DNA of 64,000 bases from Microvirga terrestris (GTDB lineage Bacteria; Pseudomonadota; Alphaproteobacteria; Rhizobiales; Beijerinckiaceae): assembly GCF_015694425.1 (NCBI RefSeq), contig NZ_JADQDN010000003.1:1-64000 (forward strand), in the 5' to 3' direction. Under the pieces are notes generated by a model. It was not told the origin of the DNA. It did no database searches and saw only the letters and a list, made by a program, of their open reading frames with translations. Position numbers and translations under genes: made by a program. Position 1 is the first letter of the stretch; each line of letters opens with the position of its first letter. Positions 1 through 64,000 of the stretch are shown here, piece after piece.

Positions 1-1
1 C

Positions 2-862
2 GGCCGCCTCGATCTCGAAGGTCAAAAGCGCGCTATCGATTTCATGATCGACGCAGGCTCCGACGGCCTCTGCATCCTGGCGAATTTCTCCGAGCAGTTC
101 CTGCTGCGCGACGAGGAGCGCGAGGCCGTGATGACGACGGTGCTCGAGCATGTGGCGGGCCGAGTGCCTGTCATCGTGACTACCAGCCATTTCTCGACCG
201 AGATCTGCGCCGAGCGCAGCCGGCGCGCACAGGACGCTGGTGCCACCATGGTGATGATCATGCCGCCCTTCTTCGGCGCGACCCTGCGGGTCTCGGAGCC
301 CGGCATCCACGAGTTCTTCCGCCGGGTCTCGGATGCAATCAGCATCCCGATCATGATCCAGGATGCACCGATGGCCGGCACGTCCCTGTCGGCACCGTTC
401 CTCGCGCGCATGGCGCAGGAGATTGCCAATGTATCCTATTTCAAGATTGAGGTGGCCGGCACCGCCGCGAAACTGCGCGACCTGATCGCGCTCGGGGGCG
501 ACGCCATCGAGGGACCCTGGGACGGCGAGGAAGCCATCACGCTGATGGCAGACCTCGATGCGGGCGCCACGGGAGCGATGACGGGCGGGGCCTATCCGGA
601 CGGCATTCGCCAGATCATCGACCCGTATTTCGCCGGTGACCGCGAGGCGGCGTCCGCAGCCTACGAGCGCTGGCTGCCGCTGATCAACTACGAGAACCGG
701 CAATGCGGGCTCTCGGCCGCCAAGGCGCTCATGAAGGAAGGCGGCGTGATCGGCTCGGAGGCCGTGCGCCACCCCCTGCAGCCCCTGCACCCGGAAACGC
801 GCAAAGGCCTGATCGAAATCGCCAGACGCCTGGATCCTCTCGTCCTGAAATGGGGACGATGA
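2..862 (+). CDS. DapA-family aldolase/lyase, 5' truncated by the window edge
   Basis: The protein belongs to the dihydrodipicolinate synthase/N-acetylneuraminate lyase (DapA) family of class I, Schiff-base-forming aldolases. The reading frame is open from base 2, and the codons before the first ATG (base 44) already encode family sequence (GRLDLEGQKRAIDF), so the true start lies outside the window and about 15-30 residues are missing. The likely catalytic lysine is in the strand YFKIE (around residue 136 counted from the internal ATG). The GG.YPDGI segment after the ...AMTGG turn is also typical. The gene faces the VOC dioxygenase operon, separated by about 20 bp. Members of this family next to aromatic catabolic genes often cleave or hydrate 2-oxo acids, but true lysine-biosynthetic DapA is not excluded. 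The substrate is unknown. Confidence 0.8.
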   Translation, partial: GRLDLEGQKRAIDFMIDAGSDGLCILANFSEQFLLRDEEREAVMTTVLEHVAGRVPVIVTTSHFSTEICAERSRRAQDAGATMVMIMPPFFGATLRVSEPGIHEFFRRVSDAISIPIMIQDAPMAGTSLSAPFLARMAQEIANVSYFKIEVAGTAAKLRDLIALGGDAIEGPWDGEEAITLMADLDAGATGAMTGGAYPDGIRQIIDPYFAGDREAASAAYERWLPLINYENRQCGLSAAKALMKEGGVIGSEAVRHPLQPLHPETRKGLIEIARRLDPLVLKWGR

Positions 863-882
863 TCATCGATAGAAACTCGGGC

Positions 883-1851
883 TCACTCTGAGTCCTCAAC
901 AGGCGGTGTTCCATAGGTGTGGAACGACTCCACCGTCTTCATCCCCCAGGCCTGCCCTTTCTTGCGCTCCTCCTCGGTCCAGACGATCGGCTTCCAGTCC
1001 GGTGCGAGGATGAGGCGGGCGCCTGCATTGCAGACCTCGACGCGGTTGCCACCCGGCTCATAGACGTAGAGGAAGAAGGTCTGCTGGACCGCATGTTTGT
1101 GCGGTCCGGACTCGATGGGTACGCCCGCTTCGAGAAAGATGTCGGCAGCCCTGAGGACATCCTCCCGGCTGTCGAGGGCATAGGTCAAGTGGTGGAAGCG
1201 CCCTTTCGCCCCCGTGTGGTCACGGGTGAAGGCAAAGTCATAGCTCTTGTTGGTGAGCGTCATCCACATGCCGGCCTCGGCCCCGTCATTCTGGACGATC
1301 TGCTCGGTCAGGCGGCATCCGAGATAATCTTCGAAGAAGATGCGGTTGGCACGGATGTCGGACGCCAGACAGTTCAGATGATCGAGCCGCCGCACGTTGA
1401 CGCCACGGGCCGGGAAGCGCTGAGCCTGGTTCTTCAGGGCAGGCTTCAGTTCGGGCGGAGCCACATACCATTCCGTCTCGTAATAGAGCTCGATCAGGTG
1501 CCCATCGGGATCACGACACTGGAAAGCCGGACCATGGCCGAGATCACCATCCGTCCAGCCGATGTCGTAGCCGGACCCTTTGAGAGCGGCGACCCGCCGC
1601 TCCAGCGCGGGCTGGCTCCTGGCGCGGAAAGCCATATGGCCCATGCCGGGCTTTTTTGATGCCGTCAGCTTGAGCGAGTGCCGCTCGTAATCGTCCCAGC
1701 CGCGAAGATAGACGGAGTCGCCTTGCCGGCCGCTCTCGGTCATGCCGAGCACGTCGATGAAGAAGCGCAGGCTCTCATCAGGCTTCGGCGTCAGCAGTTC
1801 GAGATGCCCTAGATGCGCGAGGTCGAGCACGGGTTCGTCTTGCATCGTCAT
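883..1851 (-). CDS. Type I (VOC) extradiol ring-cleavage dioxygenase, catechol 2,3-dioxygenase-like
   Basis: This 322-residue protein has two vicinal-oxygen-chelate modules, as in catechol 2,3-dioxygenases. The N-terminal module starts around residue 10 (LAHLGHLELLTP). The C-terminal module carries the expected iron ligands: His in RRLDHLN (about residue 155), His in RFHHLTYAL (about 220) and Glu in NRVEVCNAG (about 272). ATG at 1851 was chosen because the two-module domain begins there; a longer open frame upstream encodes nothing recognisable. It is the last gene of the minus-strand liv/metE series. It would cleave a catechol-type ring next to a hydroxyl and is unrelated in fold to the LigAB dioxygenase encoded 11 kb upstream. 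The substrate is not assignable. Confidence 0.85.
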   Translation of the reverse strand: MTMQDEPVLDLAHLGHLELLTPKPDESLRFFIDVLGMTESGRQGDSVYLRGWDDYERHSLKLTASKKPGMGHMAFRARSQPALERRVAALKGSGYDIGWTDGDLGHGPAFQCRDPDGHLIELYYETEWYVAPPELKPALKNQAQRFPARGVNVRRLDHLNCLASDIRANRIFFEDYLGCRLTEQIVQNDGAEAGMWMTLTNKSYDFAFTRDHTGAKGRFHHLTYALDSREDVLRAADIFLEAGVPIESGPHKHAVQQTFFLYVYEPGGNRVEVCNAGARLILAPDWKPIVWTEEERKKGQAWGMKTVESFHTYGTPPVEDSE

Positions 1852-1878
1852 ATCTTTTGCCTCGTTGAACCTGCAGAA

Positions 1879-1911
1879 CGAGAGCCCGGAGCGGCTGCAT
1901 CCGGGCTCTCG
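1879..1911 (-). terminator. Intercistronic stem-loop between metE-like and VOC dioxygenase genes
   Basis: An 11-bp perfect inverted repeat (CGAGAGCCCGG / CCGGGCTCTCG) with an 11-nt loop lies in the 68-bp gap. There is no T-tract, so it may act as a processing or attenuation hairpin rather than a full terminator. Confidence 0.5.
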
Positions 1912-1919
1912 GCTGACGA

Positions 1920-3053
1920 TCAGGCTGCCTTCTTGGCGCCGGAGCCCGGGCTGCCCCAGACTTCCTCGGCGATTTCGACAATCATGCGCAGCTTCGCCCA
2001 CTGCTCCTCCTCGGCCAGCGTGTTGCCTTCCTCCGTTGAGGCAAAGCCGCATTGCGGCGAGAGGCAGAGCTGGTCCAGGTCGACATACTTGGAGGCCTCG
2101 TCGATGCGGCGTTTGATGTCGTCCTTCTTTTCGAGAACGCCGGTCTTGGAGGTCACGAGACCCAGAACGACGGATTTGCCCTTGGGCAGGAAGCGCAGGG
2201 GCTCAAAGCCGCCGGCCCGGTCGGAATCCCATTCCATGAAATAGCCGTCGACCGGCATGCTGTTGAACAGCACATCGGCCACCGGTTCATAGCCGCCGGA
2301 CGCGATGAACGTGGAGCGGAAGTTTCCGCGGCACAGATGCATCGTGATCGTCAGGTCGTCCGGCTTGTCCTTGAGAGCCTCGCGCACCATGCCGGCATAG
2401 ATCTCGGGCTGCTTTTCCGGATCGTCGCCGCGCTGGCGCAGCATCTCGCGCTGATCGGGGTCGCAGAGATAAGCAAATGATATGTCGTCGAGCTGAAGAT
2501 AGCAGCAGCCGGCATCGTAGAAAGCATGCACGGCTTTGTTGTAGGCCTTGCCGACATCGGCATAGAAGTCGTCCATGTTCGGATAGACACCCATGTTCAT
2601 CATCTTCCGCCCGCCGCGATAGTGCAGCATGCTCGGGCCGGGAAGCGTCATCTTGGCCACACGATCCGTGTTATTCTTCACGAAGCGGAAATGGTCGATC
2701 ATCGGGTGCTGGCCCGAAAAGCCCACCTTGCCGGTCACGCGCAGGGCTTTCGCGATGCCGACGCCGCCCTTGAAGTTCATGCCGGAATCGGCCTCGACCG
2801 AGGTGACCCCGTCCAGGTGCTCCAGGAAGTCGAAGTGCCAATAGGCGCGGCGGAACTCGCCATCGGTCACGGCCTGCAGGCCGATCTCCTCCTGCCGCTT
2901 GATGAGAGCCCGGATCTCACGATCCTCGATCTCCTTCAGGGCCTCGTCGGTGATCTCTCCGTCATGGTGCTTGTGACGGGCCTCTTTGAGGGCTGCCGTA
3001 CGCAGAAGGCTGCCGACCATATCGGCGCGGAAAGGTGGCTTGGTACGTTGCAT
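1920..3053 (-). CDS. Cobalamin-independent methionine synthase II-like methyltransferase (MetE C-terminal family)
   Basis: This 377-residue protein matches the stand-alone C-terminal barrel of MetE (COG0620, YxjG-like). Family features include MVGSLLR near the N-terminus, QLDDISFAYLCDP in the middle, HLCRGN (HxC, zinc-ligand region) and CLSPQCGFAS near the C-terminus (last zinc cysteine). ATG at 3053 fits the family N-terminus (MQRTKPPFRADMVGS) and lies 23 bp after livF. The barrel alone transfers methyl groups from a folate or other donor to a thiol. Its position inside an aromatic cluster containing a Rieske oxygenase suggests handling of methyl groups from methoxy- or methylated substrates, but that is inference. 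It could equally be a housekeeping-type paralogue. Confidence 0.8.
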   Translation of the reverse strand: MQRTKPPFRADMVGSLLRTAALKEARHKHHDGEITDEALKEIEDREIRALIKRQEEIGLQAVTDGEFRRAYWHFDFLEHLDGVTSVEADSGMNFKGGVGIAKALRVTGKVGFSGQHPMIDHFRFVKNNTDRVAKMTLPGPSMLHYRGGRKMMNMGVYPNMDDFYADVGKAYNKAVHAFYDAGCCYLQLDDISFAYLCDPDQREMLRQRGDDPEKQPEIYAGMVREALKDKPDDLTITMHLCRGNFRSTFIASGGYEPVADVLFNSMPVDGYFMEWDSDRAGGFEPLRFLPKGKSVVLGLVTSKTGVLEKKDDIKRRIDEASKYVDLDQLCLSPQCGFASTEEGNTLAEEEQWAKLRMIVEIAEEVWGSPGSGAKKAA

Positions 3054-3076
3054 GGATCGATCCTCCAGTTCTGGGT

Positions 3077-3811
3077 TCAATGGGTTGCGGCGCGCATCGG
3101 CTTTTTCTTCGCCGTCACGCCGAGGTGTTGTTCGAGAGCCGCCGGGTCGTCGATGAGAGCCCGGCTTGAGCTTGCGTGAACGATGGTGCCGCGGTCGAGA
3201 ATGAGTGCGCTGTCGGTCACGCCGAGGATTTTCTGCGCATGCTGCTCGACGACGATGGCAGACATGCCCTCCCCGCGGATGATCCGCGTCAGGGCCGCGA
3301 GCAGCTCCTCGATGATGATGGGTGCGAGCCCCTCCGTCGGTTCGTCGAGCAACAGCAGCTTGGGATTGAGAACGAGCGCACGGGCGACCGCGAGCATCTG
3401 CTGTTCGCCGCCGGAGAGCTGGTTGCCCATATTGGTCCGGCGCTCCTTGAGGCGCGGGAACATGTCGTACACGCGGTTCACGCTCCAAGGTCCTGGGCGG
3501 GATACCGCCGTGAGGTTCTCCTCCACGGTCAGCGACTTGAAGATGTTGCGCTCCTGGGGGACCCAGCCGATCCCTGCATGCGCGCGCTTGTCGGAGCGCA
3601 TCGTCGTCAGGTTTTGGCCGTCGAGCAAAATCGAGCCGCCGCGATGACGGGTCACGCCAATGATGGTGTTGAGGAGCGTCGTCTTGCCCGTGCCGTTGCG
3701 GCCGAGCACGGCGAGAGACTCGCCGGATTTCAGGCACAGGTCGATATTCGAGATGACGATGGCATCCCCATAACCGGCCGAGACGCCCTGCAGGGTGAGA
3801 AGATCACTCAT
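3077..3811 (-). CDS. livF: Branched-chain/aromatic acid ABC transporter ATPase, LivF type
   Basis: This 244-residue ABC ATPase has Walker A GRNGTGKT (about residues 36-43), the signature LSGGEQQMLAVARAL and Walker B LLLLDEPTEGL, in the short form usual for LivF. It is the cytoplasmic partner of LivG in a HAAT-type importer. Its ATG overlaps the end of livG by 8 bp, so the two are probably translationally coupled. It is the fifth gene of the livJ-H-M-G-F series. Liv systems in aromatic clusters often take up benzoic acids rather than leucine. Here the location between oxygenase and dioxygenase genes points that way, but the ligand is not shown by sequence. Confidence 0.93.
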   Translation of the reverse strand: MSDLLTLQGVSAGYGDAIVISNIDLCLKSGESLAVLGRNGTGKTTLLNTIIGVTRHRGGSILLDGQNLTTMRSDKRAHAGIGWVPQERNIFKSLTVEENLTAVSRPGPWSVNRVYDMFPRLKERRTNMGNQLSGGEQQMLAVARALVLNPKLLLLDEPTEGLAPIIIEELLAALTRIIRGEGMSAIVVEQHAQKILGVTDSALILDRGTIVHASSSRALIDDPAALEQHLGVTAKKKPMRAATH

Positions 3812-4556
3812 CGACGCTCTCCCCGAGATAGACGGCGCGCACACGGGGATCGGTCGAGACCTGTTCGACCGTGCCTTCCGTGAACAGCGCACCATTGACA
3901 AGGACCGAGATGCGGTCGGCGAAGCTGAAGACCAGATCCATATCGTGCTCGATCAGCAGAACGGAAACGTCCCGCGGGAGCGCCGCCACCGTCGCCAGCA
4001 ATTCGTGACGCTCCGCCTCCGGCACGCCGGCAGCCGGCTCATCCAGAAGGAGCACGCGGGGCTTGCAGGCAAAGGCGACCGCGATCTCCAGAAGTCTCTG
4101 CTTGCCATAGGCCAGATTGGAGGTCCGCTCGTCGAGTACATCGGTCAGACGAAAGCGTTGTGCGATCTCGACGATCTCGTGGATGATCTCCCGCTTGCTC
4201 CCCGTCACGCGCCACCAGTCCCGTCCCCCACCCAGGCGCTCGGACACGGCAAGGCCGATGGTCTCAAGCGGGGTCATGGCCGGGAAGAGCTGGTTGATCT
4301 GGAAGGTGCGGGCGAGCCCACGCTGCACCCGCAACTCGGGACGCAAACCCGTGATCTCCTGCCCCTCCAGGAAGATCTGCCCGGATGTCGGTTTGATGAC
4401 GCCGGTGAGCAGGTTGATGAATGTCGTCTTGCCGGCGCCATTCGGGCCGATCAGCGCGTGGCGCGCACCCTGCTCCAGCTTGAACGACACATTATCCGTC
4501 GCGACGAGGCCGCCGAAGCGTTTGACGAGGCCTTTGGTTTCGAGAGCAATGGTCAT
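3804..4556 (-). CDS. livG: ABC transporter ATPase, LivG type
   Basis: This 250-residue ABC ATPase has Walker A GPNGAGKT near residue 40 and Walker B LLLDEPAAGV. It ends in the C-terminal VRAVYLGE segment characteristic of LivG. In place of the strict LSGGQ signature it shows NLAYGKQRLLEIA, the usual LivG variant. It forms the ATPase dimer with the LivF encoded immediately downstream. One base separates it from livM, so the operon is tight. Confidence 0.93.
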   Translation of the reverse strand: MTIALETKGLVKRFGGLVATDNVSFKLEQGARHALIGPNGAGKTTFINLLTGVIKPTSGQIFLEGQEITGLRPELRVQRGLARTFQINQLFPAMTPLETIGLAVSERLGGGRDWWRVTGSKREIIHEIVEIAQRFRLTDVLDERTSNLAYGKQRLLEIAVAFACKPRVLLLDEPAAGVPEAERHELLATVAALPRDVSVLLIEHDMDLVFSFADRISVLVNGALFTEGTVEQVSTDPRVRAVYLGESVDE

Positions 4557-4557
4557 A

Positions 4558-5592
4558 TCAAACCTCCCGGGCGGATGGTTTCGGCAGCGTTTCAGGGATC
4601 TTGGCCGAGCGACCGGCCATGCCCTTCCAGAACGTTCTCACCCGCTCCGTCAGGTGCTCGCGGCCGGCCAGCACGATGATGACCAGGATCAGGCCGATCC
4701 AGAACTGCCAGTATTGCGGCGTCCAGGCCGAGATCACGTCCTGCAGCACCTTGAACACGATGGCCCCGATGAGACCGCCATACAGATAACCGACGCCGCC
4801 GATCACGAGCACGAGCATCACGTCCGCGGAGCGGTGGAAGGCGAGCACATCGAGCGACACGAATTGCGTGGTCTGCGCCAGCAGGGCGCCGGCCACGCCC
4901 GCATACGCCGCCGCAAGTGTATAGATTGCCACGAGGCGACGATTGACCGGGATGCCGACAGCCCTGGCTTTCAAAGGGTTGTCACGGATCGAGCGCAGCG
5001 AAAGGCCATAGGGCGAGACGACGATCCTGCGTGCGATGATGAAGAGCAGGAAGGTCACCGTGAGACTGTACGCATAGGCCGTGGTGCCGAAGATGTCGAA
5101 CTCGAACAGGCCGAGGATGGGACCCATAGCGATCCCCTGGAGACCGTCCGCGCCACCCGTGAGCCAGGAGGCTTGGTTGGCGATCTCGCCGAGAACGAGC
5201 GCCACGCCCAGCGTCACCATCAGCTTGGTGAGATCGGACCCGCGCAGCACGAGGAAGCTTGTCACGAACCCTAAGATCGCTGCGGCGATGGCCGCTGCTC
5301 CCAGCCCCAGCAGCGGATCCGCAATCCCATCCCTGGCCAGAATTCCAGCCGCGTACGCCCCCAGCCCGAAGAACGCCGCATGGCCGAGCGATACAATGCC
5401 GGCATAGCCGAGGATGAGATCGAGAGAGAGCGCGAAGAGACCGATGATCGCGATCTCGTTCAGGATCAGATGGCGCTCGGGGAGGAAGTACAGGGTCGCG
5501 GCGGCGATGAGCCAAAAGGCAATTTCGCTAATGCCCCATCGCCCTCTCCGGACCAGGGTGGTTCTGACGTAATCGGCGATATTCGTCGACAT
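4558..5592 (-). CDS. livM: ABC transporter permease, LivM type
   Basis: This 344-residue inner-membrane permease has about nine hydrophobic segments and the LivM hallmark GYAGIVSLGHAAFFGLGAYAAG (positions about 60-82). GGVGYLYGGLIGAIVF follows near residue 280. ATG at 5592 is preferred over an upstream in-frame ATG at 5622, which would run into livH: the sequence AGGACC lies just before 5592 at normal spacing. With LivH it forms the transmembrane channel of the uptake system. Confidence 0.92.
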   Translation of the reverse strand: MSTNIADYVRTTLVRRGRWGISEIAFWLIAAATLYFLPERHLILNEIAIIGLFALSLDLILGYAGIVSLGHAAFFGLGAYAAGILARDGIADPLLGLGAAAIAAAILGFVTSFLVLRGSDLTKLMVTLGVALVLGEIANQASWLTGGADGLQGIAMGPILGLFEFDIFGTTAYAYSLTVTFLLFIIARRIVVSPYGLSLRSIRDNPLKARAVGIPVNRRLVAIYTLAAAYAGVAGALLAQTTQFVSLDVLAFHRSADVMLVLVIGGVGYLYGGLIGAIVFKVLQDVISAWTPQYWQFWIGLILVIIVLAGREHLTERVRTFWKGMAGRSAKIPETLPKPSAREV

Positions 5593-5611
5593 AGGTTCAG
5601 GTCCTGTTGGA

Positions 5612-6466
5612 TCAGCGCGCACGTTCGAACAGCCCTTGCGGGCGCAGAACGAGGACGACGATCATCAGCGTATAGATGACGAAGGCGCCGACGCTCGGCA
5701 CATAGTACTTGCCGGCCACATCTGCGATGCCGAGAATGAGCGAGGCCAGAAACGGCCCGGTGATGCTTGTCGTGCCCCCGACCGTGACGACGATCAGAAA
5801 GTAGATCATGAACTTGAGGGGGAACGTCGGGTCCAGCCCGAGGATTTCCGCGCCGAGCGCACCGCCCAGGCCCGCAAGCCCGGAGCCGAAGGCGAAGGTC
5901 GCGGCAAAGATCAGGCTCACGTTGATGCCAAGCCCGCGAGCCACACGAGGATCGTCCACTGCGGCGCGTAAGCGGCTGCCGAACCGGGTCTTGGTCAGGA
6001 TGAGCTGCAGGGCGACCACAAGGGCGCCGCAGATGACGATGATGAAGCTGCGGTAGAGACCGACCTGAACGCCCATCACATCGATGCGCCCCTGGAGCCA
6101 GACAGGCAACTGGATCAGCTGCTGCTGCGAGCCGAAGCTGTAGTCGACAGCGGCGACCGCCATGAAGACGAGGCCGATGGAGAACAGCACCTGATCGAGA
6201 TGGCTGCGGGTGTAAAGACGCTTGTAGAGGGTCCGCTCCAGCACCAGACCGAGGATCGCCGGAATGATGAAAGCAAGCGGCAGGGTCGCCAGGAAGGGCA
6301 CGCCGCTCCGGTTCATCAGCACGGCCGTGACGTAGCCGCCCGCCATGGCGAAGGCGCCATGAGCGAGGTTGACGAAGTTCATCAGGCCGAGAGTGACAGC
6401 CAACCCGCAGGCCAGCACGAACAGCAGCATCCCGTAGGCAATGCCATCGAAGAGAATGGTGAGCAC
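5612..6466 (-). CDS. livH: ABC transporter permease, LivH type
   Basis: This 284-residue permease starts at a GTG codon and has about eight membrane segments. The LivH signature LMNFVNLAHGAFAMAGGY lies near residue 30 and GTTSITGPFLASLILGIADV near residue 230. It pairs with LivM. It lies 57 bp downstream of the first Liv binding-protein gene, across a strong stem-loop that probably lowers permease expression relative to the binding protein. Confidence 0.92.
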   Translation of the reverse strand: MLTILFDGIAYGMLLFVLACGLAVTLGLMNFVNLAHGAFAMAGGYVTAVLMNRSGVPFLATLPLAFIIPAILGLVLERTLYKRLYTRSHLDQVLFSIGLVFMAVAAVDYSFGSQQQLIQLPVWLQGRIDVMGVQVGLYRSFIIVICGALVVALQLILTKTRFGSRLRAAVDDPRVARGLGINVSLIFAATFAFGSGLAGLGGALGAEILGLDPTFPLKFMIYFLIVVTVGGTTSITGPFLASLILGIADVAGKYYVPSVGAFVIYTLMIVVLVLRPQGLFERAR

Positions 6467-6485
6467 CGTGTTCTCCGAAAACTGT

Positions 6486-6514
6486 GAGAGGCGCTATTCA
6501 TGACAGCGCCTCTC
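6486..6514 (-). terminator. Stem-loop between livJ and livH (expression-ratio hairpin)
   Basis: A perfect 10-bp inverted repeat (GAGAGGCGCT / AGCGCCTCTC) with a 9-nt loop sits directly after the livJ stop codon and before livH. Such hairpins after binding-protein genes stabilise the upstream mRNA or partially terminate transcription. Confidence 0.6.
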
Positions 6515-6516
6515 CC

Positions 6517-6867
6517 GTTGAGATCAATTGGCCTTGGCGGCCTTGACCGGATCCTTGACGTTCGGGATCGTGGCAAACTCCACATTGTAGAGCTCCCCGT
6601 CCTTGCGCTCCACCTTGCGCACATAGATGTTCTGCACGATGTCGCGGGTCTGCGGGTCGATGGACACCGGTCCGCGCGGGCTGGTCCAGCTTAGGCCCTT
6701 CATGGCATCGATCAGCGCCTGACCGCCTTGACCGTTGGTCTTCTTCAGGCCCTCGTAGATCAGGTGCATGCCGTCATAGCCGCCTACCGCCATGAAGTTC
6801 GGCCGCATGTTCGGGTTCGCCTTCTTGAAGGCTTCCACGAACGCCTTGTTCTCCGGGCTGTCGTGAG
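6517..6867. repeat. 351-bp identity block, copy 1 (3' end of first livJ)
   Basis: Bases 6517-6867 are identical, base for base, to 10776-11126. They cover the last ~113 codons, the stop codon and 7 bp of downstream sequence of the first livJ gene. Identity ends sharply on both sides: CCC before versus TTT, then GAGCCG versus GAGATG. The pattern indicates recent gene conversion or duplication. Confidence 0.9.
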
Positions 6868-7699
6868 CCGCCGAGTAGTGCTGGGTGGTGATCGCCCCGA
6901 GAGCGACATCGCCCATGCCGTTCAGGATGTCGTCATCCGTGACGTCGCCGGGTCCGATCAGCTTGACGCCGCTCTTGTCGAGGCCGCGCTCCACGAACTG
7001 CTTCATGAACTGGGCGCCGATGCCGGACGGCACGAACACGAAGAGCGCATCAGGCTTAGCGTCGGCCACCTTCTGCAGGAAGGGTGAGAAGTCGGGATTC
7101 GCCAGCGGCACTCGCAGATTCTCCACCTGGCCACCCTTGCCCGTGAAGGCGCCGGTAAAGGCCTTTTCTGCATCGATGCCCGGACCGTAGTCGGACACCA
7201 GAGTCACGACTTTCTTGATGCCGTTCTGCGAAGCCCAATCGGCCATCGGCACAGTGGCCTGCGGCAGGGTGAAGCTGGTGCGCACGATGAAGGGCGAAGC
7301 CTCGGTAATGGTGGCCGTGGCGGCAGCCATGACGACCTGGGGAACTTTGGCCTGCGTGGCGAGCGGCGCCGGTGCCAGCGCCAGCGGGGTGAGGCCGAAG
7401 CCGGCCATGACGGCGATCTTGTCGTTGACGATCAGCTCCTGGGCCAAGCGCTTGGTCACGTCGGCCACGCCCGTGTCATCCTTCACGATGAGCTGGATCG
7501 TCTTGCCCGCCACCGTGTCGCCCTTCTGCTGCATGTACAGCTTGGCCGCCGCTTCGATCTGCCGGCCCGTCGAGGCAAACGGCCCCGTCATCGGCAGAAT
7601 GAGCCCGATCTTCACCGTCTCCTGCGCCAAAGCCGCCCCGCCGAGTGCCAGCGTCACCGCCGCCGCTCCCACGGCGCTCAAGAATGTCCGACGTCGCAT
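6524..7699 (-). CDS. livJ: Liv-type periplasmic substrate-binding protein (first copy)
   Basis: This 391-residue protein is of the leucine/aromatic-acid binding family (Peripla_BP_6). It begins with a signal peptide (MRRRTFLSAVGAAAVTLALGG, cleaved around AALAQ) and continues ETVKIGLILPMTGPFASTG, with two Rossmann-like lobes. It is the periplasmic receptor for the LivHMGF set downstream. It is a close paralogue of the protein at 10783-11958: the N-terminal third is nearly the same, the middle is more divergent and the C-terminal ~113 residues are identical. The mid-region differences (for example around residues 95-125 and 225-250) probably tune ligand choice. A GntR regulator gene lies just upstream. 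Confidence 0.92.
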   Translation of the reverse strand: MRRRTFLSAVGAAAVTLALGGAALAQETVKIGLILPMTGPFASTGRQIEAAAKLYMQQKGDTVAGKTIQLIVKDDTGVADVTKRLAQELIVNDKIAVMAGFGLTPLALAPAPLATQAKVPQVVMAAATATITEASPFIVRTSFTLPQATVPMADWASQNGIKKVVTLVSDYGPGIDAEKAFTGAFTGKGGQVENLRVPLANPDFSPFLQKVADAKPDALFVFVPSGIGAQFMKQFVERGLDKSGVKLIGPGDVTDDDILNGMGDVALGAITTQHYSAAHDSPENKAFVEAFKKANPNMRPNFMAVGGYDGMHLIYEGLKKTNGQGGQALIDAMKGLSWTSPRGPVSIDPQTRDIVQNIYVRKVERKDGELYNVEFATIPNVKDPVKAAKAN

Positions 7700-7741
7700 A
7701 TGCTTCTCCCTCTTTATGTTTGGCGTCTTCGCCTTTGCTTA

Positions 7742-8503
7742 TCACGCGCGGATGCGCCTTTTGATGAGGACCGAACCTGGTACCAGGTCCATGTCTCTTT
7801 GGTTTGTGAGTGCTCGTTCCAGATTGCGATGAGCGATCCGGGCATGCTCGCGCATGATGGCCTCGGCGCGGGCGCCTTCCCGTCGCTCGATGGCGGTGAG
7901 AACGCAGTGATGCTGGTCCTGGGCCACACTGAGGATGTAGTTCATCTCCGGGGAGCGTGACTGGACAGGCACCAGGGCGCTGGGCGAGGCGAACGGCAAG
8001 GCGTTGACCCGCTCAAGCTGCCTGGCAAGTGCCTGACTGTCGGCCATGCTGATCAGAATGTCGTGGAAGCGGGCGTTCAGCTCGACATAGCGCAACAGAT
8101 CGATCTCGGCTGAGGCATGACGCATGACGTCGTCGATCGCATCGAGGCAATCGGATGCATTGCGGAGATCCGTTCGGCTGACGCCGCGTTCCGCTGCCAG
8201 ACGCGCTGCAAGACCTTCGAGCGTTCCACGGATTTCAATGGCCTCGAAGACCTCCTTCTCGGAAAAGGTCTTGACGGAAAAACCTCCGGACGGAATGGCC
8301 TCAAGCAAGCCTTCCTCTTCGAGCCGGACGAGCGCCATGCGGACCGGGGTTCGGGAGACGCCGAGACGCTCGACCATCTGCAGTTCGGAAACGCGCTCGC
8401 CAGGATTGAGCTCGCCACGCAGGACGAGATCGCGCAGGGCAAGCTGCGCTTTCACCGTCTGCGTCACCGAGCGGTCATTGCCATTTTCCGCCGCCTTGAT
8501 CAT
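7742..8503 (-). CDS. GntR-family transcriptional regulator with FCD domain
   Basis: This 253-residue protein has an N-terminal winged helix (about residues 12-80; SELQMVERLGVSRTPVRMALVRLEEEGLLE is the recognition region) and a C-terminal all-helical FCD ligand domain with the metal-binding-type histidines (for example ELNARFHDILI and ILSVAQDQHHCVLTAI). It sits inside the same-strand series between reductase and livJ. FCD regulators usually bind an organic-acid metabolite and are released from palindromic operators. The paired TGTATACA palindromes upstream of the Rieske gene (10630 and 10725) are the best local candidates. It is probably a repressor of this cluster. Confidence 0.88.
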   Translation of the reverse strand: MIKAAENGNDRSVTQTVKAQLALRDLVLRGELNPGERVSELQMVERLGVSRTPVRMALVRLEEEGLLEAIPSGGFSVKTFSEKEVFEAIEIRGTLEGLAARLAAERGVSRTDLRNASDCLDAIDDVMRHASAEIDLLRYVELNARFHDILISMADSQALARQLERVNALPFASPSALVPVQSRSPEMNYILSVAQDQHHCVLTAIERREGARAEAIMREHARIAHRNLERALTNQRDMDLVPGSVLIKRRIRA

Positions 8504-8541
8504 GGTTTCCCTGCCCCTCTTCCGCGCTCAAGCTAAGCCGT

Positions 8542-9516
8542 TCACGCGGCCCTGTCAGCCGTGTCGATGGTGATATCCCCGCCGGCCACCCGGGACACGC
8601 AGGTGCACAGCTTCCTGTTCTCAGCCTTCTCCTCGTCGCTGAAGAACACGTCCCGGTGATCGACCGTCCCGGTCGTCTCGACAATATAAAGGGCGCAGAG
8701 ACCGCATTCGCCCCGCCGGCAGTCGGAAATCATGGCGACACCGGAAGCCTCCAGGGCATCGAGCATGGTCTTGTTGGGCGGAACCTCGACCTCCATCCCG
8801 AGCCGGGGAATCTTCACCTTGAAGGCCTCCGTGGCGAAACGGCCGCTATTGCCGAAGGTCTCGAAGCGCAGCTGGTCCACGGGCCGGCCGCTTCTCTGCC
8901 AAGCGCGCTTGGCCGCCTCCAGCATGCCGATGGGACCGCAGACATAGAGCTCGCCCCCGGGTGCAAGCCGAGCGATCTCCGCGTCCAGGTCGACACGGGC
9001 GCTCTCCTCGTCGAGGAACATCTGCAGCCGATCGGCGACCTCCGCCCGCATTTCTTCCGCGAGGGCCATATCCTGGCGGCTCCGGCAGGCGTAGAGCACA
9101 CGGAAATTCGCTTCAGCATGCGCCAGTGCGAGCGCCATCGTGTAGATCGGCGTGATGCCGATGCCGCCTGCGAGAAGGAGATATTCCGGTCGCCCCAAGC
9201 TGAGATCGAAGTGATTGCCTGGGGTCGAGATGCTGAGCTTGGCTCCGGGCGAGAGGCTCCACATGTAGAGCGACCCGCCGCGGCTGTCGGGCAATCGCTT
9301 GACGGCGATCCTGTAAAGCCCATCGGTACAGGCCCCGACGACCGAGTAGGAACGGACATCCGCCCGCTCCCCGATCTGCACTCCCACGTTGATGTGACTT
9401 CCCGGCGTCGGAACGACGAACTCACCCTCCGGCTCGATCTCGAAGAGCCGGATGTCCGGGGTAAGGTCCCGCACCGAGCGCAAGGTCCCTTTGCGCCATT
9501 CGACCTGCTTGCTCAT
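8542..9516 (-). CDS. Oxygenase reductase (phthalate-dioxygenase-reductase/VanB type)
   Basis: This 324-residue protein has, in order, an FAD/FMN-binding barrel (RSYSVVGA near residue 58), an NAD(H) domain (LLLAGGIGITPIYTMA near residue 110) and a C-terminal plant-type [2Fe-2S] ferredoxin (CRRGECGLC ... CTC, about residues 270-310). This order is that of class IA reductases such as VanB. It would pass electrons from NADH to the Rieske oxygenase encoded 7 bp upstream, making a two-component system. ATG at 9516 was chosen because the family N-terminus begins there and an upstream start would overlap the oxygenase. Confidence 0.9.
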   Translation of the reverse strand: MSKQVEWRKGTLRSVRDLTPDIRLFEIEPEGEFVVPTPGSHINVGVQIGERADVRSYSVVGACTDGLYRIAVKRLPDSRGGSLYMWSLSPGAKLSISTPGNHFDLSLGRPEYLLLAGGIGITPIYTMALALAHAEANFRVLYACRSRQDMALAEEMRAEVADRLQMFLDEESARVDLDAEIARLAPGGELYVCGPIGMLEAAKRAWQRSGRPVDQLRFETFGNSGRFATEAFKVKIPRLGMEVEVPPNKTMLDALEASGVAMISDCRRGECGLCALYIVETTGTVDHRDVFFSDEEKAENRKLCTCVSRVAGGDITIDTADRAA

Positions 9517-9523
9517 GGCAAAC

Positions 9524-10606
9524 CTACTCGGCCGCCTCGCTGGGCACATGAGTCGGCAGGCCATGCTCGGCTTCGAGCATCGCGTCGATCAGTTTGCGAG
9601 CCCAGAGAGCGCCGGCATCGATGTTGAGGTTGTAGAAGGGCAGCCGCGGGTTCTTGTCGATGGCCAACTGCTGGGCCTCGAGCACCACGTGATCCTGATC
9701 GTAAACGCCCTTGCCCTCATTCACATGGGCCTTGTTGATGTCCTTCGTGAGTTGCTCATCGTCCGTGCGGAAGGTTCGCACGAAGTTCCAGAAGTAGTGG
9801 CAGCTCCTATCAGTCTCAGGGGTAATAGCTGCCAGAAATGCACCATTAACACCCTGGGAGCGATCCCCCTGCGGCGCGCCCGTTCCGGTCACGGCCACGC
9901 CCACGTCACCAACCACCGTCGAGGGCGCCTGGAAATAGATGATCTGCCACCGGTCCACATGCTCACCGGGCCTGTTGAGCTGCTTGGCCCAGAACGGCGG
10001 CGGCTCGATATTGGTCATCCACCGGGTCACGGTCGCGGTGCGATCCGTATGGGTGACGTCGAAGGGCGCACTGGTAATCGCTTCGTCGCCGATGCTGCCG
10101 GCATGGACATAGGTCTCGTGCGTCAGGTCCATGAGGTTGTCGATCACGAGGCGGTAGTCGCATTTCAGGCTGTAGAACGTGCCGCCTTCGCCGACCCACT
10201 CGGTGCCATCATTCCAATGGAAATCAGGAATCTTATCGGGATCGGCAAGCGCAGGATCGCCGAGCCAAACCCAGATGAGGCGATGACGCTCGGACACCGG
10301 ATATGCGCGCACGCAGGCCGATGGATTGATGGTCTTTTGCGCCGGCATGTAGGTGCAACGTCCGGCAGCGTTGAAGACAAGCCCATGATATCCGCAGACC
10401 ACTTCGTCCCCCTTGAGGTGGCCCATGGAGAGCGGCAACAGCCGATGCCAGCACGCATCCTCAAGCGCGGTCACCTGACCGTCAGAGCGGCGGTAGAGCA
10501 CCATATCCTTGTTGCAGATCGTTCGCGCCGCCAGCTCATGTTTGATCTCATGGCTCCAGGCCGCGGCATACCAAGCATTCAGCGGGAACAGGCGCGCTTC
10601 TGTCAT
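9524..10606 (-). CDS. Rieske non-haem iron oxygenase (VanA-like O-demethylase/hydroxylase large subunit)
   Basis: This 360-residue oxygenase subunit has its Rieske cluster ligands at Cys52-x-His54 and Cys71-x2-His74. A mononuclear iron site NLMDLTHETYVH (Asn/Asp-x2-Asp-x2-His-x4-His) lies near residue 155. The length and motif spacing match the vanillate O-demethylase oxygenase (VanA) branch, which demethylates methoxybenzoates or hydroxylates related acids. The start ATG has an excellent ribosome site (GAGGAGGAAGACG). With the downstream VanB-like reductase it forms a two-gene unit that has its own promoter region with two TGTATACA palindromes. The substrate is inferred only as an aromatic acid feeding LigAB-type cleavage. 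Confidence 0.88.
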   Translation of the reverse strand: MTEARLFPLNAWYAAAWSHEIKHELAARTICNKDMVLYRRSDGQVTALEDACWHRLLPLSMGHLKGDEVVCGYHGLVFNAAGRCTYMPAQKTINPSACVRAYPVSERHRLIWVWLGDPALADPDKIPDFHWNDGTEWVGEGGTFYSLKCDYRLVIDNLMDLTHETYVHAGSIGDEAITSAPFDVTHTDRTATVTRWMTNIEPPPFWAKQLNRPGEHVDRWQIIYFQAPSTVVGDVGVAVTGTGAPQGDRSQGVNGAFLAAITPETDRSCHYFWNFVRTFRTDDEQLTKDINKAHVNEGKGVYDQDHVVLEAQQLAIDKNPRLPFYNLNIDAGALWARKLIDAMLEAEHGLPTHVPSEAAE

Positions 10607-10629
10607 CGTCTTCCTCCTCGAATGCAGAA

Positions 10630-10637
10630 TGTATACA
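10630..10637. promoter_or_regulatory. Putative GntR/FCD operator, proximal copy (TGTATACA)
   Basis: The perfect 8-bp palindrome TGTATACA lies 24 bp upstream of the Rieske oxygenase start and about 18 bp downstream of a TATAAT -10 hexamer. That is a position suited to repression. It is repeated at 10725-10732, and the core matches the GTATAC-type sites of FadR/FCD regulators. Confidence 0.5.
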
Positions 10638-10654
10638 GCATCGTGTTCGGAACA

Positions 10655-10660
10655 ATTATA
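10655..10660 (-). promoter_or_regulatory. Putative -10 element of the Rieske oxygenase promoter
   Basis: On the minus strand this reads TATAAT in an otherwise AT-rich 176-bp gap. No convincing -35 box at 16-18 bp was found, so the promoter may need an activator. Confidence 0.35.
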
Positions 10661-10724
10661 CGAATGGCTATTATGACCAAATTCCGTTGCTGCAGAGCAA
10701 AAATATGATGGATACGAATAACGG

Positions 10725-10732
10725 TGTATACA
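10725..10732. promoter_or_regulatory. Putative GntR/FCD operator, distal copy (TGTATACA)
   Basis: This is the second copy of the same 8-bp palindrome, 95 bp (about nine helical turns) from the proximal copy. The spacing would allow a looped dimer-of-dimers. Confidence 0.45.
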
Positions 10733-10738
10733 TAACAG

Positions 10739-10768
10739 AAAAGCGCTACAGGTCAGTGCAGCGCTTTT
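10739..10768 (-). terminator. Rho-independent-like terminator after second livJ
   Basis: A 9-bp stem (AAAAGCGCT / AGCGCTTTT) with a 12-nt loop follows the livJ2 stop codon. On the minus strand the stem ends in a TTTT run, which separates livJ2 from the downstream oxygenase promoter. Confidence 0.65.
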
Positions 10769-10775
10769 TGATTTT

Positions 10776-11126
10776 GTTGAGATCAATTGGCCTTGGCGGC
10801 CTTGACCGGATCCTTGACGTTCGGGATCGTGGCAAACTCCACATTGTAGAGCTCCCCGTCCTTGCGCTCCACCTTGCGCACATAGATGTTCTGCACGATG
10901 TCGCGGGTCTGCGGGTCGATGGACACCGGTCCGCGCGGGCTGGTCCAGCTTAGGCCCTTCATGGCATCGATCAGCGCCTGACCGCCTTGACCGTTGGTCT
11001 TCTTCAGGCCCTCGTAGATCAGGTGCATGCCGTCATAGCCGCCTACCGCCATGAAGTTCGGCCGCATGTTCGGGTTCGCCTTCTTGAAGGCTTCCACGAA
11101 CGCCTTGTTCTCCGGGCTGTCGTGAG
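10776..11126. repeat. 351-bp identity block, copy 2 (3' end of second livJ)
   Basis: This is the exact copy of 6517-6867. It is in the same orientation, 4,259 bp away, and also includes the stop codon and 7 bp beyond. Confidence 0.9.
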
Positions 11127-11958
11127 ATGCGGAATAGTGGTGGCTCGTAATGGTACCCAGCGCCACGTCCCCAATGTTGTTGAGCAGATCATCGTCCGTC
11201 ACGCTTCCTTCCGCGAGAAGACGAATGCCACTCTTATCGAGACCGCGCTCCACGAACTGCTTCATGAACTGCGCGCCCACACCTGAGGGCACGAAGGCCA
11301 AGAGCGCGTCGGGTTTGGCATCGGCGACCTTCTGCAGGAAGGGCGAGAAGTCGGGGTTCGCCAGCGGCACACGTAGGTTCTCAACCTGACCGCCGGCCTT
11401 GGTGAAGACTTCCGTGAAGGATTTTTCCACGTCGATACCCGGACCGTAATCCGACACCAGGGTAACGACCTTCTTGAGACCGTTTTTAGCAGCCCAATCA
11501 GCAAGAGGAACGGTGGCTTGCGCCGCCGTGAAGCTGGTGCGCACGATGAAGGGTGAGGCTTCCGTGATCGTTGAGGTCGCCGCTGCCATCACCACCGCAG
11601 GAACCTTGCCCTGTGTCGCCAATGGACCTGAGGCAAGTGCCAGCGGGGTGAGGCCGAAGCCGGCCATGACGCTGATCTTGTCGTTGACGATCAGCTCCTG
11701 GGCCAAGCGCTTGGTCACGTCCGCCACGCCGGTGTCGTCCTTCACGATGAGCTGGATCGTCTTGCCCGCCACCGTGTCGCCCTTCTGCTGCATATACAGC
11801 TTGGCGGCCGCTTCGATCTGCCGACCCGTCGAGGCGAACGGCCCCGTCATCGGCAGAATGAGACCGATCTTCACCGTCTCCTGCGCCAACGCTGCACCGC
11901 CAAGAGCCAGCGTGCTCGCGGCTACCCCCGCAGCCCTCAACAATGTTCTTCTTTTCAT
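10783..11958 (-). CDS. Liv-type periplasmic substrate-binding protein (second copy)
   Basis: This 391-residue paralogue of the protein at 6524-7699 has its own signal peptide (MKRRTLLRAAGVAASTLALGG) and the same Peripla_BP_6 fold. The two differ mainly between residues ~95 and ~275, and their DNA is identical over the last 351 bp. No permease genes follow it, so it probably feeds the same LivHMGF complex with a second ligand range. It lies between the YciI and Rieske genes and is closed by its own terminator hairpin. Confidence 0.92.
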   Translation of the reverse strand: MKRRTLLRAAGVAASTLALGGAALAQETVKIGLILPMTGPFASTGRQIEAAAKLYMQQKGDTVAGKTIQLIVKDDTGVADVTKRLAQELIVNDKISVMAGFGLTPLALASGPLATQGKVPAVVMAAATSTITEASPFIVRTSFTAAQATVPLADWAAKNGLKKVVTLVSDYGPGIDVEKSFTEVFTKAGGQVENLRVPLANPDFSPFLQKVADAKPDALLAFVPSGVGAQFMKQFVERGLDKSGIRLLAEGSVTDDDLLNNIGDVALGTITSHHYSASHDSPENKAFVEAFKKANPNMRPNFMAVGGYDGMHLIYEGLKKTNGQGGQALIDAMKGLSWTSPRGPVSIDPQTRDIVQNIYVRKVERKDGELYNVEFATIPNVKDPVKAAKAN

Positions 11959-12021
11959 CCGCTTCCTCCTGATAAATATTATGATCCGAGTTCTTGACGA
12001 CCCGGCTTCATGTTGCCGTCA

Positions 12022-12336
12022 CTACTGTGTCATGGGATCAATCCGATGGGCCTGGAACCGTGAGGCTAGAGCCGTGATCTCGATGGATTCGATGAGACCG
12101 GCGCGAGCATAAGGATCGTTCTCAGCGAAAGTCTGAGCAGCTTCCCGCGTCGGAGCCTTAAGGATCCCGAAATTTCCCAGCGGCGTCTCGGCATCATCCT
12201 CCGTCAAGGCACTGCCGATCAGCACCCGAGCGAGACCGCCTCCACCTGTGGCAACGTGCTGGCGATGCGCATCTCTGTGCTGTTCGCGCAGGTCCGCCAC
12301 GCCTGGCTTATGGCGGCAGATCATGAGCCAATACAT
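12022..12336 (-). CDS. YciI-family small protein
   Basis: This 104-residue protein starts MYWLMICRHKPG and has the YCII-family pattern HRQHV...VLIGSAL and a C-terminal NDPYARAGLIESIEI segment, in a dimeric ferredoxin-like fold. Such proteins have a His/Asp pair and turn up in chlorinated and methoxylated aromatic clusters (for example muconolactone-isomerase-like or dehalogenase-like roles). It follows ligB by 4 bp, so it is part of the ligAB operon. The reaction is unknown. Confidence 0.82.
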   Translation of the reverse strand: MYWLMICRHKPGVADLREQHRDAHRQHVATGGGGLARVLIGSALTEDDAETPLGNFGILKAPTREAAQTFAENDPYARAGLIESIEITALASRFQAHRIDPMTQ

Positions 12337-12340
12337 GGCG

Positions 12341-13207
12341 CTATGCCGCCACGGCCGGAGAGGCAGCTGCCTTGTTCTCCATCACGATCATGCCGGCTCC
12401 TGTCATGGAAGCGGGGACGAAATAATGCTTGTGACGCACCACCACGTCACGATCCATGGCGCCACGCATGACAAGCCACATCATCAGTTCCGCCCCCTCA
12501 CTGCCGAACATCTCGACATATTGCTCCCGTGACATGTTCGCGAGCCTGTCGGGATCGGTGGCGATGTCATTCAGGAAGGCTCGATCAGCCTCCGGGTTCA
12601 CAAACCCCGCACGGGCTCCCTGAAGCTGGTGGGACAGGCCACCCGTGCCGAGAATGACGAAGCGCTCATCACCCGGGTAGCTCTCGATGGCCTGCCGCAG
12701 AACGCGGCCCATCTCGTAGCAGCGGCTCGGAAGCGGGATCGGGTATTGGATCACGTTGACGAAGATCGGCACCACCCGTACCGGCCACTCGGCGGGGCGG
12801 CCCCAGAACAGCTCCATCGGCACCTGAATGCCGTGATCCACCTCGATCTCCTGGCAGATCATCGGGTCGAACCGGTTCTCGATCAGGGTGTCGATGAAGT
12901 GCCAAGAGAAATCGACAGCTCCTCTGAAAGGTGAGATTGCGCGGGGGCCCCAACCCTCGTCGACCGGGCGATATTCCTCGGCACAACCAACCGCGAAAGT
13001 CGGCACCTTGTCGAGGAAGAAGGAATTGCCATGGTCGTTAAAGATCACGACCGCTACATCGGGCTTATGCTCCTTCACCCATTCCTGTCCCGGAATGTAT
13101 CCGTCGAAGAATGGCTTCCAATCCGGCGTGTCGCGCAAACCTTTGTCGATCGCTGCCCCGATTGAGGGAACGTGGGACGTCCCCAATCCACCGATGAGCT
13201 TCGCCAT
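12341..13207 (-). CDS. ligB: Class III extradiol dioxygenase beta subunit (LigB, protocatechuate 4,5-dioxygenase type)
   Basis: This 288-residue catalytic subunit has iron ligands at His12 (GTSHVPS), His59 (NDHGNS) and about Glu240 (GSEGAELMMWL), with the acid/base His in GTGGLSHQLQG. The whole length aligns with LigB of the LigAB protocatechuate 4,5-dioxygenase. It opens the ring of protocatechuate- or gallate-type diols between C4 and C5. The ATG shares one base with the stop of the ligA gene (TAATG), which shows coupling of the two subunits. LigAB-type enzymes can also cleave gallate, which here would lead straight to the galDBC steps encoded 2.5 kb away. Confidence 0.93.
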   Translation of the reverse strand: MAKLIGGLGTSHVPSIGAAIDKGLRDTPDWKPFFDGYIPGQEWVKEHKPDVAVVIFNDHGNSFFLDKVPTFAVGCAEEYRPVDEGWGPRAISPFRGAVDFSWHFIDTLIENRFDPMICQEIEVDHGIQVPMELFWGRPAEWPVRVVPIFVNVIQYPIPLPSRCYEMGRVLRQAIESYPGDERFVILGTGGLSHQLQGARAGFVNPEADRAFLNDIATDPDRLANMSREQYVEMFGSEGAELMMWLVMRGAMDRDVVVRHKHYFVPASMTGAGMIVMENKAAASPAVAA

Positions 13208-13560
13208 TACACATTCTTCCCTAAACGGTTGCGCAGGAAATCGTCGTGCTCCATGCCCGCCTGATGGGCGCCGATCTCGGTGATGCGGACAGGGTCGACG
13301 GCGGAAATCTTGAGAATGAAGAAGAGATTGCCGCCAAGCCGTACCATCTCGCGCCAATTGCGCGTCATGACAGCCTCCTTCTCTTCCAGCGTCAGACTAA
13401 AGCGGTCGAGATAGGCGCTTTCATCCTGCTTGAAGGCCTCGCGGTTTTCAGGCCTGCTCAAGCCCATGGCCATCTTGTTGATGCGGTATCCGCCCAGCGA
13501 ACGCTTGCGGTCGAAGAGCGGCGTATCGGGAATGCGATCCTGCCCTGGCTTCTCATCCAT
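13207..13560 (-). CDS. ligA: Class III extradiol dioxygenase alpha subunit (LigA type)
   Basis: This 117-residue all-helical subunit shows LigA family motifs: GYRINKMAMGLSRPENREAFKQDE near residue 25 and MVRLGGNLFFILKI followed by EIGAHQAGM in the C-terminal half. It caps the active site of LigB, whose gene starts on its stop codon. The gene overlaps the alpha/beta-hydrolase gene upstream by 8 bp. The upstream in-frame start (13614) lies inside that gene and is not favoured. Confidence 0.9.
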   Translation of the reverse strand: MDEKPGQDRIPDTPLFDRKRSLGGYRINKMAMGLSRPENREAFKQDESAYLDRFSLTLEEKEAVMTRNWREMVRLGGNLFFILKISAVDPVRITEIGAHQAGMEHDDFLRNRLGKNV

Positions 13561-14320
13561 GATGTCGGCTCTCCATCGCTGCAGCGCCGTGCGCGCCTGC
13601 AAGCTTGTTCTCAAAGCCCAGCCAGCGCAACAGAGCGTTAGATACCTGCTCCGGCTGCTCGAGCAGGGTCATGTGACCGCTGTCTTCGATGATCACCAGT
13701 TCCGCATCGGGAATCTGGGTCGCCATCTCCTCATGCTGTGCGAGCGGGCTCCAGCGATCCTGGCGGCCAACCATGACCAGGGTTGGACATTTGATATGTG
13801 CAAGACGCGGCACCAAGTTTGGGCGGTTGAGAAGCGCCCGAATCTGCCGCTGATGCTGCTCAGGAGTTGCCCGCACCACCATCTCCTTAAGAGGAGAAAG
13901 AAGCGCCCGATCCTCCATCCGATCCGCATGGACCATGGGCGGGAGCCATCGGTCGGCGAGAGCGCCCATACCCTCCGAAAAAGCCAGATCCACCAGTACC
14001 TGCCGCTTGGCCTCCTCGCCCTCCCGACGAGAATCGATCCCGGTGTCGATGAGGGCAAGCATTACGATGCGCTCCGGCGCCAGATGCACCATCTCCATGG
14101 CGACACGGGCGCCCATGGAATGGCCGATGGCGATGATCGGCCCCTCCACCATCGCTAGCGCTGACCGCGCCATGGCCTCAAGGGAGTCATGCTCTGAAAA
14201 GTCGGTGATGAGAACATGGGCGCAGGGGCGCAGGGCCTCGGCTTGCGCCGCCCATACACTCGCATCGCAAAGGAGCCCCGGCAGAAGAAGGATCGTCGGA
14301 CGATCGCCCCCCGCCGTCAC
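13553..14320 (-). CDS. Alpha/beta hydrolase
   Basis: This 255-residue hydrolase has the oxyanion-hole region LLLPGLLCDASVW (about 11-23), the nucleophile elbow GHSMG (Ser near residue 96), the acid Asp in GRQDRWSP and His in DSGHMTLLEQP near residue 221, giving a complete catalytic triad. It starts at GTG in a GTGA overlap with the stop of the truncated LigI-like ORF upstream, and it runs 8 bp into ligA. Position suggests hydrolysis of an ester or ring-cleavage product feeding the LigAB pathway. The substrate is unknown. Confidence 0.87.
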   Translation of the reverse strand: MTAGGDRPTILLLPGLLCDASVWAAQAEALRPCAHVLITDFSEHDSLEAMARSALAMVEGPIIAIGHSMGARVAMEMVHLAPERIVMLALIDTGIDSRREGEEAKRQVLVDLAFSEGMGALADRWLPPMVHADRMEDRALLSPLKEMVVRATPEQHQRQIRALLNRPNLVPRLAHIKCPTLVMVGRQDRWSPLAQHEEMATQIPDAELVIIEDSGHMTLLEQPEQVSNALLRWLGFENKLAGAHGAAAMESRHHG

Positions 14321-14583
14321 TGTTGCACTCCAAAAGGCGAAGCTGAATGAACCGCAATCAACGAATCCCCCTCACTGCTTCGGAATATTGCTCTCTCAAT
14401 GACCGCCCGCGTGATACTAAAACCTTCACGCAGGGTGTGAAGCATATCAGGGCGCTTCGCCACATAGGGATAGGGGCGATCAGGCCCATTAATGTGGCAA
14501 TGGGCATCATGGTTTCCGCCCTGAAGCTTGAACGATGGGCTCCTCAGGTCGGGATATAGCGAGATCCTAGGCACTGACGTCAT
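14317..14583 (-). pseudogene. Truncated 2-pyrone-4,6-dicarboxylate hydrolase-like (LigI-family amidohydrolase) remnant
   Basis: The 88-codon frame starts with a normal LigI-family N-terminus: PSFKLQGG then DAHCHINGP with the metal-binding HxH, then YPYV and RPDMLHTLREGF...ITRAVI, matching the usual PDML..LR...F.R.VI region with a short internal deletion. The protein stops after about 88 residues where the family has about 290, so the remaining metal ligands are lost. Its TGA overlaps the GTG start of the alpha/beta hydrolase, so it may still be translated and serve as a leader for the operon. The call rests on motif recognition only. Confidence 0.6.
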
Positions 14584-14642
14584 TCGCCGGGTTGGCCCTC
14601 ATTATGAGATCTAGGCATCCTAAAAGATCTGACGCGGCCGCA

Positions 14643-14658
14643 ATGAAGCAAATGGTTT
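14643..14658. promoter_or_regulatory. Putative LysR-regulator binding site upstream of lysR/ligAB operon
   Basis: The sequence ATGAAGCAAATGGTTT is the reverse complement, with 15 of 16 matches, of a site after the lysR gene (15685-15700). The half ATGAAGCA is mirrored by TGCTTCAT at 14680-14687, giving an inverted repeat. The gap 14584-14719 holds the divergent starts. Confidence 0.5.
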
Positions 14659-14719
14659 ATTTTTGCTGATTGATGAATCTGCTTCATATATAGCAGCAAG
14701 CCCGAACTATGGATCCTTC

Positions 14720-15682
14720 ATGCGCATCGACTTCCTGGGCCTTCATGCCTTCGTGGCCATCGCGGAACGTGGCAGCTTCCAACTGGCGGCGGCGCATCTC
14801 AACCTGTCGCAGACGGCGCTCAGTCACAGGATTCGCAAGCTGGAAGAGGATCTCGGGGTGAAGCTCCTGTCCCGCACCACCCGGGAGGTATCTCTAACGC
14901 AGGCCGGCCTCAACCTGCTGCCCAAGGTCAAGGCCACCATTGAAAGCCTGTCGATTTCCCTGGACGAACTCCGCCATGAAGGGCACAGCCGTCAGGAGAC
15001 GTTGTCCATCGGATGTTTGCCAACCATTGCGTCGGGCCGCCTGCCCCTTGCGCTACGCCGCTTCCAGGAACGGCATCCCGATGTGGTTCTCCGGATCTAC
15101 GACAACTCAGCCACCGAGATCAGCAACCTAGTTCAGGAGGGCACCATCGCGTTCGGCATCACCCTGGTTGCCGCTCATCGCTGGGATTTCGACATCGAGA
15201 TGCTGATCAAGGACCCTTTCACCCTAGTCTGTCCGGAGGACCACCCTCTGGCTTCCCAGCCCAACGTGAGTTGGTCCGATCTCACGGAAGAACCGCTGAT
15301 CAGGATCAGCCCGCAGACAGGAAATCGCATGATCATCGACGATGCCTTAGGGAGCCGCCGAGAGGGACTGACCTGGCGCTTCGAGGTTCAGCACATCCAG
15401 ACGGCCGTTGCTCTGGTCAAGGCCGGTGTCGCTCTGACCGTAATTCCCAGCCGCGCCTTCGAATCCGTCGATCAGCGTGGCCTAAAGCTCGTACCTCTGC
15501 GCAACCCAAGCATCACGCGCCAGCTCGGCATCGTTTCACGGCGGGGCACCCCACTATCGCCGCTAGCCGATGAACTCCGCAGGATCATCGTCCAAGTCTT
15601 CACAGGTGAGGGGCAAGCCTCGCAGAAGCGCGCCGCCAAGAAACCCGCAAACAACGTGAATAAAATTCATCAAAAGCCATAA
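14720..15682 (+). CDS. LysR-family transcriptional regulator
   Basis: This 320-residue protein has an N-terminal winged HTH (about residues 1-60; ERGSFQLAAAHLNLSQTALSHRIRKLEEDLG) and a C-terminal periplasmic-binding-like effector domain. It is of normal LysR length. ATG at 14720 matches the family start (MRIDFLGLHAFV). A TTG further upstream in frame is possible but would overlap the proposed operator. It is divergent from the ligAB operon and lies in front of the galDBC-type operon, with near-identical candidate sites on both sides. It is therefore probably the activator of both arms, answering to a ring-cleavage or aromatic acid ligand. Confidence 0.9.
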   Translation: MRIDFLGLHAFVAIAERGSFQLAAAHLNLSQTALSHRIRKLEEDLGVKLLSRTTREVSLTQAGLNLLPKVKATIESLSISLDELRHEGHSRQETLSIGCLPTIASGRLPLALRRFQERHPDVVLRIYDNSATEISNLVQEGTIAFGITLVAAHRWDFDIEMLIKDPFTLVCPEDHPLASQPNVSWSDLTEEPLIRISPQTGNRMIIDDALGSRREGLTWRFEVQHIQTAVALVKAGVALTVIPSRAFESVDQRGLKLVPLRNPSITRQLGIVSRRGTPLSPLADELRRIIVQVFTGEGQASQKRAAKKPANNVNKIHQKP

Positions 15683-15684
15683 AC

Positions 15685-15700
15685 AAACCATTTGCTGCAT
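15685..15700. promoter_or_regulatory. Putative LysR-regulator binding site upstream of galDBC-type operon
   Basis: AAACCATTTGCTGCAT lies 55 bp before the tautomerase gene and directly after the lysR stop codon. It matches the inverted site at 14643-14658 in 15 of 16 positions. Confidence 0.5.
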
Positions 15701-15754
15701 AAAGCCCCCTGATGCACCCTCCTGGAACCATTCACCAATCTAGGGAGAGGGACC

Positions 15755-16864
15755 ATTCAGCCGCGCATTCCTTGCATGATCCTTCGGGGCGGCACCTCCA
15801 AGGGTGCCTATTTCCTGGCTGACGACTTTCCAGCCGATCCGGCGCACCGCGATGCGTTGCTCCTGTCGGTGATGGGTTCGCCGGATCCGCGCCAGATCGA
15901 CGGCATCGGCGGCGCTCACCCGCTCACGAGCAAAATCGCCATCGTGTCCAAGTCCAAGCATCCCGACTGCGATATCGACTTCCTGTTCGGCCAAGTCGGC
16001 ATTGATAAAGCGAAGGTGGATATCACGCCCAACTGCGGCAACATCCTCGCGGGCGTCGCGCCTTTCGCCATCGAACGCGGCCTCGTGAACGCTGTTGATC
16101 CCGTGACCCGCGTGCGCGTGCGAACGGTCAACACCGGAACGATTGCGGAGTTGAAGGTGCAGACCCGCGATGGTCATGTGATCTATGGCGGCGATGCTCG
16201 TATCGACGGCGTGCCTGGTACTGCAGCCCCCATTGCCATCGAATTCCTCGATGCTGCCGGCTCCGTATGCGGATCCCTGCTGCCGACCGGCAACGTGGTG
16301 GATCGCGTTGCCGGCGTGGACGTGACCCTGATCGACAACGGTATGCCTGTAGTTGTCATTGAGGCCTCGGCCGTCGGACGCACGGGATACGAACCACGCG
16401 ATGTGCTCGACAAGGATACGGAGTTGAAGGCTCGCTTGGAGGAAATCCGTCTTGAGGCCGGCAAGCGCATGGGCCTCGGCGACGTCTCATCAAAGGTCGT
16501 GCCGAAAATGGCATTGGTAGCGCCTCCCGCGGCCGGAGGACATATCTGCACCCGCAGCTTCATTCCTCACGAATGCCACGCATCCATCGGCGTCTTTGCT
16601 GCCGTGACCGTCGCGACCGCCTGCATCCTGCCGGGCTCCCCCGCATCGCGCGTGGCGCAGATCCCGGCAGGACGCGAGAAAACCCTTTCGGTCGAGCATC
16701 CCACCGGCGAGTTCAGTGTCGTGATCGAAGTGGGTGGGACTGAGGAGAGCCCCGTCGTTGAGAAAGCCGGTCTCCTGCGCACCGCCCGCCTGCTCTTCGA
16801 GGGTCATGTGTTCGCGCACGAGTCATTGGCGTTGCCCTCCGAAGTGGGCCGTGACGCCGCTTAG
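15755..16864 (+). CDS. galD: 4-oxalomesaconate tautomerase (GalD/LigU, PrpF-family isomerase)
   Basis: The protein matches the PrpF/diaminopimelate-epimerase-fold isomerases. MILRGGTSKGAYFLADDFP sits at the N-terminus and GAHPLTSKIAIV near residue 50. A family protein normally begins (T)RIPC before the RGGTSKG motif. Those residues (QPRIPC) are encoded here upstream of the first ATG (15776), where the only sensible initiator is ATT at 15755, 5-7 nt after GGGAGAGG. The ATT start gives 369 residues; the ATG would give 362. The enzyme converts the keto to the enol form of 4-oxalomesaconate. With galB and galC it forms the lower pathway of gallate/protocatechuate 4,5-cleavage. Confidence 0.85.
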   Translation: MQPRIPCMILRGGTSKGAYFLADDFPADPAHRDALLLSVMGSPDPRQIDGIGGAHPLTSKIAIVSKSKHPDCDIDFLFGQVGIDKAKVDITPNCGNILAGVAPFAIERGLVNAVDPVTRVRVRTVNTGTIAELKVQTRDGHVIYGGDARIDGVPGTAAPIAIEFLDAAGSVCGSLLPTGNVVDRVAGVDVTLIDNGMPVVVIEASAVGRTGYEPRDVLDKDTELKARLEEIRLEAGKRMGLGDVSSKVVPKMALVAPPAAGGHICTRSFIPHECHASIGVFAAVTVATACILPGSPASRVAQIPAGREKTLSVEHPTGEFSVVIEVGGTEESPVVEKAGLLRTARLLFEGHVFAHESLALPSEVGRDAA

Positions 16865-16894
16865 CCTTTTGCAACACATTTTCTTGAGGCCTCT

Positions 16895-17617
16895 ATGACC
16901 ACTGGGAAAACCGGACTTGTTGTCACCGCTCATCCTGGCGACTTCGTATGGCGGGCCGGCGGCGCCATCGCGCTTCATGCGAAAAAGGGCTATCGCATGA
17001 AGATCGTCTGCCTCTCGTTCGGCGAGCGCGGCGAGAGCCAATGGGCTTGGAAGAAAGGCGACATTTCACTGGCCGAAGTGAAGGCCCAGCGACGTGAGGA
17101 GGCGGAGCGCGCCGCCGACGTGTTGGGCGGCGAGATCGAGTTTTTCGATGCGGGCGACTACCCGCTTCGCACCACTCCGGAAATGCTCGATCGCTTGGTC
17201 GACATCTACCGGGAACTCAAGCCTTCCTTCGTGCTCACTCACTCCCTGGAAGATCCCTACAATGTCGATCATCCGGAGGCGACGCGTTTTGCGCAGGAGG
17301 CCCGCATCATCGCCCAGGCGGCCGGGCACAAGCCTAACCCAGACTTGACCTACAATGCGCCACCAGTCTTCCTGTTCGAACCGCATCAGCCCGAGCAGTG
17401 CAACTACAAGCCCAATGTGATCCTTAACATCGACGACGTATGGGAGACGAAGCGTAAGGCCTTCGAAATCCTGGCTGCGCAGAAGCATCTTTGGGAATAT
17501 TATACCCGCGTAGCTCTGAATCGCGGCATGCAGGGTGGGCGCAATTCAGGGCGGGCCATGACCTATGGCGAAGCCTATCAGCGCATCTTTCCCCAGATCG
17601 TCGAGGAACTCGCATGA
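16895..17617 (+). CDS. galB: 4-oxalomesaconate hydratase (GalB, PIG-L/LmbE-type zinc enzyme)
   Basis: This 240-residue protein has the PIG-L deacetylase fold: [14 protein letters not shown] replaces the usual AHPDD metal motif with HPGD, as in GalB-like hydratases. [15 protein letters not shown] lies near residue 123 and supplies the further metal histidines. It belongs to the hydratase branch because it lies between a GalD tautomerase and a GalC aldolase, the same order as in Pseudomonas gal genes. It hydrates 4-oxalomesaconate to 4-carboxy-4-hydroxy-2-oxoadipate. Its TGA overlaps the next ATG (ATGA). Confidence 0.87.
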
Positions 17618-18306
17618 AGCCTGTCGTCGTCACCAACACGCCGCGCATCAACCAGGACATAATTGACAGGCTCGCGGAGCTCGGCGTGGCGACAGCCCAT
17701 GAGGCTATGGGCCGTTCCGGGCTGATGAAGCCCTACATGCGGCCGATTTGGCCAGCAGCGCAGGTGGCTGGCAGCGCCGTCACGGTGCTGGCGCAACCCG
17801 GCGACAATTGGATGATCCATGTGGCTGTCGAGCAGTGCAGACCGGGCGACATCCTGGTTGTTGGCGTTACCACCGACAACACCGACGGGATGTTCGGCGA
17901 TCTGCTGGCAACATCTCTCAAGGCGCGCGGCGTGGTCGGCCTCATCATCGACGCGGGCGTGCGCGATGTGAGGACCCTGACCAAGATGGGTTTTCCGGTT
18001 TGGTCCCGTGCCATATCGGCTAAGGGAACCGTGAAGGCAACCCTTGGCTCAGTCAACGTTCCCGTGGTTTGCGCGGGCGCCCTCGTAAAACCCGGCGATG
18101 CAATCGTTGCCGACGATGATGGTGTTCTGGTGGTTCCGCGGCGGGACGCGGAGGCCGTGGCGGCAGCCGGTGAAGCCCGCATCGCCAATGAAGGCTCCAA
18201 GCGCCAGCAGCTCGCCTCCGGCGTACTCGGCCTCGACCTCTACAAGATGCGTGAGCCGCTGGAGAAGGCAGGCCTCGTTTATGTCGAATACAAGGATGAG
18301 GAGTAA
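17614..18306 (+). CDS. galC: 4-carboxy-4-hydroxy-2-oxoadipate aldolase (GalC/LigK, RraA fold)
   Basis: This 230-residue protein is of the RraA/HMG-CHA aldolase family. Motifs are [15 protein letters not shown] near residue 26, the metal- and substrate-binding [24 protein letters not shown] near residue 100, and [16 protein letters not shown] at 17614 overlaps the galB stop, and the family N-terminus begins here. It is a divalent-metal class II aldolase splitting the substrate into pyruvate and oxaloacetate, the final step of the 4,5-cleavage route. Confidence 0.9.
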
Positions 18307-18345
18307 GGGCGGAGCCCTTCTCCTGCCGCAGCGTGGTGGAAACAC

Positions 18346-19176
18346 ATGAGCCTTGAGATCGCCTTCATCGGTTATGGGGAAGTCGGGCAACTCTTCTCGC
18401 GCCAGCTTGCGGCAAAGCCGGATGTGCGCGTGACCGTTTACGACATCCTTTTTGACGACCCAAACCGAGGCCCTGGACTGAAGCAGCAAGCGTTAGGTGA
18501 CAAGGTTCATGCCGCGGGCAGCATAGCTGACACCTGTGCAATGCCAGAGGTCATCATCTCCGCTGTCACGGCAGATTCTGCGATTACGGCAGCCCGGCAG
18601 GCTGCGCCTCATCTCAAGCCGCACCAAACTTACATCGATCTGAATTCCGTCTCGCCCGCCACGAAGCGGAGCGTGGCCGATCAGGTTCGGCAGGGAGGCT
18701 CGGCTTTCATCGAGTTTGCCGTCATGGCTCCTGTGGGAGGCGTCGGGATCGAAGTTCCTATTCTGAGTGGCGGCGCGACGGCCGAAGCAACTTCAGCCCG
18801 ACTCAACCAATTGGGGATGAGGATCACTCCCGTCAGCTCAGAGATCGGAACGGCCTCTGCCACGAAGCTATGCCGCAGCATCGTCATCAAGGGCATGGAG
18901 GCCCTAATGGTCGATTTAACGCTTGCTTCCGAAAAGGCAGGCGTCATGCCGGCCGTGCTGGCGAGCTTGAAAGCATCTTATCCCGGCATGGATTGGGAAA
19001 TTGTCGCGAGGGTGATGACGTCCCGGGTGAAGCAGCACGGCGTTCGCCGCGCGGCAGAGATGCGTGAAGCGAGCCTCATGATTGCCGAGCTGGGGCTCGA
19101 TGGGTCATTGGCCGCAGCTATTGCCGAAAGGCACGAGAGTTTCGCCAAGTCCAGCATACTGCCAAGAGCTGATTAA
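18346..19176 (+). CDS. NAD(P)-binding oxidoreductase with DUF1932 domain (6-phosphogluconate dehydrogenase-like)
   Basis: This 276-residue protein has a Rossmann domain with GYGEVG near residue 10 and the C-terminal helical DUF1932 domain (RSIVIKGMEALMVDL region, then ...IAERHESF). It is the last gene of the galDBC-type operon, 40 bp after galC. It is unrelated to LigC (GFO/IDH/MocA family), so it should not be called the CHMS dehydrogenase. It may reduce or oxidise a beta-hydroxy acid side product. Function is not assignable beyond dehydrogenase. Confidence 0.82.
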   Translation: MSLEIAFIGYGEVGQLFSRQLAAKPDVRVTVYDILFDDPNRGPGLKQQALGDKVHAAGSIADTCAMPEVIISAVTADSAITAARQAAPHLKPHQTYIDLNSVSPATKRSVADQVRQGGSAFIEFAVMAPVGGVGIEVPILSGGATAEATSARLNQLGMRITPVSSEIGTASATKLCRSIVIKGMEALMVDLTLASEKAGVMPAVLASLKASYPGMDWEIVARVMTSRVKQHGVRRAAEMREASLMIAELGLDGSLAAAIAERHESFAKSSILPRAD

Positions 19177-19241
19177 GTCAGGTGAAGGTATTTGCAGAGC
19201 TCCTCCTGAATCAAAAATTCCTTTTGATTGTTGATATGCGA

Positions 19242-19976
19242 TCAAATCTCTGCATCTGTTGCGACATGACGGTTCGCCCAAAGAGCAGCCTGGGTTCGAT
19301 TGCAGGCCCCAACTTTCTTCAGGATTGCCTTGACATGAACTTTCACCGTCGACTCTGATAGATTAAGCTGGCGGGCAATGACCTTGTTTGGCGCCCCTTC
19401 CCTCAAATATTCTAGGATCTGCGCTTCTCGCGCCGAGAGCTTTCGGCCTGGCGATCGGTATGCTTCTGATCCCTCAATATTCTCTGCCGGCGAAGGAGTA
19501 GCATGATCCCCATGTGGCTTAGCCATCGACAGAACGAAAGCGGAAGGCAAGACCGTTTCGCCGAGCATGACAAGCTCGAGGAATCCAATGAGGATTTCAC
19601 GTTGGCTGTTAGTGAGGCAGAAGCCGTGAGCGCCAGCCTTCCAAGCCGCCGATATCGCATCGGGCTCAAACATTTCTGCCAGAATAACGATTCTTGCGCC
19701 GGGAAAGCGCATCTTGATGCGCTGAACCACGCTGACAGCTGCATCGCTGTGGCTCTCACCATCAATGAGGAAGAGGGCGTGGCTCTCATCGTGAACCTCC
19801 GGTAGAATAGACACGTCGTCGATGGCTTCGTGCCAGATGGTGAATCCTTCGCCGGCAAGAACGGTTTCGAGACCGATCCGCAGCAGTGGATTGCCGCAGA
19901 TCGTGAACACTGTTGTTTTGGGTTTTTCCTCCAGTTGAAGGATCCGCCGATCGTCTATCGAGTTGTGCAATGACAT
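19242..19976 (-). CDS. LuxR/NarL-type response regulator with degenerate receiver
   Basis: This 244-residue protein has an N-terminal receiver-like domain (about 18-135) and a C-terminal LuxR HTH (SAREAQILEYLREGAPNKVIARQLNLSESTVKVHVKAILKKVG). In the receiver the acidic pair near residue 27 is replaced by GNPLL. One Asp is kept (LFLIDGES) and the conserved Lys becomes LTNS, so normal phosphorylation is doubtful. No histidine kinase gene lies beside it. It converges with the galC operon. It may act without phosphorylation or bind a ligand or partner. Confidence 0.85.
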   Translation of the reverse strand: MSLHNSIDDRRILQLEEKPKTTVFTICGNPLLRIGLETVLAGEGFTIWHEAIDDVSILPEVHDESHALFLIDGESHSDAAVSVVQRIKMRFPGARIVILAEMFEPDAISAAWKAGAHGFCLTNSQREILIGFLELVMLGETVLPSAFVLSMAKPHGDHATPSPAENIEGSEAYRSPGRKLSAREAQILEYLREGAPNKVIARQLNLSESTVKVHVKAILKKVGACNRTQAALWANRHVATDAEI

Positions 19977-20033
19977 GAAACAATCCGCCTTCTAATGAGC
20001 AGAAGTATGCTCCTTTCAATCAGGAGCTGGACT

Positions 20034-20390
20034 CTAACGAACGACGTAGACAATCCTGCGCGAAGCTGCGTCCACGATGACCCGATGGTCATTCATGACC
20101 GCGTAGCGATAGGTCTCATGGCGTGGAATCGGGTGGAGGTCGATCTCGTCCGGCAGCGTCTCCCCGATCAAGGCACCCCGGCTGAGGTGAGAGGCCAGGG
20201 TCACATCTCGTTGTGACGCGTCTCTCATGGGGACTTCGGCGATATTGCTGCGCGTGGCGTCGAGAGAAGCATGTTGCTGGCCTGCTGACAGGGGCGGCCC
20301 AGCCTGATGGGTTGCATTTGGTCCTGCAGTGGGGGTTACAACGGCTCCCACGGAGAACACGGCGATAGCCAGATGATACGCGGCTCGCAT
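20034..20390 (-). CDS. DUF1236 small exported protein
   Basis: This 118-residue protein has an N-terminal signal segment (MRAAYHLAIAVFSVGAVVTP). Its C-terminal DUF1236 module (LPDEIDLHPIPRHETYRYAVMNDHRVIVD...RRIVYVVR) is a short beta domain common in rhizobial envelopes. It has its own ECF-type promoter (20425-20450) with the same sequence and spacing as that of the sigma factor gene, so it is a likely member of that regulon. Molecular role unknown. Confidence 0.78.
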   Translation of the reverse strand: MRAAYHLAIAVFSVGAVVTPTAGPNATHQAGPPLSAGQQHASLDATRSNIAEVPMRDASQRDVTLASHLSRGALIGETLPDEIDLHPIPRHETYRYAVMNDHRVIVDAASRRIVYVVR

Positions 20391-20424
20391 GGTTACCCTC
20401 TATCACTAGCGTGCTAGGACAGAG

Positions 20425-20450
20425 AACGGATTGGTCGCGACGTTTATTCC
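20425..20450 (-). promoter_or_regulatory. ECF-type promoter in front of DUF1236 gene
   Basis: On the minus strand GGAAT and CGTT are separated by exactly 17 bp, and the -35 box is followed by AAACG. The promoter of the neighbouring sigma gene has the same boxes and spacing. The -10 box lies 35 bp before the start codon. Confidence 0.72.
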
Positions 20451-20496
20451 GACCCGCTTAAAAAAAGAACATACCCCTTTTGAGGTAAGCTGAGAA

Positions 20497-21246
20497 TTAG
20501 CGTCCGAGCTCGGATAGCGCTTTTGCTTCCGCCTCATCTCTCAGTGGGGTTCCAGCACCAAGATTGCTGAGATAGGCGTCGACAAGGTCACTGCCTGAGC
20601 TTGGCACATATTCGGGGCCTTTAGCAGGTTCCGCCAAAGCGAAGGTTACTTTCCATCCATCTGTTCGACAGGCCACCGCCCCGACCGTGGCGGAAGCAGA
20701 CTGCAGCCTGAACTCGCGGCACAGGGACTCGTTTGGAAGTCGATATGTTGAGATCACCCTTAGCCGTCCGACCGGAAGCTCCACTTCGCGCCCGGCCTCG
20801 AGGCGGCTGAGTTCCTTGAGAACAAACGGGTCTTCCAGATGAGCGAGGCGTCCTGCCGCCGGCTCCGATTGCCGCCCTATGAAGTAACCTGAGGCTACCG
20901 CGACAGCCGCAAGAGAGGCTGCTAAGGCTACCCTTATAGGATGAAGCCTTCCTGGCCATATACGGCTTATCTCTGCCGGTTCTGGCCTTTTGCCAGCCTT
21001 GTTCGCCGTTTCATAGACCTCGATCTGCGCTGCAACAGCCGCACGGAGTTCGGTTGGAACATCAGGAGCGAGATTGCTGGCGAAAACTGAACGAGTCAGA
21101 CGGCGGCTCTGCTGAAATTCGACAATCTTCCGTGAGACTGCTGGATCCAGTGCCATGACTCTGGCAACGGCTGCCGCGACGGGCTCATCAAGCTCTCCGT
21201 CCGCAAAGGCCATCAGGATTTCATCGGTGAGGTGCAGTTCCGACAT
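20497..21246 (-). CDS. Membrane anti-sigma factor
   Basis: This 249-residue protein has an N-terminal cytoplasmic anti-sigma domain (LTDEILMAFADGELDEPVA at residues ~6-25, no zinc CHCC motif) and one transmembrane helix around residues 115-135 (RVALAASLAAVAVASGYFIG). A periplasmic C-terminal domain of about 110 residues follows. ATG at 21246 follows the sigma gene by 30 bp. The architecture is that of a one-pass anti-sigma that holds the ECF factor encoded upstream until an envelope signal arrives. Confidence 0.88.
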   Translation of the reverse strand: MSELHLTDEILMAFADGELDEPVAAAVARVMALDPAVSRKIVEFQQSRRLTRSVFASNLAPDVPTELRAAVAAQIEVYETANKAGKRPEPAEISRIWPGRLHPIRVALAASLAAVAVASGYFIGRQSEPAAGRLAHLEDPFVLKELSRLEAGREVELPVGRLRVISTYRLPNESLCREFRLQSASATVGAVACRTDGWKVTFALAEPAKGPEYVPSSGSDLVDAYLSNLGAGTPLRDEAEAKALSELGR

Positions 21247-21276
21247 CTTTCTACTCCACTCACATCTCATGTGGCA

Positions 21277-21768
21277 TCAGGCAGCCGCTGTCATTTCGAC
21301 CAGTCGTTTCCTGGCCCGAGCCAGACGGCTCATGACAGTCCCGACAGGAACGTTCAGCACCTCCGCAGCCTCCCGGTAGGTGAGATCCTCTCCACACACC
21401 AGAGCAAGCACCTCGCGCTGTTCCTGCGGCAGACTGTCGATAGCCCGCTGGACCTCTGCCAGAGCGAGCTTGCTCATAATCGGCTCTTCACCCGGGTCAC
21501 CAATCAGCTGCGTCTGCGATTCCACGTCTTCCATCATGCCTTCGGTTCTCATCCGTCTGAGGTGATCGATCCAGTGATTGCGGAGAATTCGGAACATCCA
21601 TGCATCGAACCGGGTGCCTGGCGTCCAACTGTCCGCTTTGGCAAGGGCGCGTTCGCAGGCCCCTTGAACAAGATCGTCCGCAAGGGGTTGCGAGCGGCAA
21701 AGCACCAGAGCAAAGCGTCGGAGCCTCGGTAGAAGCGCCACGAGTTCCTGTCCTATGGCTGTTGCCAT
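21277..21768 (-). CDS. ECF sigma factor
   Basis: This 163-residue sigma-70 family protein has region 2 (DDLVQGACERALAKADSW...RFDAWMFRILRNHWIDHLRR, about 32-80) and region 4 (LPQEQREVLALVCGEDLTYREAAEVLNVPVGTVMSRLARARKRL, about 105-155). It has no extra domains. Cotranscription with the anti-sigma gene and a GGAAT-N17-CGTT promoter 30 bp upstream suggest autoregulation. The promoter type resembles EcfG/ECF41-like general stress sigmas, but the typical NepR/PhyR partners are absent here. Confidence 0.92.
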   Translation of the reverse strand: MATAIGQELVALLPRLRRFALVLCRSQPLADDLVQGACERALAKADSWTPGTRFDAWMFRILRNHWIDHLRRMRTEGMMEDVESQTQLIGDPGEEPIMSKLALAEVQRAIDSLPQEQREVLALVCGEDLTYREAAEVLNVPVGTVMSRLARARKRLVEMTAAA

Positions 21769-21797
21769 TCCTGCTCCACGTGACCTGATAGAACCAT

Positions 21798-21823
21798 AAC
21801 GGGAAAGCTAGTCGTTTTATTCC
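21798..21823 (-). promoter_or_regulatory. Autoregulatory ECF promoter of the sigma/anti-sigma operon
   Basis: On the minus strand it reads GGAAT, 17 bp, CGTT. The same 26-bp layout occurs at 20425-20450. The CGTT box lies 30 bp before the sigma start codon. Confidence 0.75.
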
Positions 21824-21875
21824 AACCTCAAGAGGAGGTTAAGTTTGCCAAGGGGGCGGCAGGACAGTCGTTGGC

Positions 21876-21904
21876 AAAAAAGAAGGGCGGCCCGAAGGCC
21901 GCCC
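21876..21904 (-). terminator. Rho-independent terminator of the glycine-zipper/DUF1236 gene
   Basis: An 8-bp stem GGGCGGCC / GGCCGCCC with a CGAA loop is followed on the minus strand by TTCTTTTTT, 28 bp after the stop codon. This is a classic intrinsic terminator. Confidence 0.85.
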
Positions 21905-21931
21905 AAAGCTCAGCATCTGTGACGATGATCG

Positions 21932-22339
21932 TTAGCGGATCACCTGCACGACCTTACGGCTGCTCGGCTCGACCAGCACGGGGGTGTTGTTGACCACCGT
22001 ATACTTGTAGCCCTTCACCTTATACTCGGCCGGTACCTCATGGTATGTGACGCCGGACTCTGGGAGAACGGCACCTACTCGGACCTCTTCACGATAGGTA
22101 TAGGACGGCACTTTCTGGGTGGTCACATATGAGCGGAACTCTGGCTGCTGCTGGTCAGCAATACCGCCCACGATGGCACCGGTCACGCCACCCACGGCCG
22201 CGCCGACAGGCCCGCCGACGATCGCGCCGCCAACCGCACCCGTGGCTGCACCCGCAGCGGCACCACCGGACTGTGCAAAGGCCGCTGCAGGGGCAAGAGC
22301 AGCGAGAACGACGCTGGTGAGAAGGATCTTCTTCGACAT
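21932..22339 (-). CDS. Glycine-zipper, DUF1236 exported protein
   Basis: This 135-residue protein has a signal peptide (MSKKILLTSVVLAALAPAAAFA), then a glycine-zipper hydrophobic stretch (repeated GAATGAVGGAIVGGPVGAA, residues ~26-55). It ends in a DUF1236 module whose C-terminus (YKYTVVNNTPVLVEP..RKVVQVIR) resembles the 20034-20390 protein. It probably sits in or near the outer membrane. ATG at 22339 begins the signal peptide. It is an independent transcription unit closed by a good terminator. Confidence 0.82.
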   Translation of the reverse strand: MSKKILLTSVVLAALAPAAAFAQSGGAAAGAATGAVGGAIVGGPVGAAVGGVTGAIVGGIADQQQPEFRSYVTTQKVPSYTYREEVRVGAVLPESGVTYHEVPAEYKVKGYKYTVVNNTPVLVEPSSRKVVQVIR

Positions 22340-22726
22340 GATCTGACTCCTGAGTAAAGCTTCGGGATTAGCACCCGGCAACCGACAACGCGCTACTCTC
22401 GAAGTAGTTTCAAAGCAAACAACCCTCAGTACCGACCTTTTCGGATAGCATTTAAAATGAACGTATGATGAACAAGAGCGCTATCTAATATTCATCGAAA
22501 TTTATGAACAATGCCAACAAAAGAAATGATAGTTAGCCTCATAATATTGACACTCTTAATTATCGTCAGTTTGGGAAATCGCTCGCTTCCGGCTAAACAT
22601 ATATATGTTACTGAACACCATTGAAGCATCGGGAGTACTGAGCGCTTCTGAAACAAGCTAGCGCCTTGACTGTTATCTCATGTTGAGTGGATCTTCAGAA
22701 GCCGCTGAGGGAACAAGGGCTCTCTT
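22340..22726. other. AT-rich intergenic region between DUF1236 and subtilase genes
   Basis: This 387-bp gap is clearly richer in A/T than its neighbours and has no convincing ORF. It holds a weak ECF-like match on the minus strand (GAAAC, 16 bp, CGTT at 22387-22411, one mismatch to GGAAC) upstream of the glycine-zipper gene. A perfect 14-bp palindrome AACATATATATGTT lies at 22596-22609. Both genes flanking it must be controlled from here. Confidence 0.5.
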
Positions 22727-24736
<2,010 letters not shown>

Positions 24737-24771
24737 TGCGCACGGACTGAAAGACGTCCGGCAGGAGCTTC

Positions 24772-24808
24772 CTGATACATTGGAAGCCAGGTGCTCTCGA
24801 TGTATCAG
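24772..24808. terminator. Inverted repeat between convergent subtilase and polyol dehydrogenase genes
   Basis: CTGATACAT is mirrored by ATGTATCAG with a 19-nt loop, between two converging genes and overlapping the dehydrogenase stop codon. It is a possible bidirectional terminator, but the stem is short and T-tracts are missing. Confidence 0.35.
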
Positions 24809-26286
24809 AGCCTCTCACCGAGGTAGGCCTCCAGGGTTGCGCGGGTGCCCTCGCGCCAGAGCCTGCTCAGCGCCGCCTCGAACCGGGAGCGGAAGACCGG
24901 ATTCTTGGAGAGGTCGCCGAAGATGTCCGTCAGGCTCAGGAACGCGGAGGCGTCCTCCCGTGCGGCCAATGCCGCCGGCGTGAGGCGGCTGGCATTCGGA
25001 TCATCGAGAGCAAACGGCCGGCCCTGATCGGTCAGGCCCGCGCAGTACCGGCACCACAGGGCGGACACAAGAGCCAACCCTGTGACATCTGCACCGTCTC
25101 TCAACCGGTCACGTGTCGAGGGCAGGATGAATTTGGGCTGCCGGTTGGAGCCGTCCTGGGCAAGACGCGGGATCGTGTCCCCGACATCGGGATTGCTGAA
25201 GCGGCGGGCGATCAGCCGGTAGTAATCCTGGAGATCGACACCCGGCACAGGCGGCACGCAGGGTATGATCTCCTCCATCTCCAACTTGTCGAGGAAACAA
25301 CGCACCAGTCGATCCTTCATGGCCTCATGAACGAAGTGAATGCCCAGAAGACCGGCAGGATAAGCAATGGCCGCATGTCCGCCATTGAGAATGCGCAGCT
25401 TCATCAATTCGAATGCGGCCACATGAGGCGTAAAGGTGACGCCGACCTCCTCCAGTGACGGGCGGCCGGAGGGGAAATGATCTTCCAGCACCCACTGACG
25501 GAACGGCTCGCAGAAAACGGGCCAGTTGTCCTGCACGCCGAAGCGCTCGACCAGAGCAGCACGCTCCCTGTACGTGGTTGCCGGCGTGATCCGGTCGACC
25601 ATGCTGTTGGGAAAGGCTACCTGCTCGCGCACATAAGCTGCGAGAGACGGATCGATGAGGTCCGCAAGACCTGCAACGGCCTCCTTCGCGACATGGCCGT
25701 TATGAGGAATGTTGTCGCACGACATGATCGTGAAGGGCGCAAGACCTTCATCCCGGCGGCGCTTGATGGCTACCAGGATCACTCCGAAGGCGCTCCTGGG
25801 CGTCTTCAGGTGCGCAGCATCATGCACGATATCCGGGTGCTCTGGATTGAAAACCCCCGTACCCGGATCGATGCAGTATCCTCCCTCCGTGATGGTGAGG
25901 GAGACGATCCGCAATGCCGGATCGTCGAGGGCTTGGACAATAGCGCGCCCATCCTCCCCAATGGGAACGAAGTCGACCATCGCACCCGTGACCCGAGCAT
26001 GATTGGCTCCGGGCTCAAGCTCTACCACAGTGCTGAGCCAGTCCTGAGGCTCAAGCGCCTGTCGCATCGCCCTGTCACCGGAGCGAATGCCGGCGCCGAT
26101 GAGGGCCCAGTCACGATCTCTCCCTGCGTTGAACAGGTCATCCAGATACACCGCCTGATGAGCGCGGTGGAAGTTGCCGACGCCGATGTGGAGGATCCCG
26201 GCCCGGAGCTCTGCACGGCGATAACCCGGCTTGGCTATAGCTGGCTGTAGGTTCGCAAGATTTTGCAAGCTCAGGATCTGGCTCAT
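24805..26286 (-). CDS. Mannitol 2-dehydrogenase/fructuronate reductase family polyol dehydrogenase
   Basis: This 493-residue protein is the normal length of the long-chain polyol dehydrogenases. The NAD-binding signature GVGNFHRAHQAVYLDDL lies near residue 36, and the catalytic Lys/Asn/His set in KLRILNGGHAAIAYPAGLLG is near residue 300. It would interconvert a hexitol (mannitol, arabitol, sorbitol) with a ketose using NAD. No sugar transporter lies next to it. It is divergent from the binding-protein gene of the signalling cassette. Confidence 0.88.
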   Translation of the reverse strand: MSQILSLQNLANLQPAIAKPGYRRAELRAGILHIGVGNFHRAHQAVYLDDLFNAGRDRDWALIGAGIRSGDRAMRQALEPQDWLSTVVELEPGANHARVTGAMVDFVPIGEDGRAIVQALDDPALRIVSLTITEGGYCIDPGTGVFNPEHPDIVHDAAHLKTPRSAFGVILVAIKRRRDEGLAPFTIMSCDNIPHNGHVAKEAVAGLADLIDPSLAAYVREQVAFPNSMVDRITPATTYRERAALVERFGVQDNWPVFCEPFRQWVLEDHFPSGRPSLEEVGVTFTPHVAAFELMKLRILNGGHAAIAYPAGLLGIHFVHEAMKDRLVRCFLDKLEMEEIIPCVPPVPGVDLQDYYRLIARRFSNPDVGDTIPRLAQDGSNRQPKFILPSTRDRLRDGADVTGLALVSALWCRYCAGLTDQGRPFALDDPNASRLTPAALAAREDASAFLSLTDIFGDLSKNPVFRSRFEAALSRLWREGTRATLEAYLGERL

Positions 26287-26672
26287 GATGTTGGCTCTTA
26301 TAGATCTCGGCAGAGATGTGACTTCATGGATGACCGTCCGCCATCCATCAATATCGTATGTAACAGTGTCAACAGTTAAGCCCCAAAGAATCTAACTGGC
26401 ACAGCCATGCTTAATCGGACCTGTGCACGCCTCATTCGTTCCCAATGGACGTCACCGGCACCCCTTGTGGCGTATTCCCTTATAGCTTCGGTTAGGACAG
26501 CATCGCGGCCATTCATGGATCGACCCTGCTAACTCAATCGATTAAGATGCAATCGGGAGCGCGGACCATCGCTCGCAGCTAATGACTTGTGTTGTCTTAA
26601 AGCAATGTTACCGCTGTGCAGCAGGCAAGCGTTCCGAAGACTTTGATGCAGCTCGGTGGCGGGAGGCTCGCC
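26287..26672. other. Divergent promoter region between polyol dehydrogenase and binding-protein genes
   Basis: This 386-bp gap holds no supported gene. An imperfect palindrome around 26358-26377 (TAACAGTGTCAACAGTTA) could be an operator for the dehydrogenase. Nothing else stands out. Confidence 0.35.
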
Positions 26673-27776
26673 ATGGAACGAAAACTGTTGCGTCTCGCTG
26701 CAGCCCTCGTCTTTGCGATGGTGAATGCCGGTTCGGCTGGCGCTGAGATCCTCATCGGCATGGCGGGAGCCCTTACAGGTCCCAATGCATATCAGGGCGA
26801 GCAGCAGCAACAGGGCGTAGAGCTGGCCATCGGAGACATCAACGCCGCCGGCGGCGTGCTCGGTCAGAAGTTGAGACTCATTTCTGTCGACGACGCCTGC
26901 GACGGCGGCCAGGCAATCGCAGCGGCCCACAAGCTCGTCGCCGAGAATGTAGCCTTTGTCGTCGGGCACCAATGCTCGGGCGCTTCCATTCCAGCTGCCG
27001 GCATCTATGAAAGAGCCGGGGTTATCCAAATGACGCCCGCCTCGACCAATCCGCGCCTGACGGAAGAGGGCCGCCCGAACGTCTTTCGTATTTGCGGCAG
27101 GGACGATCAGCAGGGCGCAATAGCGGGTGCCTATCTGGCAGCAAGGGGGAAAGACAGCAGGATTGCCATTCTCAGCGATGGCTCGGTCTACGGCAAAGGG
27201 CTGACCGAAGAAACCCGACGTCACCTCCGCAACAACGGTGGCGCCGAGACGCTCTATGACGAACTCGATCCGGGCCTGAGCGACTTCTCAAATCTCATCA
27301 TGAAGTTGCAGGCTGCCGGAATTCGGATTGTCTATTTCGCCGGATACTATCGGGAAGCAGCCATCCTGATCCGCAATGCACGTGAGCAAGGCTACAACCT
27401 TCAGCTGGTGTCCGGTGACAGCATAGCGAGCGAGGCCTTTATCCAGGTGACAGGTGAGGCCGGCGAAGGGACGGTCTTTACCTCATTCCGCGATCCGCGC
27501 CGAAATCCCGATGCGGCCGCTCTCGTCGAGCGCTTTCGGCAAAACGGGTTCGAGCCCGAAGGCTATACCCTCTATAGCTACGGCGCCGTTCAGGCCTGGG
27601 CTCAGGCGGTTGTGAAGGCCGGCTCCATTGAGCCACAAGCGGTGATAAGCGCCCTTCGTTCTAACGAGTTCGAAACCATTCTCGGGCGGGTCAGCTTCGA
27701 TGCCAAAGGAGATGTGCGGCAACCCGGCTTCGAATGGTTCATCTGGCGGAAAGGTCGATATGTCCCCTTGGAATAA
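26673..27776 (+). CDS. Liv-type periplasmic binding protein coupled to a sensor kinase
   Basis: This 367-residue protein has a signal peptide (MERKLLRLAAALVFAMVNAGSAGA) and then the Peripla_BP_6 start EILIGMAGALTGPNAYQGEQQQQGVELAIGDINAAGG. ATG at 26673 was chosen because GGGAGG lies 6 bp before it. No permease or ATPase gene is near; instead the gene is 24 bp upstream of a hybrid histidine kinase. The simplest reading is a ligand sensor presenting an amino- or aromatic-type solute to the kinase periplasmic domain. Import with another Liv complex is the alternative. Confidence 0.88.
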   Translation: MERKLLRLAAALVFAMVNAGSAGAEILIGMAGALTGPNAYQGEQQQQGVELAIGDINAAGGVLGQKLRLISVDDACDGGQAIAAAHKLVAENVAFVVGHQCSGASIPAAGIYERAGVIQMTPASTNPRLTEEGRPNVFRICGRDDQQGAIAGAYLAARGKDSRIAILSDGSVYGKGLTEETRRHLRNNGGAETLYDELDPGLSDFSNLIMKLQAAGIRIVYFAGYYREAAILIRNAREQGYNLQLVSGDSIASEAFIQVTGEAGEGTVFTSFRDPRRNPDAAALVERFRQNGFEPEGYTLYSYGAVQAWAQAVVKAGSIEPQAVISALRSNEFETILGRVSFDAKGDVRQPGFEWFIWRKGRYVPLE

Positions 27777-27800
27777 GGAAGGGGCTCGGCCCCTGTCAGC

Positions 27801-30800
27801 ATGCCCTTCTACCTGAGTGTCCGCTGGCGCTTGCTTCTTGCTTTTCTCGGCATCAGCGCCTTCGCAGTGCTGGCTGCGGCCACTGGGACATATGCCTTTC
27901 GCCAGATGGCCCATGTGATCGAGCGGATCACGGAACAGCGTGTCCCCTCTGCTCTCGTGGCTCTCGACCTTTCACGGCAAGCCGAACGCATTGTTGCTGC
28001 AGCGCCGACGCTTCTTACGGCCCGCTCGCAGGCACAATATCAGGAGATATCTGCAACCATTACCGCCGAAGTCGAACGTCTCGAAGCTCTGCTCGCCCAG
28101 ATCCGGAGCGAGGTTGATCCAGCGACGGTAACCGCCATGGAGCCAGCCGTCGCGGGATTGCGGCGCAACCTCACAGCACTTGCCGGCCTCGTGGCTGGAC
28201 GCCTCGCCGTAGCTGCGCAAAAGGATGCGTTGGTCCAGCGTCTGTCAAATGCAACCGTCGCGGCGCAACGCCTGATCGCCCCTGCCCTTGTGGTTTTGGA
28301 CGCCAAGTTTGCAACGGCTCGACGCATAGACCGTGGCGAGCAGACAAGTGCCGGCTTCCCGCAGCCTCCTTCGGTGATTGTGCAGGAGATTGCTGAAAAC
28401 CTTCTGATGCAGAAGGCGCAACTCGAATTCGCCTCGACCAGCGACGGCTTGCTCAAGGCGTCTCTGGCCGAGAAGCTCGCCGATATCTCGGTGATGAGCT
28501 TTCCTCTGAACCGCTCCATGGCGGCCCTGCGCCAAATCGCCTCCGAGTTGGCGGATCAGCGTCTGCGATCCCGTTTCGATCAGCGTATCTCGGATTTCGC
28601 CCGATTGACCGACGGACAGGACAGCATCCTGTCTGCAAGGAGGACCGAGCTCATCCTCCTGGCGGATGCCGAACGGGTTCTTGCGGAGAATGCCGGCCTT
28701 TCCGCGCAACTCACGAAAGCAGTCGACGGCCTTGTCACAATGGCCCGCGCCGACATCCGTGCCGCAAGCGGCGAGGTTTTGACGGCTCAGCGCATCGGCC
28801 GCAATATTCTGCTGACTGTCGTGTCTCTCAGCCTTCTGAGCTCCCTGCTCATCGTCTGGCTTTACGTCGATCGCAATCTCGTTGCGCGGCTGCAGAGCCT
28901 GAGCAACAGCATGCTGGCGATCGCCGGAGGCAACCTGCGGGCACCTTTGCCGGGGGATGGGGAAGACGAGATCGGGCAAATGGCAAAGGCTCTCGCTGTC
29001 TTCCGGGACACGGCGATCGAGGTCGAGGAAAAGAACCTGCGCGAGATTGCCGACGCCCGGCAACGGCTGATCGATGCCATCGAAAGCATCAACGAGGGCT
29101 TTGCCCTGTACGACGCCGAGGATCGACTCATCCTGTGCAACAGCCGCTACGAGGAGCTGCTTTACCCTGGCTCCGATGTTCCCATGGAACCGGGAACACC
29201 CTTCGAGGCCGTGATCCGGCGTGCGGCGGAGCGCGGTCTCATCATAGAAGCGAAAGGGCGGGTCGACACCTGGGTTGCTGAGAGGATGGCGCGGCACAGA
29301 AATCCGGTCGCGGCCGAGATCCAGCATCGCGACGGTAATCGCTGGATCCAGGTTTGCGAGCGCAGGATCGCAGGAGGCGGGACCGTCGCGGTCTACACCG
29401 ACATCACGGCAATCAAGCACCATGCGGCGCAGCTCGAGGTTGCCCGCGATGAGGCCATGGCGGCGACGCGGGCGAAAAGTCAGTTTCTCACGAACATGAG
29501 CCATGAGCTGAGGACGCCGCTGAACGCCATCATCGGCATCACCGAGATGCTCAAGGACGAGGCCGAGGAGACGGGAGATGAACCGCTGGTGGAACCGCTG
29601 GACAGAATCCGCCATGCCGGTACGCACCTTCTGACACTGATCAATGAAATTCTCGACCTTGCCAAGATCGAGGCGGGCAAGCTGGAGCTTCACCCGGAAG
29701 AGATCGATCTCGATGCCTTCATCAGAGAGGTTTCATTGACGGCTGAACCTCTTGCCAGAAAGAACCGCAACCATCTCAAGGTCGAGGTCGCGCCAGAGAT
29801 CGGCAGGATGCAGACCGATCCCGTACGCCTGCGACAGGTATTGCTTAATCTGCTGAGCAATGCCTGCAAGTTCACGAAAGACGGAGTTGTGACAATAAGG
29901 GCTTCTCGATTCGTGGATCGAGGAGGAGACACGATAACGATCGCCGTGCAGGATACGGGTATCGGCATGACGACAGAGCAATGCGACAAGCTTTTCCAGG
30001 AGTTCAGCCAGGCGGACAGCACGACGACACGAAAATTCGGGGGAACCGGGCTCGGACTTTCCATCAGCCGCCGGCTTTGTCGCGTCATGGGTGGCGACAT
30101 TAACGTGCAAAGCGTCGTGGATGTCGGCAGCACCTTCACGGTTTCAGTGCCGGCGGGCGGAGTGGTGGGCCCTCCCAGAAGACGCTCCAGCGCTGGAAGC
30201 CCTTCATTGATCCTGCAACCTCTCGGGCGAGGAAGACGCGCGCTGATCGTCGATGATGAGGCGACGTCGCGGGAGATCCTGCGCCAGATCCTGACGCGTG
30301 AGGGATTCGAAGTGGCGACGGCCGAGAGCGGCCAGCAAGGCATCGAGATCGCCCGTGAGATCCATCCGTCAGTGATTACCCTGGATGTCCTGATGCCGGA
30401 ATTCGATGGCTGGAGCACCCTCCAGCAGTTGAAGCGCGATCCTGAGCTTCAGGATATCCCGGTCATCATGGTAACGATCGTCGACGAGGAGAATCAGGCA
30501 TACGCCCTCGGGGCCGCAGCCTATCTGACGAAGCCAGTCAGCCGCGAGGGTCTCCTGAAGGCTCTCGCCAACTGCCGAACCGAACATGCCAGCTCTCGGG
30601 TTCTGGTTGTGGAGGATGACCCGCACACCCGGGGATGGCTTGCCCGGATTCTGCGTGAGGACGGGTGGGAGGTGGCCGAAGCCGAGAACGGGCGGGTGGC
30701 ACTGGACCGACTCCCGCTCGTCAAGCCCGATATCATTCTCCTCGACCTGATCATGCCGGAGATGGACGGATTCGAGTTCGTCGATGAAATCCATCGAAAC

Positions 30801-30998
30801 GAGGAGACGCGGCATCTTCCTCTTATCGTGCTGACGGCGGCCGACGTGGACGAGGAAGCCCAGCGGCGCCTGAGTGGCGGCATTCGAAGGATCCTGCGCA
30901 AGAAACTCGGCGAGCGGGATGAGGTTCTCGCCACTTTGCGGGATGTCATCGCCGATTGTCTGCGACTCGGACGACTGGAACACGAGGAGCGAATGTGA
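27801..30998 (+). CDS. Hybrid sensor histidine kinase (HAMP, PAS, HisKA, HATPase, two receivers)
   Basis: This 1065-residue inner-membrane kinase has TM1 at ~10-31, a helical periplasmic domain of about 300 residues and TM2 at ~336-356. HAMP follows at ~357-408 and a PAS domain at ~418-535. The HisKA phosphoacceptor is His568 (NMSHELRTPLNAIIG). The HATPase domain lies at ~680-795 (DTGIGM, GGTGLGLSISRRL). REC1 has phosphoacceptor Asp862 (LDVLMPEFDG) and a TKP lysine. REC2 has Asp982 (LDLIMPEMDG), but the conserved KP is replaced by LRKK. It lies between the binding protein and a response-regulator cyclase and probably turns ligand occupancy into cAMP output. Confidence 0.93.
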   Translation: MPFYLSVRWRLLLAFLGISAFAVLAAATGTYAFRQMAHVIERITEQRVPSALVALDLSRQAERIVAAAPTLLTARSQAQYQEISATITAEVERLEALLAQIRSEVDPATVTAMEPAVAGLRRNLTALAGLVAGRLAVAAQKDALVQRLSNATVAAQRLIAPALVVLDAKFATARRIDRGEQTSAGFPQPPSVIVQEIAENLLMQKAQLEFASTSDGLLKASLAEKLADISVMSFPLNRSMAALRQIASELADQRLRSRFDQRISDFARLTDGQDSILSARRTELILLADAERVLAENAGLSAQLTKAVDGLVTMARADIRAASGEVLTAQRIGRNILLTVVSLSLLSSLLIVWLYVDRNLVARLQSLSNSMLAIAGGNLRAPLPGDGEDEIGQMAKALAVFRDTAIEVEEKNLREIADARQRLIDAIESINEGFALYDAEDRLILCNSRYEELLYPGSDVPMEPGTPFEAVIRRAAERGLIIEAKGRVDTWVAERMARHRNPVAAEIQHRDGNRWIQVCERRIAGGGTVAVYTDITAIKHHAAQLEVARDEAMAATRAKSQFLTNMSHELRTPLNAIIGITEMLKDEAEETGDEPLVEPLDRIRHAGTHLLTLINEILDLAKIEAGKLELHPEEIDLDAFIREVSLTAEPLARKNRNHLKVEVAPEIGRMQTDPVRLRQVLLNLLSNACKFTKDGVVTIRASRFVDRGGDTITIAVQDTGIGMTTEQCDKLFQEFSQADSTTTRKFGGTGLGLSISRRLCRVMGGDINVQSVVDVGSTFTVSVPAGGVVGPPRRRSSAGSPSLILQPLGRGRRALIVDDEATSREILRQILTREGFEVATAESGQQGIEIAREIHPSVITLDVLMPEFDGWSTLQQLKRDPELQDIPVIMVTIVDEENQAYALGAAAYLTKPVSREGLLKALANCRTEHASSRVLVVEDDPHTRGWLARILREDGWEVAEAENGRVALDRLPLVKPDIILLDLIMPEMDGFEFVDEIHRNEETRHLPLIVLTAADVDEEAQRRLSGGIRRILRKKLGERDEVLATLRDVIADCLRLGRLEHEERM

Positions 30999-31123
30999 CC
31001 GGAACTCTCTACATCGAGGGCAATAAGGCCCTGAACGCCGGCTACTATGACACAAAACCGGCCGTCTTCGAGAGACTGCTTGAGACGACCGGCACGCTGA
31101 TCTGGGGTCGGAGTGTGTCATGA
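30995..31123 (+). CDS. Coupled 42-residue small protein between kinase and cyclase genes
   Basis: A GTG start overlaps the kinase stop codon (GTGA) and the TGA stop overlaps the cyclase ATG (ATGA). The frame therefore fills the 121-bp gap exactly. The product is 42 residues, starting MTGTLYIEGNKALNAGYY and ending WGRSVS, with no signal or membrane segment and no family I recognise. The double stop/start overlap is hard to explain by chance and suggests real translation. It could be a small regulator of the kinase or cyclase, or only a coupling device. Confidence 0.62.
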   Translation: MTGTLYIEGNKALNAGYYDTKPAVFERLLETTGTLIWGRSVS

Positions 31124-32166
31124 GCGGCGCTGGAGTCCGCATCCTTGTCGTGGATGACAATGAGGACAACCGGTATACGCTGACGCGAAGGTTGCAACGT
31201 GAGGGGTGGACGGATCTGGCGACCGCCGAGAATGGGCGCGAGGCTCTCACCCTGATTGCCCAGGAGCGCTTCGATCTCGTTCTCCTGGATATCATGATGC
31301 CCGAGATCAACGGCTACGAAGTCCTGAAGCAACTGAAGACGGGCTCGGCTACGCGCGACATCCCGGTCCTGATGATTTCCGCTCTGTCGGAGTTCGAGAG
31401 TGTCGTCCGCTGCATCGAACTCGGAGCCGAGGACTACTTGCCCAAGCCGTTCAACCCGGCGCTTTTGAGAGCCCGCGTGAGAGCCTGCCTCGAGAAGAAG
31501 AGGTTGCATGATCAGGAGCTCAGCTACCTGACCGAGATCGACCATCAGCGGCGTCGCGCGGAGGCGCTCCTGCATGCCATTCTGCCGTCGCAGGCGGTCG
31601 ACGAGCTCGAGAAGTCCCAAACCGTGACGCCCCGCCGCCATGAGGATGTGGTCGTGTTCTTCGCCGACATCGTCGGATTTACCGCCTATTGCGATCTCCT
31701 TGCGCCGGAGGAGATCGTCGCGAATCTTGATGTGTATGCTTCGACCTTCGAAGAGATCGCCTCGCACCATGGCCTTGAGAAGATCAAGACGGTTGGCGAT
31801 GGATTCCTCGCCACTGCCGGCCTGCTCCTGCCCAATCCGGATCCGGTGATGGCAAGCATCCAATGTGCCATGTCAACCATTGCATCCGCCCGTGATCTGC
31901 CACTGCCCTGGGATGTCCGCGTTGGCATCCACATTGGGCCTGTTGTTGCGGGTGTCGTTGGGCGGCAGAAGTTCAGCTTCGATATCTGGGGCGATACGGT
32001 GAATGTCGCCGCGCGGCTTGCCGGGCACGGCAGACAGAGCGGCATCAATCTGAGCGCCACAGCCTGGGAGCGTATACGCACGCGCGTCGATGCCACTCCC
32101 CTGGGACCTGTTCTCATCAAGGGCAAGGGCGCTATCGACGCCTACAGGGTTGCCCCTCCGGGTTAG
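31120..32166 (+). CDS. Response regulator fused to class III adenylate cyclase
   Basis: This 348-residue protein has a receiver domain (1-125) with phosphoacceptor Asp57 (LLDIMMPEING) and the KPF lysine. A helical linker carries HAILPSQAVDEL, like that of PAS/REC cyclases, and a class III nucleotide cyclase domain follows (~170-345). The cyclase has the metal Asp183 in FADIVGFT, the second metal Asp in VGDGF, the adenine-selecting Lys/Asp pair (KIKTVGDG and FDIWGDTVN) and the transition-state NVAAR Asn/Arg. All expected catalytic residues are present, so adenylate (not guanylate) cyclase activity gated by phosphorylation is likely. Confidence 0.92.
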   Translation: MSGAGVRILVVDDNEDNRYTLTRRLQREGWTDLATAENGREALTLIAQERFDLVLLDIMMPEINGYEVLKQLKTGSATRDIPVLMISALSEFESVVRCIELGAEDYLPKPFNPALLRARVRACLEKKRLHDQELSYLTEIDHQRRRAEALLHAILPSQAVDELEKSQTVTPRRHEDVVVFFADIVGFTAYCDLLAPEEIVANLDVYASTFEEIASHHGLEKIKTVGDGFLATAGLLLPNPDPVMASIQCAMSTIASARDLPLPWDVRVGIHIGPVVAGVVGRQKFSFDIWGDTVNVAARLAGHGRQSGINLSATAWERIRTRVDATPLGPVLIKGKGAIDAYRVAPPG

Positions 32167-32170
32167 ATGA

Positions 32171-32195
32171 GGCGGACGGTCAGGAACCGTCCGCC
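32171..32195. terminator. Bidirectional terminator hairpin between cyclase and lpd genes
   Basis: A perfect 10-bp stem GGCGGACGGT / ACCGTCCGCC with a 5-nt loop lies in the 33-bp gap of two converging genes. T-tracts are poor. Confidence 0.6.
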
Positions 32196-32199
32196 GCTC

Positions 32200-33597
32200 T
32201 CAGATATGGAGTTCACGTCCCAGTGATTTCAGAGCGCTCTCCTGGAAAGCCTCTCCTTGCGTGGGATGCGCGTGGATGGTGCCGGCAATATCCTCAAGGC
32301 GGGCTCCCATCTCGACGGCAAGGCCGAAGGCAGCGGAGAGTTCGGACACGCCCTGCCCGACGGCTTGGATGCCGAGAACCAAATGGTTGTCCGCCCGAGC
32401 CACGACGCGCACGAAGCCTTCTTCGCCGAGCTTCGTCATGGCGCGGCCATTCGCCGAGAAGGGGAAATGACCTACCCTGATCTCACCACCGGCTTTCTGA
32501 GCCTCGTCCGGGGTCAAGCCCACGGCGACGATCTCAGGATCGGTGAAGCACACCGCCGGAATGGCCCGCTTGTCCCAGACGCGGCTATGGCCTGCGATGA
32601 TTTCGGCCACCATCTCACCCTGCGCCATGGCCCGATGGGCCAGCATCGGTTCGCCCGTCACGTCACCGATGGCATAAATGCCCCGCATCGAGGTCTGGCA
32701 TTTCTCGTCGATGCGGATGAAGGGGCCGTCCATATCGAGGACGAGTTCCTCCATCCCCCAGCCTTGCGTGACAGGCCTCCGGCCCACTGTCACAAGGATC
32801 TTGTCGGCCGCAAGCGACACCTCGGACCCGCTCTCGGTTTCGACTAAGAGAGCCCCGCCAGCTTTCGTCAGCCCCTTGGCCTTCGCGCGGGTCATGACGT
32901 CGATCCCGAGAGCTTGAAGCCTCTTGGACACCGGACGGGTGAGTTCCGCATCGTATTGCGGCAGGATGCGTGCCTGCGCCTCGACGACAGTCACCTTAGC
33001 GCCCATCTTGGCGAAGGCTGTTCCAAGCTCGAGACCGATATAGCCGCCGCCAACGACTACCAGCTTCTCCGGAACTGCCGTCAGCGAAAGCGCTTCGGTC
33101 GAGGAGATGACGGTTCCGCCGAATGGCAGGCTGGAGAGTTCGACCGGAGCCGATCCGGTTCCGATCACCACGTTCTCGGCACGGATGATCTGTCGGCCTG
33201 TCTCCGTTTCCACCTCGACAGTTTTCCCATCACGAAAGTGGGCCCGGCCCTGGACCAACTTGACCTTGGAGCGCTTGAGAAGGCCCGACACGCCGCTGTT
33301 CAGCCGGCCTACGACGGTGTCTTTCCAGGCGATGGTCTGAGACAGATCGATCTCGGGTTTCGTCGTTCTGATTCCAAGCGGGTTCTTTCCCGATGACAGA
33401 TGAACGATCCGGTCGTACTCCTCAGCCGCATGGATGAGCGCCTTGGAAGGGATGCAGCCTACATTGAGGCAAGTCCCACCGGGCTTCCTCTCTTCCACGA
33501 TGACTGTGTCGATACCGAGCTGTCCGGCACGGATGGCGCAGACATAGCCGCCCGGCCCGGCCCCGATGACGAGGAGCTTGCAGGAGATATCCTTCAT
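32200..33597 (-). CDS. lpdA: Dihydrolipoyl dehydrogenase (E3) of branched-chain 2-oxoacid dehydrogenase
   Basis: This 465-residue flavoprotein has FAD motif GAGPGGYVCAIRA near residue 12, the redox disulphide GGTCLNVGCIPSKAL near residue 42, NAD motif GGGYIGLELG near residue 180 and a C-terminal dimerisation domain ending HAHPTQGEAFQESAL, which supplies the active-site His. ATG at 33597 starts the family N-terminus (MKDISCKLLVIG). It reoxidises the lipoyl group of the E2 protein encoded 5 bp upstream. It is the last gene of the bkd operon. Confidence 0.93.
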   Translation of the reverse strand: MKDISCKLLVIGAGPGGYVCAIRAGQLGIDTVIVEERKPGGTCLNVGCIPSKALIHAAEEYDRIVHLSSGKNPLGIRTTKPEIDLSQTIAWKDTVVGRLNSGVSGLLKRSKVKLVQGRAHFRDGKTVEVETETGRQIIRAENVVIGTGSAPVELSSLPFGGTVISSTEALSLTAVPEKLVVVGGGYIGLELGTAFAKMGAKVTVVEAQARILPQYDAELTRPVSKRLQALGIDVMTRAKAKGLTKAGGALLVETESGSEVSLAADKILVTVGRRPVTQGWGMEELVLDMDGPFIRIDEKCQTSMRGIYAIGDVTGEPMLAHRAMAQGEMVAEIIAGHSRVWDKRAIPAVCFTDPEIVAVGLTPDEAQKAGGEIRVGHFPFSANGRAMTKLGEEGFVRVVARADNHLVLGIQAVGQGVSELSAAFGLAVEMGARLEDIAGTIHAHPTQGEAFQESALKSLGRELHI

Positions 33598-33602
33598 TGA
33601 CC

Positions 33603-34931
33603 TCAAGCCTCCACGAAGATCATCGCTGGCGTCTCCAGCAGCGTTTTGATGCGCTGCACGAAGACCGCCGCATCCCAGCCGTCGATGATCCTGTGATCGA
33701 AGCTGGAGGAGAGGTTCATCATCTTGCGGGGAATGAACGTCGAGCCGTCCCACATGGGCCGCACCATGATCTTGTTGACTCCGATGATGGCAACTTCCGG
33801 ATAGTTGATCACCGGTGTCGTGACGATGCCGCCCATTGCGCCGAGCGACGTGATGGTAATCGTCGAGCCGCTCAGTTCCTCTCGGGTGGCGAGGCCCGCC
33901 TTTGCGGCTTCAGACAGACGGGTCAACTCGGTGGCACAGTCCCAGATGTCCCGCGCTTCCGCATGCCGGACGATCGGAACCATCAGACCCGAACCCGTCT
34001 GCGTGGCGATGCCGATATGCACGCCGCCATGCTGATGAACGACGCCCGCCTCGTCATCGTAGATCGCGTTCAGGTGCGGCTGATCGGCGATGGCCTTGAC
34101 CATGGCGCGCATCAGGAAAGGCAACAGGGTCAGCTTCGGTCTGTCGGCTCGCTTGGTCGCGTTGAGTGTCGTCCGCAGGTCCTCGAGAGCGGTCACGTCG
34201 ACCTCTTCGACATAGGTGATGTGCGGGATGCGCGATTTCGCAACCGCCATCTTCTCCGCAATCTTGCGGCGCAGCCCAATTACTTTGACGTGCTGGACGG
34301 ATGTATCCTGAACCAAGCCCTGGGCCTTGGCGACCTGCGGGCCGTGGGTGAGGAACGCGTCCAGATCCTCATGGGTGATCCGGCCGGCGGGGCCGGTGCC
34401 CGGAACCTGCCTCAGGTCGATCCCGGCCTCACGGGCTCTCAGGCGAACCGCCGGGGAGGCAACCGGCTTATCACCCTCCATCCGCGGGACGGATGGGCGG
34501 TGTACCCTCACGGGCGGGCTTTGTGGAACCTCGACAGGTTGAGGCTGGGGAGCTTCCCTCGCCTGCTTCTCGACAACGGCATCAGAGGTTTTGACTGCGC
34601 CATCGGCCTGCGCCTCGATGTCCTTCGGCCGTGACGGTGCTTCAGGTGCCTTATCGGATGTGTCGTGACCGGAGGCAACGCCATCCTCATCTCCGGTCTT
34701 CAAGCGGATCAGGGGCGATCCAATCGCGACAACATCTCCGATGTCCGCGCCAAGCCACAGGACCTCCCCATCGACGGGAGAGGGAATCTCCACCGTCGCC
34801 TTGTCGGTCATCACGGCTGCAAGCAAAGCATCCTCGCGCACGAGGTCGCCGACTTTGACGTGCCATTCGACGAGTTCGGCCTCGGCGATCCCCTCGCCCA
34901 CATCGGGCATCTTGATCAGGTGCTCACCCAT
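33603..34931 (-). CDS. bkdB: Dihydrolipoyl acyltransferase (E2) of branched-chain 2-oxoacid dehydrogenase
   Basis: This 442-residue protein has one lipoyl domain (residues 1-~78, lipoylated Lys44 in MTDKATVE), a Pro-rich linker, the E1/E3-binding domain (VASPAVRLRAREAGIDLRQV, ~150-185) and the C-terminal catalytic domain with DHRIIDG near residue 410. The single lipoyl domain and the partner genes point to the branched-chain complex, not the pyruvate one. ATG at 34931 is 2 bp from the E1 beta stop. Confidence 0.92.
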   Translation of the reverse strand: MGEHLIKMPDVGEGIAEAELVEWHVKVGDLVREDALLAAVMTDKATVEIPSPVDGEVLWLGADIGDVVAIGSPLIRLKTGDEDGVASGHDTSDKAPEAPSRPKDIEAQADGAVKTSDAVVEKQAREAPQPQPVEVPQSPPVRVHRPSVPRMEGDKPVASPAVRLRAREAGIDLRQVPGTGPAGRITHEDLDAFLTHGPQVAKAQGLVQDTSVQHVKVIGLRRKIAEKMAVAKSRIPHITYVEEVDVTALEDLRTTLNATKRADRPKLTLLPFLMRAMVKAIADQPHLNAIYDDEAGVVHQHGGVHIGIATQTGSGLMVPIVRHAEARDIWDCATELTRLSEAAKAGLATREELSGSTITITSLGAMGGIVTTPVINYPEVAIIGVNKIMVRPMWDGSTFIPRKMMNLSSSFDHRIIDGWDAAVFVQRIKTLLETPAMIFVEA

Positions 34932-34932
34932 G

Positions 34933-35946
34933 TCAGGCCTCCACTGTGTCAACGAGCGCGCGACCGACACGGGCAGGTCCCGGGAAGTAATCCCATTCCT
35001 GCGCATGCGGATAAGGCGTGTCCCAACCGGTCACACGCACGATCGGCGCCTCGAGCTGGAAGAAGCATGCTTCTTGAACGAGTGCCGCCAGCTCAGCCCC
35101 GAATCCTGACGTAAGCGTCGCCTCATGAACGATCACGCAGCGACCCGTCTTTCTAACGGAAGCAACGATGGTCTCCATGTCGAGAGGAAGCAGGGTGCGC
35201 AAATCAATGATTTCCGCGTCGATTCCCGTCTCCGTTGCAGCCGCCTGTGCGACATACACCATTGTCCCGTAAGCCAGCACGGTCACGGCCTTCCCTTCTC
35301 GAACGATTGACGCCTTGCCGAGCGGCAACGTGAAATAGCCGCTGGGCACCTCGCCGAGGTCGTGCTTAGACCAGGGCGTGATCGGGCGGTCGTGATGACC
35401 GTCGAAGGGACCGTTGTAGAGCCGCTTCGGCTCCAGGAAGATCACGGGATCGGGATCCTCGATGGCCGCAATCAGGAGGCCTTTGGCGTCGTGGGGGTTC
35501 GACGGCACGACGGTCTTCAATCCCGACACATGGGTGAATAGGGCTTCGGGGCTCTGGCTGTGAGTCTGCCCGCCGAAAATTCCGCCGCCGGTCGGCATGC
35601 GGACGACGAGCGGACAGGTGAACTCGCCGTTTGAGCGATACCGCAGGCGGGCTGCCTCGGACACGATCTGGTCATAGGCCGGGTACATGTAGTCGGCGAA
35701 CTGAATCTCGATGCAGGGGTGAAGCCCATAGGACGCCATGCCGATGGCGGCTCCGACGATGCCGGCTTCGTTGATCGGGGCATCAAAGCACCTGGTCTTT
35801 CCGTATTTCTGCTGGAGTCCTGCCGTGCACCGGAAGACACCGCCGAAATAGCCCACATCCTCCCCGAAAACCACGACACGCTCGTCGCGCGCCATCATCA
35901 CGTCCATCGCGTCGCGGATGGCTTCGATCATCGTCATGCGTGCCAT
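34933..35946 (-). CDS. bkdA2: Branched-chain 2-oxoacid dehydrogenase E1 beta subunit
   Basis: This 337-residue transketolase-like subunit has VFGEDVGYFGGVFRCTAGLQ near residue 26, EIQFADYMYPAYDQIVSE near residue 81 and FLEPKRLY near residue 167, all E1-beta hallmarks of the branched-chain type. With the alpha subunit encoded 3 bp upstream it forms the thiamine-diphosphate heterotetramer that decarboxylates 2-oxo acids from valine, leucine and isoleucine. Confidence 0.93.
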   Translation of the reverse strand: MARMTMIEAIRDAMDVMMARDERVVVFGEDVGYFGGVFRCTAGLQQKYGKTRCFDAPINEAGIVGAAIGMASYGLHPCIEIQFADYMYPAYDQIVSEAARLRYRSNGEFTCPLVVRMPTGGGIFGGQTHSQSPEALFTHVSGLKTVVPSNPHDAKGLLIAAIEDPDPVIFLEPKRLYNGPFDGHHDRPITPWSKHDLGEVPSGYFTLPLGKASIVREGKAVTVLAYGTMVYVAQAAATETGIDAEIIDLRTLLPLDMETIVASVRKTGRCVIVHEATLTSGFGAELAALVQEACFFQLEAPIVRVTGWDTPYPHAQEWDYFPGPARVGRALVDTVEA

Positions 35947-35949
35947 GGA

Positions 35950-38012
<2,063 letters not shown>

Positions 38013-38016
38013 ATCT

Positions 38017-38028
38017 CTAACATGTTAG
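38017..38028. promoter_or_regulatory. Palindromic operator in the GntR-TRAP divergent region
   Basis: The perfect 12-bp palindrome CTAACATGTTAG lies 5-16 bp upstream of the GntR start and 109 bp before dctP. Size and symmetry suit a FadR-subfamily dimer. Confidence 0.5.
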
Positions 38029-38137
38029 TCCAACCGATGGGCGAAAGCCACCAGCTTGTCGGGGGCCTCTGGTGAGTTCACCGCTCACTGATCATCACGA
38101 ATCGGCCGCAGAGCCGGGCATTTTCGGAGGAACGCCT

Positions 38138-39133
38138 ATGCCATCTTTGACCCGCCGCCTAGCTTTCGGCCTCATTGCCGCCGCGACCATCGCCCTCCCC
38201 GCTTTGCCGGCAAGCGCCCAGACCAAGCTCAAATGGGCGCACGTCTACGAGACGTCCGAGCCCTACCACAAATGGGCCCTCTGGGCCGGTGAGGAGCTCA
38301 AGAAGCGGACCAACGGCAAATACACGATCGAGGTCTTCCCGGCCTCGTCGCTCGGTAAGGAGAGCGACATCAACGAGGGACTGTCCCTCGGTACGGTCGA
38401 CATCATCTATACCGGCCAGCTCTTCGCCGGCCGCGCCCACGGGCCGGTCGCCATAGGCGGCGCTCCGTACATGTTCCGGGACTTCGGCCACTGGAATGCC
38501 TTTCGGAAATCCGATCTCTTCAAGGAGCTTGGCCAGGGATATGAGAAGAAGACGGGCCACCGGGTGGTGAGCCTCACCTATTACGGCGAGCGGCATGTGA
38601 CGGCGAACAAGGACATCACAAAGCCCGAGGACATGAAGGGGCTGAAGATCCGTGTGCCCGATGCGCCACTCTACACCATGTTCCCAAGAGCCGTCGGCGC
38701 GAACCCGACGCCGATTGCATTCGCGGAAGTTTACCTCGCGCTCTCGCAAGGCGTGGTCGATGCGCAGGAGAACCCGCTGGTCACCATCCAGGCCAAGAAG
38801 TTCCATGAGGTCCAAAAGAACATCGTGTTGACGGGACACATCACGGATGCCCTGCTCACCATCGTTTCCGGCGGCACGATGAAGCGCCTCTCAGCCGACG
38901 AGCAGAAGACTCTGAGCGAAGTCCTGCAGGAAGCAGCGGACAAATGCACCGACGACATCGTCAAGATGGAGAAGGAGCTGGTCGCCTGGTTTAAGGGACA
39001 GGGCAAGAACGTGGTGACGGTAGATCGGACGCCGTTCCGCGAAGCCGTGGTCAAGATGCACATGGGCTCCGACGCTACCTGGGACAAGACAGTCTACGAC
39101 CGTCTCCAGGCGATCAAGGCGACCACCAACTAG
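38138..39133 (+). CDS. dctP: TRAP transporter periplasmic solute-binding protein (DctP family)
   Basis: This 331-residue protein has a signal peptide (MPSLTRRLAFGLIAAATIALPALPASA) and a DctP fold. GLSLGTVDIIYTGQLF lies in the first lobe, and the carboxylate-binding Arg is in LKIRVPDAPLY near residue 180. Start ATG 38138 has a strong ribosome site (GGAGGAACGCCT). It captures an organic acid for the DctQM pair that follows. The neighbouring UxaA dehydratase suggests a sugar acid ligand such as a hexuronate, aldarate or aldonate. Confidence 0.92.
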   Translation: MPSLTRRLAFGLIAAATIALPALPASAQTKLKWAHVYETSEPYHKWALWAGEELKKRTNGKYTIEVFPASSLGKESDINEGLSLGTVDIIYTGQLFAGRAHGPVAIGGAPYMFRDFGHWNAFRKSDLFKELGQGYEKKTGHRVVSLTYYGERHVTANKDITKPEDMKGLKIRVPDAPLYTMFPRAVGANPTPIAFAEVYLALSQGVVDAQENPLVTIQAKKFHEVQKNIVLTGHITDALLTIVSGGTMKRLSADEQKTLSEVLQEAADKCTDDIVKMEKELVAWFKGQGKNVVTVDRTPFREAVVKMHMGSDATWDKTVYDRLQAIKATTN

Positions 39134-39143
39134 CGCAACCATC

Positions 39144-39172
39144 GAGGCTCTCTTTCTTGCGGAGAGAGCCTC
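39144..39172 (+). terminator. Stem-loop between dctP and dctQ
   Basis: A perfect 10-bp stem GAGGCTCTCT / AGAGAGCCTC with a 9-nt loop, 10 bp after the dctP stop. It probably sets a high binding-protein to permease ratio. Confidence 0.6.
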
Positions 39173-39201
39173 TCCCTTCTCATTGAGAAAAGCCGGAACG
39201 T

Positions 39202-39813
39202 ATGCCCGCAATCCAGAACACCCAAGCTCCTGCCATGACCGAAGCGAGGAGCAACACAGCTCCGCCGGATGACATCCTTCAGGAGATGGATGAACTCTTC
39301 GAGCAATGGCGTGAGGAGGAGGCGCATGTGGATCTGTCCGACCTCAAATGGTCGGATGCCATTGTGTTTGCTATTTTCTGGATCCTGTTCGGGATCGTAT
39401 TTCTGCAGTTCTTCACCCGTTATGTCCTGAACAACTCGCTGGGATGGACGGAGGAAATCGCCCGCTATTTCCTTATCCTGATCACCTTTGTCGGATCGGT
39501 AACAGCCATGCGCAAGGGCTCGCACATCGCAGTCGAGGCGCTTCTCGTCTATCTTCCCCGGGAAGCCAGGCACTGGACCCTTGTTGTGGTCGACGGCCTC
39601 GTCGCGCTCTTCTGTGGCGCCATGGCGTGGTATGCCTATCAACTTGGGGCACTGGCTCCAGGCTACATGGTCTCTATCGATATTCCGAAAAGCTACCTGT
39701 ACTGGGCGGTTTCCGGGGCACTCGCCGGCGTCACTGTGCATGCGACCTTACGGTTTCTGCGACGCCTACGCCGCCGTGAGGCGGATGCCGCTCACAGCCT
39801 GACAATCGACTGA
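39202..39813 (+). CDS. dctQ: TRAP transporter small permease (DctQ family)
   Basis: This 203-residue membrane protein has four transmembrane helices (about residues 53-75, 92-112, 125-147 and 160-180). NNSLGWTEEIARYFLILITFVGSVTAMRKGSHI is the central DctQ motif. A cytoplasmic N-terminal tail of about 50 residues, rich in Glu/Asp, is longer than usual. It pairs with the DctM encoded 14 bp downstream. Confidence 0.9.
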   Translation: MPAIQNTQAPAMTEARSNTAPPDDILQEMDELFEQWREEEAHVDLSDLKWSDAIVFAIFWILFGIVFLQFFTRYVLNNSLGWTEEIARYFLILITFVGSVTAMRKGSHIAVEALLVYLPREARHWTLVVVDGLVALFCGAMAWYAYQLGALAPGYMVSIDIPKSYLYWAVSGALAGVTVHATLRFLRRLRRREADAAHSLTID

Positions 39814-39827
39814 GGGCGGAGATCTCC

Positions 39828-41183
39828 ATGCTCATTACTCTGATGCTTGTCGCCCTCTTGGTCATGATCGTCATCGGCGTCCCGATCGCTGTGGCATTGG
39901 CCGGATCCTCACTGCTGTTCCTCTTCATCGGAAACCTGACAGGCGAAATCACAACTCCGGTGATTACCGTAATTCACCGGATGGTGAACGGCGTCGATTC
40001 ATTTCCCTTGCTGGCTGTTCCCTTCTTCATCATGGCCGGCAACCTGATGAACTCCGCCGGTATCACCAAGCAGATCTACGACTTCGCCGTCGCAGCCGTC
40101 GGCTGGCTGAAGGGCGGCCTTGGCCACGTGAACGTCGCTGGTTCCGTCATCTTCGCTGGAATGTCGGGAACAGCCGTAGCGGACGCAGGCGGCCTTGGAA
40201 CGATCGAGATCAAGGCCATGCGCGATCATGGCTACGACACGAAGTTCGCCGTGGGCCTCACTGCCGCTTCATCGACCATCGGACCCATCATTCCGCCGTC
40301 TCTGCCGCTGGTCATTTACGGCGTGGTCGCCAATGCCTCGATCAATGCACTCTTCGTCGCGGGCATCGTTCCTGGCTTGATCATGGCGCTCTTCATGTCG
40401 GCCACTGTGGCTCTCTACGCCCATTATTATGGGATCGGGCGCGATGCAAAGTTCAATTTCGTCCGCCTTGGGCGCTCCTTTGTCAATGCCTTCCTGCCTC
40501 TTCTCACCCCCGCCATCATCATCGGCGGCATGAGCTTCGGCCTGTTCACCCCCACCGAAGCGGCCGTCTTCGCCTGTGCCTACGCCCTCCTGCTGTCGAC
40601 CGTGATCCATCGCAGCTTCAACATGGTGCTTGCCGCGCGCGGGCAGCGGCCCCGCTACTCGGTGTTGAACCTGCGCCAGTTCATCCGTGTCACCATGGAC
40701 ACGGTCGAGACGACGGCCGTGGTGCTTCTCATCGTGGCTGGAGCTTCGATCTTCGGCTGGGTGCTGACCACAACCCGCACCACCGACGCCCTCGGTGAGT
40801 GGATCATCACCTATGCGGCGGATCCGATCACTTTCCTGATCCTGGTAAACGTCTTCCTACTGATCGTCGGTTGCTTCATGGAGACGATTGCAGCCATTAC
40901 CATTCTGACCCCGGTGCTGCTGCCAGTTGCCGTAAAGCTTGGCATCGATCCGGTTCATTTCGGCCTCATTATGGTTCTCAACCTGATGATTGGCCTGCTG
41001 ACGCCCCCGGTTGGGATGGTTCTCTATGTGCTCACCCGTGTGGCAAACATCACCTTCGAGGAATGCATGAAGGCTTGTGCTCCTTGGCTGGTTCCCTTGC
41101 TTCTCGTGCTTCTCCTCATCACCTTTGTCCCTGAAACCGTCCTTTGGCTGCCGCAATTCCTGAAGGAAAACGGCTACCTTTGA
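39828..41183 (+). CDS. dctM: TRAP transporter large permease (DctM family)
   Basis: This 451-residue permease has about 11-12 transmembrane helices and DctM motifs: GVDSFPLLAVPFFIMAGNLMNSAG, AGMSGTAVADAGGLG (the sodium-site region) and PPSLPLVIYGVVAN, then TPPVGMVLYV near residue 385. It is slightly longer than the usual ~430 because of a central loop (RGQRPRYSVLNLRQF). It is sodium-driven import of the DctP ligand. Confidence 0.93.
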   Translation: MLITLMLVALLVMIVIGVPIAVALAGSSLLFLFIGNLTGEITTPVITVIHRMVNGVDSFPLLAVPFFIMAGNLMNSAGITKQIYDFAVAAVGWLKGGLGHVNVAGSVIFAGMSGTAVADAGGLGTIEIKAMRDHGYDTKFAVGLTAASSTIGPIIPPSLPLVIYGVVANASINALFVAGIVPGLIMALFMSATVALYAHYYGIGRDAKFNFVRLGRSFVNAFLPLLTPAIIIGGMSFGLFTPTEAAVFACAYALLLSTVIHRSFNMVLAARGQRPRYSVLNLRQFIRVTMDTVETTAVVLLIVAGASIFGWVLTTTRTTDALGEWIITYAADPITFLILVNVFLLIVGCFMETIAAITILTPVLLPVAVKLGIDPVHFGLIMVLNLMIGLLTPPVGMVLYVLTRVANITFEECMKACAPWLVPLLLVLLLITFVPETVLWLPQFLKENGYL

Positions 41184-41201
41184 TTTCGAAAAGTGATTGC
41201 T

Positions 41202-42719
41202 ATGAACACCCCACGCACGATCTGCCTTTCACCTGATGACAACGTGGTCATCGCCATCGATCTCGTGAACCAAGGTACCGAAGTTGCAGGTCTGACGGCG
41301 CGCGAGCGCATCCTGCGCGGCCACAAGATGGCCGTGGAACCTATCCGTGAAGGAGAGCCGATCCGGAAGTTCGGCCAAATCATCGGCTTCGCCAAGAACC
41401 ACATCGCGCCGGGCGAATGGGTGCACGAGCACAATGTGGGCCTGCACGATTTCGAGCGGGATTATGCTTTCTGTGCCGATGCAAAGGACGACCACCTGCT
41501 TCCGCCCGAACTGCGCGCCACCTTCCAGGGATACCGGCGTGCCTCGGGCAAGACTGGGACCCGCAACTATATCGGCATTCTCACATCCGTGAACTGCTCG
41601 GCTTCAGTCGCGCGGTTTGCCGCAGCAGAGGTGGAGCGCTCGGGAATTCTGCGCGACTATCCCGGCATCGACGGTATCGTCGCCATCGTTCACGGCACAG
41701 GCTGCGGCCATGCGGCCTATGGCGAGGGATTCGAGATCCTGCGCCGGACCCAGTGGGGTTATGCCAGCCACCCCAACTTTGCAGGGGTGATCATGGTCGG
41801 CTTGGGCTGCGAGGTGTTCCAGATCGGGCGCATGAAGAAGGAGTACGGTCTCACCGAGACGGACACATTCCGCACCCTGACGATCCAAGAGACCGGCGGC
41901 ACGCGAAAGACCGTGCAGGCCATTGCTGATGCCGTGAAAGCCATGCTCCCGATCGTCGCGAAGGCTCAGCGGGAGACACGTCCCGCCTCGGAACTGGTCC
42001 TGGCTCTTCAATGTGGCGGCTCCGATGGCTATTCCGGCCTCACCGCCAATCCTGCCCTGGGCGTCGCGTCAGATCTGCTGGTGCGCCATGGCGGGACATC
42101 GATCCTGTCCGAGACGCCGGAGATCTACGGCGCAGAGCATCTGCTCACCCGCCGCGCCGCAACCCGGGAGGTCGGCGAGAAGCTGGTTTCACGGATTAGA
42201 TGGTGGGAGGCCTACACGGAGCGCAATGGCGGCGAGATGAACAACAATCCGTCACCGGGCAACAAGGCAGGCGGCTTGACAACGATTCTCGAGAAGTCTC
42301 TGGGCGCCTCAGCCAAAGGCGGACGCTCCACGCTTCAGGCCGTGTACGAATATGCCGAGCAGGTGAAGGATCACGGCTTCGTTTATATGGACACGCCCGG
42401 CTACGATCCTGTTGCCGCCACGGGCCAAGTGGCCGGCGGTGCCAACTTGATCGCCTTCACCACAGGGCGAGGATCCGCTTTCGGCTGCAAGCCTGCACCA
42501 TCTCTCAAGCTCGCCACCAACTCTGACATTTATCGCCGCATGATCGACGACATGGATATCAATTGCGGCGACATCCTCGATGGCGTTTCCCTCGAAGAGA
42601 AGGGTCAGGAGATCTTCGATGTTCTGCTGAAGGTAGCCTCAGGAGAGCACACGATGTCTGAGGATCTGGGTTATGGCGACCTTGAGTTCGTTCCCTGGCA
42701 GGTTGGCGCTGTGATGTGA
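41202..42719 (+). CDS. UxaA-family hydrolyase (altronate/galactarate dehydratase type)
   Basis: This 505-residue single-chain enzyme has an N-terminal SAF domain (~1-100) and a C-terminal GD_AH domain. NCSASVARFAAAEVERSG, HGTGCGH and NNPSPGNKAGGLTTILEKSLGA carry the metal- and substrate-binding cysteines and histidines. It dehydrates an aldonate or aldarate (altronate, galactarate) to a 2-keto-3-deoxy acid. Cotranscription with the TRAP genes indicates that the imported acid is its substrate. ATG at 41202 is preferred over a GTG at 41193. Confidence 0.85.
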   Translation: MNTPRTICLSPDDNVVIAIDLVNQGTEVAGLTARERILRGHKMAVEPIREGEPIRKFGQIIGFAKNHIAPGEWVHEHNVGLHDFERDYAFCADAKDDHLLPPELRATFQGYRRASGKTGTRNYIGILTSVNCSASVARFAAAEVERSGILRDYPGIDGIVAIVHGTGCGHAAYGEGFEILRRTQWGYASHPNFAGVIMVGLGCEVFQIGRMKKEYGLTETDTFRTLTIQETGGTRKTVQAIADAVKAMLPIVAKAQRETRPASELVLALQCGGSDGYSGLTANPALGVASDLLVRHGGTSILSETPEIYGAEHLLTRRAATREVGEKLVSRIRWWEAYTERNGGEMNNNPSPGNKAGGLTTILEKSLGASAKGGRSTLQAVYEYAEQVKDHGFVYMDTPGYDPVAATGQVAGGANLIAFTTGRGSAFGCKPAPSLKLATNSDIYRRMIDDMDINCGDILDGVSLEEKGQEIFDVLLKVASGEHTMSEDLGYGDLEFVPWQVGAVM

Positions 42720-42748
42720 ACGGTAGTTGAGAAAGCAGGTTTGTGCCA

Positions 42749-42788
42749 ATCTCAGGCGCCAAGCTTTTGTTCAGTCGGCGCCTGAGAT
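42749..42788 (+). terminator. Terminator-like hairpin after the UxaA gene
   Basis: A perfect 12-bp inverted repeat ATCTCAGGCGCC / GGCGCCTGAGAT with a 16-nt loop, 30 bp after the stop codon. No T-tract follows. Confidence 0.55.
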
Positions 42789-43047
42789 GGAATGTTCCAA
42801 AAGATCAACTGACAATTCTTCCCATAGGGAAGCATCTTTTAACGATGTGTTAACCATATTCCGGCAACCATGCTCGGGCTGATCCACCAGAAGGATCAAC
42901 ACTCTCCCAAAAGTGAACGAGGCACGGATGTACTGCCTCGCTTCGCTTTGGGATGCAGTGCCCCGGGCGTAGCCGAGCCCTTGAACTCACCACCTGGAAT
43001 AAGTGAATTTCGACGGCTACAGGCGAAGCACCTGTCACGACATGGCG
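42789..43047. other. Intergenic region without a supported gene
   Basis: This 259-bp stretch holds one small hairpin GAGGCA / TGCCTC (about 42919-42939) and no credible reading frame. Short frames on both strands lack ribosome sites. Confidence 0.4.
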
Positions 43048-43149
43048 TCAGCCAAGCACATAAAGCGCTGTTGCGACAGCAGCGATCCCGCCGACGAAAG
43101 CGTATGGATACCAGGCGGGAAAGGGTTTGTCGTGACCTTTGAAACCCAC
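43048..43149 (-). CDS. Possible 33-residue single-span membrane protein
   Basis: A GTG start at 43149 follows GAGGAG at a 7-bp spacing. The product begins MGFKGHDKPFPAWYPY and ends in one hydrophobic helix (AFVGGIAAVATALYVLG) with a charged N-terminal face, a shape common for small inner-membrane proteins. The frame extends upstream to 43242 without a good start. No homologue is recognised. It stands alone between the UxaA and TonB units. Confidence 0.45.
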   Translation of the reverse strand: MGFKGHDKPFPAWYPYAFVGGIAAVATALYVLG

Positions 43150-43546
43150 GCTGCAACTCCTCGATACTAAGTGCCAGTTCGGTCCTTTGTTCATTTCCAA
43201 AATGGTATTTTTGTGAACCGCCGAAGATGGGCGGTAGCGCATGGATGAGAGGTCTCCAGCAGACTTGGCGCGCTCGAAATCGGGAAAAACTTACTTTGAA
43301 GGCATTTTAAGGAAGCGAAATCGCTCCCGTTCTTAACAGAGTAGCGCTTGTTTTAGAACGCCTCTGACTTTCACGTAACCCCTTGATCTAAATAGCTTCT
43401 CCCAGATATTCCATCACGGCGTCTTTTAGGATGCTTCGCTGGCTCGGACATGGATTCACAGCGGTGGATCAAAAGGCGCCAAGTTTTCTCTCGCATCCGT
43501 GAGGCTGCGTATCTGCGCGCTCGTCCATACGAACGAGGAGGAGTTC
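43150..43546. other. Intergenic region upstream of the TonB system
   Basis: The ~400 bp are A/T-richer than flanking genes and should hold the promoter of the exb/tonB unit. The half-site TTTTAGAAC near 43353 resembles one arm of an Irr iron box, but the second arm is missing. No gene supported. Confidence 0.35.
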
Positions 43547-44011
43547 ATGAAGGTAAGCACGTGGAATGATCCTGGATATTCCACAGGAGGCATATGGGAA
43601 TGCCTTGCTCTGCTCCTCCCCTTAAGCGGAGCGGCTCTGGCTCAGGAAGGTGCTTCACCCTCGCCTCTGCGTATCGAGCTGAACAAGATCGAGGCTGCAG
43701 GCGAGAATTGCCGGACCTACTTCCTGATCAACAACCAGAAGGGCGACAGCTGGCGCTCGCTGAAGCTTGATTTGTTCGCTCTCGATACAGACGGCGTTGC
43801 AGCCAAGAGGCTGGCTGTCGAGGTTGGTTCAGTGCCTGGCCGCAAGACCCTTATCAAGCTGTTCGACTTCCCAGGCTTGAGCTGCACACGGTTAGGAAGC
43901 GTTCTCCTTAAGGACGTCATGACCTGCGAGGGTGCTGCGAATTCCCGGGAGGAGTGCCTGTCCGCTCTCGAAACATCCTCCAAGATCGACGCTGTTTCGT
44001 TCACGAAATGA
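43547..44011 (+). CDS. Exported hypothetical protein upstream of exbB
   Basis: This 154-residue protein has a hydrophobic export segment (residues ~17-32, CLALLLPLSGAALAQ) and a small periplasmic domain with three later cysteines (NCRTYF, LSCTRLG, MTCEGAA, plus EECLSA). The start has a strong GAGGAGGAG ribosome site. It lies 11 bp before exbB, so it belongs to the TonB operon. Similar small proteins precede tolQ/exbB genes in rhizobia, but the function is not known. A role as a periplasmic partner of the ExbBD motor is inference. Confidence 0.72.
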   Translation: MKVSTWNDPGYSTGGIWECLALLLPLSGAALAQEGASPSPLRIELNKIEAAGENCRTYFLINNQKGDSWRSLKLDLFALDTDGVAAKRLAVEVGSVPGRKTLIKLFDFPGLSCTRLGSVLLKDVMTCEGAANSREECLSALETSSKIDAVSFTK

Positions 44012-44021
44012 GATTGCTGTA

Positions 44022-44708
44022 ATGAGCGACATCGTACCTGCTGCCCCGCACGATCTATCCTTTGTCGGACTGTTCCTGCAGGCCGACCCGATCGTCAAAG
44101 GCGTCATGATCCTGCTCGTCCTGGCATCGCTTGGATGCTGGACGATAGTTGTCGAGAAGCTTCTGCGCTTCAGGAGCGTCCGGCGCGAGGCACGGGCCTT
44201 CGAAAGGGCCACACGCTCGGGCGAGAAACTTCACCCGCAATCCGCTGGGACGAATGGACGGATCATTGCTGCAGGCCAAGAGGCTTGGCGCGATCAGGAC
44301 CCGTCGGAGAGCCGCGCGGAGCGTCGGGAGCGGATCGAGCGGGCCATGCGGGCTGCGCTGTCGGCCGACATGCGCCAACTCCAGGTGGGACTACCGTTCC
44401 TGGCCACCACAGGATCGGCTGCGCCCTTCATCGGCTTGTTCGGCACAGTCTGGGGCATCATGAATTCGTTCTCCGCCATCGCGGCAAGCCAGGATACCAG
44501 CCTGTCGGTGGTGGCTCCCGGTATTGCCGAAGCGTTGTTCGCAACAGCCATCGGCCTCGTGGCCGCCATTCCGGCGGTGACCGCCTACAACAAGCTCACG
44601 ACGGATCTCGGCCGCCTGCAGCAATTGTTTACGGCAGGCATCACGGTGCTCGGTGACCGGCTCGCGCGAGACCGCAAGCCTCTTCTGCGCGCAGAGGCCG
44701 CCGAGTAA
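44022..44708 (+). CDS. exbB: ExbB/TolQ-type proton channel subunit
   Basis: This 228-residue membrane protein has three transmembrane helices (about 27-48, 125-150 and 165-190). The MotA/TolQ/ExbB core GLFGTVWGIMNSFSAIA and TAIGLVAAIPAVTAYNKL carries the conserved Thr/Ala channel residues. ATG at 44022 begins the family N-terminus. Its stop overlaps the exbD ATG. With ExbD it converts proton motive force to motion of the TonB-type protein encoded next. Confidence 0.9.
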   Translation: MSDIVPAAPHDLSFVGLFLQADPIVKGVMILLVLASLGCWTIVVEKLLRFRSVRREARAFERATRSGEKLHPQSAGTNGRIIAAGQEAWRDQDPSESRAERRERIERAMRAALSADMRQLQVGLPFLATTGSAAPFIGLFGTVWGIMNSFSAIAASQDTSLSVVAPGIAEALFATAIGLVAAIPAVTAYNKLTTDLGRLQQLFTAGITVLGDRLARDRKPLLRAEAAE

Positions 44709-45154
44709 TGGGCATGGGGCCGCTCCGCACAGGCGAACCGGATGATGACTTCGGTATTGCGCCTCTGTCCGAGATCAACGTCACACCACTCGTCGACGTG
44801 ATGCTCGTGCTGCTCATCATCTTTATGGTGGCAGCACCCCTGATGACCGTCGGTGTGCCGGTGAACCTGCCGAAAACGGCAGCCGCGAAGGTATCTCAAC
44901 CGAAAGCACCTGTTGTCATCAGCATTGACGAGCAGGGTCGGCCGTTTCTCGACAAGGAACCGTTCACGCCGGATGGGATGATGCCGAAGCTCAAGGCGCT
45001 TGCGAGCGCCGATCCGGCTCAGGTCGTACTGGTCCGCGGAGACAGGGCTGTCCCCTACGGGCGCATCGTTGAGATCATGGGGCAAGTCAGTGCGGCCGGT
45101 TTCAGCAAGGTCTCGCTCATCGCCCAGGCTCCGGGCGGAATGCCGGCCCAGTAA
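44708..45154 (+). CDS. exbD: ExbD/TolR-type subunit
   Basis: This 148-residue protein has one N-terminal membrane helix (PLVDVMLVLLIIFMVAAPLM, ~25-46) containing the essential Asp, and a periplasmic domain with FLDKEPF and VLVRGDRAVPYG as in ExbD/TolR. It overlaps exbB by one base. Confidence 0.9.
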   Translation: MGMGPLRTGEPDDDFGIAPLSEINVTPLVDVMLVLLIIFMVAAPLMTVGVPVNLPKTAAAKVSQPKAPVVISIDEQGRPFLDKEPFTPDGMMPKLKALASADPAQVVLVRGDRAVPYGRIVEIMGQVSAAGFSKVSLIAQAPGGMPAQ

Positions 45155-45171
45155 GACCTGAGCCAAGCCCG

Positions 45172-46044
45172 ATGTCCGTACAAAGCATCCGTTCGACGCA
45201 GGAGCCGAACCGGCTCGGAATCGCCTTCCTCACGGCGCTTGCCCTTCATGGGGCCGTTCTGGGAGCCCTGACGCTCTGGCGATCCAGCGAGGATGACACC
45301 CCGGGCGAGCAGGAGATCACCATTGATCTTGCTCCCGCAATGGAGGAAGCGGTGTCGGTCGCACCTGCGGAGATGGCCGCCGTCGCAGCGCCGGAGGCTG
45401 AGCCGGAACCAGTGCCGCTGGAGCAAGTGAAGACTGAGCAGCCCGAAGAGATTGCCGAGATCCACGAGCCGCAAGACATGACGGAAGCACCTCCGGTCGA
45501 AGCGGAGATGGCGATGGAGCCCGAGCCTGTCGTAGCTCTTCTGCCGCCGGATACGGTGGTCGCAAAGCCTTTTGAACAGCCACCCCCGCCAAAGCCTGAG
45601 TTCAACCCCGAGAAGAAGCAGCTACCTAAGCCTGTGGAGCGCAAGCACCCTCCTCGCAGGGCGGTCGCCCAGCCGCAGCAGCCTCCGTCTGAGGCGCGCC
45701 AGGGACAGGCTTCGGCCTCGCGCGAGAACATGGGAGGCTCGGCAGCTTCGGCAGATCCTGGTGCCCGCAGCCGCTATTTTGCAAGTTTAAGAGCCGCGCT
45801 GCGCAGTCGCTTCCGCGTGCCAGAAATCCTACGCAGTCAAGGTTTCAACGGGTCTGCTGAAATAGTATTCACGATCGACTCCTCTGGTCAGATTATCAGC
45901 TCGTTCATCGGGCGCAGCTCCGGCAACCCTGCCGCCGATCAGGCCGCGCTCGCCGCCGCAAGGCCGGGATCCTCTGTGCCGCCGGCGCCGGATCCTGTTC
46001 CAGAACGCAGATTTAATATACCACTCGCTATCAACATCCGCTGA
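45172..46044 (+). CDS. tonB: TonB-family energy transducer
   Basis: This 290-residue protein has an N-terminal anchor helix (LGIAFLTALALHGAVLGALTLW, residues ~15-36), then a long Pro/Glu/Lys-rich span (~45-185), and a TonB C-terminal domain (YFASLRAALRSRFRVPEILRSQGFNGSAEIVFTID...). It ends with NIPLAINIR, a normal TonB fold end. No TonB-dependent receptor gene is in the window, so the cargo is not shown. Confidence 0.9.
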   Translation: MSVQSIRSTQEPNRLGIAFLTALALHGAVLGALTLWRSSEDDTPGEQEITIDLAPAMEEAVSVAPAEMAAVAAPEAEPEPVPLEQVKTEQPEEIAEIHEPQDMTEAPPVEAEMAMEPEPVVALLPPDTVVAKPFEQPPPPKPEFNPEKKQLPKPVERKHPPRRAVAQPQQPPSEARQGQASASRENMGGSAASADPGARSRYFASLRAALRSRFRVPEILRSQGFNGSAEIVFTIDSSGQIISSFIGRSSGNPAADQAALAAARPGSSVPPAPDPVPERRFNIPLAINIR

Positions 46045-46178
46045 AGTCGCCCCTGCGCAGCCGCCCTTGCGAACTTGACGACTCTGCGATGACGCTTACC
46101 CTACCCGTAAAGAATGCAGCCATGCACTTGCTCCATTTGGCAGGTCAGAGACGGCATTCCGCGACGGGAGAAAACACC

Positions 46179-47135
46179 ATGACGGGAAAAGCTTTCGCCT
46201 CAACGGGAGATATGTCCGACAAGACCGTGTCCTTCACCGAGATCGGACCGGATCTTTACGCCTATACCGCCGAGGGCGATCCCAATACCGGTGTGATTAT
46301 CGGCGACGATGGCTGCATGGTGATCGACGCACAGGCCACCCCGATGATGGCCGAGGACGTGATCGCCCGTGTGCGATCCGTGACAGACAAGCCGATCAAG
46401 TATGTGGTTCTTTCGCACTACCACGCCGTGCGCGTGCTTGGCGCATCGGCCTACAACGCACAGGGCATCATTGCGTCGAACGCCACCTACGATCTCATCG
46501 TCGAGCGCGGCGAACAGGACAAGGCCTCGGAAATCGGCCGCTTCCCGCGCCTGTTCAAGGGCGAGAGCAGCATCCCGCCCGGTCTCACCTGGCCCACCCT
46601 CACCTTCGAGAGCGGCATGTCGGTGTTCCTGGGGAAGCGTGAGGTGAAACTATTTCATCTCGGAGCCGGCCACACTGCAGGCGACATCGTGGCCTGGGTG
46701 CCGGACGCGGAGGTCATGTTCACCGGCGACCTCGTGGAGTATCACTCGGCCTGCTATTGCGGCGATGCCTATCTGCGCGAGTGGCCGCTGACGCTCGACG
46801 CCATCCTGGAGTTCCAGCCGCACGCCATTGCACCTGGTCGCGGCGCTGCCTTGCAGGGCAGCCAGCAGGTTCGCGAGGCAGCGGCTATGACCCGCGACTT
46901 CGTCACTACACTTTACGGCGCAGCTGAACTGTCGGTCGTGCGGGGTCGCTCGCTGAAGGAGACCTTTGCCGCAACCCGCGAGGTTATGGATCCGAAGTTC
47001 GGGAACTTCGCCATCTATGAGCACTGCCTTCCCTTCAACGTCTCGCGTGCCTTCGATGAAGCGTCGGGCATCGACCATCCGGTGATCTGGACGGCCGAAC
47101 GGGATCGCGAGATGTGGGCGGCCCTTCAGAGCTGA
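46179..47135 (+). CDS. MBL-fold protein with lost second zinc site
   Basis: This 318-residue protein has a metallo-beta-lactamase fold (DGCMVIDAQATP, then SHYHAVRVLGAS, GAGHTAGDIVAW, MFTGDLVEY and AIAPGRG). The usual HxHxDH motif reads HYHAVR, and the last-site GHG reads GRG. The three first-site histidines and the bridging Asp remain, while the Asp/His/His of the second site are Val/Arg/Arg. ATG at 46179 follows GGGAGAAAACACC. It precedes the FAD monooxygenase by 33 bp. A one-metal hydrolase or non-hydrolytic role is likely. Confidence 0.85.
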   Translation: MTGKAFASTGDMSDKTVSFTEIGPDLYAYTAEGDPNTGVIIGDDGCMVIDAQATPMMAEDVIARVRSVTDKPIKYVVLSHYHAVRVLGASAYNAQGIIASNATYDLIVERGEQDKASEIGRFPRLFKGESSIPPGLTWPTLTFESGMSVFLGKREVKLFHLGAGHTAGDIVAWVPDAEVMFTGDLVEYHSACYCGDAYLREWPLTLDAILEFQPHAIAPGRGAALQGSQQVREAAAMTRDFVTTLYGAAELSVVRGRSLKETFAATREVMDPKFGNFAIYEHCLPFNVSRAFDEASGIDHPVIWTAERDREMWAALQS

Positions 47136-47168
47136 CGCTCGACTCGAGATGGAGGAATGGGACGCATC

Positions 47169-48773
47169 ATGAATACCCGCAAAATCCTCTATCAATACGG
47201 CTATCACCGCTGCCCTGATCAGGATCGTGCTTCTCCTGCCCGGCATTCCGTCATCATCGTCGGTGCAGGGCCTGTCGGCCTGTGCACGGCCATCGACCTC
47301 GCGCAGCGACGCATCCCCGTGGTGCTTCTCGACGATGCAGACAGGATCGGCGAAGGCTCGCGCGGCATCTGCTATGCCAAGCGCACGCTCGAGATCCTCG
47401 ACCGCCTCGGTGTTGGAAATCTCTGCCTTGAGAAGGGCGTCACCTGGAAGGTCGGCAAGGTCTTTCAGGGCAATGATCTGCTCTATGCTTTCGATCTTCT
47501 GCCCGAGGATGGGCACAAGATGCCGGCCTTCATCAACCTCCAGCAATATTATCTGGAGCACGCCCTCGTGGAGCGCGCTGCAGCACTCCCGAACCTTGAG
47601 ATCCGCTGGTGCAACAAGGTGGTGGACCTGAAGCATCGCAACGATGGCGCTACACTCACGGTCGAGACACCTGAAGGCACTTACAAGTTCGATACAGATT
47701 GGGTTGTTGCCGCCGATGGGGCACGCTCTCCCTTGCGCGGGATGCTGGGACTGGCGTTCCAGGGTGAGGCCTTCGAGGACCGGTTCCTAATCGCCGACGT
47801 GAAGATGAAAGGCAATTTCCCGCCCGAGCGCTGGTTCTGGTTCGACCCGCCCTTTCATGAGGGTCACTCCGCTCTCCTGCACAAGCAACCGGACGATGTC
47901 TGGCGCATCGACCTGCAACTCGGGCGCGACGCGAACGTCAAGGCCGAGCAAGCACCTGAACGTGTGATTCCGCGGCTCAGGCAGATGCTGGGCCATGACA
48001 ATTTCTCGCTCGAATGGGTCTCGGTCTATACCTTCCAGTGCCGTCGCCTGGAGCGTTTCGTGCATGGCCGCGTCGTCTTTGTCGGAGACGCAGCCCATCA
48101 GGTCTCGCCCTTCGGCGCGCGGGGCGCGAATTCCGGCATTCAGGACGCGGACAATCTGGCGTGGAAGCTTGCAATCGTTCTCAAGGGTGAAGCGCCGGAG
48201 AGCCTGATCGAATCCTATAATCTCGAACGCTCCGCCGCGGCCGATGAGAATATCGGCCATTCGACCCGGTCAACCGATTTCATCGCACCACGCTCGGCAC
48301 AGGAGCTTCGCTTCCGCGATGCCACTCTGGCCCTCGCGCGCCATGCTTCCTTTGCCAAGCGGATGGTGAACTCGGGAAGGCTGTCGATGCCATCCACTTA
48401 CGACACACCGCTTTCGACGCCGGATGCCGACAGCTGGTCCGGCTCTGCCCGCCTCGGTGCTCCTCTTCCCGACGCTCCTCTGCACGATCAAAATGGACGA
48501 CCAATCTGGCTGCTGGATGCGATTGGCGGCGAGGAGACGATCCTGCATGTGCCGAACGGAACACAACCTCCCAAAGGCTCCCGGGTTCTTGTCATCGGGA
48601 GTGATCTTTTCGACAATCAAGGTTTCTTCGCACAACGATTCGATGCGAGCCCCGGGAGCACCTATCTCGTGCGACCCGACCAGCACCTCGCGGCACGCTG
48701 GCGTCATGGGACGCCCTCGCTGCTTGAGAGCGCCTCGCGTCGGTTGCGAGGGTTTGAGGGAGGCCATGCATGA
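47169..48773 (+). CDS. FAD-dependent aromatic-ring monooxygenase (PheA/TfdB/MhpA-type)
   Basis: This 534-residue flavin hydroxylase has FAD motif GAGPVGLCTAIDLAQRRIPVVLLDDAD near residue 30 and the DG motif VVAADGARSPLRGMLGL near residue 182. GD...FVGDAAHQVSPFGARGANSGIQDADNLAWKL lies near residue 305, with a C-terminal thioredoxin-like tail. It likely hydroxylates a phenolic or aryl-propionate compound with NAD(P)H. ATG at 47169 is chosen; ATG 47157 abuts the ribosome site. It forms a trio with the MBL and DUF2783 proteins. The substrate is unknown. Confidence 0.87.
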   Translation: MNTRKILYQYGYHRCPDQDRASPARHSVIIVGAGPVGLCTAIDLAQRRIPVVLLDDADRIGEGSRGICYAKRTLEILDRLGVGNLCLEKGVTWKVGKVFQGNDLLYAFDLLPEDGHKMPAFINLQQYYLEHALVERAAALPNLEIRWCNKVVDLKHRNDGATLTVETPEGTYKFDTDWVVAADGARSPLRGMLGLAFQGEAFEDRFLIADVKMKGNFPPERWFWFDPPFHEGHSALLHKQPDDVWRIDLQLGRDANVKAEQAPERVIPRLRQMLGHDNFSLEWVSVYTFQCRRLERFVHGRVVFVGDAAHQVSPFGARGANSGIQDADNLAWKLAIVLKGEAPESLIESYNLERSAAADENIGHSTRSTDFIAPRSAQELRFRDATLALARHASFAKRMVNSGRLSMPSTYDTPLSTPDADSWSGSARLGAPLPDAPLHDQNGRPIWLLDAIGGEETILHVPNGTQPPKGSRVLVIGSDLFDNQGFFAQRFDASPGSTYLVRPDQHLAARWRHGTPSLLESASRRLRGFEGGHA

Positions 48774-48988
48774 CCGCGCTCATCACTGAGAGTCGTTTGG
48801 CCGATCCGGATCGCACCTATCGTGCGCTGATCGAGGCGCATCGAGGGTTGTCGGATGAGGACAGTGCGGCGCTCAACAGCCGCCTCGTCCTCATTCTGGC
48901 TAACCATATCGGCGAGCACTCCGTGCTCCAGGAGGCCATTGCTCTCGCGAAGCAGAGCATGGAACCAGTGGAACCCGCGTCGGAGTGA
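48770..48988 (+). CDS. DUF2783 small protein
   Basis: This 72-residue protein matches DUF2783 (DPDRTYRALIEAHRGLSDEDSAALNSRLVLILANHIGEHSVL). It overlaps the monooxygenase stop by 4 bp (ATGA), so it is translationally coupled. The family nearly always follows an FAD monooxygenase, where it may be a small helper. No biochemical role is known to me. Confidence 0.82.
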   Translation: MTALITESRLADPDRTYRALIEAHRGLSDEDSAALNSRLVLILANHIGEHSVLQEAIALAKQSMEPVEPASE

Positions 48989-49001
48989 TCAGATCGGCGC
49001 A

Positions 49002-49698
<697 letters not shown>

Positions 49699-49706
<8 letters not shown>

Positions 49707-50481
49707 GGGCAGCCTCCCGGGCGCCGTGCTGTCCCAGATAAGCCTCAAGGACCTTTGGATCAACGCGCACCTCCCGCGGCGTTCCTTCGGCCAGCGGCCT
49801 GCCTCGCTCCAGAACCAGGATCCTGTCGGAGATCTTCATCACGAGCTTCATGTCGTGCTCCACGAGCACGACCGCGACACCCCTGTCGGCGACCTGGCGG
49901 ATCAGGTGATCGATTTCCTCGGTCTCAACCGCATTGCAGCCGGCCGCCGGCTCGTCGAGGAGCAGAACGCGCGGCTCTGCCGCAAGGGCTCGGGCGATCT
50001 CGAGACGCTTGCAGGCCCCATAGGGAAGCGAGCCGGCGGGCACATCCGCCACATCCTTCAGGCCCACATAGGCGAGGAGATCGAGCGCGGCGGCCCGCGT
50101 CTCCCGGTTCTGGCGCGTCACGGATGGCGTTCTGAACAGTGCCGGGAAGAGACTGCATTTCTCGCGGAGATGGCGGCCGACCATCACGTTCTCGCATGCG
50201 GTCATGCGCTGGAAGATCTGCAGGTTTTGGAACGTGCGCGAAAGCCCCCGAGCAGCCAGCTTGTGGGGTGACAGACCGGTCACATCCTCGTCGGCCAAGT
50301 GGATCGTGCCACGGCTTGCGGCATAGATCCCGGATACGATGTTAAACAGCGTTGTCTTCCCGGCGCCGTTCGGGCCGATGATCGAAAGGATCTGGCCGGG
50401 GCTCACCGAAAAGCTCACGCCATCGACGGCCTTCAAGCCGCCGAAGGAGATGCCGATATCCGCAGCCGTCAGGATCGTCAT
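49699..50481 (-). CDS. livG: ABC transporter ATPase, LivG type (second system)
   Basis: This 260-residue ATPase has GPNGAGKTTLFN near residue 35, LPYGACKRLEIARAL as signature and LLLDEPAAGC as Walker B. The C-terminal VLEAYLGQHG is a LivG feature. Its start overlaps the livM stop (ATGA). Confidence 0.92.
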
Positions 50482-51425
50482 GACCGTGCCCTCCTGTGAA
50501 ACGGGCCCGAGAGGCTCGGCACGATGCCGTTGCGCATGAAGATCATGGACACGATGATGATGAGCCCGAGCAGGAGATGCTCGTATTCGTGGAAGACCGT
50601 CAGCGCCTGCGGCAGCGTCACCAGAACGGCCGCTCCGACGATGCTGCCGACAATGGATCCAAGCCCACCGAGTACCACGATGGTGACGAGTTCCACGGAA
50701 TGAAGGAAGCCTGCCTGATCCGGGTTGATGAAGCCGTTCATGAGGGCCAGCGCCGAACCGGCAATCGAGGCATAGACGGCAGCGATCACGAAGGCCTGCA
50801 ATTTGAAGCGGGCGACATCGACGCCCACCACCTGGGCTGCCACTTCGCTGTCATGCAGCGCACGAAAAGCCCGCCCTGTCGGCGTCTCGTCCAAGTTGAG
50901 TGCAATCCAAGTGCCGATGAGGAGGAGAGCACCCGTCACCCAGTACCATGTGTAAGATCCGCTGACGCGCCAGCCGAACAGGGTCAGCCGCTCGACCGGC
51001 ATGCCGTCCGGTCCGCCAGTCCAGCGGCTTTCTGTCGAGATCACGAGCGCGACCAGAACGCCGAGACCGAGGGTCGCAATCGCGAGGTAATGCCCCCTCA
51101 GCCGCAGGATTGGGCGTCCTACCAGATAGGCGAGCACGGCAGAGAGAACGGCACCCATGAGAAGCGCCGCCCAGGACGGGATGCCAAGATGAGCCGGCCC
51201 GATGGCAACGGCATAGGCTCCGATCCCGAAGAATGCCGCATGGCCGAGACTGACCTGCCCCGCCTGTCCCATGAGGATATTGAGGCCGATGGCGGCCAGC
51301 GCCGACACCCAAACAAGCGACGCTACGCGGAAATAGTAGCTTGAGGGAAAGACGAATGGAAGAACGGCAATCACTGCTGCCAAAATGACAAGGGTCAGAT
51401 AGCGCTGGTTCAGGAGAGCACCCAT
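50478..51425 (-). CDS. livM: ABC transporter permease, LivM type (second system)
   Basis: This 315-residue permease has about nine membrane segments and the LivM motif GQAGQVSLGHAAFFGIGAYAVA near residue 55 and GGLGSIVGSIVGAAVLV near residue 245. It is 2 bp downstream of livH. Its partner LivH builds the other half of the channel. Confidence 0.92.
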   Translation of the reverse strand: MGALLNQRYLTLVILAAVIAVLPFVFPSSYYFRVASLVWVSALAAIGLNILMGQAGQVSLGHAAFFGIGAYAVAIGPAHLGIPSWAALLMGAVLSAVLAYLVGRPILRLRGHYLAIATLGLGVLVALVISTESRWTGGPDGMPVERLTLFGWRVSGSYTWYWVTGALLLIGTWIALNLDETPTGRAFRALHDSEVAAQVVGVDVARFKLQAFVIAAVYASIAGSALALMNGFINPDQAGFLHSVELVTIVVLGGLGSIVGSIVGAAVLVTLPQALTVFHEYEHLLLGLIIIVSMIFMRNGIVPSLSGPFHRRARS

Positions 51426-51427
51426 TC

Positions 51428-52300
51428 TTACACCCGCTCGACGGCTCTGCGTCCGAACAGGCCCTGCGGGGCTGCGAACAGGACGATGAGGATGACCAGG
51501 AACGCGAAGGCGTCCTTGTAGGTGGAACTCAGGTAGCCCGCACCGAAGGCCTCCAGCAGCCCGAGCAGAAGCCCTCCCACGACAGCACCCAACGGGTTGC
51601 CCATGCCCCCAAGCATGGCAGCGGCAAAGCCTTTCAAGGCCAGCAGCGTCCCGACATCGTAGTTCGTCAGGGTGATGGGCGTCACGAGAATACCCGCGAT
51701 GGCCCCAATGGCGGCGGATCCTCCGAAGGCAAGCGCCATAATCGTGGTCGTGTTGATGCCGACCAGCCGTGCTGCCAGCCGGTTGGCCGCCGTTGCAAGC
51801 ACAGCCTTGCCGAGGAGCGTGTGCTCGAGAAAAACGTAGAGCGCTACGACAACGACTGCGGCTCCGCCGAGAACCCAGAAGCTCTGCGGCTGGACGGCCG
51901 CGCCAAGAATGTCGATCGGCGCCTCACCCGTGAAACCGGGGAGCTTGTGGAATTGCTTGTCGAAGACGATCGCGGCTATTCCACGGAGAAGGATCGATGC
52001 GCCGATGGTGATGATAATGAGGGTTACGGCCGATGCACCACGGGCAGGCTCGATGGCGAGGCGATGGAGGAGCAGCCCGATCACCAGAGCGACCACAACC
52101 GCAATGACAGCAGCCAGCGGCAGCGGCACACCGGCGGCCGACGCGAATACCGTCACCATGCCGCCGAGCATGACGAACTCACCCTGGGCGAAGTTCACCA
52201 CGCCGGATGCGTTGTAGATCAGCGTGAATCCCAGCGCGACGAGCGCATAGACTGCACCCACCGTCAGACCGGAAATGAGAAACTGGAGGAACTCGGCCAT
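51428..52300 (-). CDS. livH: ABC transporter permease, LivH type (second system)
   Basis: This 290-residue permease has YNASGVVNFAQGEFVMLGGMV near residue 30 and GNPLGAVVGGLLLGLLEAFGAGYL near residue 235, typical of LivH. It follows livJ across a 77-bp gap with a stem-loop. Confidence 0.92.
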   Translation of the reverse strand: MAEFLQFLISGLTVGAVYALVALGFTLIYNASGVVNFAQGEFVMLGGMVTVFASAAGVPLPLAAVIAVVVALVIGLLLHRLAIEPARGASAVTLIIITIGASILLRGIAAIVFDKQFHKLPGFTGEAPIDILGAAVQPQSFWVLGGAAVVVVALYVFLEHTLLGKAVLATAANRLAARLVGINTTTIMALAFGGSAAIGAIAGILVTPITLTNYDVGTLLALKGFAAAMLGGMGNPLGAVVGGLLLGLLEAFGAGYLSSTYKDAFAFLVILIVLFAAPQGLFGRRAVERV

Positions 52301-52329
52301 AATGCTGTCCCACGTTCGTCAGATTGACG

Positions 52330-52358
52330 AACGGGAGGCCGAAGATCCGCCTCCCGTT
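52330..52358 (-). terminator. Stem-loop between livJ and livH of the second system
   Basis: A perfect 10-bp stem AACGGGAGGC / GCCTCCCGTT with a 9-nt loop, 20 bp after the livJ stop. It has the same placement as the hairpins at 6486 and 39144. Confidence 0.6.
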
Positions 52359-52377
52359 TGGTCCATACCCGCGAGGA

Positions 52378-53544
52378 TCAGCTGCCTGAGGCCACCAGAT
52401 TCCAGTCGCCACCCTTGATCTCAAGCATGCGGAAGGCCGAGAGATCGAGGCCGAGATGGTCCGTGGCCGACATGTTCACGATGCCGCCGGTTCCGACGAA
52501 GCCTTTGGTCTTTTCGATCTCATCACGGATCTTTCCGGAATCCGTGGAGTTGGCGCGCTTCATGGCCTCGACCAGAATGAAGAGACCATCATAGGCATGC
52601 CCGCCGAAGGTCGAGACGGGCTGCTTCGTGGCACCCTCGTAGGCCTGCTTGTACTCGGTCACCACCTTCTTCTGCGGATCGCTCTCCGGCAGCTTGTCGC
52701 CCACAAGCAACGCTGCGGCCGGCAAGCGTACGCCCTCCGCCGCAGCACCCGCGAGATCAATGAAGCTCTTCGAGGCAACGCCATGGCTCTGGTAGAATGG
52801 GATGCTGTTCATGCCGAGCTGAGCATAGTTGCGGGTCACGATAGCAGGGCCCTGACCGAAGCCCGGGTTGACCACGGCCTGCACGCCAGCCGTGTTCTTG
52901 ATCTTGGTGATCTGAGCGGTCATATCGCTGTCGCGCGGGCCATAGTTTTCGTCGGCTACGATCTGCATGCCGTAATTCGGCGCCACCTTCACGCATTGCG
53001 CCCGCATGGAAGCGCCGAAGCCGTCGGTGCCGGAGATCAGGCCGATCTTGGTGAAATTGCGTTTTTTCAGATCCTCGAAGATCTTCTCGCAGGCCATCTT
53101 ATCGGTATGCGGCGTCTTGAAGACGAACTTGCGCACAGGGTCGATTACCTCGATGGCACCCGCGAGCGAAATGAAGGGAATCTTGGAGTCCTCGAAGACC
53201 GGGATCATCGCCATGGTGCTGCCGGTCGTCGTGCCGCCGACCATGGCGATGACTTCGTCATCCTCGACAAGACGAGTCGCGAAGGTGCGCGCCTTGTTGG
53301 CATCGCCGCCGTCATCGTAAATCACGAGCTCAATCTTCTTGCCGGCAACACCGCCAGCCGCATTGATCTTGTCGACATAGAGCCGCAGCGTCTTGTCCTC
53401 AGGCTCTCCGAGGAACGACGACGGGCCGGTGACCGAGAGCACCGATCCGATCTTGACGGTATCCTGCGCATGGGCGCCGTGAGACACGCCAACGCTGAGC
53501 GCACCTGCAGCCAGCATGAACTTGAACGTCGTTTGTGATTTCAT
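52378..53544 (-). CDS. livJ: Liv-type periplasmic binding protein (second system)
   Basis: This 388-residue protein has a signal peptide (MKSQTTFKFMLAAGALSVGVSHGAHA) and continues QDTVKIGSVLSVTGPSSFLGEPEDKTLRLYVDKINAAGGVAGKKIEL. It heads the livJHMGF operon. It lies back to back with paaG, so it may deliver phenylacetate or a related aryl acid. The ligand is inferred from position only. Its promoter must lie in the same 347-bp gap as the paaG promoter. Confidence 0.9.
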   Translation of the reverse strand: MKSQTTFKFMLAAGALSVGVSHGAHAQDTVKIGSVLSVTGPSSFLGEPEDKTLRLYVDKINAAGGVAGKKIELVIYDDGGDANKARTFATRLVEDDEVIAMVGGTTTGSTMAMIPVFEDSKIPFISLAGAIEVIDPVRKFVFKTPHTDKMACEKIFEDLKKRNFTKIGLISGTDGFGASMRAQCVKVAPNYGMQIVADENYGPRDSDMTAQITKIKNTAGVQAVVNPGFGQGPAIVTRNYAQLGMNSIPFYQSHGVASKSFIDLAGAAAEGVRLPAAALLVGDKLPESDPQKKVVTEYKQAYEGATKQPVSTFGGHAYDGLFILVEAMKRANSTDSGKIRDEIEKTKGFVGTGGIVNMSATDHLGLDLSAFRMLEIKGGDWNLVASGS

Positions 53545-53788
53545 CCGTTTCCTCCTGGTTGTTGTCGTTTGTTTTTATGTGTTCTTGCACAGTGCATCGG
53601 CCCACCGGCAACCCTTCAGGTCACGGCGGCTCGAACACGGTGGAATGGAAAAGCATTACTGGTGAAGCAGGCGCTGACGCTTACGCGATCGTGTGTGTGC
53701 ACAGCCTGGAAGGCTTGGGTGAGCATATCCCGATGGTCTTCGAAAAATCCCGTCTCATGCGGCTCCGTGCGAGCTGAGAATGCTCTCA

Positions 53789-53816
53789 TTGACCCTTTGT
53801 CCAACATCAATATAAT
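53789..53816 (+). promoter_or_regulatory. Putative sigma-70 promoter of paaGIKR
   Basis: TTGACC at 53789-53794 and TATAAT at 53811-53816 are separated by 16 bp. The operator begins at the -10 box and covers the start-site region. Confidence 0.55.
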
Positions 53817-53836
53817 TGACCGAACGGTTGGTCAAT
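53815..53836. promoter_or_regulatory. Putative PaaR (TetR-type) operator in front of paaG
   Basis: The 20-bp core TTGACCGAACGGTTGGTCAA is a near palindrome whose ACCGaaCGGTtGGT centre matches the perfect palindrome before paaZ (62885-62902). The regulator encoded at 56519-57154 is the obvious candidate binder. Confidence 0.65.
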
Positions 53837-53891
53837 AGTAAACAAGTCGCAAGACCACCCGCTTGCCATCAGTGAAGACTTCGGGAGGGCC

Positions 53892-54686
53892 ATGGTGGAG
53901 ACTGATCTCATCCTCACGGACAGGCGTGAGGGCTACCGCGTCATCACCCTCAACCGGCCGGATCGCCTCAACTCCTTCAACGAAGCGATGCATGCGGCCC
54001 TCATGGCAGCGTTGCTCGATGCGGAGGAGGACAATGATTGCCGGGCCCTGATCCTCACAGGCGCCGGGCGCGGCTTCTGTGCCGGCCAGGATCTGTCGGA
54101 CCGGGTCTTCGCTCCAGGACAGCCCCCCGATCTCTCCTCGACACTGGAGCGTCTCTACAATCCCCTCGTGCGCAAGCTGCGCGATTTGCAGATGCCGGTG
54201 GTCTGCGCCGTCAATGGCGTTGCAGCCGGCGCCGGCGCCAACATCGCGCTCGCCTGCGACATCGTTCTGGCGGCGCGTTCGGCCAAGTTCATCCAGACCT
54301 TTGCAAAACTCGGCCTCGTTCCCGATTCCGGCGGCACCTGGTTCCTGCCGCGCCTCGTCGGCACGGCCCGCGCACGGGCGCTCGCCCTGCTCGCCGAACC
54401 TGTTGCGGCCGAACAGGCGGAGGCCTGGGGCATGATCTGGAAGGCGGTCGACGATACGGGCCTCATGGACGAAGCGCATCGTCTCGCGGCGCACTTCGCG
54501 ACGCAGCCGACCGTGGGACTCGGGCTGATCAAGCAGGCTCTCGACGCCTCGCAGACGAACGATCTCGTCCGGCAGCTCGATCTGGAGCGCGACCTGCAGG
54601 GCCGGGCCGGCCGTACACCGGACTACATGGAAGGCGTTATGGCCTTCTTCGAGAAGCGGACACCCAGATTCACGGGAAGAGCCTGA
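53892..54686 (+). CDS. paaG: 1,2-epoxyphenylacetyl-CoA isomerase (PaaG, crotonase fold)
   Basis: This 264-residue crotonase-family protein has oxyanion-hole segments GRGFCAGQDLSDR near residue 58 and NGVAAGAGANIALACDIVLAA near residue 110, and the catalytic Asp in LVPDSGG near residue 139 that defines PaaG-type isomerases. It rearranges the ring-1,2-epoxide of phenylacetyl-CoA to the oxepin. GGGAGGGCC precedes the ATG. It is the first gene of paaGIK-paaR. Confidence 0.92.
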   Translation: MVETDLILTDRREGYRVITLNRPDRLNSFNEAMHAALMAALLDAEEDNDCRALILTGAGRGFCAGQDLSDRVFAPGQPPDLSSTLERLYNPLVRKLRDLQMPVVCAVNGVAAGAGANIALACDIVLAARSAKFIQTFAKLGLVPDSGGTWFLPRLVGTARARALALLAEPVAAEQAEAWGMIWKAVDDTGLMDEAHRLAAHFATQPTVGLGLIKQALDASQTNDLVRQLDLERDLQGRAGRTPDYMEGVMAFFEKRTPRFTGRA

Positions 54687-55162
54687 TGGACGCGCCCTCC
54701 TCCGCCCTCGCCGCGTATGACATCGCGCAAGCCTGCGCGCAGGCCATGTGGGCCGAGGATCAGGCGAGCCAGGGCCTCGGCATGGTCGTGGAGCGGGTCG
54801 CGCCCGGTGAGGCGGTTTTGTCGATGCCGATCCGCCTCGACATGACGAACGGCCATGGCATCTGCCATGGTGGTTTCATCTTCACGCTCGCCGACTCGGC
54901 TTTTGCGTTCGCCTGCAACACCTACAACCAGCGGACTGTCGCGCAGCAATGCGCCGTGACGTTCCTGCAGCCCGGCCGCCGGGGCGACACGCTGACGGCC
55001 CATGCGGTGGAGCGCAATCGATCCGGCCGCTCCGGCATCTATGACGTGACGATTCGCAACGGCCAGGGCGAGGTCGTCGCCGAGTTCCGCGGGCACTCGC
55101 GCACGATTCCCGGCACGCTGCTCGCGCCGAGCGCGGACGAGACGGAACCAACAAGAACATGA
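54686..55162 (+). CDS. paaI: Hotdog-fold phenylacetyl-CoA thioesterase (PaaI)
   Basis: This 158-residue thioesterase has NGHGICHGGFIFTLADSAFAFACN, the PaaI motif with the catalytic Asp in LADSA, near residue 55. It removes CoA from dead-end hydroxyphenylacetyl-CoA adducts. ATG shares one base with the paaG stop (TGATG). Confidence 0.92.
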   Translation: MDAPSSALAAYDIAQACAQAMWAEDQASQGLGMVVERVAPGEAVLSMPIRLDMTNGHGICHGGFIFTLADSAFAFACNTYNQRTVAQQCAVTFLQPGRRGDTLTAHAVERNRSGRSGIYDVTIRNGQGEVVAEFRGHSRTIPGTLLAPSADETEPTRT

Positions 55163-55175
55163 ATGGGAGGTTTGC

Positions 55176-56510
55176 TTGAATCAGATTCCGCTCCGCAAGC
55201 TGTCCGAACTCAAACCTCAGGCCTCTTCCCTCGATCGTCTCGAACTGGCATCCCGTGACGAGCTGACTGCGTGGCAGCGCGAGCGTCTCGCCTGGTCCCT
55301 GCGCCATGCTTATGAGAACGTGCCGCACTACCGGGCGAAGTTCGACGCGGCGGGCGTTCATCCGGATGACTTCAAGGATATGAGCGACCTCGCTAAATTT
55401 CCCTTCACCACCAAGGCGGACCTGCGCGACAATTATCCCTTCGGCATGTTCGCCGTGCCTCAGGATCAGATCGCCCGCGTGCACGGCTCATCGGGCACCA
55501 CCGGCAAGCCCACCGTGGTCGGCTATACGAAGCGCGACATCGACACCTGGGCCGATGTGATGGCCCGTTCGATCCGGGCGAGCGGCGCGTGTCCAGGCAT
55601 GAAGGTGCATGTGGCCTACGGCTACGGCCTCTTCACCGGCGGGTTGGGCGCGCATTACGGCGCCGAGCGCCTCGGCTGCATGGTGATCCCCATGTCGGGC
55701 GGCATGACCGAGCGCCAGGTGCAGCTCATCCACGATTTCCAGCCCGATGTGATCATGGTCACGCCCTCCTACATGCTCGCGATCCTCGACGAGTTCCGCA
55801 AGCAGGGTCTCGACCCGCGTCAATCCTCGCTCAAGGTCGGCATCTTCGGTGCGGAGCCCTGGACGAACGCCATGCGGGCCGAAATCGAGGAGGCCTTCGA
55901 CATCCATGCGGTGGACATCTATGGCCTCTCCGAAGTCATGGGTCCGGGCGTTGCCTGCGAGTGCATCGAGACCAAGGACGGCCTGCACATCTGGGAGGAT
56001 CACTTCTACCCCGAGGTGATCCATCCGGTGACCGGCGAGGTGCTGCCGGACGGCGAGGAGGGCGAGCTCGTCTTCACCTCGCTCACCAAGGAGGCGATGC
56101 CCGTCATCCGCTACCGCACCCGCGACCTGACCCGCCTCATGCCCGGCACCGCGCGCACCATGCGGCGCATGGAGAAGGTCACGGGCCGCACCGACGACAT
56201 GATGATCATCAGGGGCGTGAACGTCTTCCCCACCCAGATTGAGGAAAAGCTCCTGCAGATCCCGAGCCTGTCGGGCCACTACCAGATCGTGCTGACCCGC
56301 GAAGGACGCATGGACCATATGGAGATCAAGGTCGAGATCCGGCCTGAGGCCGACTACCCTGAAACCCGCAAGGCGGCCGCCGACCGCTTGGGACAGGCGA
56401 TTAAGGATACCATCGGCATCACGGCTCAGGTAAACGTCCTCGACCCTGAAGGGATCGAGCGCTCGCTGGGCAAGGCGAAGCGCGTGATCGACGGCAGACC
56501 GAAAGAATAG
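55176..56510 (+). CDS. paaK: Phenylacetate-CoA ligase (PaaK)
   Basis: This 444-residue AMP-forming ligase has the P-loop VHGSSGTTGKPTVVGYT near residue 107, YGLSEVMGPGVA near residue 248 and GRTDDMMIIRGVNVFPTQIEE near residue 353. It activates phenylacetate to phenylacetyl-CoA, the entry step. The start is a TTG at 55176, set by GGGAGG six bases before. No ATG occurs in frame before the family N-terminus (NQIPLRKLSELKPQ). Confidence 0.93.
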   Translation: MNQIPLRKLSELKPQASSLDRLELASRDELTAWQRERLAWSLRHAYENVPHYRAKFDAAGVHPDDFKDMSDLAKFPFTTKADLRDNYPFGMFAVPQDQIARVHGSSGTTGKPTVVGYTKRDIDTWADVMARSIRASGACPGMKVHVAYGYGLFTGGLGAHYGAERLGCMVIPMSGGMTERQVQLIHDFQPDVIMVTPSYMLAILDEFRKQGLDPRQSSLKVGIFGAEPWTNAMRAEIEEAFDIHAVDIYGLSEVMGPGVACECIETKDGLHIWEDHFYPEVIHPVTGEVLPDGEEGELVFTSLTKEAMPVIRYRTRDLTRLMPGTARTMRRMEKVTGRTDDMMIIRGVNVFPTQIEEKLLQIPSLSGHYQIVLTREGRMDHMEIKVEIRPEADYPETRKAAADRLGQAIKDTIGITAQVNVLDPEGIERSLGKAKRVIDGRPKE

Positions 56511-56518
56511 ACAAGCCC

Positions 56519-57154
56519 ATGGCCCGCACCCGCGCCACAGACTACGACGACAAGCGCCGGGCGATCCTCGATCGCTCGGCCGAACTCTTTGCCGAGCATG
56601 GCTATGACCGCGCCTCCATGAGCAAGATCGCCGAGGCCTGCGGGGTCTCGAAGGCGAACCTCTACCATTACTACCGGGACAAGGAGGAACTGCTGTTCGA
56701 CATGATCCGTTTTCACCTGGAGGAATTGCTCGAAGTGGTGGAGGCGGCCGACCGGCCGGATCTGGCTGCCGGGCCCCGTCTCAAGGAGCTGGTCGCGGCC
56801 CTGCTGGAGGCTTACCGCGATGCAGACGCCCAGCACAATGTGCAGATCAACGGCCTGCGCCTGCTGCCCGCCGACCGGCAGACGGAGCTCAAAGCCATGG
56901 AGCGCGAGCTGGTTAAAATCTTCTCTGACGCGGTGGCCGGCGTCGCGCCGCAGCTGAAAGGCACCGAGCTGCTCAAGCCTGTAACCATGTCGCTCTTCGG
57001 CATGATCAACTGGCATTATCTCTGGTTCAAAAGCACTGGAGAGGTGACGCGGGCCGATTATGCGGAGCTCGTGTCCCAGCTGATCGTAGACGGAACGCGC
57101 AATCTCTATGCAGAACCCGCATCGGCATCACGGCGGATTACAGCTGCGGAATAG
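56519..57154 (+). CDS. paaR: TetR-family regulator of phenylacetate genes (PaaR)
   Basis: This 211-residue protein has an N-terminal TetR HTH (LFAEHGYDRASMSKIAEACGVSKANLYHYYRDKEELLF, residues ~18-56) and a helical C-terminal ligand domain. It lies 8 bp after paaK. Homologous PaaR regulators in alpha- and betaproteobacteria bind phenylacetyl-CoA and ACCGACCGGTCGGT-type palindromes. Such palindromes occur before paaG and paaZ here, supporting autoregulated repression. Confidence 0.88.
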   Translation: MARTRATDYDDKRRAILDRSAELFAEHGYDRASMSKIAEACGVSKANLYHYYRDKEELLFDMIRFHLEELLEVVEAADRPDLAAGPRLKELVAALLEAYRDADAQHNVQINGLRLLPADRQTELKAMERELVKIFSDAVAGVAPQLKGTELLKPVTMSLFGMINWHYLWFKSTGEVTRADYAELVSQLIVDGTRNLYAEPASASRRITAAE

Positions 57155-57183
57155 TACACAGACAAGCCTGCAAAGGTCGCTGA

Positions 57184-57987
57184 TTACTGCAAAGAGACCT
57201 GTTCACCCATCTCATGCGATGCATCCCTCGGAGCAACGAGTCCGAACCTTGAGAGGATCGGATGGACGATGCCCTGCCAGCGGGCTAAAAGAACCTCCCT
57301 GCCCTTCTGGCGCAAACCGTATTTCCGGTGTTGGGCGAAATGATCCGATGTGCTGCTGCCGAAACTATCGGCAACGCGCGGATACCAGTAGTTCACGGAT
57401 GCCTGGGCATCGGTCCTGTCGTGACCTTTCTCCAACGCCACCCGCAGCCCATGTTCACCAAGTTCCGCATGGCGTTTCTCGATGGCAAGGATGGCCGCGA
57501 GAGTGTCGGCAAAGGGCTGATAGGAGCCGTTCGTCAGTTCTTCGAGTTGCACGACGGTTGCCTGCCCCATCAGGCAGTTCATCACCACCGCATCAATCCA
57601 GCCATTGATCGGATAGTGAAACACGTTAAGCCGCATGTCGCCGTCCATGCGGCGCGTACCGAGATTGACGCTGCGGTCGAGACGGGACGACCAGGGATGC
57701 GCACCCACATACTGATCCATGTTGGCCCCGAACTGCTCCATCAGTCCGAGAACCTGCCTGGCATGATCAAGTTTCTGCAGGACGATGTGCGTGGCCGTGA
57801 TTCGTTCCTTCAGCCCCGGCGCGAGATTGATGCAATCGGCAAAGCCTGAGGCGCCAGCCATCTCAGAATCGACAAAAATCGACATCAGGCGCATGAGCTC
57901 CGCGCGATAGCGGGGCGTCACGTTGTCGGGTGCGCTCAGGCGGCCGCCACCGGCCACGAAGCCGACAAGACCTTCTTCATCGACCAT
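57184..57987 (-). CDS. Extra PaaA/PaaC-fold protein downstream of paaE
   Basis: This 267-residue protein has the ferritin-like phenylacetic-acid catabolic domain (PF05138 type). The first-helix Glu is kept (DSEMAG, compare HSEIIG in PaaA). The DExxH pair is replaced: QKLDHARQVLG aligns with [10 protein letters not shown] of PaaA and ALDLIGQTQ of PaaC. A later ExxH is present (IEKRHAE). So half of the diiron site is lost. It lies 15 bp after paaE and would be cotranscribed with paaABCDE. A structural or alternative-subunit role is inferred. Confidence 0.8.
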   Translation of the reverse strand: MVDEEGLVGFVAGGGRLSAPDNVTPRYRAELMRLMSIFVDSEMAGASGFADCINLAPGLKERITATHIVLQKLDHARQVLGLMEQFGANMDQYVGAHPWSSRLDRSVNLGTRRMDGDMRLNVFHYPINGWIDAVVMNCLMGQATVVQLEELTNGSYQPFADTLAAILAIEKRHAELGEHGLRVALEKGHDRTDAQASVNYWYPRVADSFGSSTSDHFAQHRKYGLRQKGREVLLARWQGIVHPILSRFGLVAPRDASHEMGEQVSLQ

Positions 57988-58002
57988 GGCGCACCTCCTC
58001 GG

Positions 58003-59079
58003 TCACTTGTCGAAATCGACCAGGATCCTGTCACTCACCGGATAGCTCTGGCAGGTCAGGATGTAGCCCCGAGCGATTTCGTAATCCTCCAGGGCGAAGT
58101 TTGCATCCATGTCGACCTCGCCCTCAACCAGCATCGCCCGGCAGGTGGAGCATACGCCACCCTTGCAGGCATAGGGAAGCTCGAGACCTTCCTGGGTGGC
58201 CGCATCGAGCACCGACGCGGTGCCCTTCTCGAACGACAGGGTTCGGGCGCGCCCGTCGATGACGATGGTAGCCTCGCAGAGATCCTTGTGGTTCCTGGCC
58301 TGCTCTTCTTCGGACGTACGCGGGCGGCGGCTTGGCGTGGATGTGGCGAAGAGCTCGAACTTGATCTTGCGCTTGTCGAGGCCGTGCTCCTCGAGGCTTT
58401 TCGCAACGCCCAGCATCATGTCCTGCGGCCCGCAGATGAAGGCGGTGTCTATGGTGGACGCGTCAACCCAATGCTCCAGGAGCTGGTCGCACTTCTCCTT
58501 GGTCAGGCGGCCGTTGAACAGATCGATGTCCTGCTGCTCGCGGCTGAGGATATGAATGAGGCTGAAGCGCTCCAGATGCTCGTTCTTGAGATCCTCCAGC
58601 TCCTCGCGAAACATGATGGAGCTCGATGCACGGTTGCCGTAGAACAGGGTGAAGGATGATTGCGGCTCGGATAGAAGCGTCGTCTTGATGATGCTCAGCA
58701 GCGGCGTGATCCCGCTGCCCGCCGCAAAGCCCACGAAGTGCCTTTTCTGCGTACGATCGAGGGGCACGAAAAAGTTGCCCATCGGCGGCATGGCCTCGAT
58801 CACATGGCCGGGCGCCAGTTGCTCGCTCACCCAGTTCGAGAACACGCCGCCGGCGATCTTCTTGATGCCGACCCGCAGCCTGCCCTCCATGGGGGCTGCG
58901 CAGATGGAATAGGACCGCCGGACCTCGTCGCCGTCGATGGTGGTGCGCAGGGTCAGGTATTGCCCCGGCGAGAAGCTGAACGCCTCCTTGTGCTCATCCG
59001 GCACGTCGAGCGTGAGGATGATGGCGTCGCGCGTCTCGCGCCTGACATCGGCAACGGTCACGGGGTAGAACTTTGTCAT
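58003..59079 (-). CDS. paaE: Phenylacetyl-CoA epoxidase reductase subunit (PaaE)
   Basis: This 358-residue reductase has an FAD domain (RRSYSICAAP near residue 56), an NAD domain (GFAAGSGITPLLSIIKTTL near residue 113) and a C-terminal [2Fe-2S] ferredoxin (CKGGVCSTCRAMLVEG ... CQSYP, ~290-345). It delivers electrons to PaaAC. ATG at 59079 begins the family N-terminus (MTKFYPVTVADVRR). Confidence 0.93.
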   Translation of the reverse strand: MTKFYPVTVADVRRETRDAIILTLDVPDEHKEAFSFSPGQYLTLRTTIDGDEVRRSYSICAAPMEGRLRVGIKKIAGGVFSNWVSEQLAPGHVIEAMPPMGNFFVPLDRTQKRHFVGFAAGSGITPLLSIIKTTLLSEPQSSFTLFYGNRASSSIMFREELEDLKNEHLERFSLIHILSREQQDIDLFNGRLTKEKCDQLLEHWVDASTIDTAFICGPQDMMLGVAKSLEEHGLDKRKIKFELFATSTPSRRPRTSEEEQARNHKDLCEATIVIDGRARTLSFEKGTASVLDAATQEGLELPYACKGGVCSTCRAMLVEGEVDMDANFALEDYEIARGYILTCQSYPVSDRILVDFDK

Positions 59080-59095
59080 GGAGCGTCCGCTCGTT

Positions 59096-59608
59096 TCAGA
59101 TGCACTTGAAGTAATCGAAAGGCTCAAGGCAATCGTCGCACCGGTACTGAGCCTTGCAGGGCGTCGAGCCGAACTCGCTGATGCGCGATGTGTTCTCGGA
59201 TTTGCAGCGTGGGCAGGCGATCGTCAGCGGCTTGCGCAGCAGGCGGTCGAAGACCGACGGTCCTCCCGCGCTCTCGACTGGCGGCGCGATGCCGTAGGCT
59301 TCGAGCTTGCGCCGTCCAGCCTCACTGATCCAGTCCGTGGTCCAAGGTGGCGAGAGCCGGCGCTCGACGCGCAGGCGATCAAGTCCCCTCGCTCGCAGCG
59401 CTGCCTCGATGTCGAGCGCGATGACGCTCGTTGCAGGACAACCCGAATAGGTGGGCGTGATCGCTACGACGAGTTCGTCGCCGGACCATTGCACATCGCG
59501 GATGATGCCGAGATCCATGACGGAGACGGCAGGCACTTCCGGGTCGGGAACTTCTTCCAGCCAGGTTCTGATCTGCTCCAGATCCGGCCGCGTCAGGCTG
59601 CCCGTCAT
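59096..59608 (-). CDS. paaD: Phenylacetyl-CoA epoxidase-associated protein PaaD
   Basis: This 170-residue protein has an N-terminal SufT/MIP18-like DUF59 domain (VPDPEVPAVSVMDLGIIRDV near residue 20, GCPATSVI) and a C-terminal zinc ribbon (CPRC ... CDDC). It is needed for iron-sulphur or complex maturation of PaaABCE. It starts 9 bp after paaC. Confidence 0.9.
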   Translation of the reverse strand: MTGSLTRPDLEQIRTWLEEVPDPEVPAVSVMDLGIIRDVQWSGDELVVAITPTYSGCPATSVIALDIEAALRARGLDRLRVERRLSPPWTTDWISEAGRRKLEAYGIAPPVESAGGPSVFDRLLRKPLTIACPRCKSENTSRISEFGSTPCKAQYRCDDCLEPFDYFKCI

Positions 59609-59617
59609 CGCCGCCTC

Positions 59618-60376
59618 CTACCACGTTGCGTTGGGATAGGCCCGCTGCAGGAACTGGAGATCCGCCAGGATGTAGCCGAGGTGCTCGGAATGCATGCCCC
59701 GCTTGCCGCCTCGCTGCGCCCATCCGGGCTGCGGCAAGGTAAGCGTCGCTTCCTCGGCGGTTGACCGCATCAGGCCGAGCCACGGCTCGTGCAGGGATGC
59801 GAGATCGGGACCGATGCCTTCGCGCATCATGGCCTGGTCCACCTCGTCGGACTCGAACATCTCGCCCGTGTACATCCAGAGGTCGTCGATGGCCGCCTGC
59901 ATGCGGCGATGGCTCTCTTCCGTTCCGTCGCCGAGGCGCAGGATCCAATCACGACTGCGCTCGAGATGATAGGTGACCTCCTTGAGCCCTTTGGCGGCGA
60001 TCTCGGCAATGCGCGCATCCTTCGAGCCCGTGAGTTCCCGCAGCAGCAGGTAGTGCCAGGCGTCGAAGTGAAACTGGCGCGCCATGGTGGCGGCGAAGTT
60101 GCCGTTGGGCTGCTCGACGAGCAGGAGATTGCGGAAGTCGCGGGCATCGCGCAGATAGGCGAGCTTGTCGGCGTCGCGCCCCTTGCCCTCGATCTCTCCT
60201 GCTAGGTTCAACCAAAGCTGCGTCTGCCCGATGAGATCGAGTGCCACGTTGGACAGCGCCAAATCTTCTTCCAACGCGGGCGAATGCCCGCACCATTCCG
60301 ACAGGCGGTGCCCGAGGATCAGGGCGTTGTCGCCAAGGCGCAGCAGATACTCGAAGAGAACCTCCTGCCCGCTCAT
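59618..60376 (-). CDS. paaC: Phenylacetyl-CoA epoxidase structural subunit PaaC
   Basis: This 252-residue ferritin-like subunit lacks the iron ligands (SNVALDLIGQTQLWL in place of the PaaA DEAGH stretch), as is normal for PaaC. It forms a heterodimer with PaaA. ATG at 60376 shares its first base with the paaB stop (TGATG). Confidence 0.92.
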   Translation of the reverse strand: MSGQEVLFEYLLRLGDNALILGHRLSEWCGHSPALEEDLALSNVALDLIGQTQLWLNLAGEIEGKGRDADKLAYLRDARDFRNLLLVEQPNGNFAATMARQFHFDAWHYLLLRELTGSKDARIAEIAAKGLKEVTYHLERSRDWILRLGDGTEESHRRMQAAIDDLWMYTGEMFESDEVDQAMMREGIGPDLASLHEPWLGLMRSTAEEATLTLPQPGWAQRGGKRGMHSEHLGYILADLQFLQRAYPNATW

Positions 60377-60666
60377 CACATATGCCCCAGCTCTTCGGGG
60401 ATCTCGTAGAAGGTCGGGTGCCGGTAGACCTTGCTGTTGGCCGGATCGAACAGCGGACCCTTCTCGCTCGGGGAGCTCGCGGCAATGTCGGAGGCGCGCA
60501 CCACCCAGATGCTCACGCCCTCGTTGCGGCGCGTATAGACGTCGCGCGCATTCATGATCGCCATCTCGGCATCGGGCGCATGCAGGCTGCCCACATGGCG
60601 ATGGGCGAGTCCGTGCTGGCTGCGGATGAACACTTCCCAGAGAGGCCATTCTTTTTTGTCGGTCAT
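60376..60666 (-). CDS. paaB: Phenylacetyl-CoA epoxidase subunit PaaB
   Basis: This 96-residue protein (TDKKEWPLWEVFIRSQHGLAHRHVGSLHAPDAEMAI...) is of normal PaaB length and links PaaAC heterodimers. ATG at 60666 has GGGAGAGCAACG before it. An in-frame ATG 18 bp upstream would overlap the paaA stop and is less likely. Confidence 0.92.
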   Translation of the reverse strand: MTDKKEWPLWEVFIRSQHGLAHRHVGSLHAPDAEMAIMNARDVYTRRNEGVSIWVVRASDIAASSPSEKGPLFDPANSKVYRHPTFYEIPEELGHM

Positions 60667-60680
60667 CGTTGCTCTCCCGC

Positions 60681-61676
60681 TCACGCCGCCTTGGCTTTGG
60701 CGCGCGCCGCCTTCTTAGCCGCATAGGCATCGGCGGCTTCGCGCACCCATTGGCCCTCTTCGTAGGCCTTGACCCGCGTGCGCAGGCGCTGGCGGTTGCA
60801 GGGGCCATTGCCGGCGACCACCTGATAGAACTCGTTCCAGTCGACTTCGCCGAAATCGTAGTGCTCGCTCTCGGCGTTCCACTTGAGATCTGGATCGGGC
60901 ACGGTAAGGCCGAGATATTCCGCTTGCGGCACCGTCTGGTCGACAAACTTCTGGCGCAGCTCGTCGTTCGAGTTGATCTTGATCTTCCAGCGCATGGATT
61001 GGGCGCTGTGCACCGACTCGGCGTCGGACGGGCCGAACATCATCAGGGACGGCCACCACCAGCGGTTCAGCGCATCCTGCGCCATCGCCTTCTGCTCGGG
61101 CGTGCCGCGCGCGAGCTTGGTCATGATGTCGTAGCCCTGGCGCTGGTGGAAACTCTCCTCCTTGCAGATGCGGACCATGGCGCGGGAATATGGGCCGTAG
61201 GAGCAGCGCTGCAGCGGCACCTGATTCATGATCGCGGCCCCGTCGACGAGCCAACCGATGGCCCCGATATCGGCCCAGGTGAGCGTCGGATAATTGAAGA
61301 TGCTCGAATACTTGGCCTTGCCGCTGTTGAGCTGCTCCATGAGCTCGTCGCGGCTCACGCCCAGCGTCTCGGCAGCGCAGTAGAGATAAAGGCCATGGCC
61401 CGCCTCGTCCTGTACCTTGGCGAGCAGGATGGCCTTGCGCTCCAGGGTCGGCGCGCGGGTTATCCAGTTGCCCTCGGGCTGCATGCCGATGATCTCGGAA
61501 TGGGCATGCTGGGAGATCTGCCGGATCAGAGTCTTGCGGTAGGCCTCCGGCATCCACTCCTTTGGCTCGATCTTGATGTTCTGATCGACGCGGTCCTGGA
61601 ATGCGCGCTCCTCGGGAGACATCTCCTCCTTGGACTGGATGTGGTCGACGCCCGTCTTCACCATCTGTGCGTACAC
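60681..61676 (-). CDS. paaA: Phenylacetyl-CoA 1,2-epoxidase catalytic subunit PaaA
   Basis: This 331-residue diiron oxygenase subunit has the ferritin-fold ligands in HAHSEIIGM (Glu), [10 protein letters not shown] (Glu/His) and [13 protein letters not shown] (Glu/His), all complete. It starts at GTG 61676 after AGGGAG. It is the first gene of paaABCDE, and its promoter region (61677-61854) holds a large inverted repeat. Confidence 0.94.
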
Positions 61677-61805
61677 GGCGCTTCTCCCTAACCTTTGTTG
61701 CCTCGTTTCCTCTGCAGCCCGTTAACGCTCGCAAGGCAGCAATTTTCCATGCGCCAAAGGCAAGACGTCAGGCAGCATGCCTCGAGGATGGGCGGCTGCT
61801 TATTC

Positions 61806-61851
61806 AATATGTCACAAAAAATAGTTTATTCAAGATTTTCTTGTAACATAT
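61806..61851 (-). promoter_or_regulatory. paaA promoter with inverted repeat (candidate PaaX site)
   Basis: ATATGTCACAA (61807-61817) and TTGTAACATAT (61841-61851) form an 11-bp arm pair with one mismatch, 23 bp apart. Inside it, on the minus strand, TTGAAT and CATATT are 16 bp apart as -35/-10. A direct repeat TTATTCAA occurs at 61800 and 61826. PaaX is encoded 3 bp away. Confidence 0.5.
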
Positions 61852-61854
61852 CTT

Positions 61855-62751
61855 TCAGCTGGCCTGCGATTTTGTGAGCGGTTGGATCGCAGCAAACCGT
61901 TGCTGAAAATCCTGATCAACAGGGGGAAGCGGGCCCTGATCGTTCTGAGCGTGGCTGTCGATCCACTGCTCGGCGGCGGGAAGCAGCGTCTTGTAGATCG
62001 TGCCGCAAAGGGTGCGGGCGGCCGCCCCAGCCCAGGGGGTCGGGAGGAGCTCCTGGGGCAACAACGGGTCCTTCAGAACGGCCCGGCGGTAGTCGTGGAT
62101 CAGGAGGATGCGAACAAGAAGGGCATCAAGGCTGCTGAACCGGGCGCCGCTCTCGAGAGCTTGAAGAGTTCCCGCATAGGTATCGACGAAGCGGCGGTAG
62201 CGCCCCTCAATGCTCTCCAGGGGCCAGGCGCGCTCTGCCAGCCGCCGGGCAGTCGGCAGATCCGCTGGGCTCGCCGAGAGGCGGAGGATTCCCTCCCTTC
62301 CGACCGAGGATCCCGCAGGGGCGATGAGCAGGTCCGGCCCAAGGGCGCCATAACCGGCCTCGGACAGTTCCGCCCGCAGGGTGCCCCGGTCCTGGCCGTT
62401 GTCGCGCAGAAGGAGGTCAAAGGAACCATGCCAAGTCTGGGGCGGGTCGGCATAGATCCGTTGCGTCGCCTGGGCGAAGGCCTCCTGCCCCTGCGCCGTG
62501 AGTTGGTAATAGCTGTTGCGGCCGACCTTCCAGCGCTCGAACCAGCCTTCCGACACAAGGCGCGACAGGGCCGTCCTCACCAGGGTATCGCTGATGCGGA
62601 AGGCCCGCATGATCTCGTGGAGTGAAGACAGGGACAAGACCCCGCCCCTCGGCACGATCGCATCCCCAAAGACCGTCACGATCAGCGAGCCCGCTCGGAT
62701 GGGTGTCCGCTCGTGAAACCGATCCAGGAGGGATTCGACAAACGCGGCCAT
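61855..62751 (-). CDS. paaX: PaaX-family phenylacetyl-CoA-responsive repressor
   Basis: This 298-residue protein begins with an atypical winged helix (SLIVTVFGDAIVPRGGVLSLSSLHEIMRAF, then SDTLVRTALSRLVSEGWFERWKVGRNSYY) and ends with the PaaX C-terminal domain (LPPVDQDFQQRFAAIQ region). It is the GntR-like repressor of paa genes that is released by phenylacetyl-CoA. It is encoded just upstream of and parallel to paaA, and divergent from paaZ. A second paa regulator (PaaR) is present. Confidence 0.9.
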   Translation of the reverse strand: MAAFVESLLDRFHERTPIRAGSLIVTVFGDAIVPRGGVLSLSSLHEIMRAFRISDTLVRTALSRLVSEGWFERWKVGRNSYYQLTAQGQEAFAQATQRIYADPPQTWHGSFDLLLRDNGQDRGTLRAELSEAGYGALGPDLLIAPAGSSVGREGILRLSASPADLPTARRLAERAWPLESIEGRYRRFVDTYAGTLQALESGARFSSLDALLVRILLIHDYRRAVLKDPLLPQELLPTPWAGAAARTLCGTIYKTLLPAAEQWIDSHAQNDQGPLPPVDQDFQQRFAAIQPLTKSQAS

Positions 62752-62879
62752 TCAAGCCAACTCCGTTCCTTCAAGAGCGCGGCGGTCGTCGCCTCTAATG
62801 CCCATTTCGCCCTAACCTATTCACGCTTCCTCAGCCCCTGTCGACCCCAGAGCCACAGGAGGCAATATCCCAAAATTTC

Positions 62880-62908
62880 TTGACTAACCGACCGGTCGGT
62901 TAATAATG
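62880..62908 (+). promoter_or_regulatory. paaZ promoter with embedded PaaR-type operator
   Basis: TTGACT (62880-62885) and a TAATAAT-type -10 (62901-62907) are about 16 bp apart. The perfect 18-bp palindrome TAACCGACCGGTCGGTTA (62885-62902) fills the spacer, so bound repressor would block RNA polymerase. Confidence 0.68.
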
Positions 62909-62966
62909 CCGATGAGGGTGCAGCTCCGCTTGAGCCGCCTGTCACTCCATTCCTGAAGGTGTCCAG

Positions 62967-64000
62967 ATGAGACTTGAAAGCTTCGTTTGCGGACGTTGGA
63001 TGTCACCGGGGCAGGAGCTGGCGGAGGTTCGCAGCGCCGTGACGGGCGACGTGGTCGCCGAGGTCGCCAGCGGCGGTCTCGATATGGGCGAAGTGCTGTC
63101 CTATGCCCGGCAGGTCGGCGGTCCCAACCTGCGGCGGCTGACCTTCCATCAGCGCGCCGAGCTTCTGAAAGCTCTTGCCATCTATCTGTCAGAGCGCAAG
63201 GAGCAGCTCTACACGCTCTCCTACCAGACCGGCACCACGCGATCGGACAATTTTATCGACGTGGATGGCGGCATCGGCACGCTCTTCGTCTATGCTTCCA
63301 AGGGCCGTCGCGAGCTGCCCAACTCCACCTTCCTGCTGGACGGCGCTGTCGAGCCGCTCTCCAAGGGCGGCAGCTTCGTCGGCCAGCATGTGATGGCGCC
63401 CCTGGCCGGGGTTGCCGTCCACATCAACGCCTTCAATTTCCCCTGCTGGGGCATGCTCGAAAAGCTCGCTCCGGCGATCCTCGCCGGCGTACCAGTGGTG
63501 ACGAAGCCCGCGACGATCACCTCCTACGTGGCGCATGCCCTCGTCCGCATGATCGCCGAGTCCCGCATTCTGCCTGAGGGCGTACTCCAGTGCGTCGTCG
63601 GGTCCACAGGCGATTTGTTCGATCATCTGACCTGTCAGGACGTGGTCTCCTTCACCGGCTCGGCGGACACGGCCCAGAAGCTGCAGCGGCATCCGGTGAT
63701 CGCCCGCGAGTCGGTTCGCTTCATCGCGGAGCGTGACTCGCTCAACGCTGCTATCCTTGCGCCTGATGCTGGCCCCGGCACACCGGAATTCGACCTCTTC
63801 ATCAAGGAGGTCGCGAAGGAAATGACGGTCAAGGCTGGGCAGAAATGCACCGCCATCCGCCGCGCCATCGCGCCGAACGCTCATGTTCCTGCCGTGATCG
63901 AAGCCCTGCGCGAGCGCCTGTCCAAAATTAAGGTCGGCAATCCGGAGCTTGAGAACGTCCGCATGGGCCCGGTCGTTGGCCTCGGCCAGCGTCGGGACGT
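62967..64000 (+). CDS. paaZ: PaaZ-type aldehyde dehydrogenase/ring-cleavage enzyme, 3' truncated by window edge
   Basis: 344 codons are visible. The product starts MRLESFVCGRWMSPGQELAEV and follows the PaaZ/PaaN aldehyde-dehydrogenase domain. NAFNFPCWGMLEKLAPAILAG lies near residue 155, VVSFTGSADTA near residue 230 and the catalytic Cys294 is in GQKCTAIRR. A full PaaZ (about 680 residues) would add a C-terminal MaoC-type hydratase that hydrolyses the oxepin-CoA ring. That part is outside the window, so a stand-alone dehydrogenase is not ruled out. The PaaR-type operator upstream supports a place in the pathway. Confidence 0.88.
   Translation, partial: MRLESFVCGRWMSPGQELAEVRSAVTGDVVAEVASGGLDMGEVLSYARQVGGPNLRRLTFHQRAELLKALAIYLSERKEQLYTLSYQTGTTRSDNFIDVDGGIGTLFVYASKGRRELPNSTFLLDGAVEPLSKGGSFVGQHVMAPLAGVAVHINAFNFPCWGMLEKLAPAILAGVPVVTKPATITSYVAHALVRMIAESRILPEGVLQCVVGSTGDLFDHLTCQDVVSFTGSADTAQKLQRHPVIARESVRFIAERDSLNAAILAPDAGPGTPEFDLFIKEVAKEMTVKAGQKCTAIRRAIAPNAHVPAVIEALRERLSKIKVGNPELENVRMGPVVGLGQRRD

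Follow-up and report, generated by a model that had tools for sequence, protein, structure and literature searches.

A LivK-type binding protein, a TorS-type hybrid kinase, and a receiver-cyclase in one Microvirga operon: a candidate solute sensor with cAMP output and a receiver deletion scar

In the window, the 64,000-nucleotide stretch of Microvirga terrestris DNA analysed here (positions 1 to 64,000 of contig NZ_JADQDN010000003.1), four genes that the initial annotation had joined into one operon were all confirmed as ORFs at 26673–32166 on the forward strand. The genes and their domains are as follows.

26673–27776, + strand: binding protein, LivK-type (Peripla_BP_6), 367 aa
27801–30998, + strand: hybrid histidine kinase, 1065 aa
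27891–28799, + strand: periplasmic sensor domain of the kinase, TorS-type helical fold, residues ~31–333 (Pfam and model)
29472–29678, + strand: HisKA domain with the HELRTP box
30243–30566, + strand: kinase receiver 1
30585–30950, + strand: kinase receiver 2
30995–31123, + strand: small ORF, GTG start, 42 codons
31120–32166, + strand: receiver-cyclase, response-regulator class III adenylate cyclase, 348 aa
31141–31482, + strand: cyclase receiver domain (D12, D13, D57, S87, K109)
31456–31581, + strand: predicted continuous 42-residue helix from the receiver's last helix to the catalytic domain (residues 113–154)
31630–32151, + strand: class III cyclase catalytic domain (D183, K223, D227, D288, N295, R299)

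Each end of the small ORF overlaps a neighbour by 4 bases, at the stop of the kinase gene and at the start of the cyclase gene. Mannitol-dehydrogenase-type and pyridine-nucleotide-disulphide-oxidoreductase-type genes flank the operon, and a search of the operon against Rfam gave no described RNA family at E 0.1. The gene order proved to be conserved in relatives, so that the first refuting condition named in the initial annotation does not apply: binding protein–kinase–(receiver or remnant)–receiver-cyclase was found in all 14 Microvirga orthologues, window included (defined by a cyclase identity of at least 80% and present in 14 of 48 genomes of the genus), and in four other genera (Rhizobium T136, Pararhizobium A13, Ruegeria lacuscaerulensis, and Phyllobacterium brassicacearum). 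The dN/dS values of the three large genes were 0.06–0.10 between the window and its sister locus L024.

The binding protein matched Peripla_BP_6 (Pfam PF13458, E 7.5e-56), and its N-terminus, judged by eye, is hydrophobic and signal-peptide-like. It scored 319 bits against the curated branched-chain amino-acid model NF011933, below the cut-off of 477. The nearest solved structures were 3ip5–3ipc (E 4e-100), which we take to be entries of the Agrobacterium amino-acid/GABA-binding protein Atu2422. S79, T102, Y150, Y202, and D226 (mature leucine-binding-protein numbering), whose roles are presumably those assigned in leucine-binding protein, were kept in 18 of the 19 aligned Liv-type partners, the exception being L138. 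At positions 18 and 77, the 14 Microvirga orthologues have Gln where 3ip5 has Phe, and the ligand is therefore probably different from that of Atu2422.

No PF02653 permease was found within ~18 kb of the binding-protein gene (the nearest matches are at C15:5651–6454 and C15:50547–51335, with the window as C15:1–64000), which bears out the earlier description of a Liv-type binding protein without a permease. The genome as a whole gave 37 matches to PF02653 permeases and 18 to Peripla_BP_6, in keeping with the alternative of an orphan or shared transport protein that feeds one of many Liv-type permeases elsewhere, with the kinase–cyclase pair sensing another signal directly through its sensor domain. 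The lack of a nearby permease argues against this alternative, as does the constant spacing of 24 bases between the binding-protein and kinase genes, computed for 13 of the 14 Microvirga orthologues. In the fourteenth (L028), an antisense ORF had been picked; on inspection, the real binding-protein ORF lies at 4089–5192 and the kinase starts from 5217, likewise 24 bases apart.

The kinase is laid out as TM–TorS-type periplasmic sensor–TM–HAMP–PAS_7–HisKA–HATPase–REC1–REC2, and Pfam matched TorS_sensor_domain, HAMP, PAS_7, HisKA, HATPase_c, and two Response_reg stretches, in agreement with its first reading as a membrane hybrid kinase with two receivers. The phospho-sites are His568 (HisKA), Asp862 (REC1), and Asp982 (REC2). 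Pfam detected no HPt domain in the kinase or the cassette, and the three Hpt matches of the genome lie elsewhere. PF21689 (TorS_sensor_domain) was matched at 37.6 bits (cut-off 27) over the first 108 of its 275 positions, and the whole kinase scored 406 bits against the TorS equivalog TIGR02956, below its cut-off of 676.5. Against solved structures, the single sensor sequence gave no match, and its profile gave only E 0.66–0.7, ranking directly beneath an unrelated protein whose own match is at chance level. Fold comparison is the stronger evidence for the TorS-type assignment than the sequence match. With the AlphaFold model of the sensor (pLDDT 86), Foldseek ranks 1–6 were all TorS chains, four of them from TorS–TorT complexes, and the best Z was that of TorS (19.6 over 264 residues) versus 15.1 for the best other family. 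The related helical sensors McpZ, McpS, and PilJ ranked next (Z 14.5–15.1), so a common helical arrangement accounts for part of the score. Their rank is also consistent with direct sensing by the kinase, McpS having been solved with malate or succinate (structure titles).

The cyclase consists of a receiver, a long helix, and a catalytic domain (Pfam Response_reg and Guanylate_cyc, the latter with E 5e-38). D183, K223, D227, D288, N295, and R299 are what we take to be the two metal aspartates, the adenine-selecting Lys/Asp pair, and the Asn and Arg of class III adenylate cyclases; this set is complete in the window protein, as had been claimed from the first inspection, and the receiver is intact. 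All 18 aligned rows have Asp at the receiver phospho-acceptor position (Asp57), and 16 of them have the full set of 11 checked residues (window included in both). The output might nevertheless be something other than cAMP if the catalytic domain were inactive, made another cyclic nucleotide, or acted by protein contact. A degenerate cyclase in the same cassette type (L042, with R, S, and E at the positions aligned with K223, D227, and N295) lends this some weight, and so do the 18 cyclase-domain matches of the genome, among which this one might be dispensable. The presumed catalytic residues of the window protein and a cyclase dN/dS of 0.06 against L024 speak against it, and we consider an output other than cAMP quite improbable.

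In the cyclase-first set, whose search retained its best 80 stretches out of 173 candidates (78 loci), a binding-protein gene adjoined all 21 cassette kinases with the TorS-type sensor versus about 8 of 43 without it (Fisher 1e-10, relatedness of the loci uncorrected; 15 of the 21 linked loci belong to Microvirga itself). The figure of about 8, a sum over binding-protein families with 25 of 28 families listed, could be slightly higher, and for it SBP_bac_1/SBP_bac_8 and likewise Peripla_BP_6/Peripla_BP_5 were taken as the same members. Duplicate loci were dropped before counting. Eighty-nine loci were examined: 64 had a kinase adjoining an output gene, and the 25 without one (or with no output gene by our rule) were left uncounted. 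Six cassettes drop out of the upstream-gene count, three with the kinase at a contig edge (L037, L069, and L073) and three with no upstream ORF (L045, L095, and L141). Upstream ORFs were replaced by hand in L028, L079, and L091, where an antisense ORF was longest, and set to the annotated gene in L023. For L080, the gene upstream of the neighbouring kinase was used, which added one binding protein to the control group, and four ORFs of the control group that lie on the other strand (L063, L085, L090, and L140) were kept unchanged. The sensor match of L138, one of the 21, is weak (77 bits against a threshold of 60). Beside the 21 sensor kinases, the families were Peripla_BP_6 (19) and DctP (2); that two different binding-protein families adjoin this one sensor type is a further argument against an orphan transport protein.

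A sensor-first search of 385 genomes of the class was blind to the binding protein and the cyclase, and its neighbouring genes were compared with only three families of binding proteins. Of its 8 readable strong loci, 6 have a binding-protein gene alongside (one of these loci repeats L079). No ORF of the three families adjoined the other two strong loci (L180 and L181) or lay upstream in two weaker, partial-sensor cassettes (L204 and L212), as the orphan-transport alternative would allow; with three families checked and at most five candidates scored per genome, such absences weigh little. Genome G197 has sensors of this type joined to a class III cyclase domain in a direct fusion, and a binding-protein gene lies immediately upstream (L175 and L176; a third locus, L174, is interrupted by the contig end). 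Adjacent genes for a binding protein and a kinase are sometimes unlinked in function: PMC11113362 describes two adjacent SBP/kinase sets of P. aeruginosa without detectable interaction, so adjacency is no proof of interaction. On balance, we regard an orphan or shared transport protein as unlikely. Homology, fold, and gene linkage support the original proposal that the binding protein would act on the periplasmic domain of the kinase.

Where the window has the 42-codon ORF, 10 of the 14 orthologues carry a 125-codon stand-alone receiver; Microvirga lupini is one species in which it is intact. The ORF retains the first strand of that receiver and its Lys-Pro/last-helix end; the phospho-acceptor region is gone, leaving no intact receiver with the acidic pair and phospho-acceptor Asp. 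No family in Pfam or NCBIfam matched it. The initial annotation had treated the ORF as a working part of the operon; it is instead what an in-frame deletion left of a gene of ~125 codons for a stand-alone receiver. The receiver was lost twice independently in Microvirga, in the window lineage and in a second lineage, and the two remnant lineages retain different parts of it. Relocation of the lost receiver was rejected, its best match elsewhere in the genome being only 39% identical; the second receiver of the operon's own kinase is 40% identical to it.

The remnant frame is open in all four orthologues with remnants, and the start and stop overlaps are kept, as might be expected of a functional micro-protein, for example a kinase or cyclase regulator derived from the receiver ends. 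The dN/dS of the remnant was ~0.79 (window vs L024) and 0.56 (L026 vs L028), in contrast to 0.06–0.10 for the flanking genes in the same pairs. A value of 0.2 was rejected (P 9e-5 and 0.04, respectively), and 0.5 was compatible with the data (P 0.10), which leaves a micro-protein some room. The scar evolves nearly neutrally. This, the different parts retained in the two lineages, and a family-wide peptide search that matched only 2 of 149 genomes, its own and, weakly, one of the other 148 sampled (35% over 31 residues), make a micro-protein very hard to credit. A nearly neutral scar that is still in frame with both overlaps suggests that translational coupling is its sole kept role.

What the sequences and the model show, namely the order of the genes, their domains, the fold of the sensor, the conserved residues, the linkage, and the deletions, is probably best explained by a TorT/TorS-like sensing module with cAMP output, in which the middle receiver was deleted in frame and the scar would couple translation. 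The LivK-type binding protein would capture an amino-acid-like solute in the periplasm and dock on the dimeric hybrid kinase at its TorS-type helical sensor. The signal would run through HAMP and PAS to His568 of HisKA, and phosphate would then pass to Asp57 in the cyclase receiver, which the long helix is predicted to join to the catalytic domain; the phosphorylated cyclase dimer would make more (or less) cAMP. The ancestral system is a cassette of a widespread type that has four receivers: the kinase contains two, the cyclase one, and the fourth stands alone. Its stand-alone CheY/DivK-like receiver, between kinase and cyclase, would probably have been a competing acceptor, a sink, or a relay step. 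With this receiver deleted in the window lineage and independently in the second, the 42-codon frame may have stayed open because it couples cyclase translation to the kinase. The solute sensor with cAMP output suggested at the outset is retained as the best, though inferred, reading, which homology, fold, and gene linkage support.

A broader joint reading is put forward tentatively: binding-protein-gated cAMP synthesis may be real and widespread, reusing the TorS-type sensor in two wirings, either phosphotransfer (hybrid kinase, stand-alone receiver, and receiver-cyclase) or direct sensor–class III cyclase fusion, as in G197. The pathway would be one case of a general chassis with a fixed gene order: first a sensor protein detached from the kinase (solute-binding protein, haem-NO-binding HNOB, Tll0287-like, or V4R), then the hybrid kinase, then one receiver on its own, and last an output protein that carries a receiver (cyclase or SpoIIE phosphatase). 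Two removals of the middle receiver in Microvirga would have left scar ORFs kept only for translational coupling.

In these soil bacteria of the genus Microvirga, the four genes look like an external small-molecule sensor answering with cAMP. Literature searches on the operon, its output, and its parts gave no binding protein–hybrid kinase–receiver-cyclase operon among the matches listed, which does not prove absence; what appears to be new is the joining of a TorT/TorS-like input to a response-regulator adenylate cyclase. According to the introduction of PMC11113362, solute-binding proteins activate chemoreceptors, histidine kinases, protein kinases, and c-di-GMP enzymes, and adenylate cyclases are absent from its list of SBP-activated receptor families. 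If our reading is true, cAMP joins the SBP-controlled outputs, and one of the 18 genes with a cyclase domain in this genome gains an input. Because the middle receiver was lost twice, Microvirga offers a natural experiment on what a single-domain receiver does when it sits between a hybrid kinase and the output protein, and the scar is a warning for annotation that a short coupled ORF in an operon can be a scar and not a new peptide.

Among known systems, Atu2422, which gave the binding protein its best match to a solved structure, works with the bra transporter to import GABA, according to PMC3907764. The Microvirga orthologues have Gln in place of Phe at positions 18 and 77. The TorT/TorS/TorR system (TMAO) is alike in placing a periplasmic binding protein beside a hybrid kinase of the same sensor fold, and TorS–TorT complexes have been solved (structure titles). 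It differs in several respects: the binding protein here is LivK-type and is not known to be a TorT relative; the kinase falls below the TorS equivalog cut-off and has PAS_7 and two receivers without an HPt domain, whereas TorS carries a C-terminal HPt domain; and the output is a receiver-cyclase, whereas TorR is a DNA-binding response regulator. LuxP/LuxQ of Vibrio quorum sensing resembles the proposed system in that a binding protein signals via a hybrid kinase without transport, and differs in its sensor fold, separate HPt protein, and DNA-binding output. Response-regulator class III cyclases, such as cyanobacterial CyaC-like proteins, likewise link a receiver to a class III catalytic domain; in the Microvirga operon, however, the kinase and the cyclase are encoded as two proteins, and a TorS-type sensor, with the gene for a binding protein next to it, provides the input.

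The four ORFs described in the initial annotation were all present in the operon at 26673–32166:
26673–27776, Liv-type (Peripla_BP_6) binding protein
27801–30998, hybrid histidine kinase
30995–31123, 42-codon ORF
31120–32166, receiver-cyclase
The neighbouring genes run on the opposite strand: upstream lies one of mannitol-dehydrogenase type and downstream one of pyridine-nucleotide-disulphide-oxidoreductase type, the latter, judged from its neighbours, probably dihydrolipoamide dehydrogenase. No Liv-type permease was found within ~18 kb of the operon, in agreement with the earlier description of a binding protein lacking one. Among the best 80 of 173 candidate stretches, the closest named relative of the cyclase was that of Microvirga sp. 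BT688 (95%). A cyclase at least 80% identical occurs in 14 of 48 Microvirga genomes, the window's included, and all 14 show the order binding protein–kinase–(receiver or remnant)–receiver-cyclase. Outside the genus, this arrangement recurs with an intact receiver in Rhizobium sp. T136, Pararhizobium sp. A13, Ruegeria lacuscaerulensis, and Phyllobacterium brassicacearum. Conservation of gene order, proposed earlier as a check, thus extends over all Microvirga orthologues and four other genera. The kinase of the Pararhizobium cassette (L022) is split, as recorded, into two overlapping ORFs (5791–6462 and 6309–9002), possibly through frameshift or decay.

The 42-codon ORF had been regarded as part of the system; instead, we read it with high confidence as the scar of a receiver gene. 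In 10 of the 14 Microvirga orthologues, its place is occupied by an intact receiver gene of 124–125 codons, which overlaps its two neighbours at the kinase stop and the cyclase start. The window ORF aligns with the first strand of this receiver and with its Lys-Pro end and last helix, while the phospho-acceptor region is missing. In locus L024, the remnant seen in the window recurs with 40 codons. L026 and L028 carry a 30-codon remnant that retains a stretch lost from the window and lacks the stretch retained there; therefore, the deletions cannot be nested. In a tree built on the three large operon genes, the window and L024 were sisters (support 0.98 for protein and 1.0 for DNA) adjoined by L025, whose receiver is intact, and L026 and L028 formed a separate clade (0.999 and 1.0). 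Given the non-nested deletions and these placements, the middle receiver was lost twice, independently. No close copy of it was found elsewhere in the genome (best match, 39%).

Between the window and L024, dN and dS of the remnant were 0.286 and 0.364; the corresponding values were 0.047 and 0.638 for the binding protein, 0.045 and 0.475 for the kinase, and 0.024 and 0.374 for the cyclase. For the L026/L028 pair, dN and dS of the remnant were 0.115 and 0.205, and intact receivers of five other pairs had dN/dS ratios of about 0.10–0.26. For the window/L024 remnant, a ratio of 1 was compatible, 0.5 was not rejected (P 0.10), and 0.2 was rejected (P 9e-5), with rounded counts and the small sample of some 40 codons. 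Every remnant nevertheless differs in length from the ancestral frame by multiples of three and retains both overlaps. Since this holds despite a near-neutral ratio, we infer translational coupling, the frame being kept open because it carries ribosomes from the end of the kinase to the cyclase start.

Loci drawn from the best 80 of the 173 candidate stretches, further searches, and the Microvirga orthologue set revealed a kinase–single receiver–receiver-output core far wider in distribution than the full binding-protein order. The kinase adjoins an output gene in 64 of 89 loci examined, and a single-domain receiver lies between them in 55 of these 64 (41 of 49 where the output is a cyclase). 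Eight cyclase cassettes lack the middle receiver (the window, L024, L026, L028, L035, L055, L063, and L081); remnants are present in the first four, L035 has a receiver at the end of the kinase ORF, and L081 has a single receiver ahead of the kinase. At the upstream place of the 43 control cassettes, which lack the TorS-type sensor, Pfam detected other sensor-type proteins: Tll0287-like (7), HNOB (5), V4R (4), and ABC_sub_bind (4). One such upstream ORF is L023 4564–5322. Stand-alone sensor proteins ahead of this chassis look like a general plug-in arrangement. The cyclase of the receiver-output protein is replaced in three loci:
L079 8338–9990, SpoIIE-type phosphatase domain (Pfam)
L204 6627–7967, SpoIIE-type phosphatase domain (Pfam)
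L091 8767–9984, SpoIIE phosphatase-like domain (similarity only)

The complete catalytic set attributed to the window cyclase was borne out: all 11 residues checked in the catalytic and receiver domains were present in 16 of 18 aligned rows, including the window. The L042 cyclase (8369–9478) has R, S, and E for K, D, and N at three catalytic positions and is probably inactive or altered; L054 has Thr in place of Ser at the receiver switch. In the cyclase model (pLDDT 88.5), a single helix (residues 113–154) extends out of the receiver towards the catalytic domain, as would be expected if the signal were transmitted through a dimer. In another genome (G197), HAMP and PAS_7 join a TorS-type sensor to a class III cyclase domain in three fusions, each immediately preceded by a solute-binding-protein gene:
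L175 721–3219, cyclase domain whole (Pfam); upstream gene NMT1-like
L176 1–2169, cut by contig end (Pfam); upstream gene Liv-type
L174 1–1980, ending just inside the cyclase domain (similarity only); upstream gene Liv-type
These fusions connect TorS-type input with cyclase output by a second route. From sequence, cAMP is predicted with good confidence as the operon output, and cNMP-binding-domain proteins could be its readers. The window's genome (4.2 Mb) has 18 Guanylate_cyc and 14 cNMP_binding matches, suggesting heavy use of cyclic nucleotides.

The kinase sensor, modeled from 15 sequences (pLDDT 86.2, pTM 0.70), retrieved TorS sensor chains at Foldseek ranks 1–6 (E 1.1e-6 to 3.2e-5), with Z 19.6–16.7 against 15.1 for the best other family. 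Pfam TorS_sensor_domain exceeded its cut-off, but the match was confined to the first 108 of its 275 positions, and the sensor profile matched TorS chains at E 0.66–0.7; the TorS-type assignment is thus weaker by sequence alone than by the fold model.

The closest structures to the binding protein were Agrobacterium 3ip5–3ipc, which we take to be Atu2422. Residues S79, T102, Y150, Y202, and D226 (mature leucine-binding-protein numbering), presumably the amino-acid backbone site, are kept in the binding protein and in 18 of 19 Liv-type partners aligned. At positions 18 and 77, all 14 Microvirga orthologues carry Gln/Gln, the Rhizobium, Pararhizobium, and Phyllobacterium partners carry Ile/Tyr, and the Ruegeria partner carries Gly/Trp. 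Lineages may therefore differ in ligand; for Microvirga, a polar amino acid or a solute of that kind is tentatively expected.

Among cassettes found through the cyclase, a binding-protein gene lies immediately upstream in all 21 that carry this sensor, versus about 8 of the 43 that lack it. The Fisher value of 1e-10 overstates independence because 15 of the 21 loci belong to the window's genus; the 21 span seven genera or groups, and in two (L079 and L091) the binding protein belongs to another family, DctP. When 385 genomes of the class were searched starting from the sensor, 43 gave matches. Nine loci outside the window's genome matched strongly (130 bits or more), eight of them readable, L178 being cut by a contig end. 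A binding-protein gene is upstream in L173 (judged by length, the same contig as L079), L174, L175, L176, and L177 and downstream in L179; none was found among the neighbours of L180 and L181. In the 31 weaker, mostly partial matches (L182–L212), a Liv-type ORF is directly upstream in nine (L188, L196, L198, L200, L202, L203, L206, L207, and L211), and no binding-protein ORF was seen upstream of L204 and L212, both kinase–receiver–receiver-output cassettes. The linkage therefore holds strongly among sensors closely related to this one and loosens among more distant ones. Four weaker sensor proteins scanned (L184, L194, L196, and L200) were all chemoreceptors (MCPsignal) carrying TorS-like sensor regions; a Liv-type binding-protein ORF immediately upstream of L196 and of L200 suggests binding-protein-coupled chemoreceptors.

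PMC11113362 states that, of 11 SBP-kinase couples characterised, 10 have their genes adjacent or close, and it reports two neighbouring sets that show no detectable interaction; therefore, we place moderate confidence in the binding protein acting on the kinase sensor. The SBP-activated receptor families listed in its introduction do not include adenylate cyclases. By analogy, the input side would work like TorT/TorS. The operon differs from that system in that its kinase falls outside the TorS equivalog and has no HPt, and in that its output is a cyclase.
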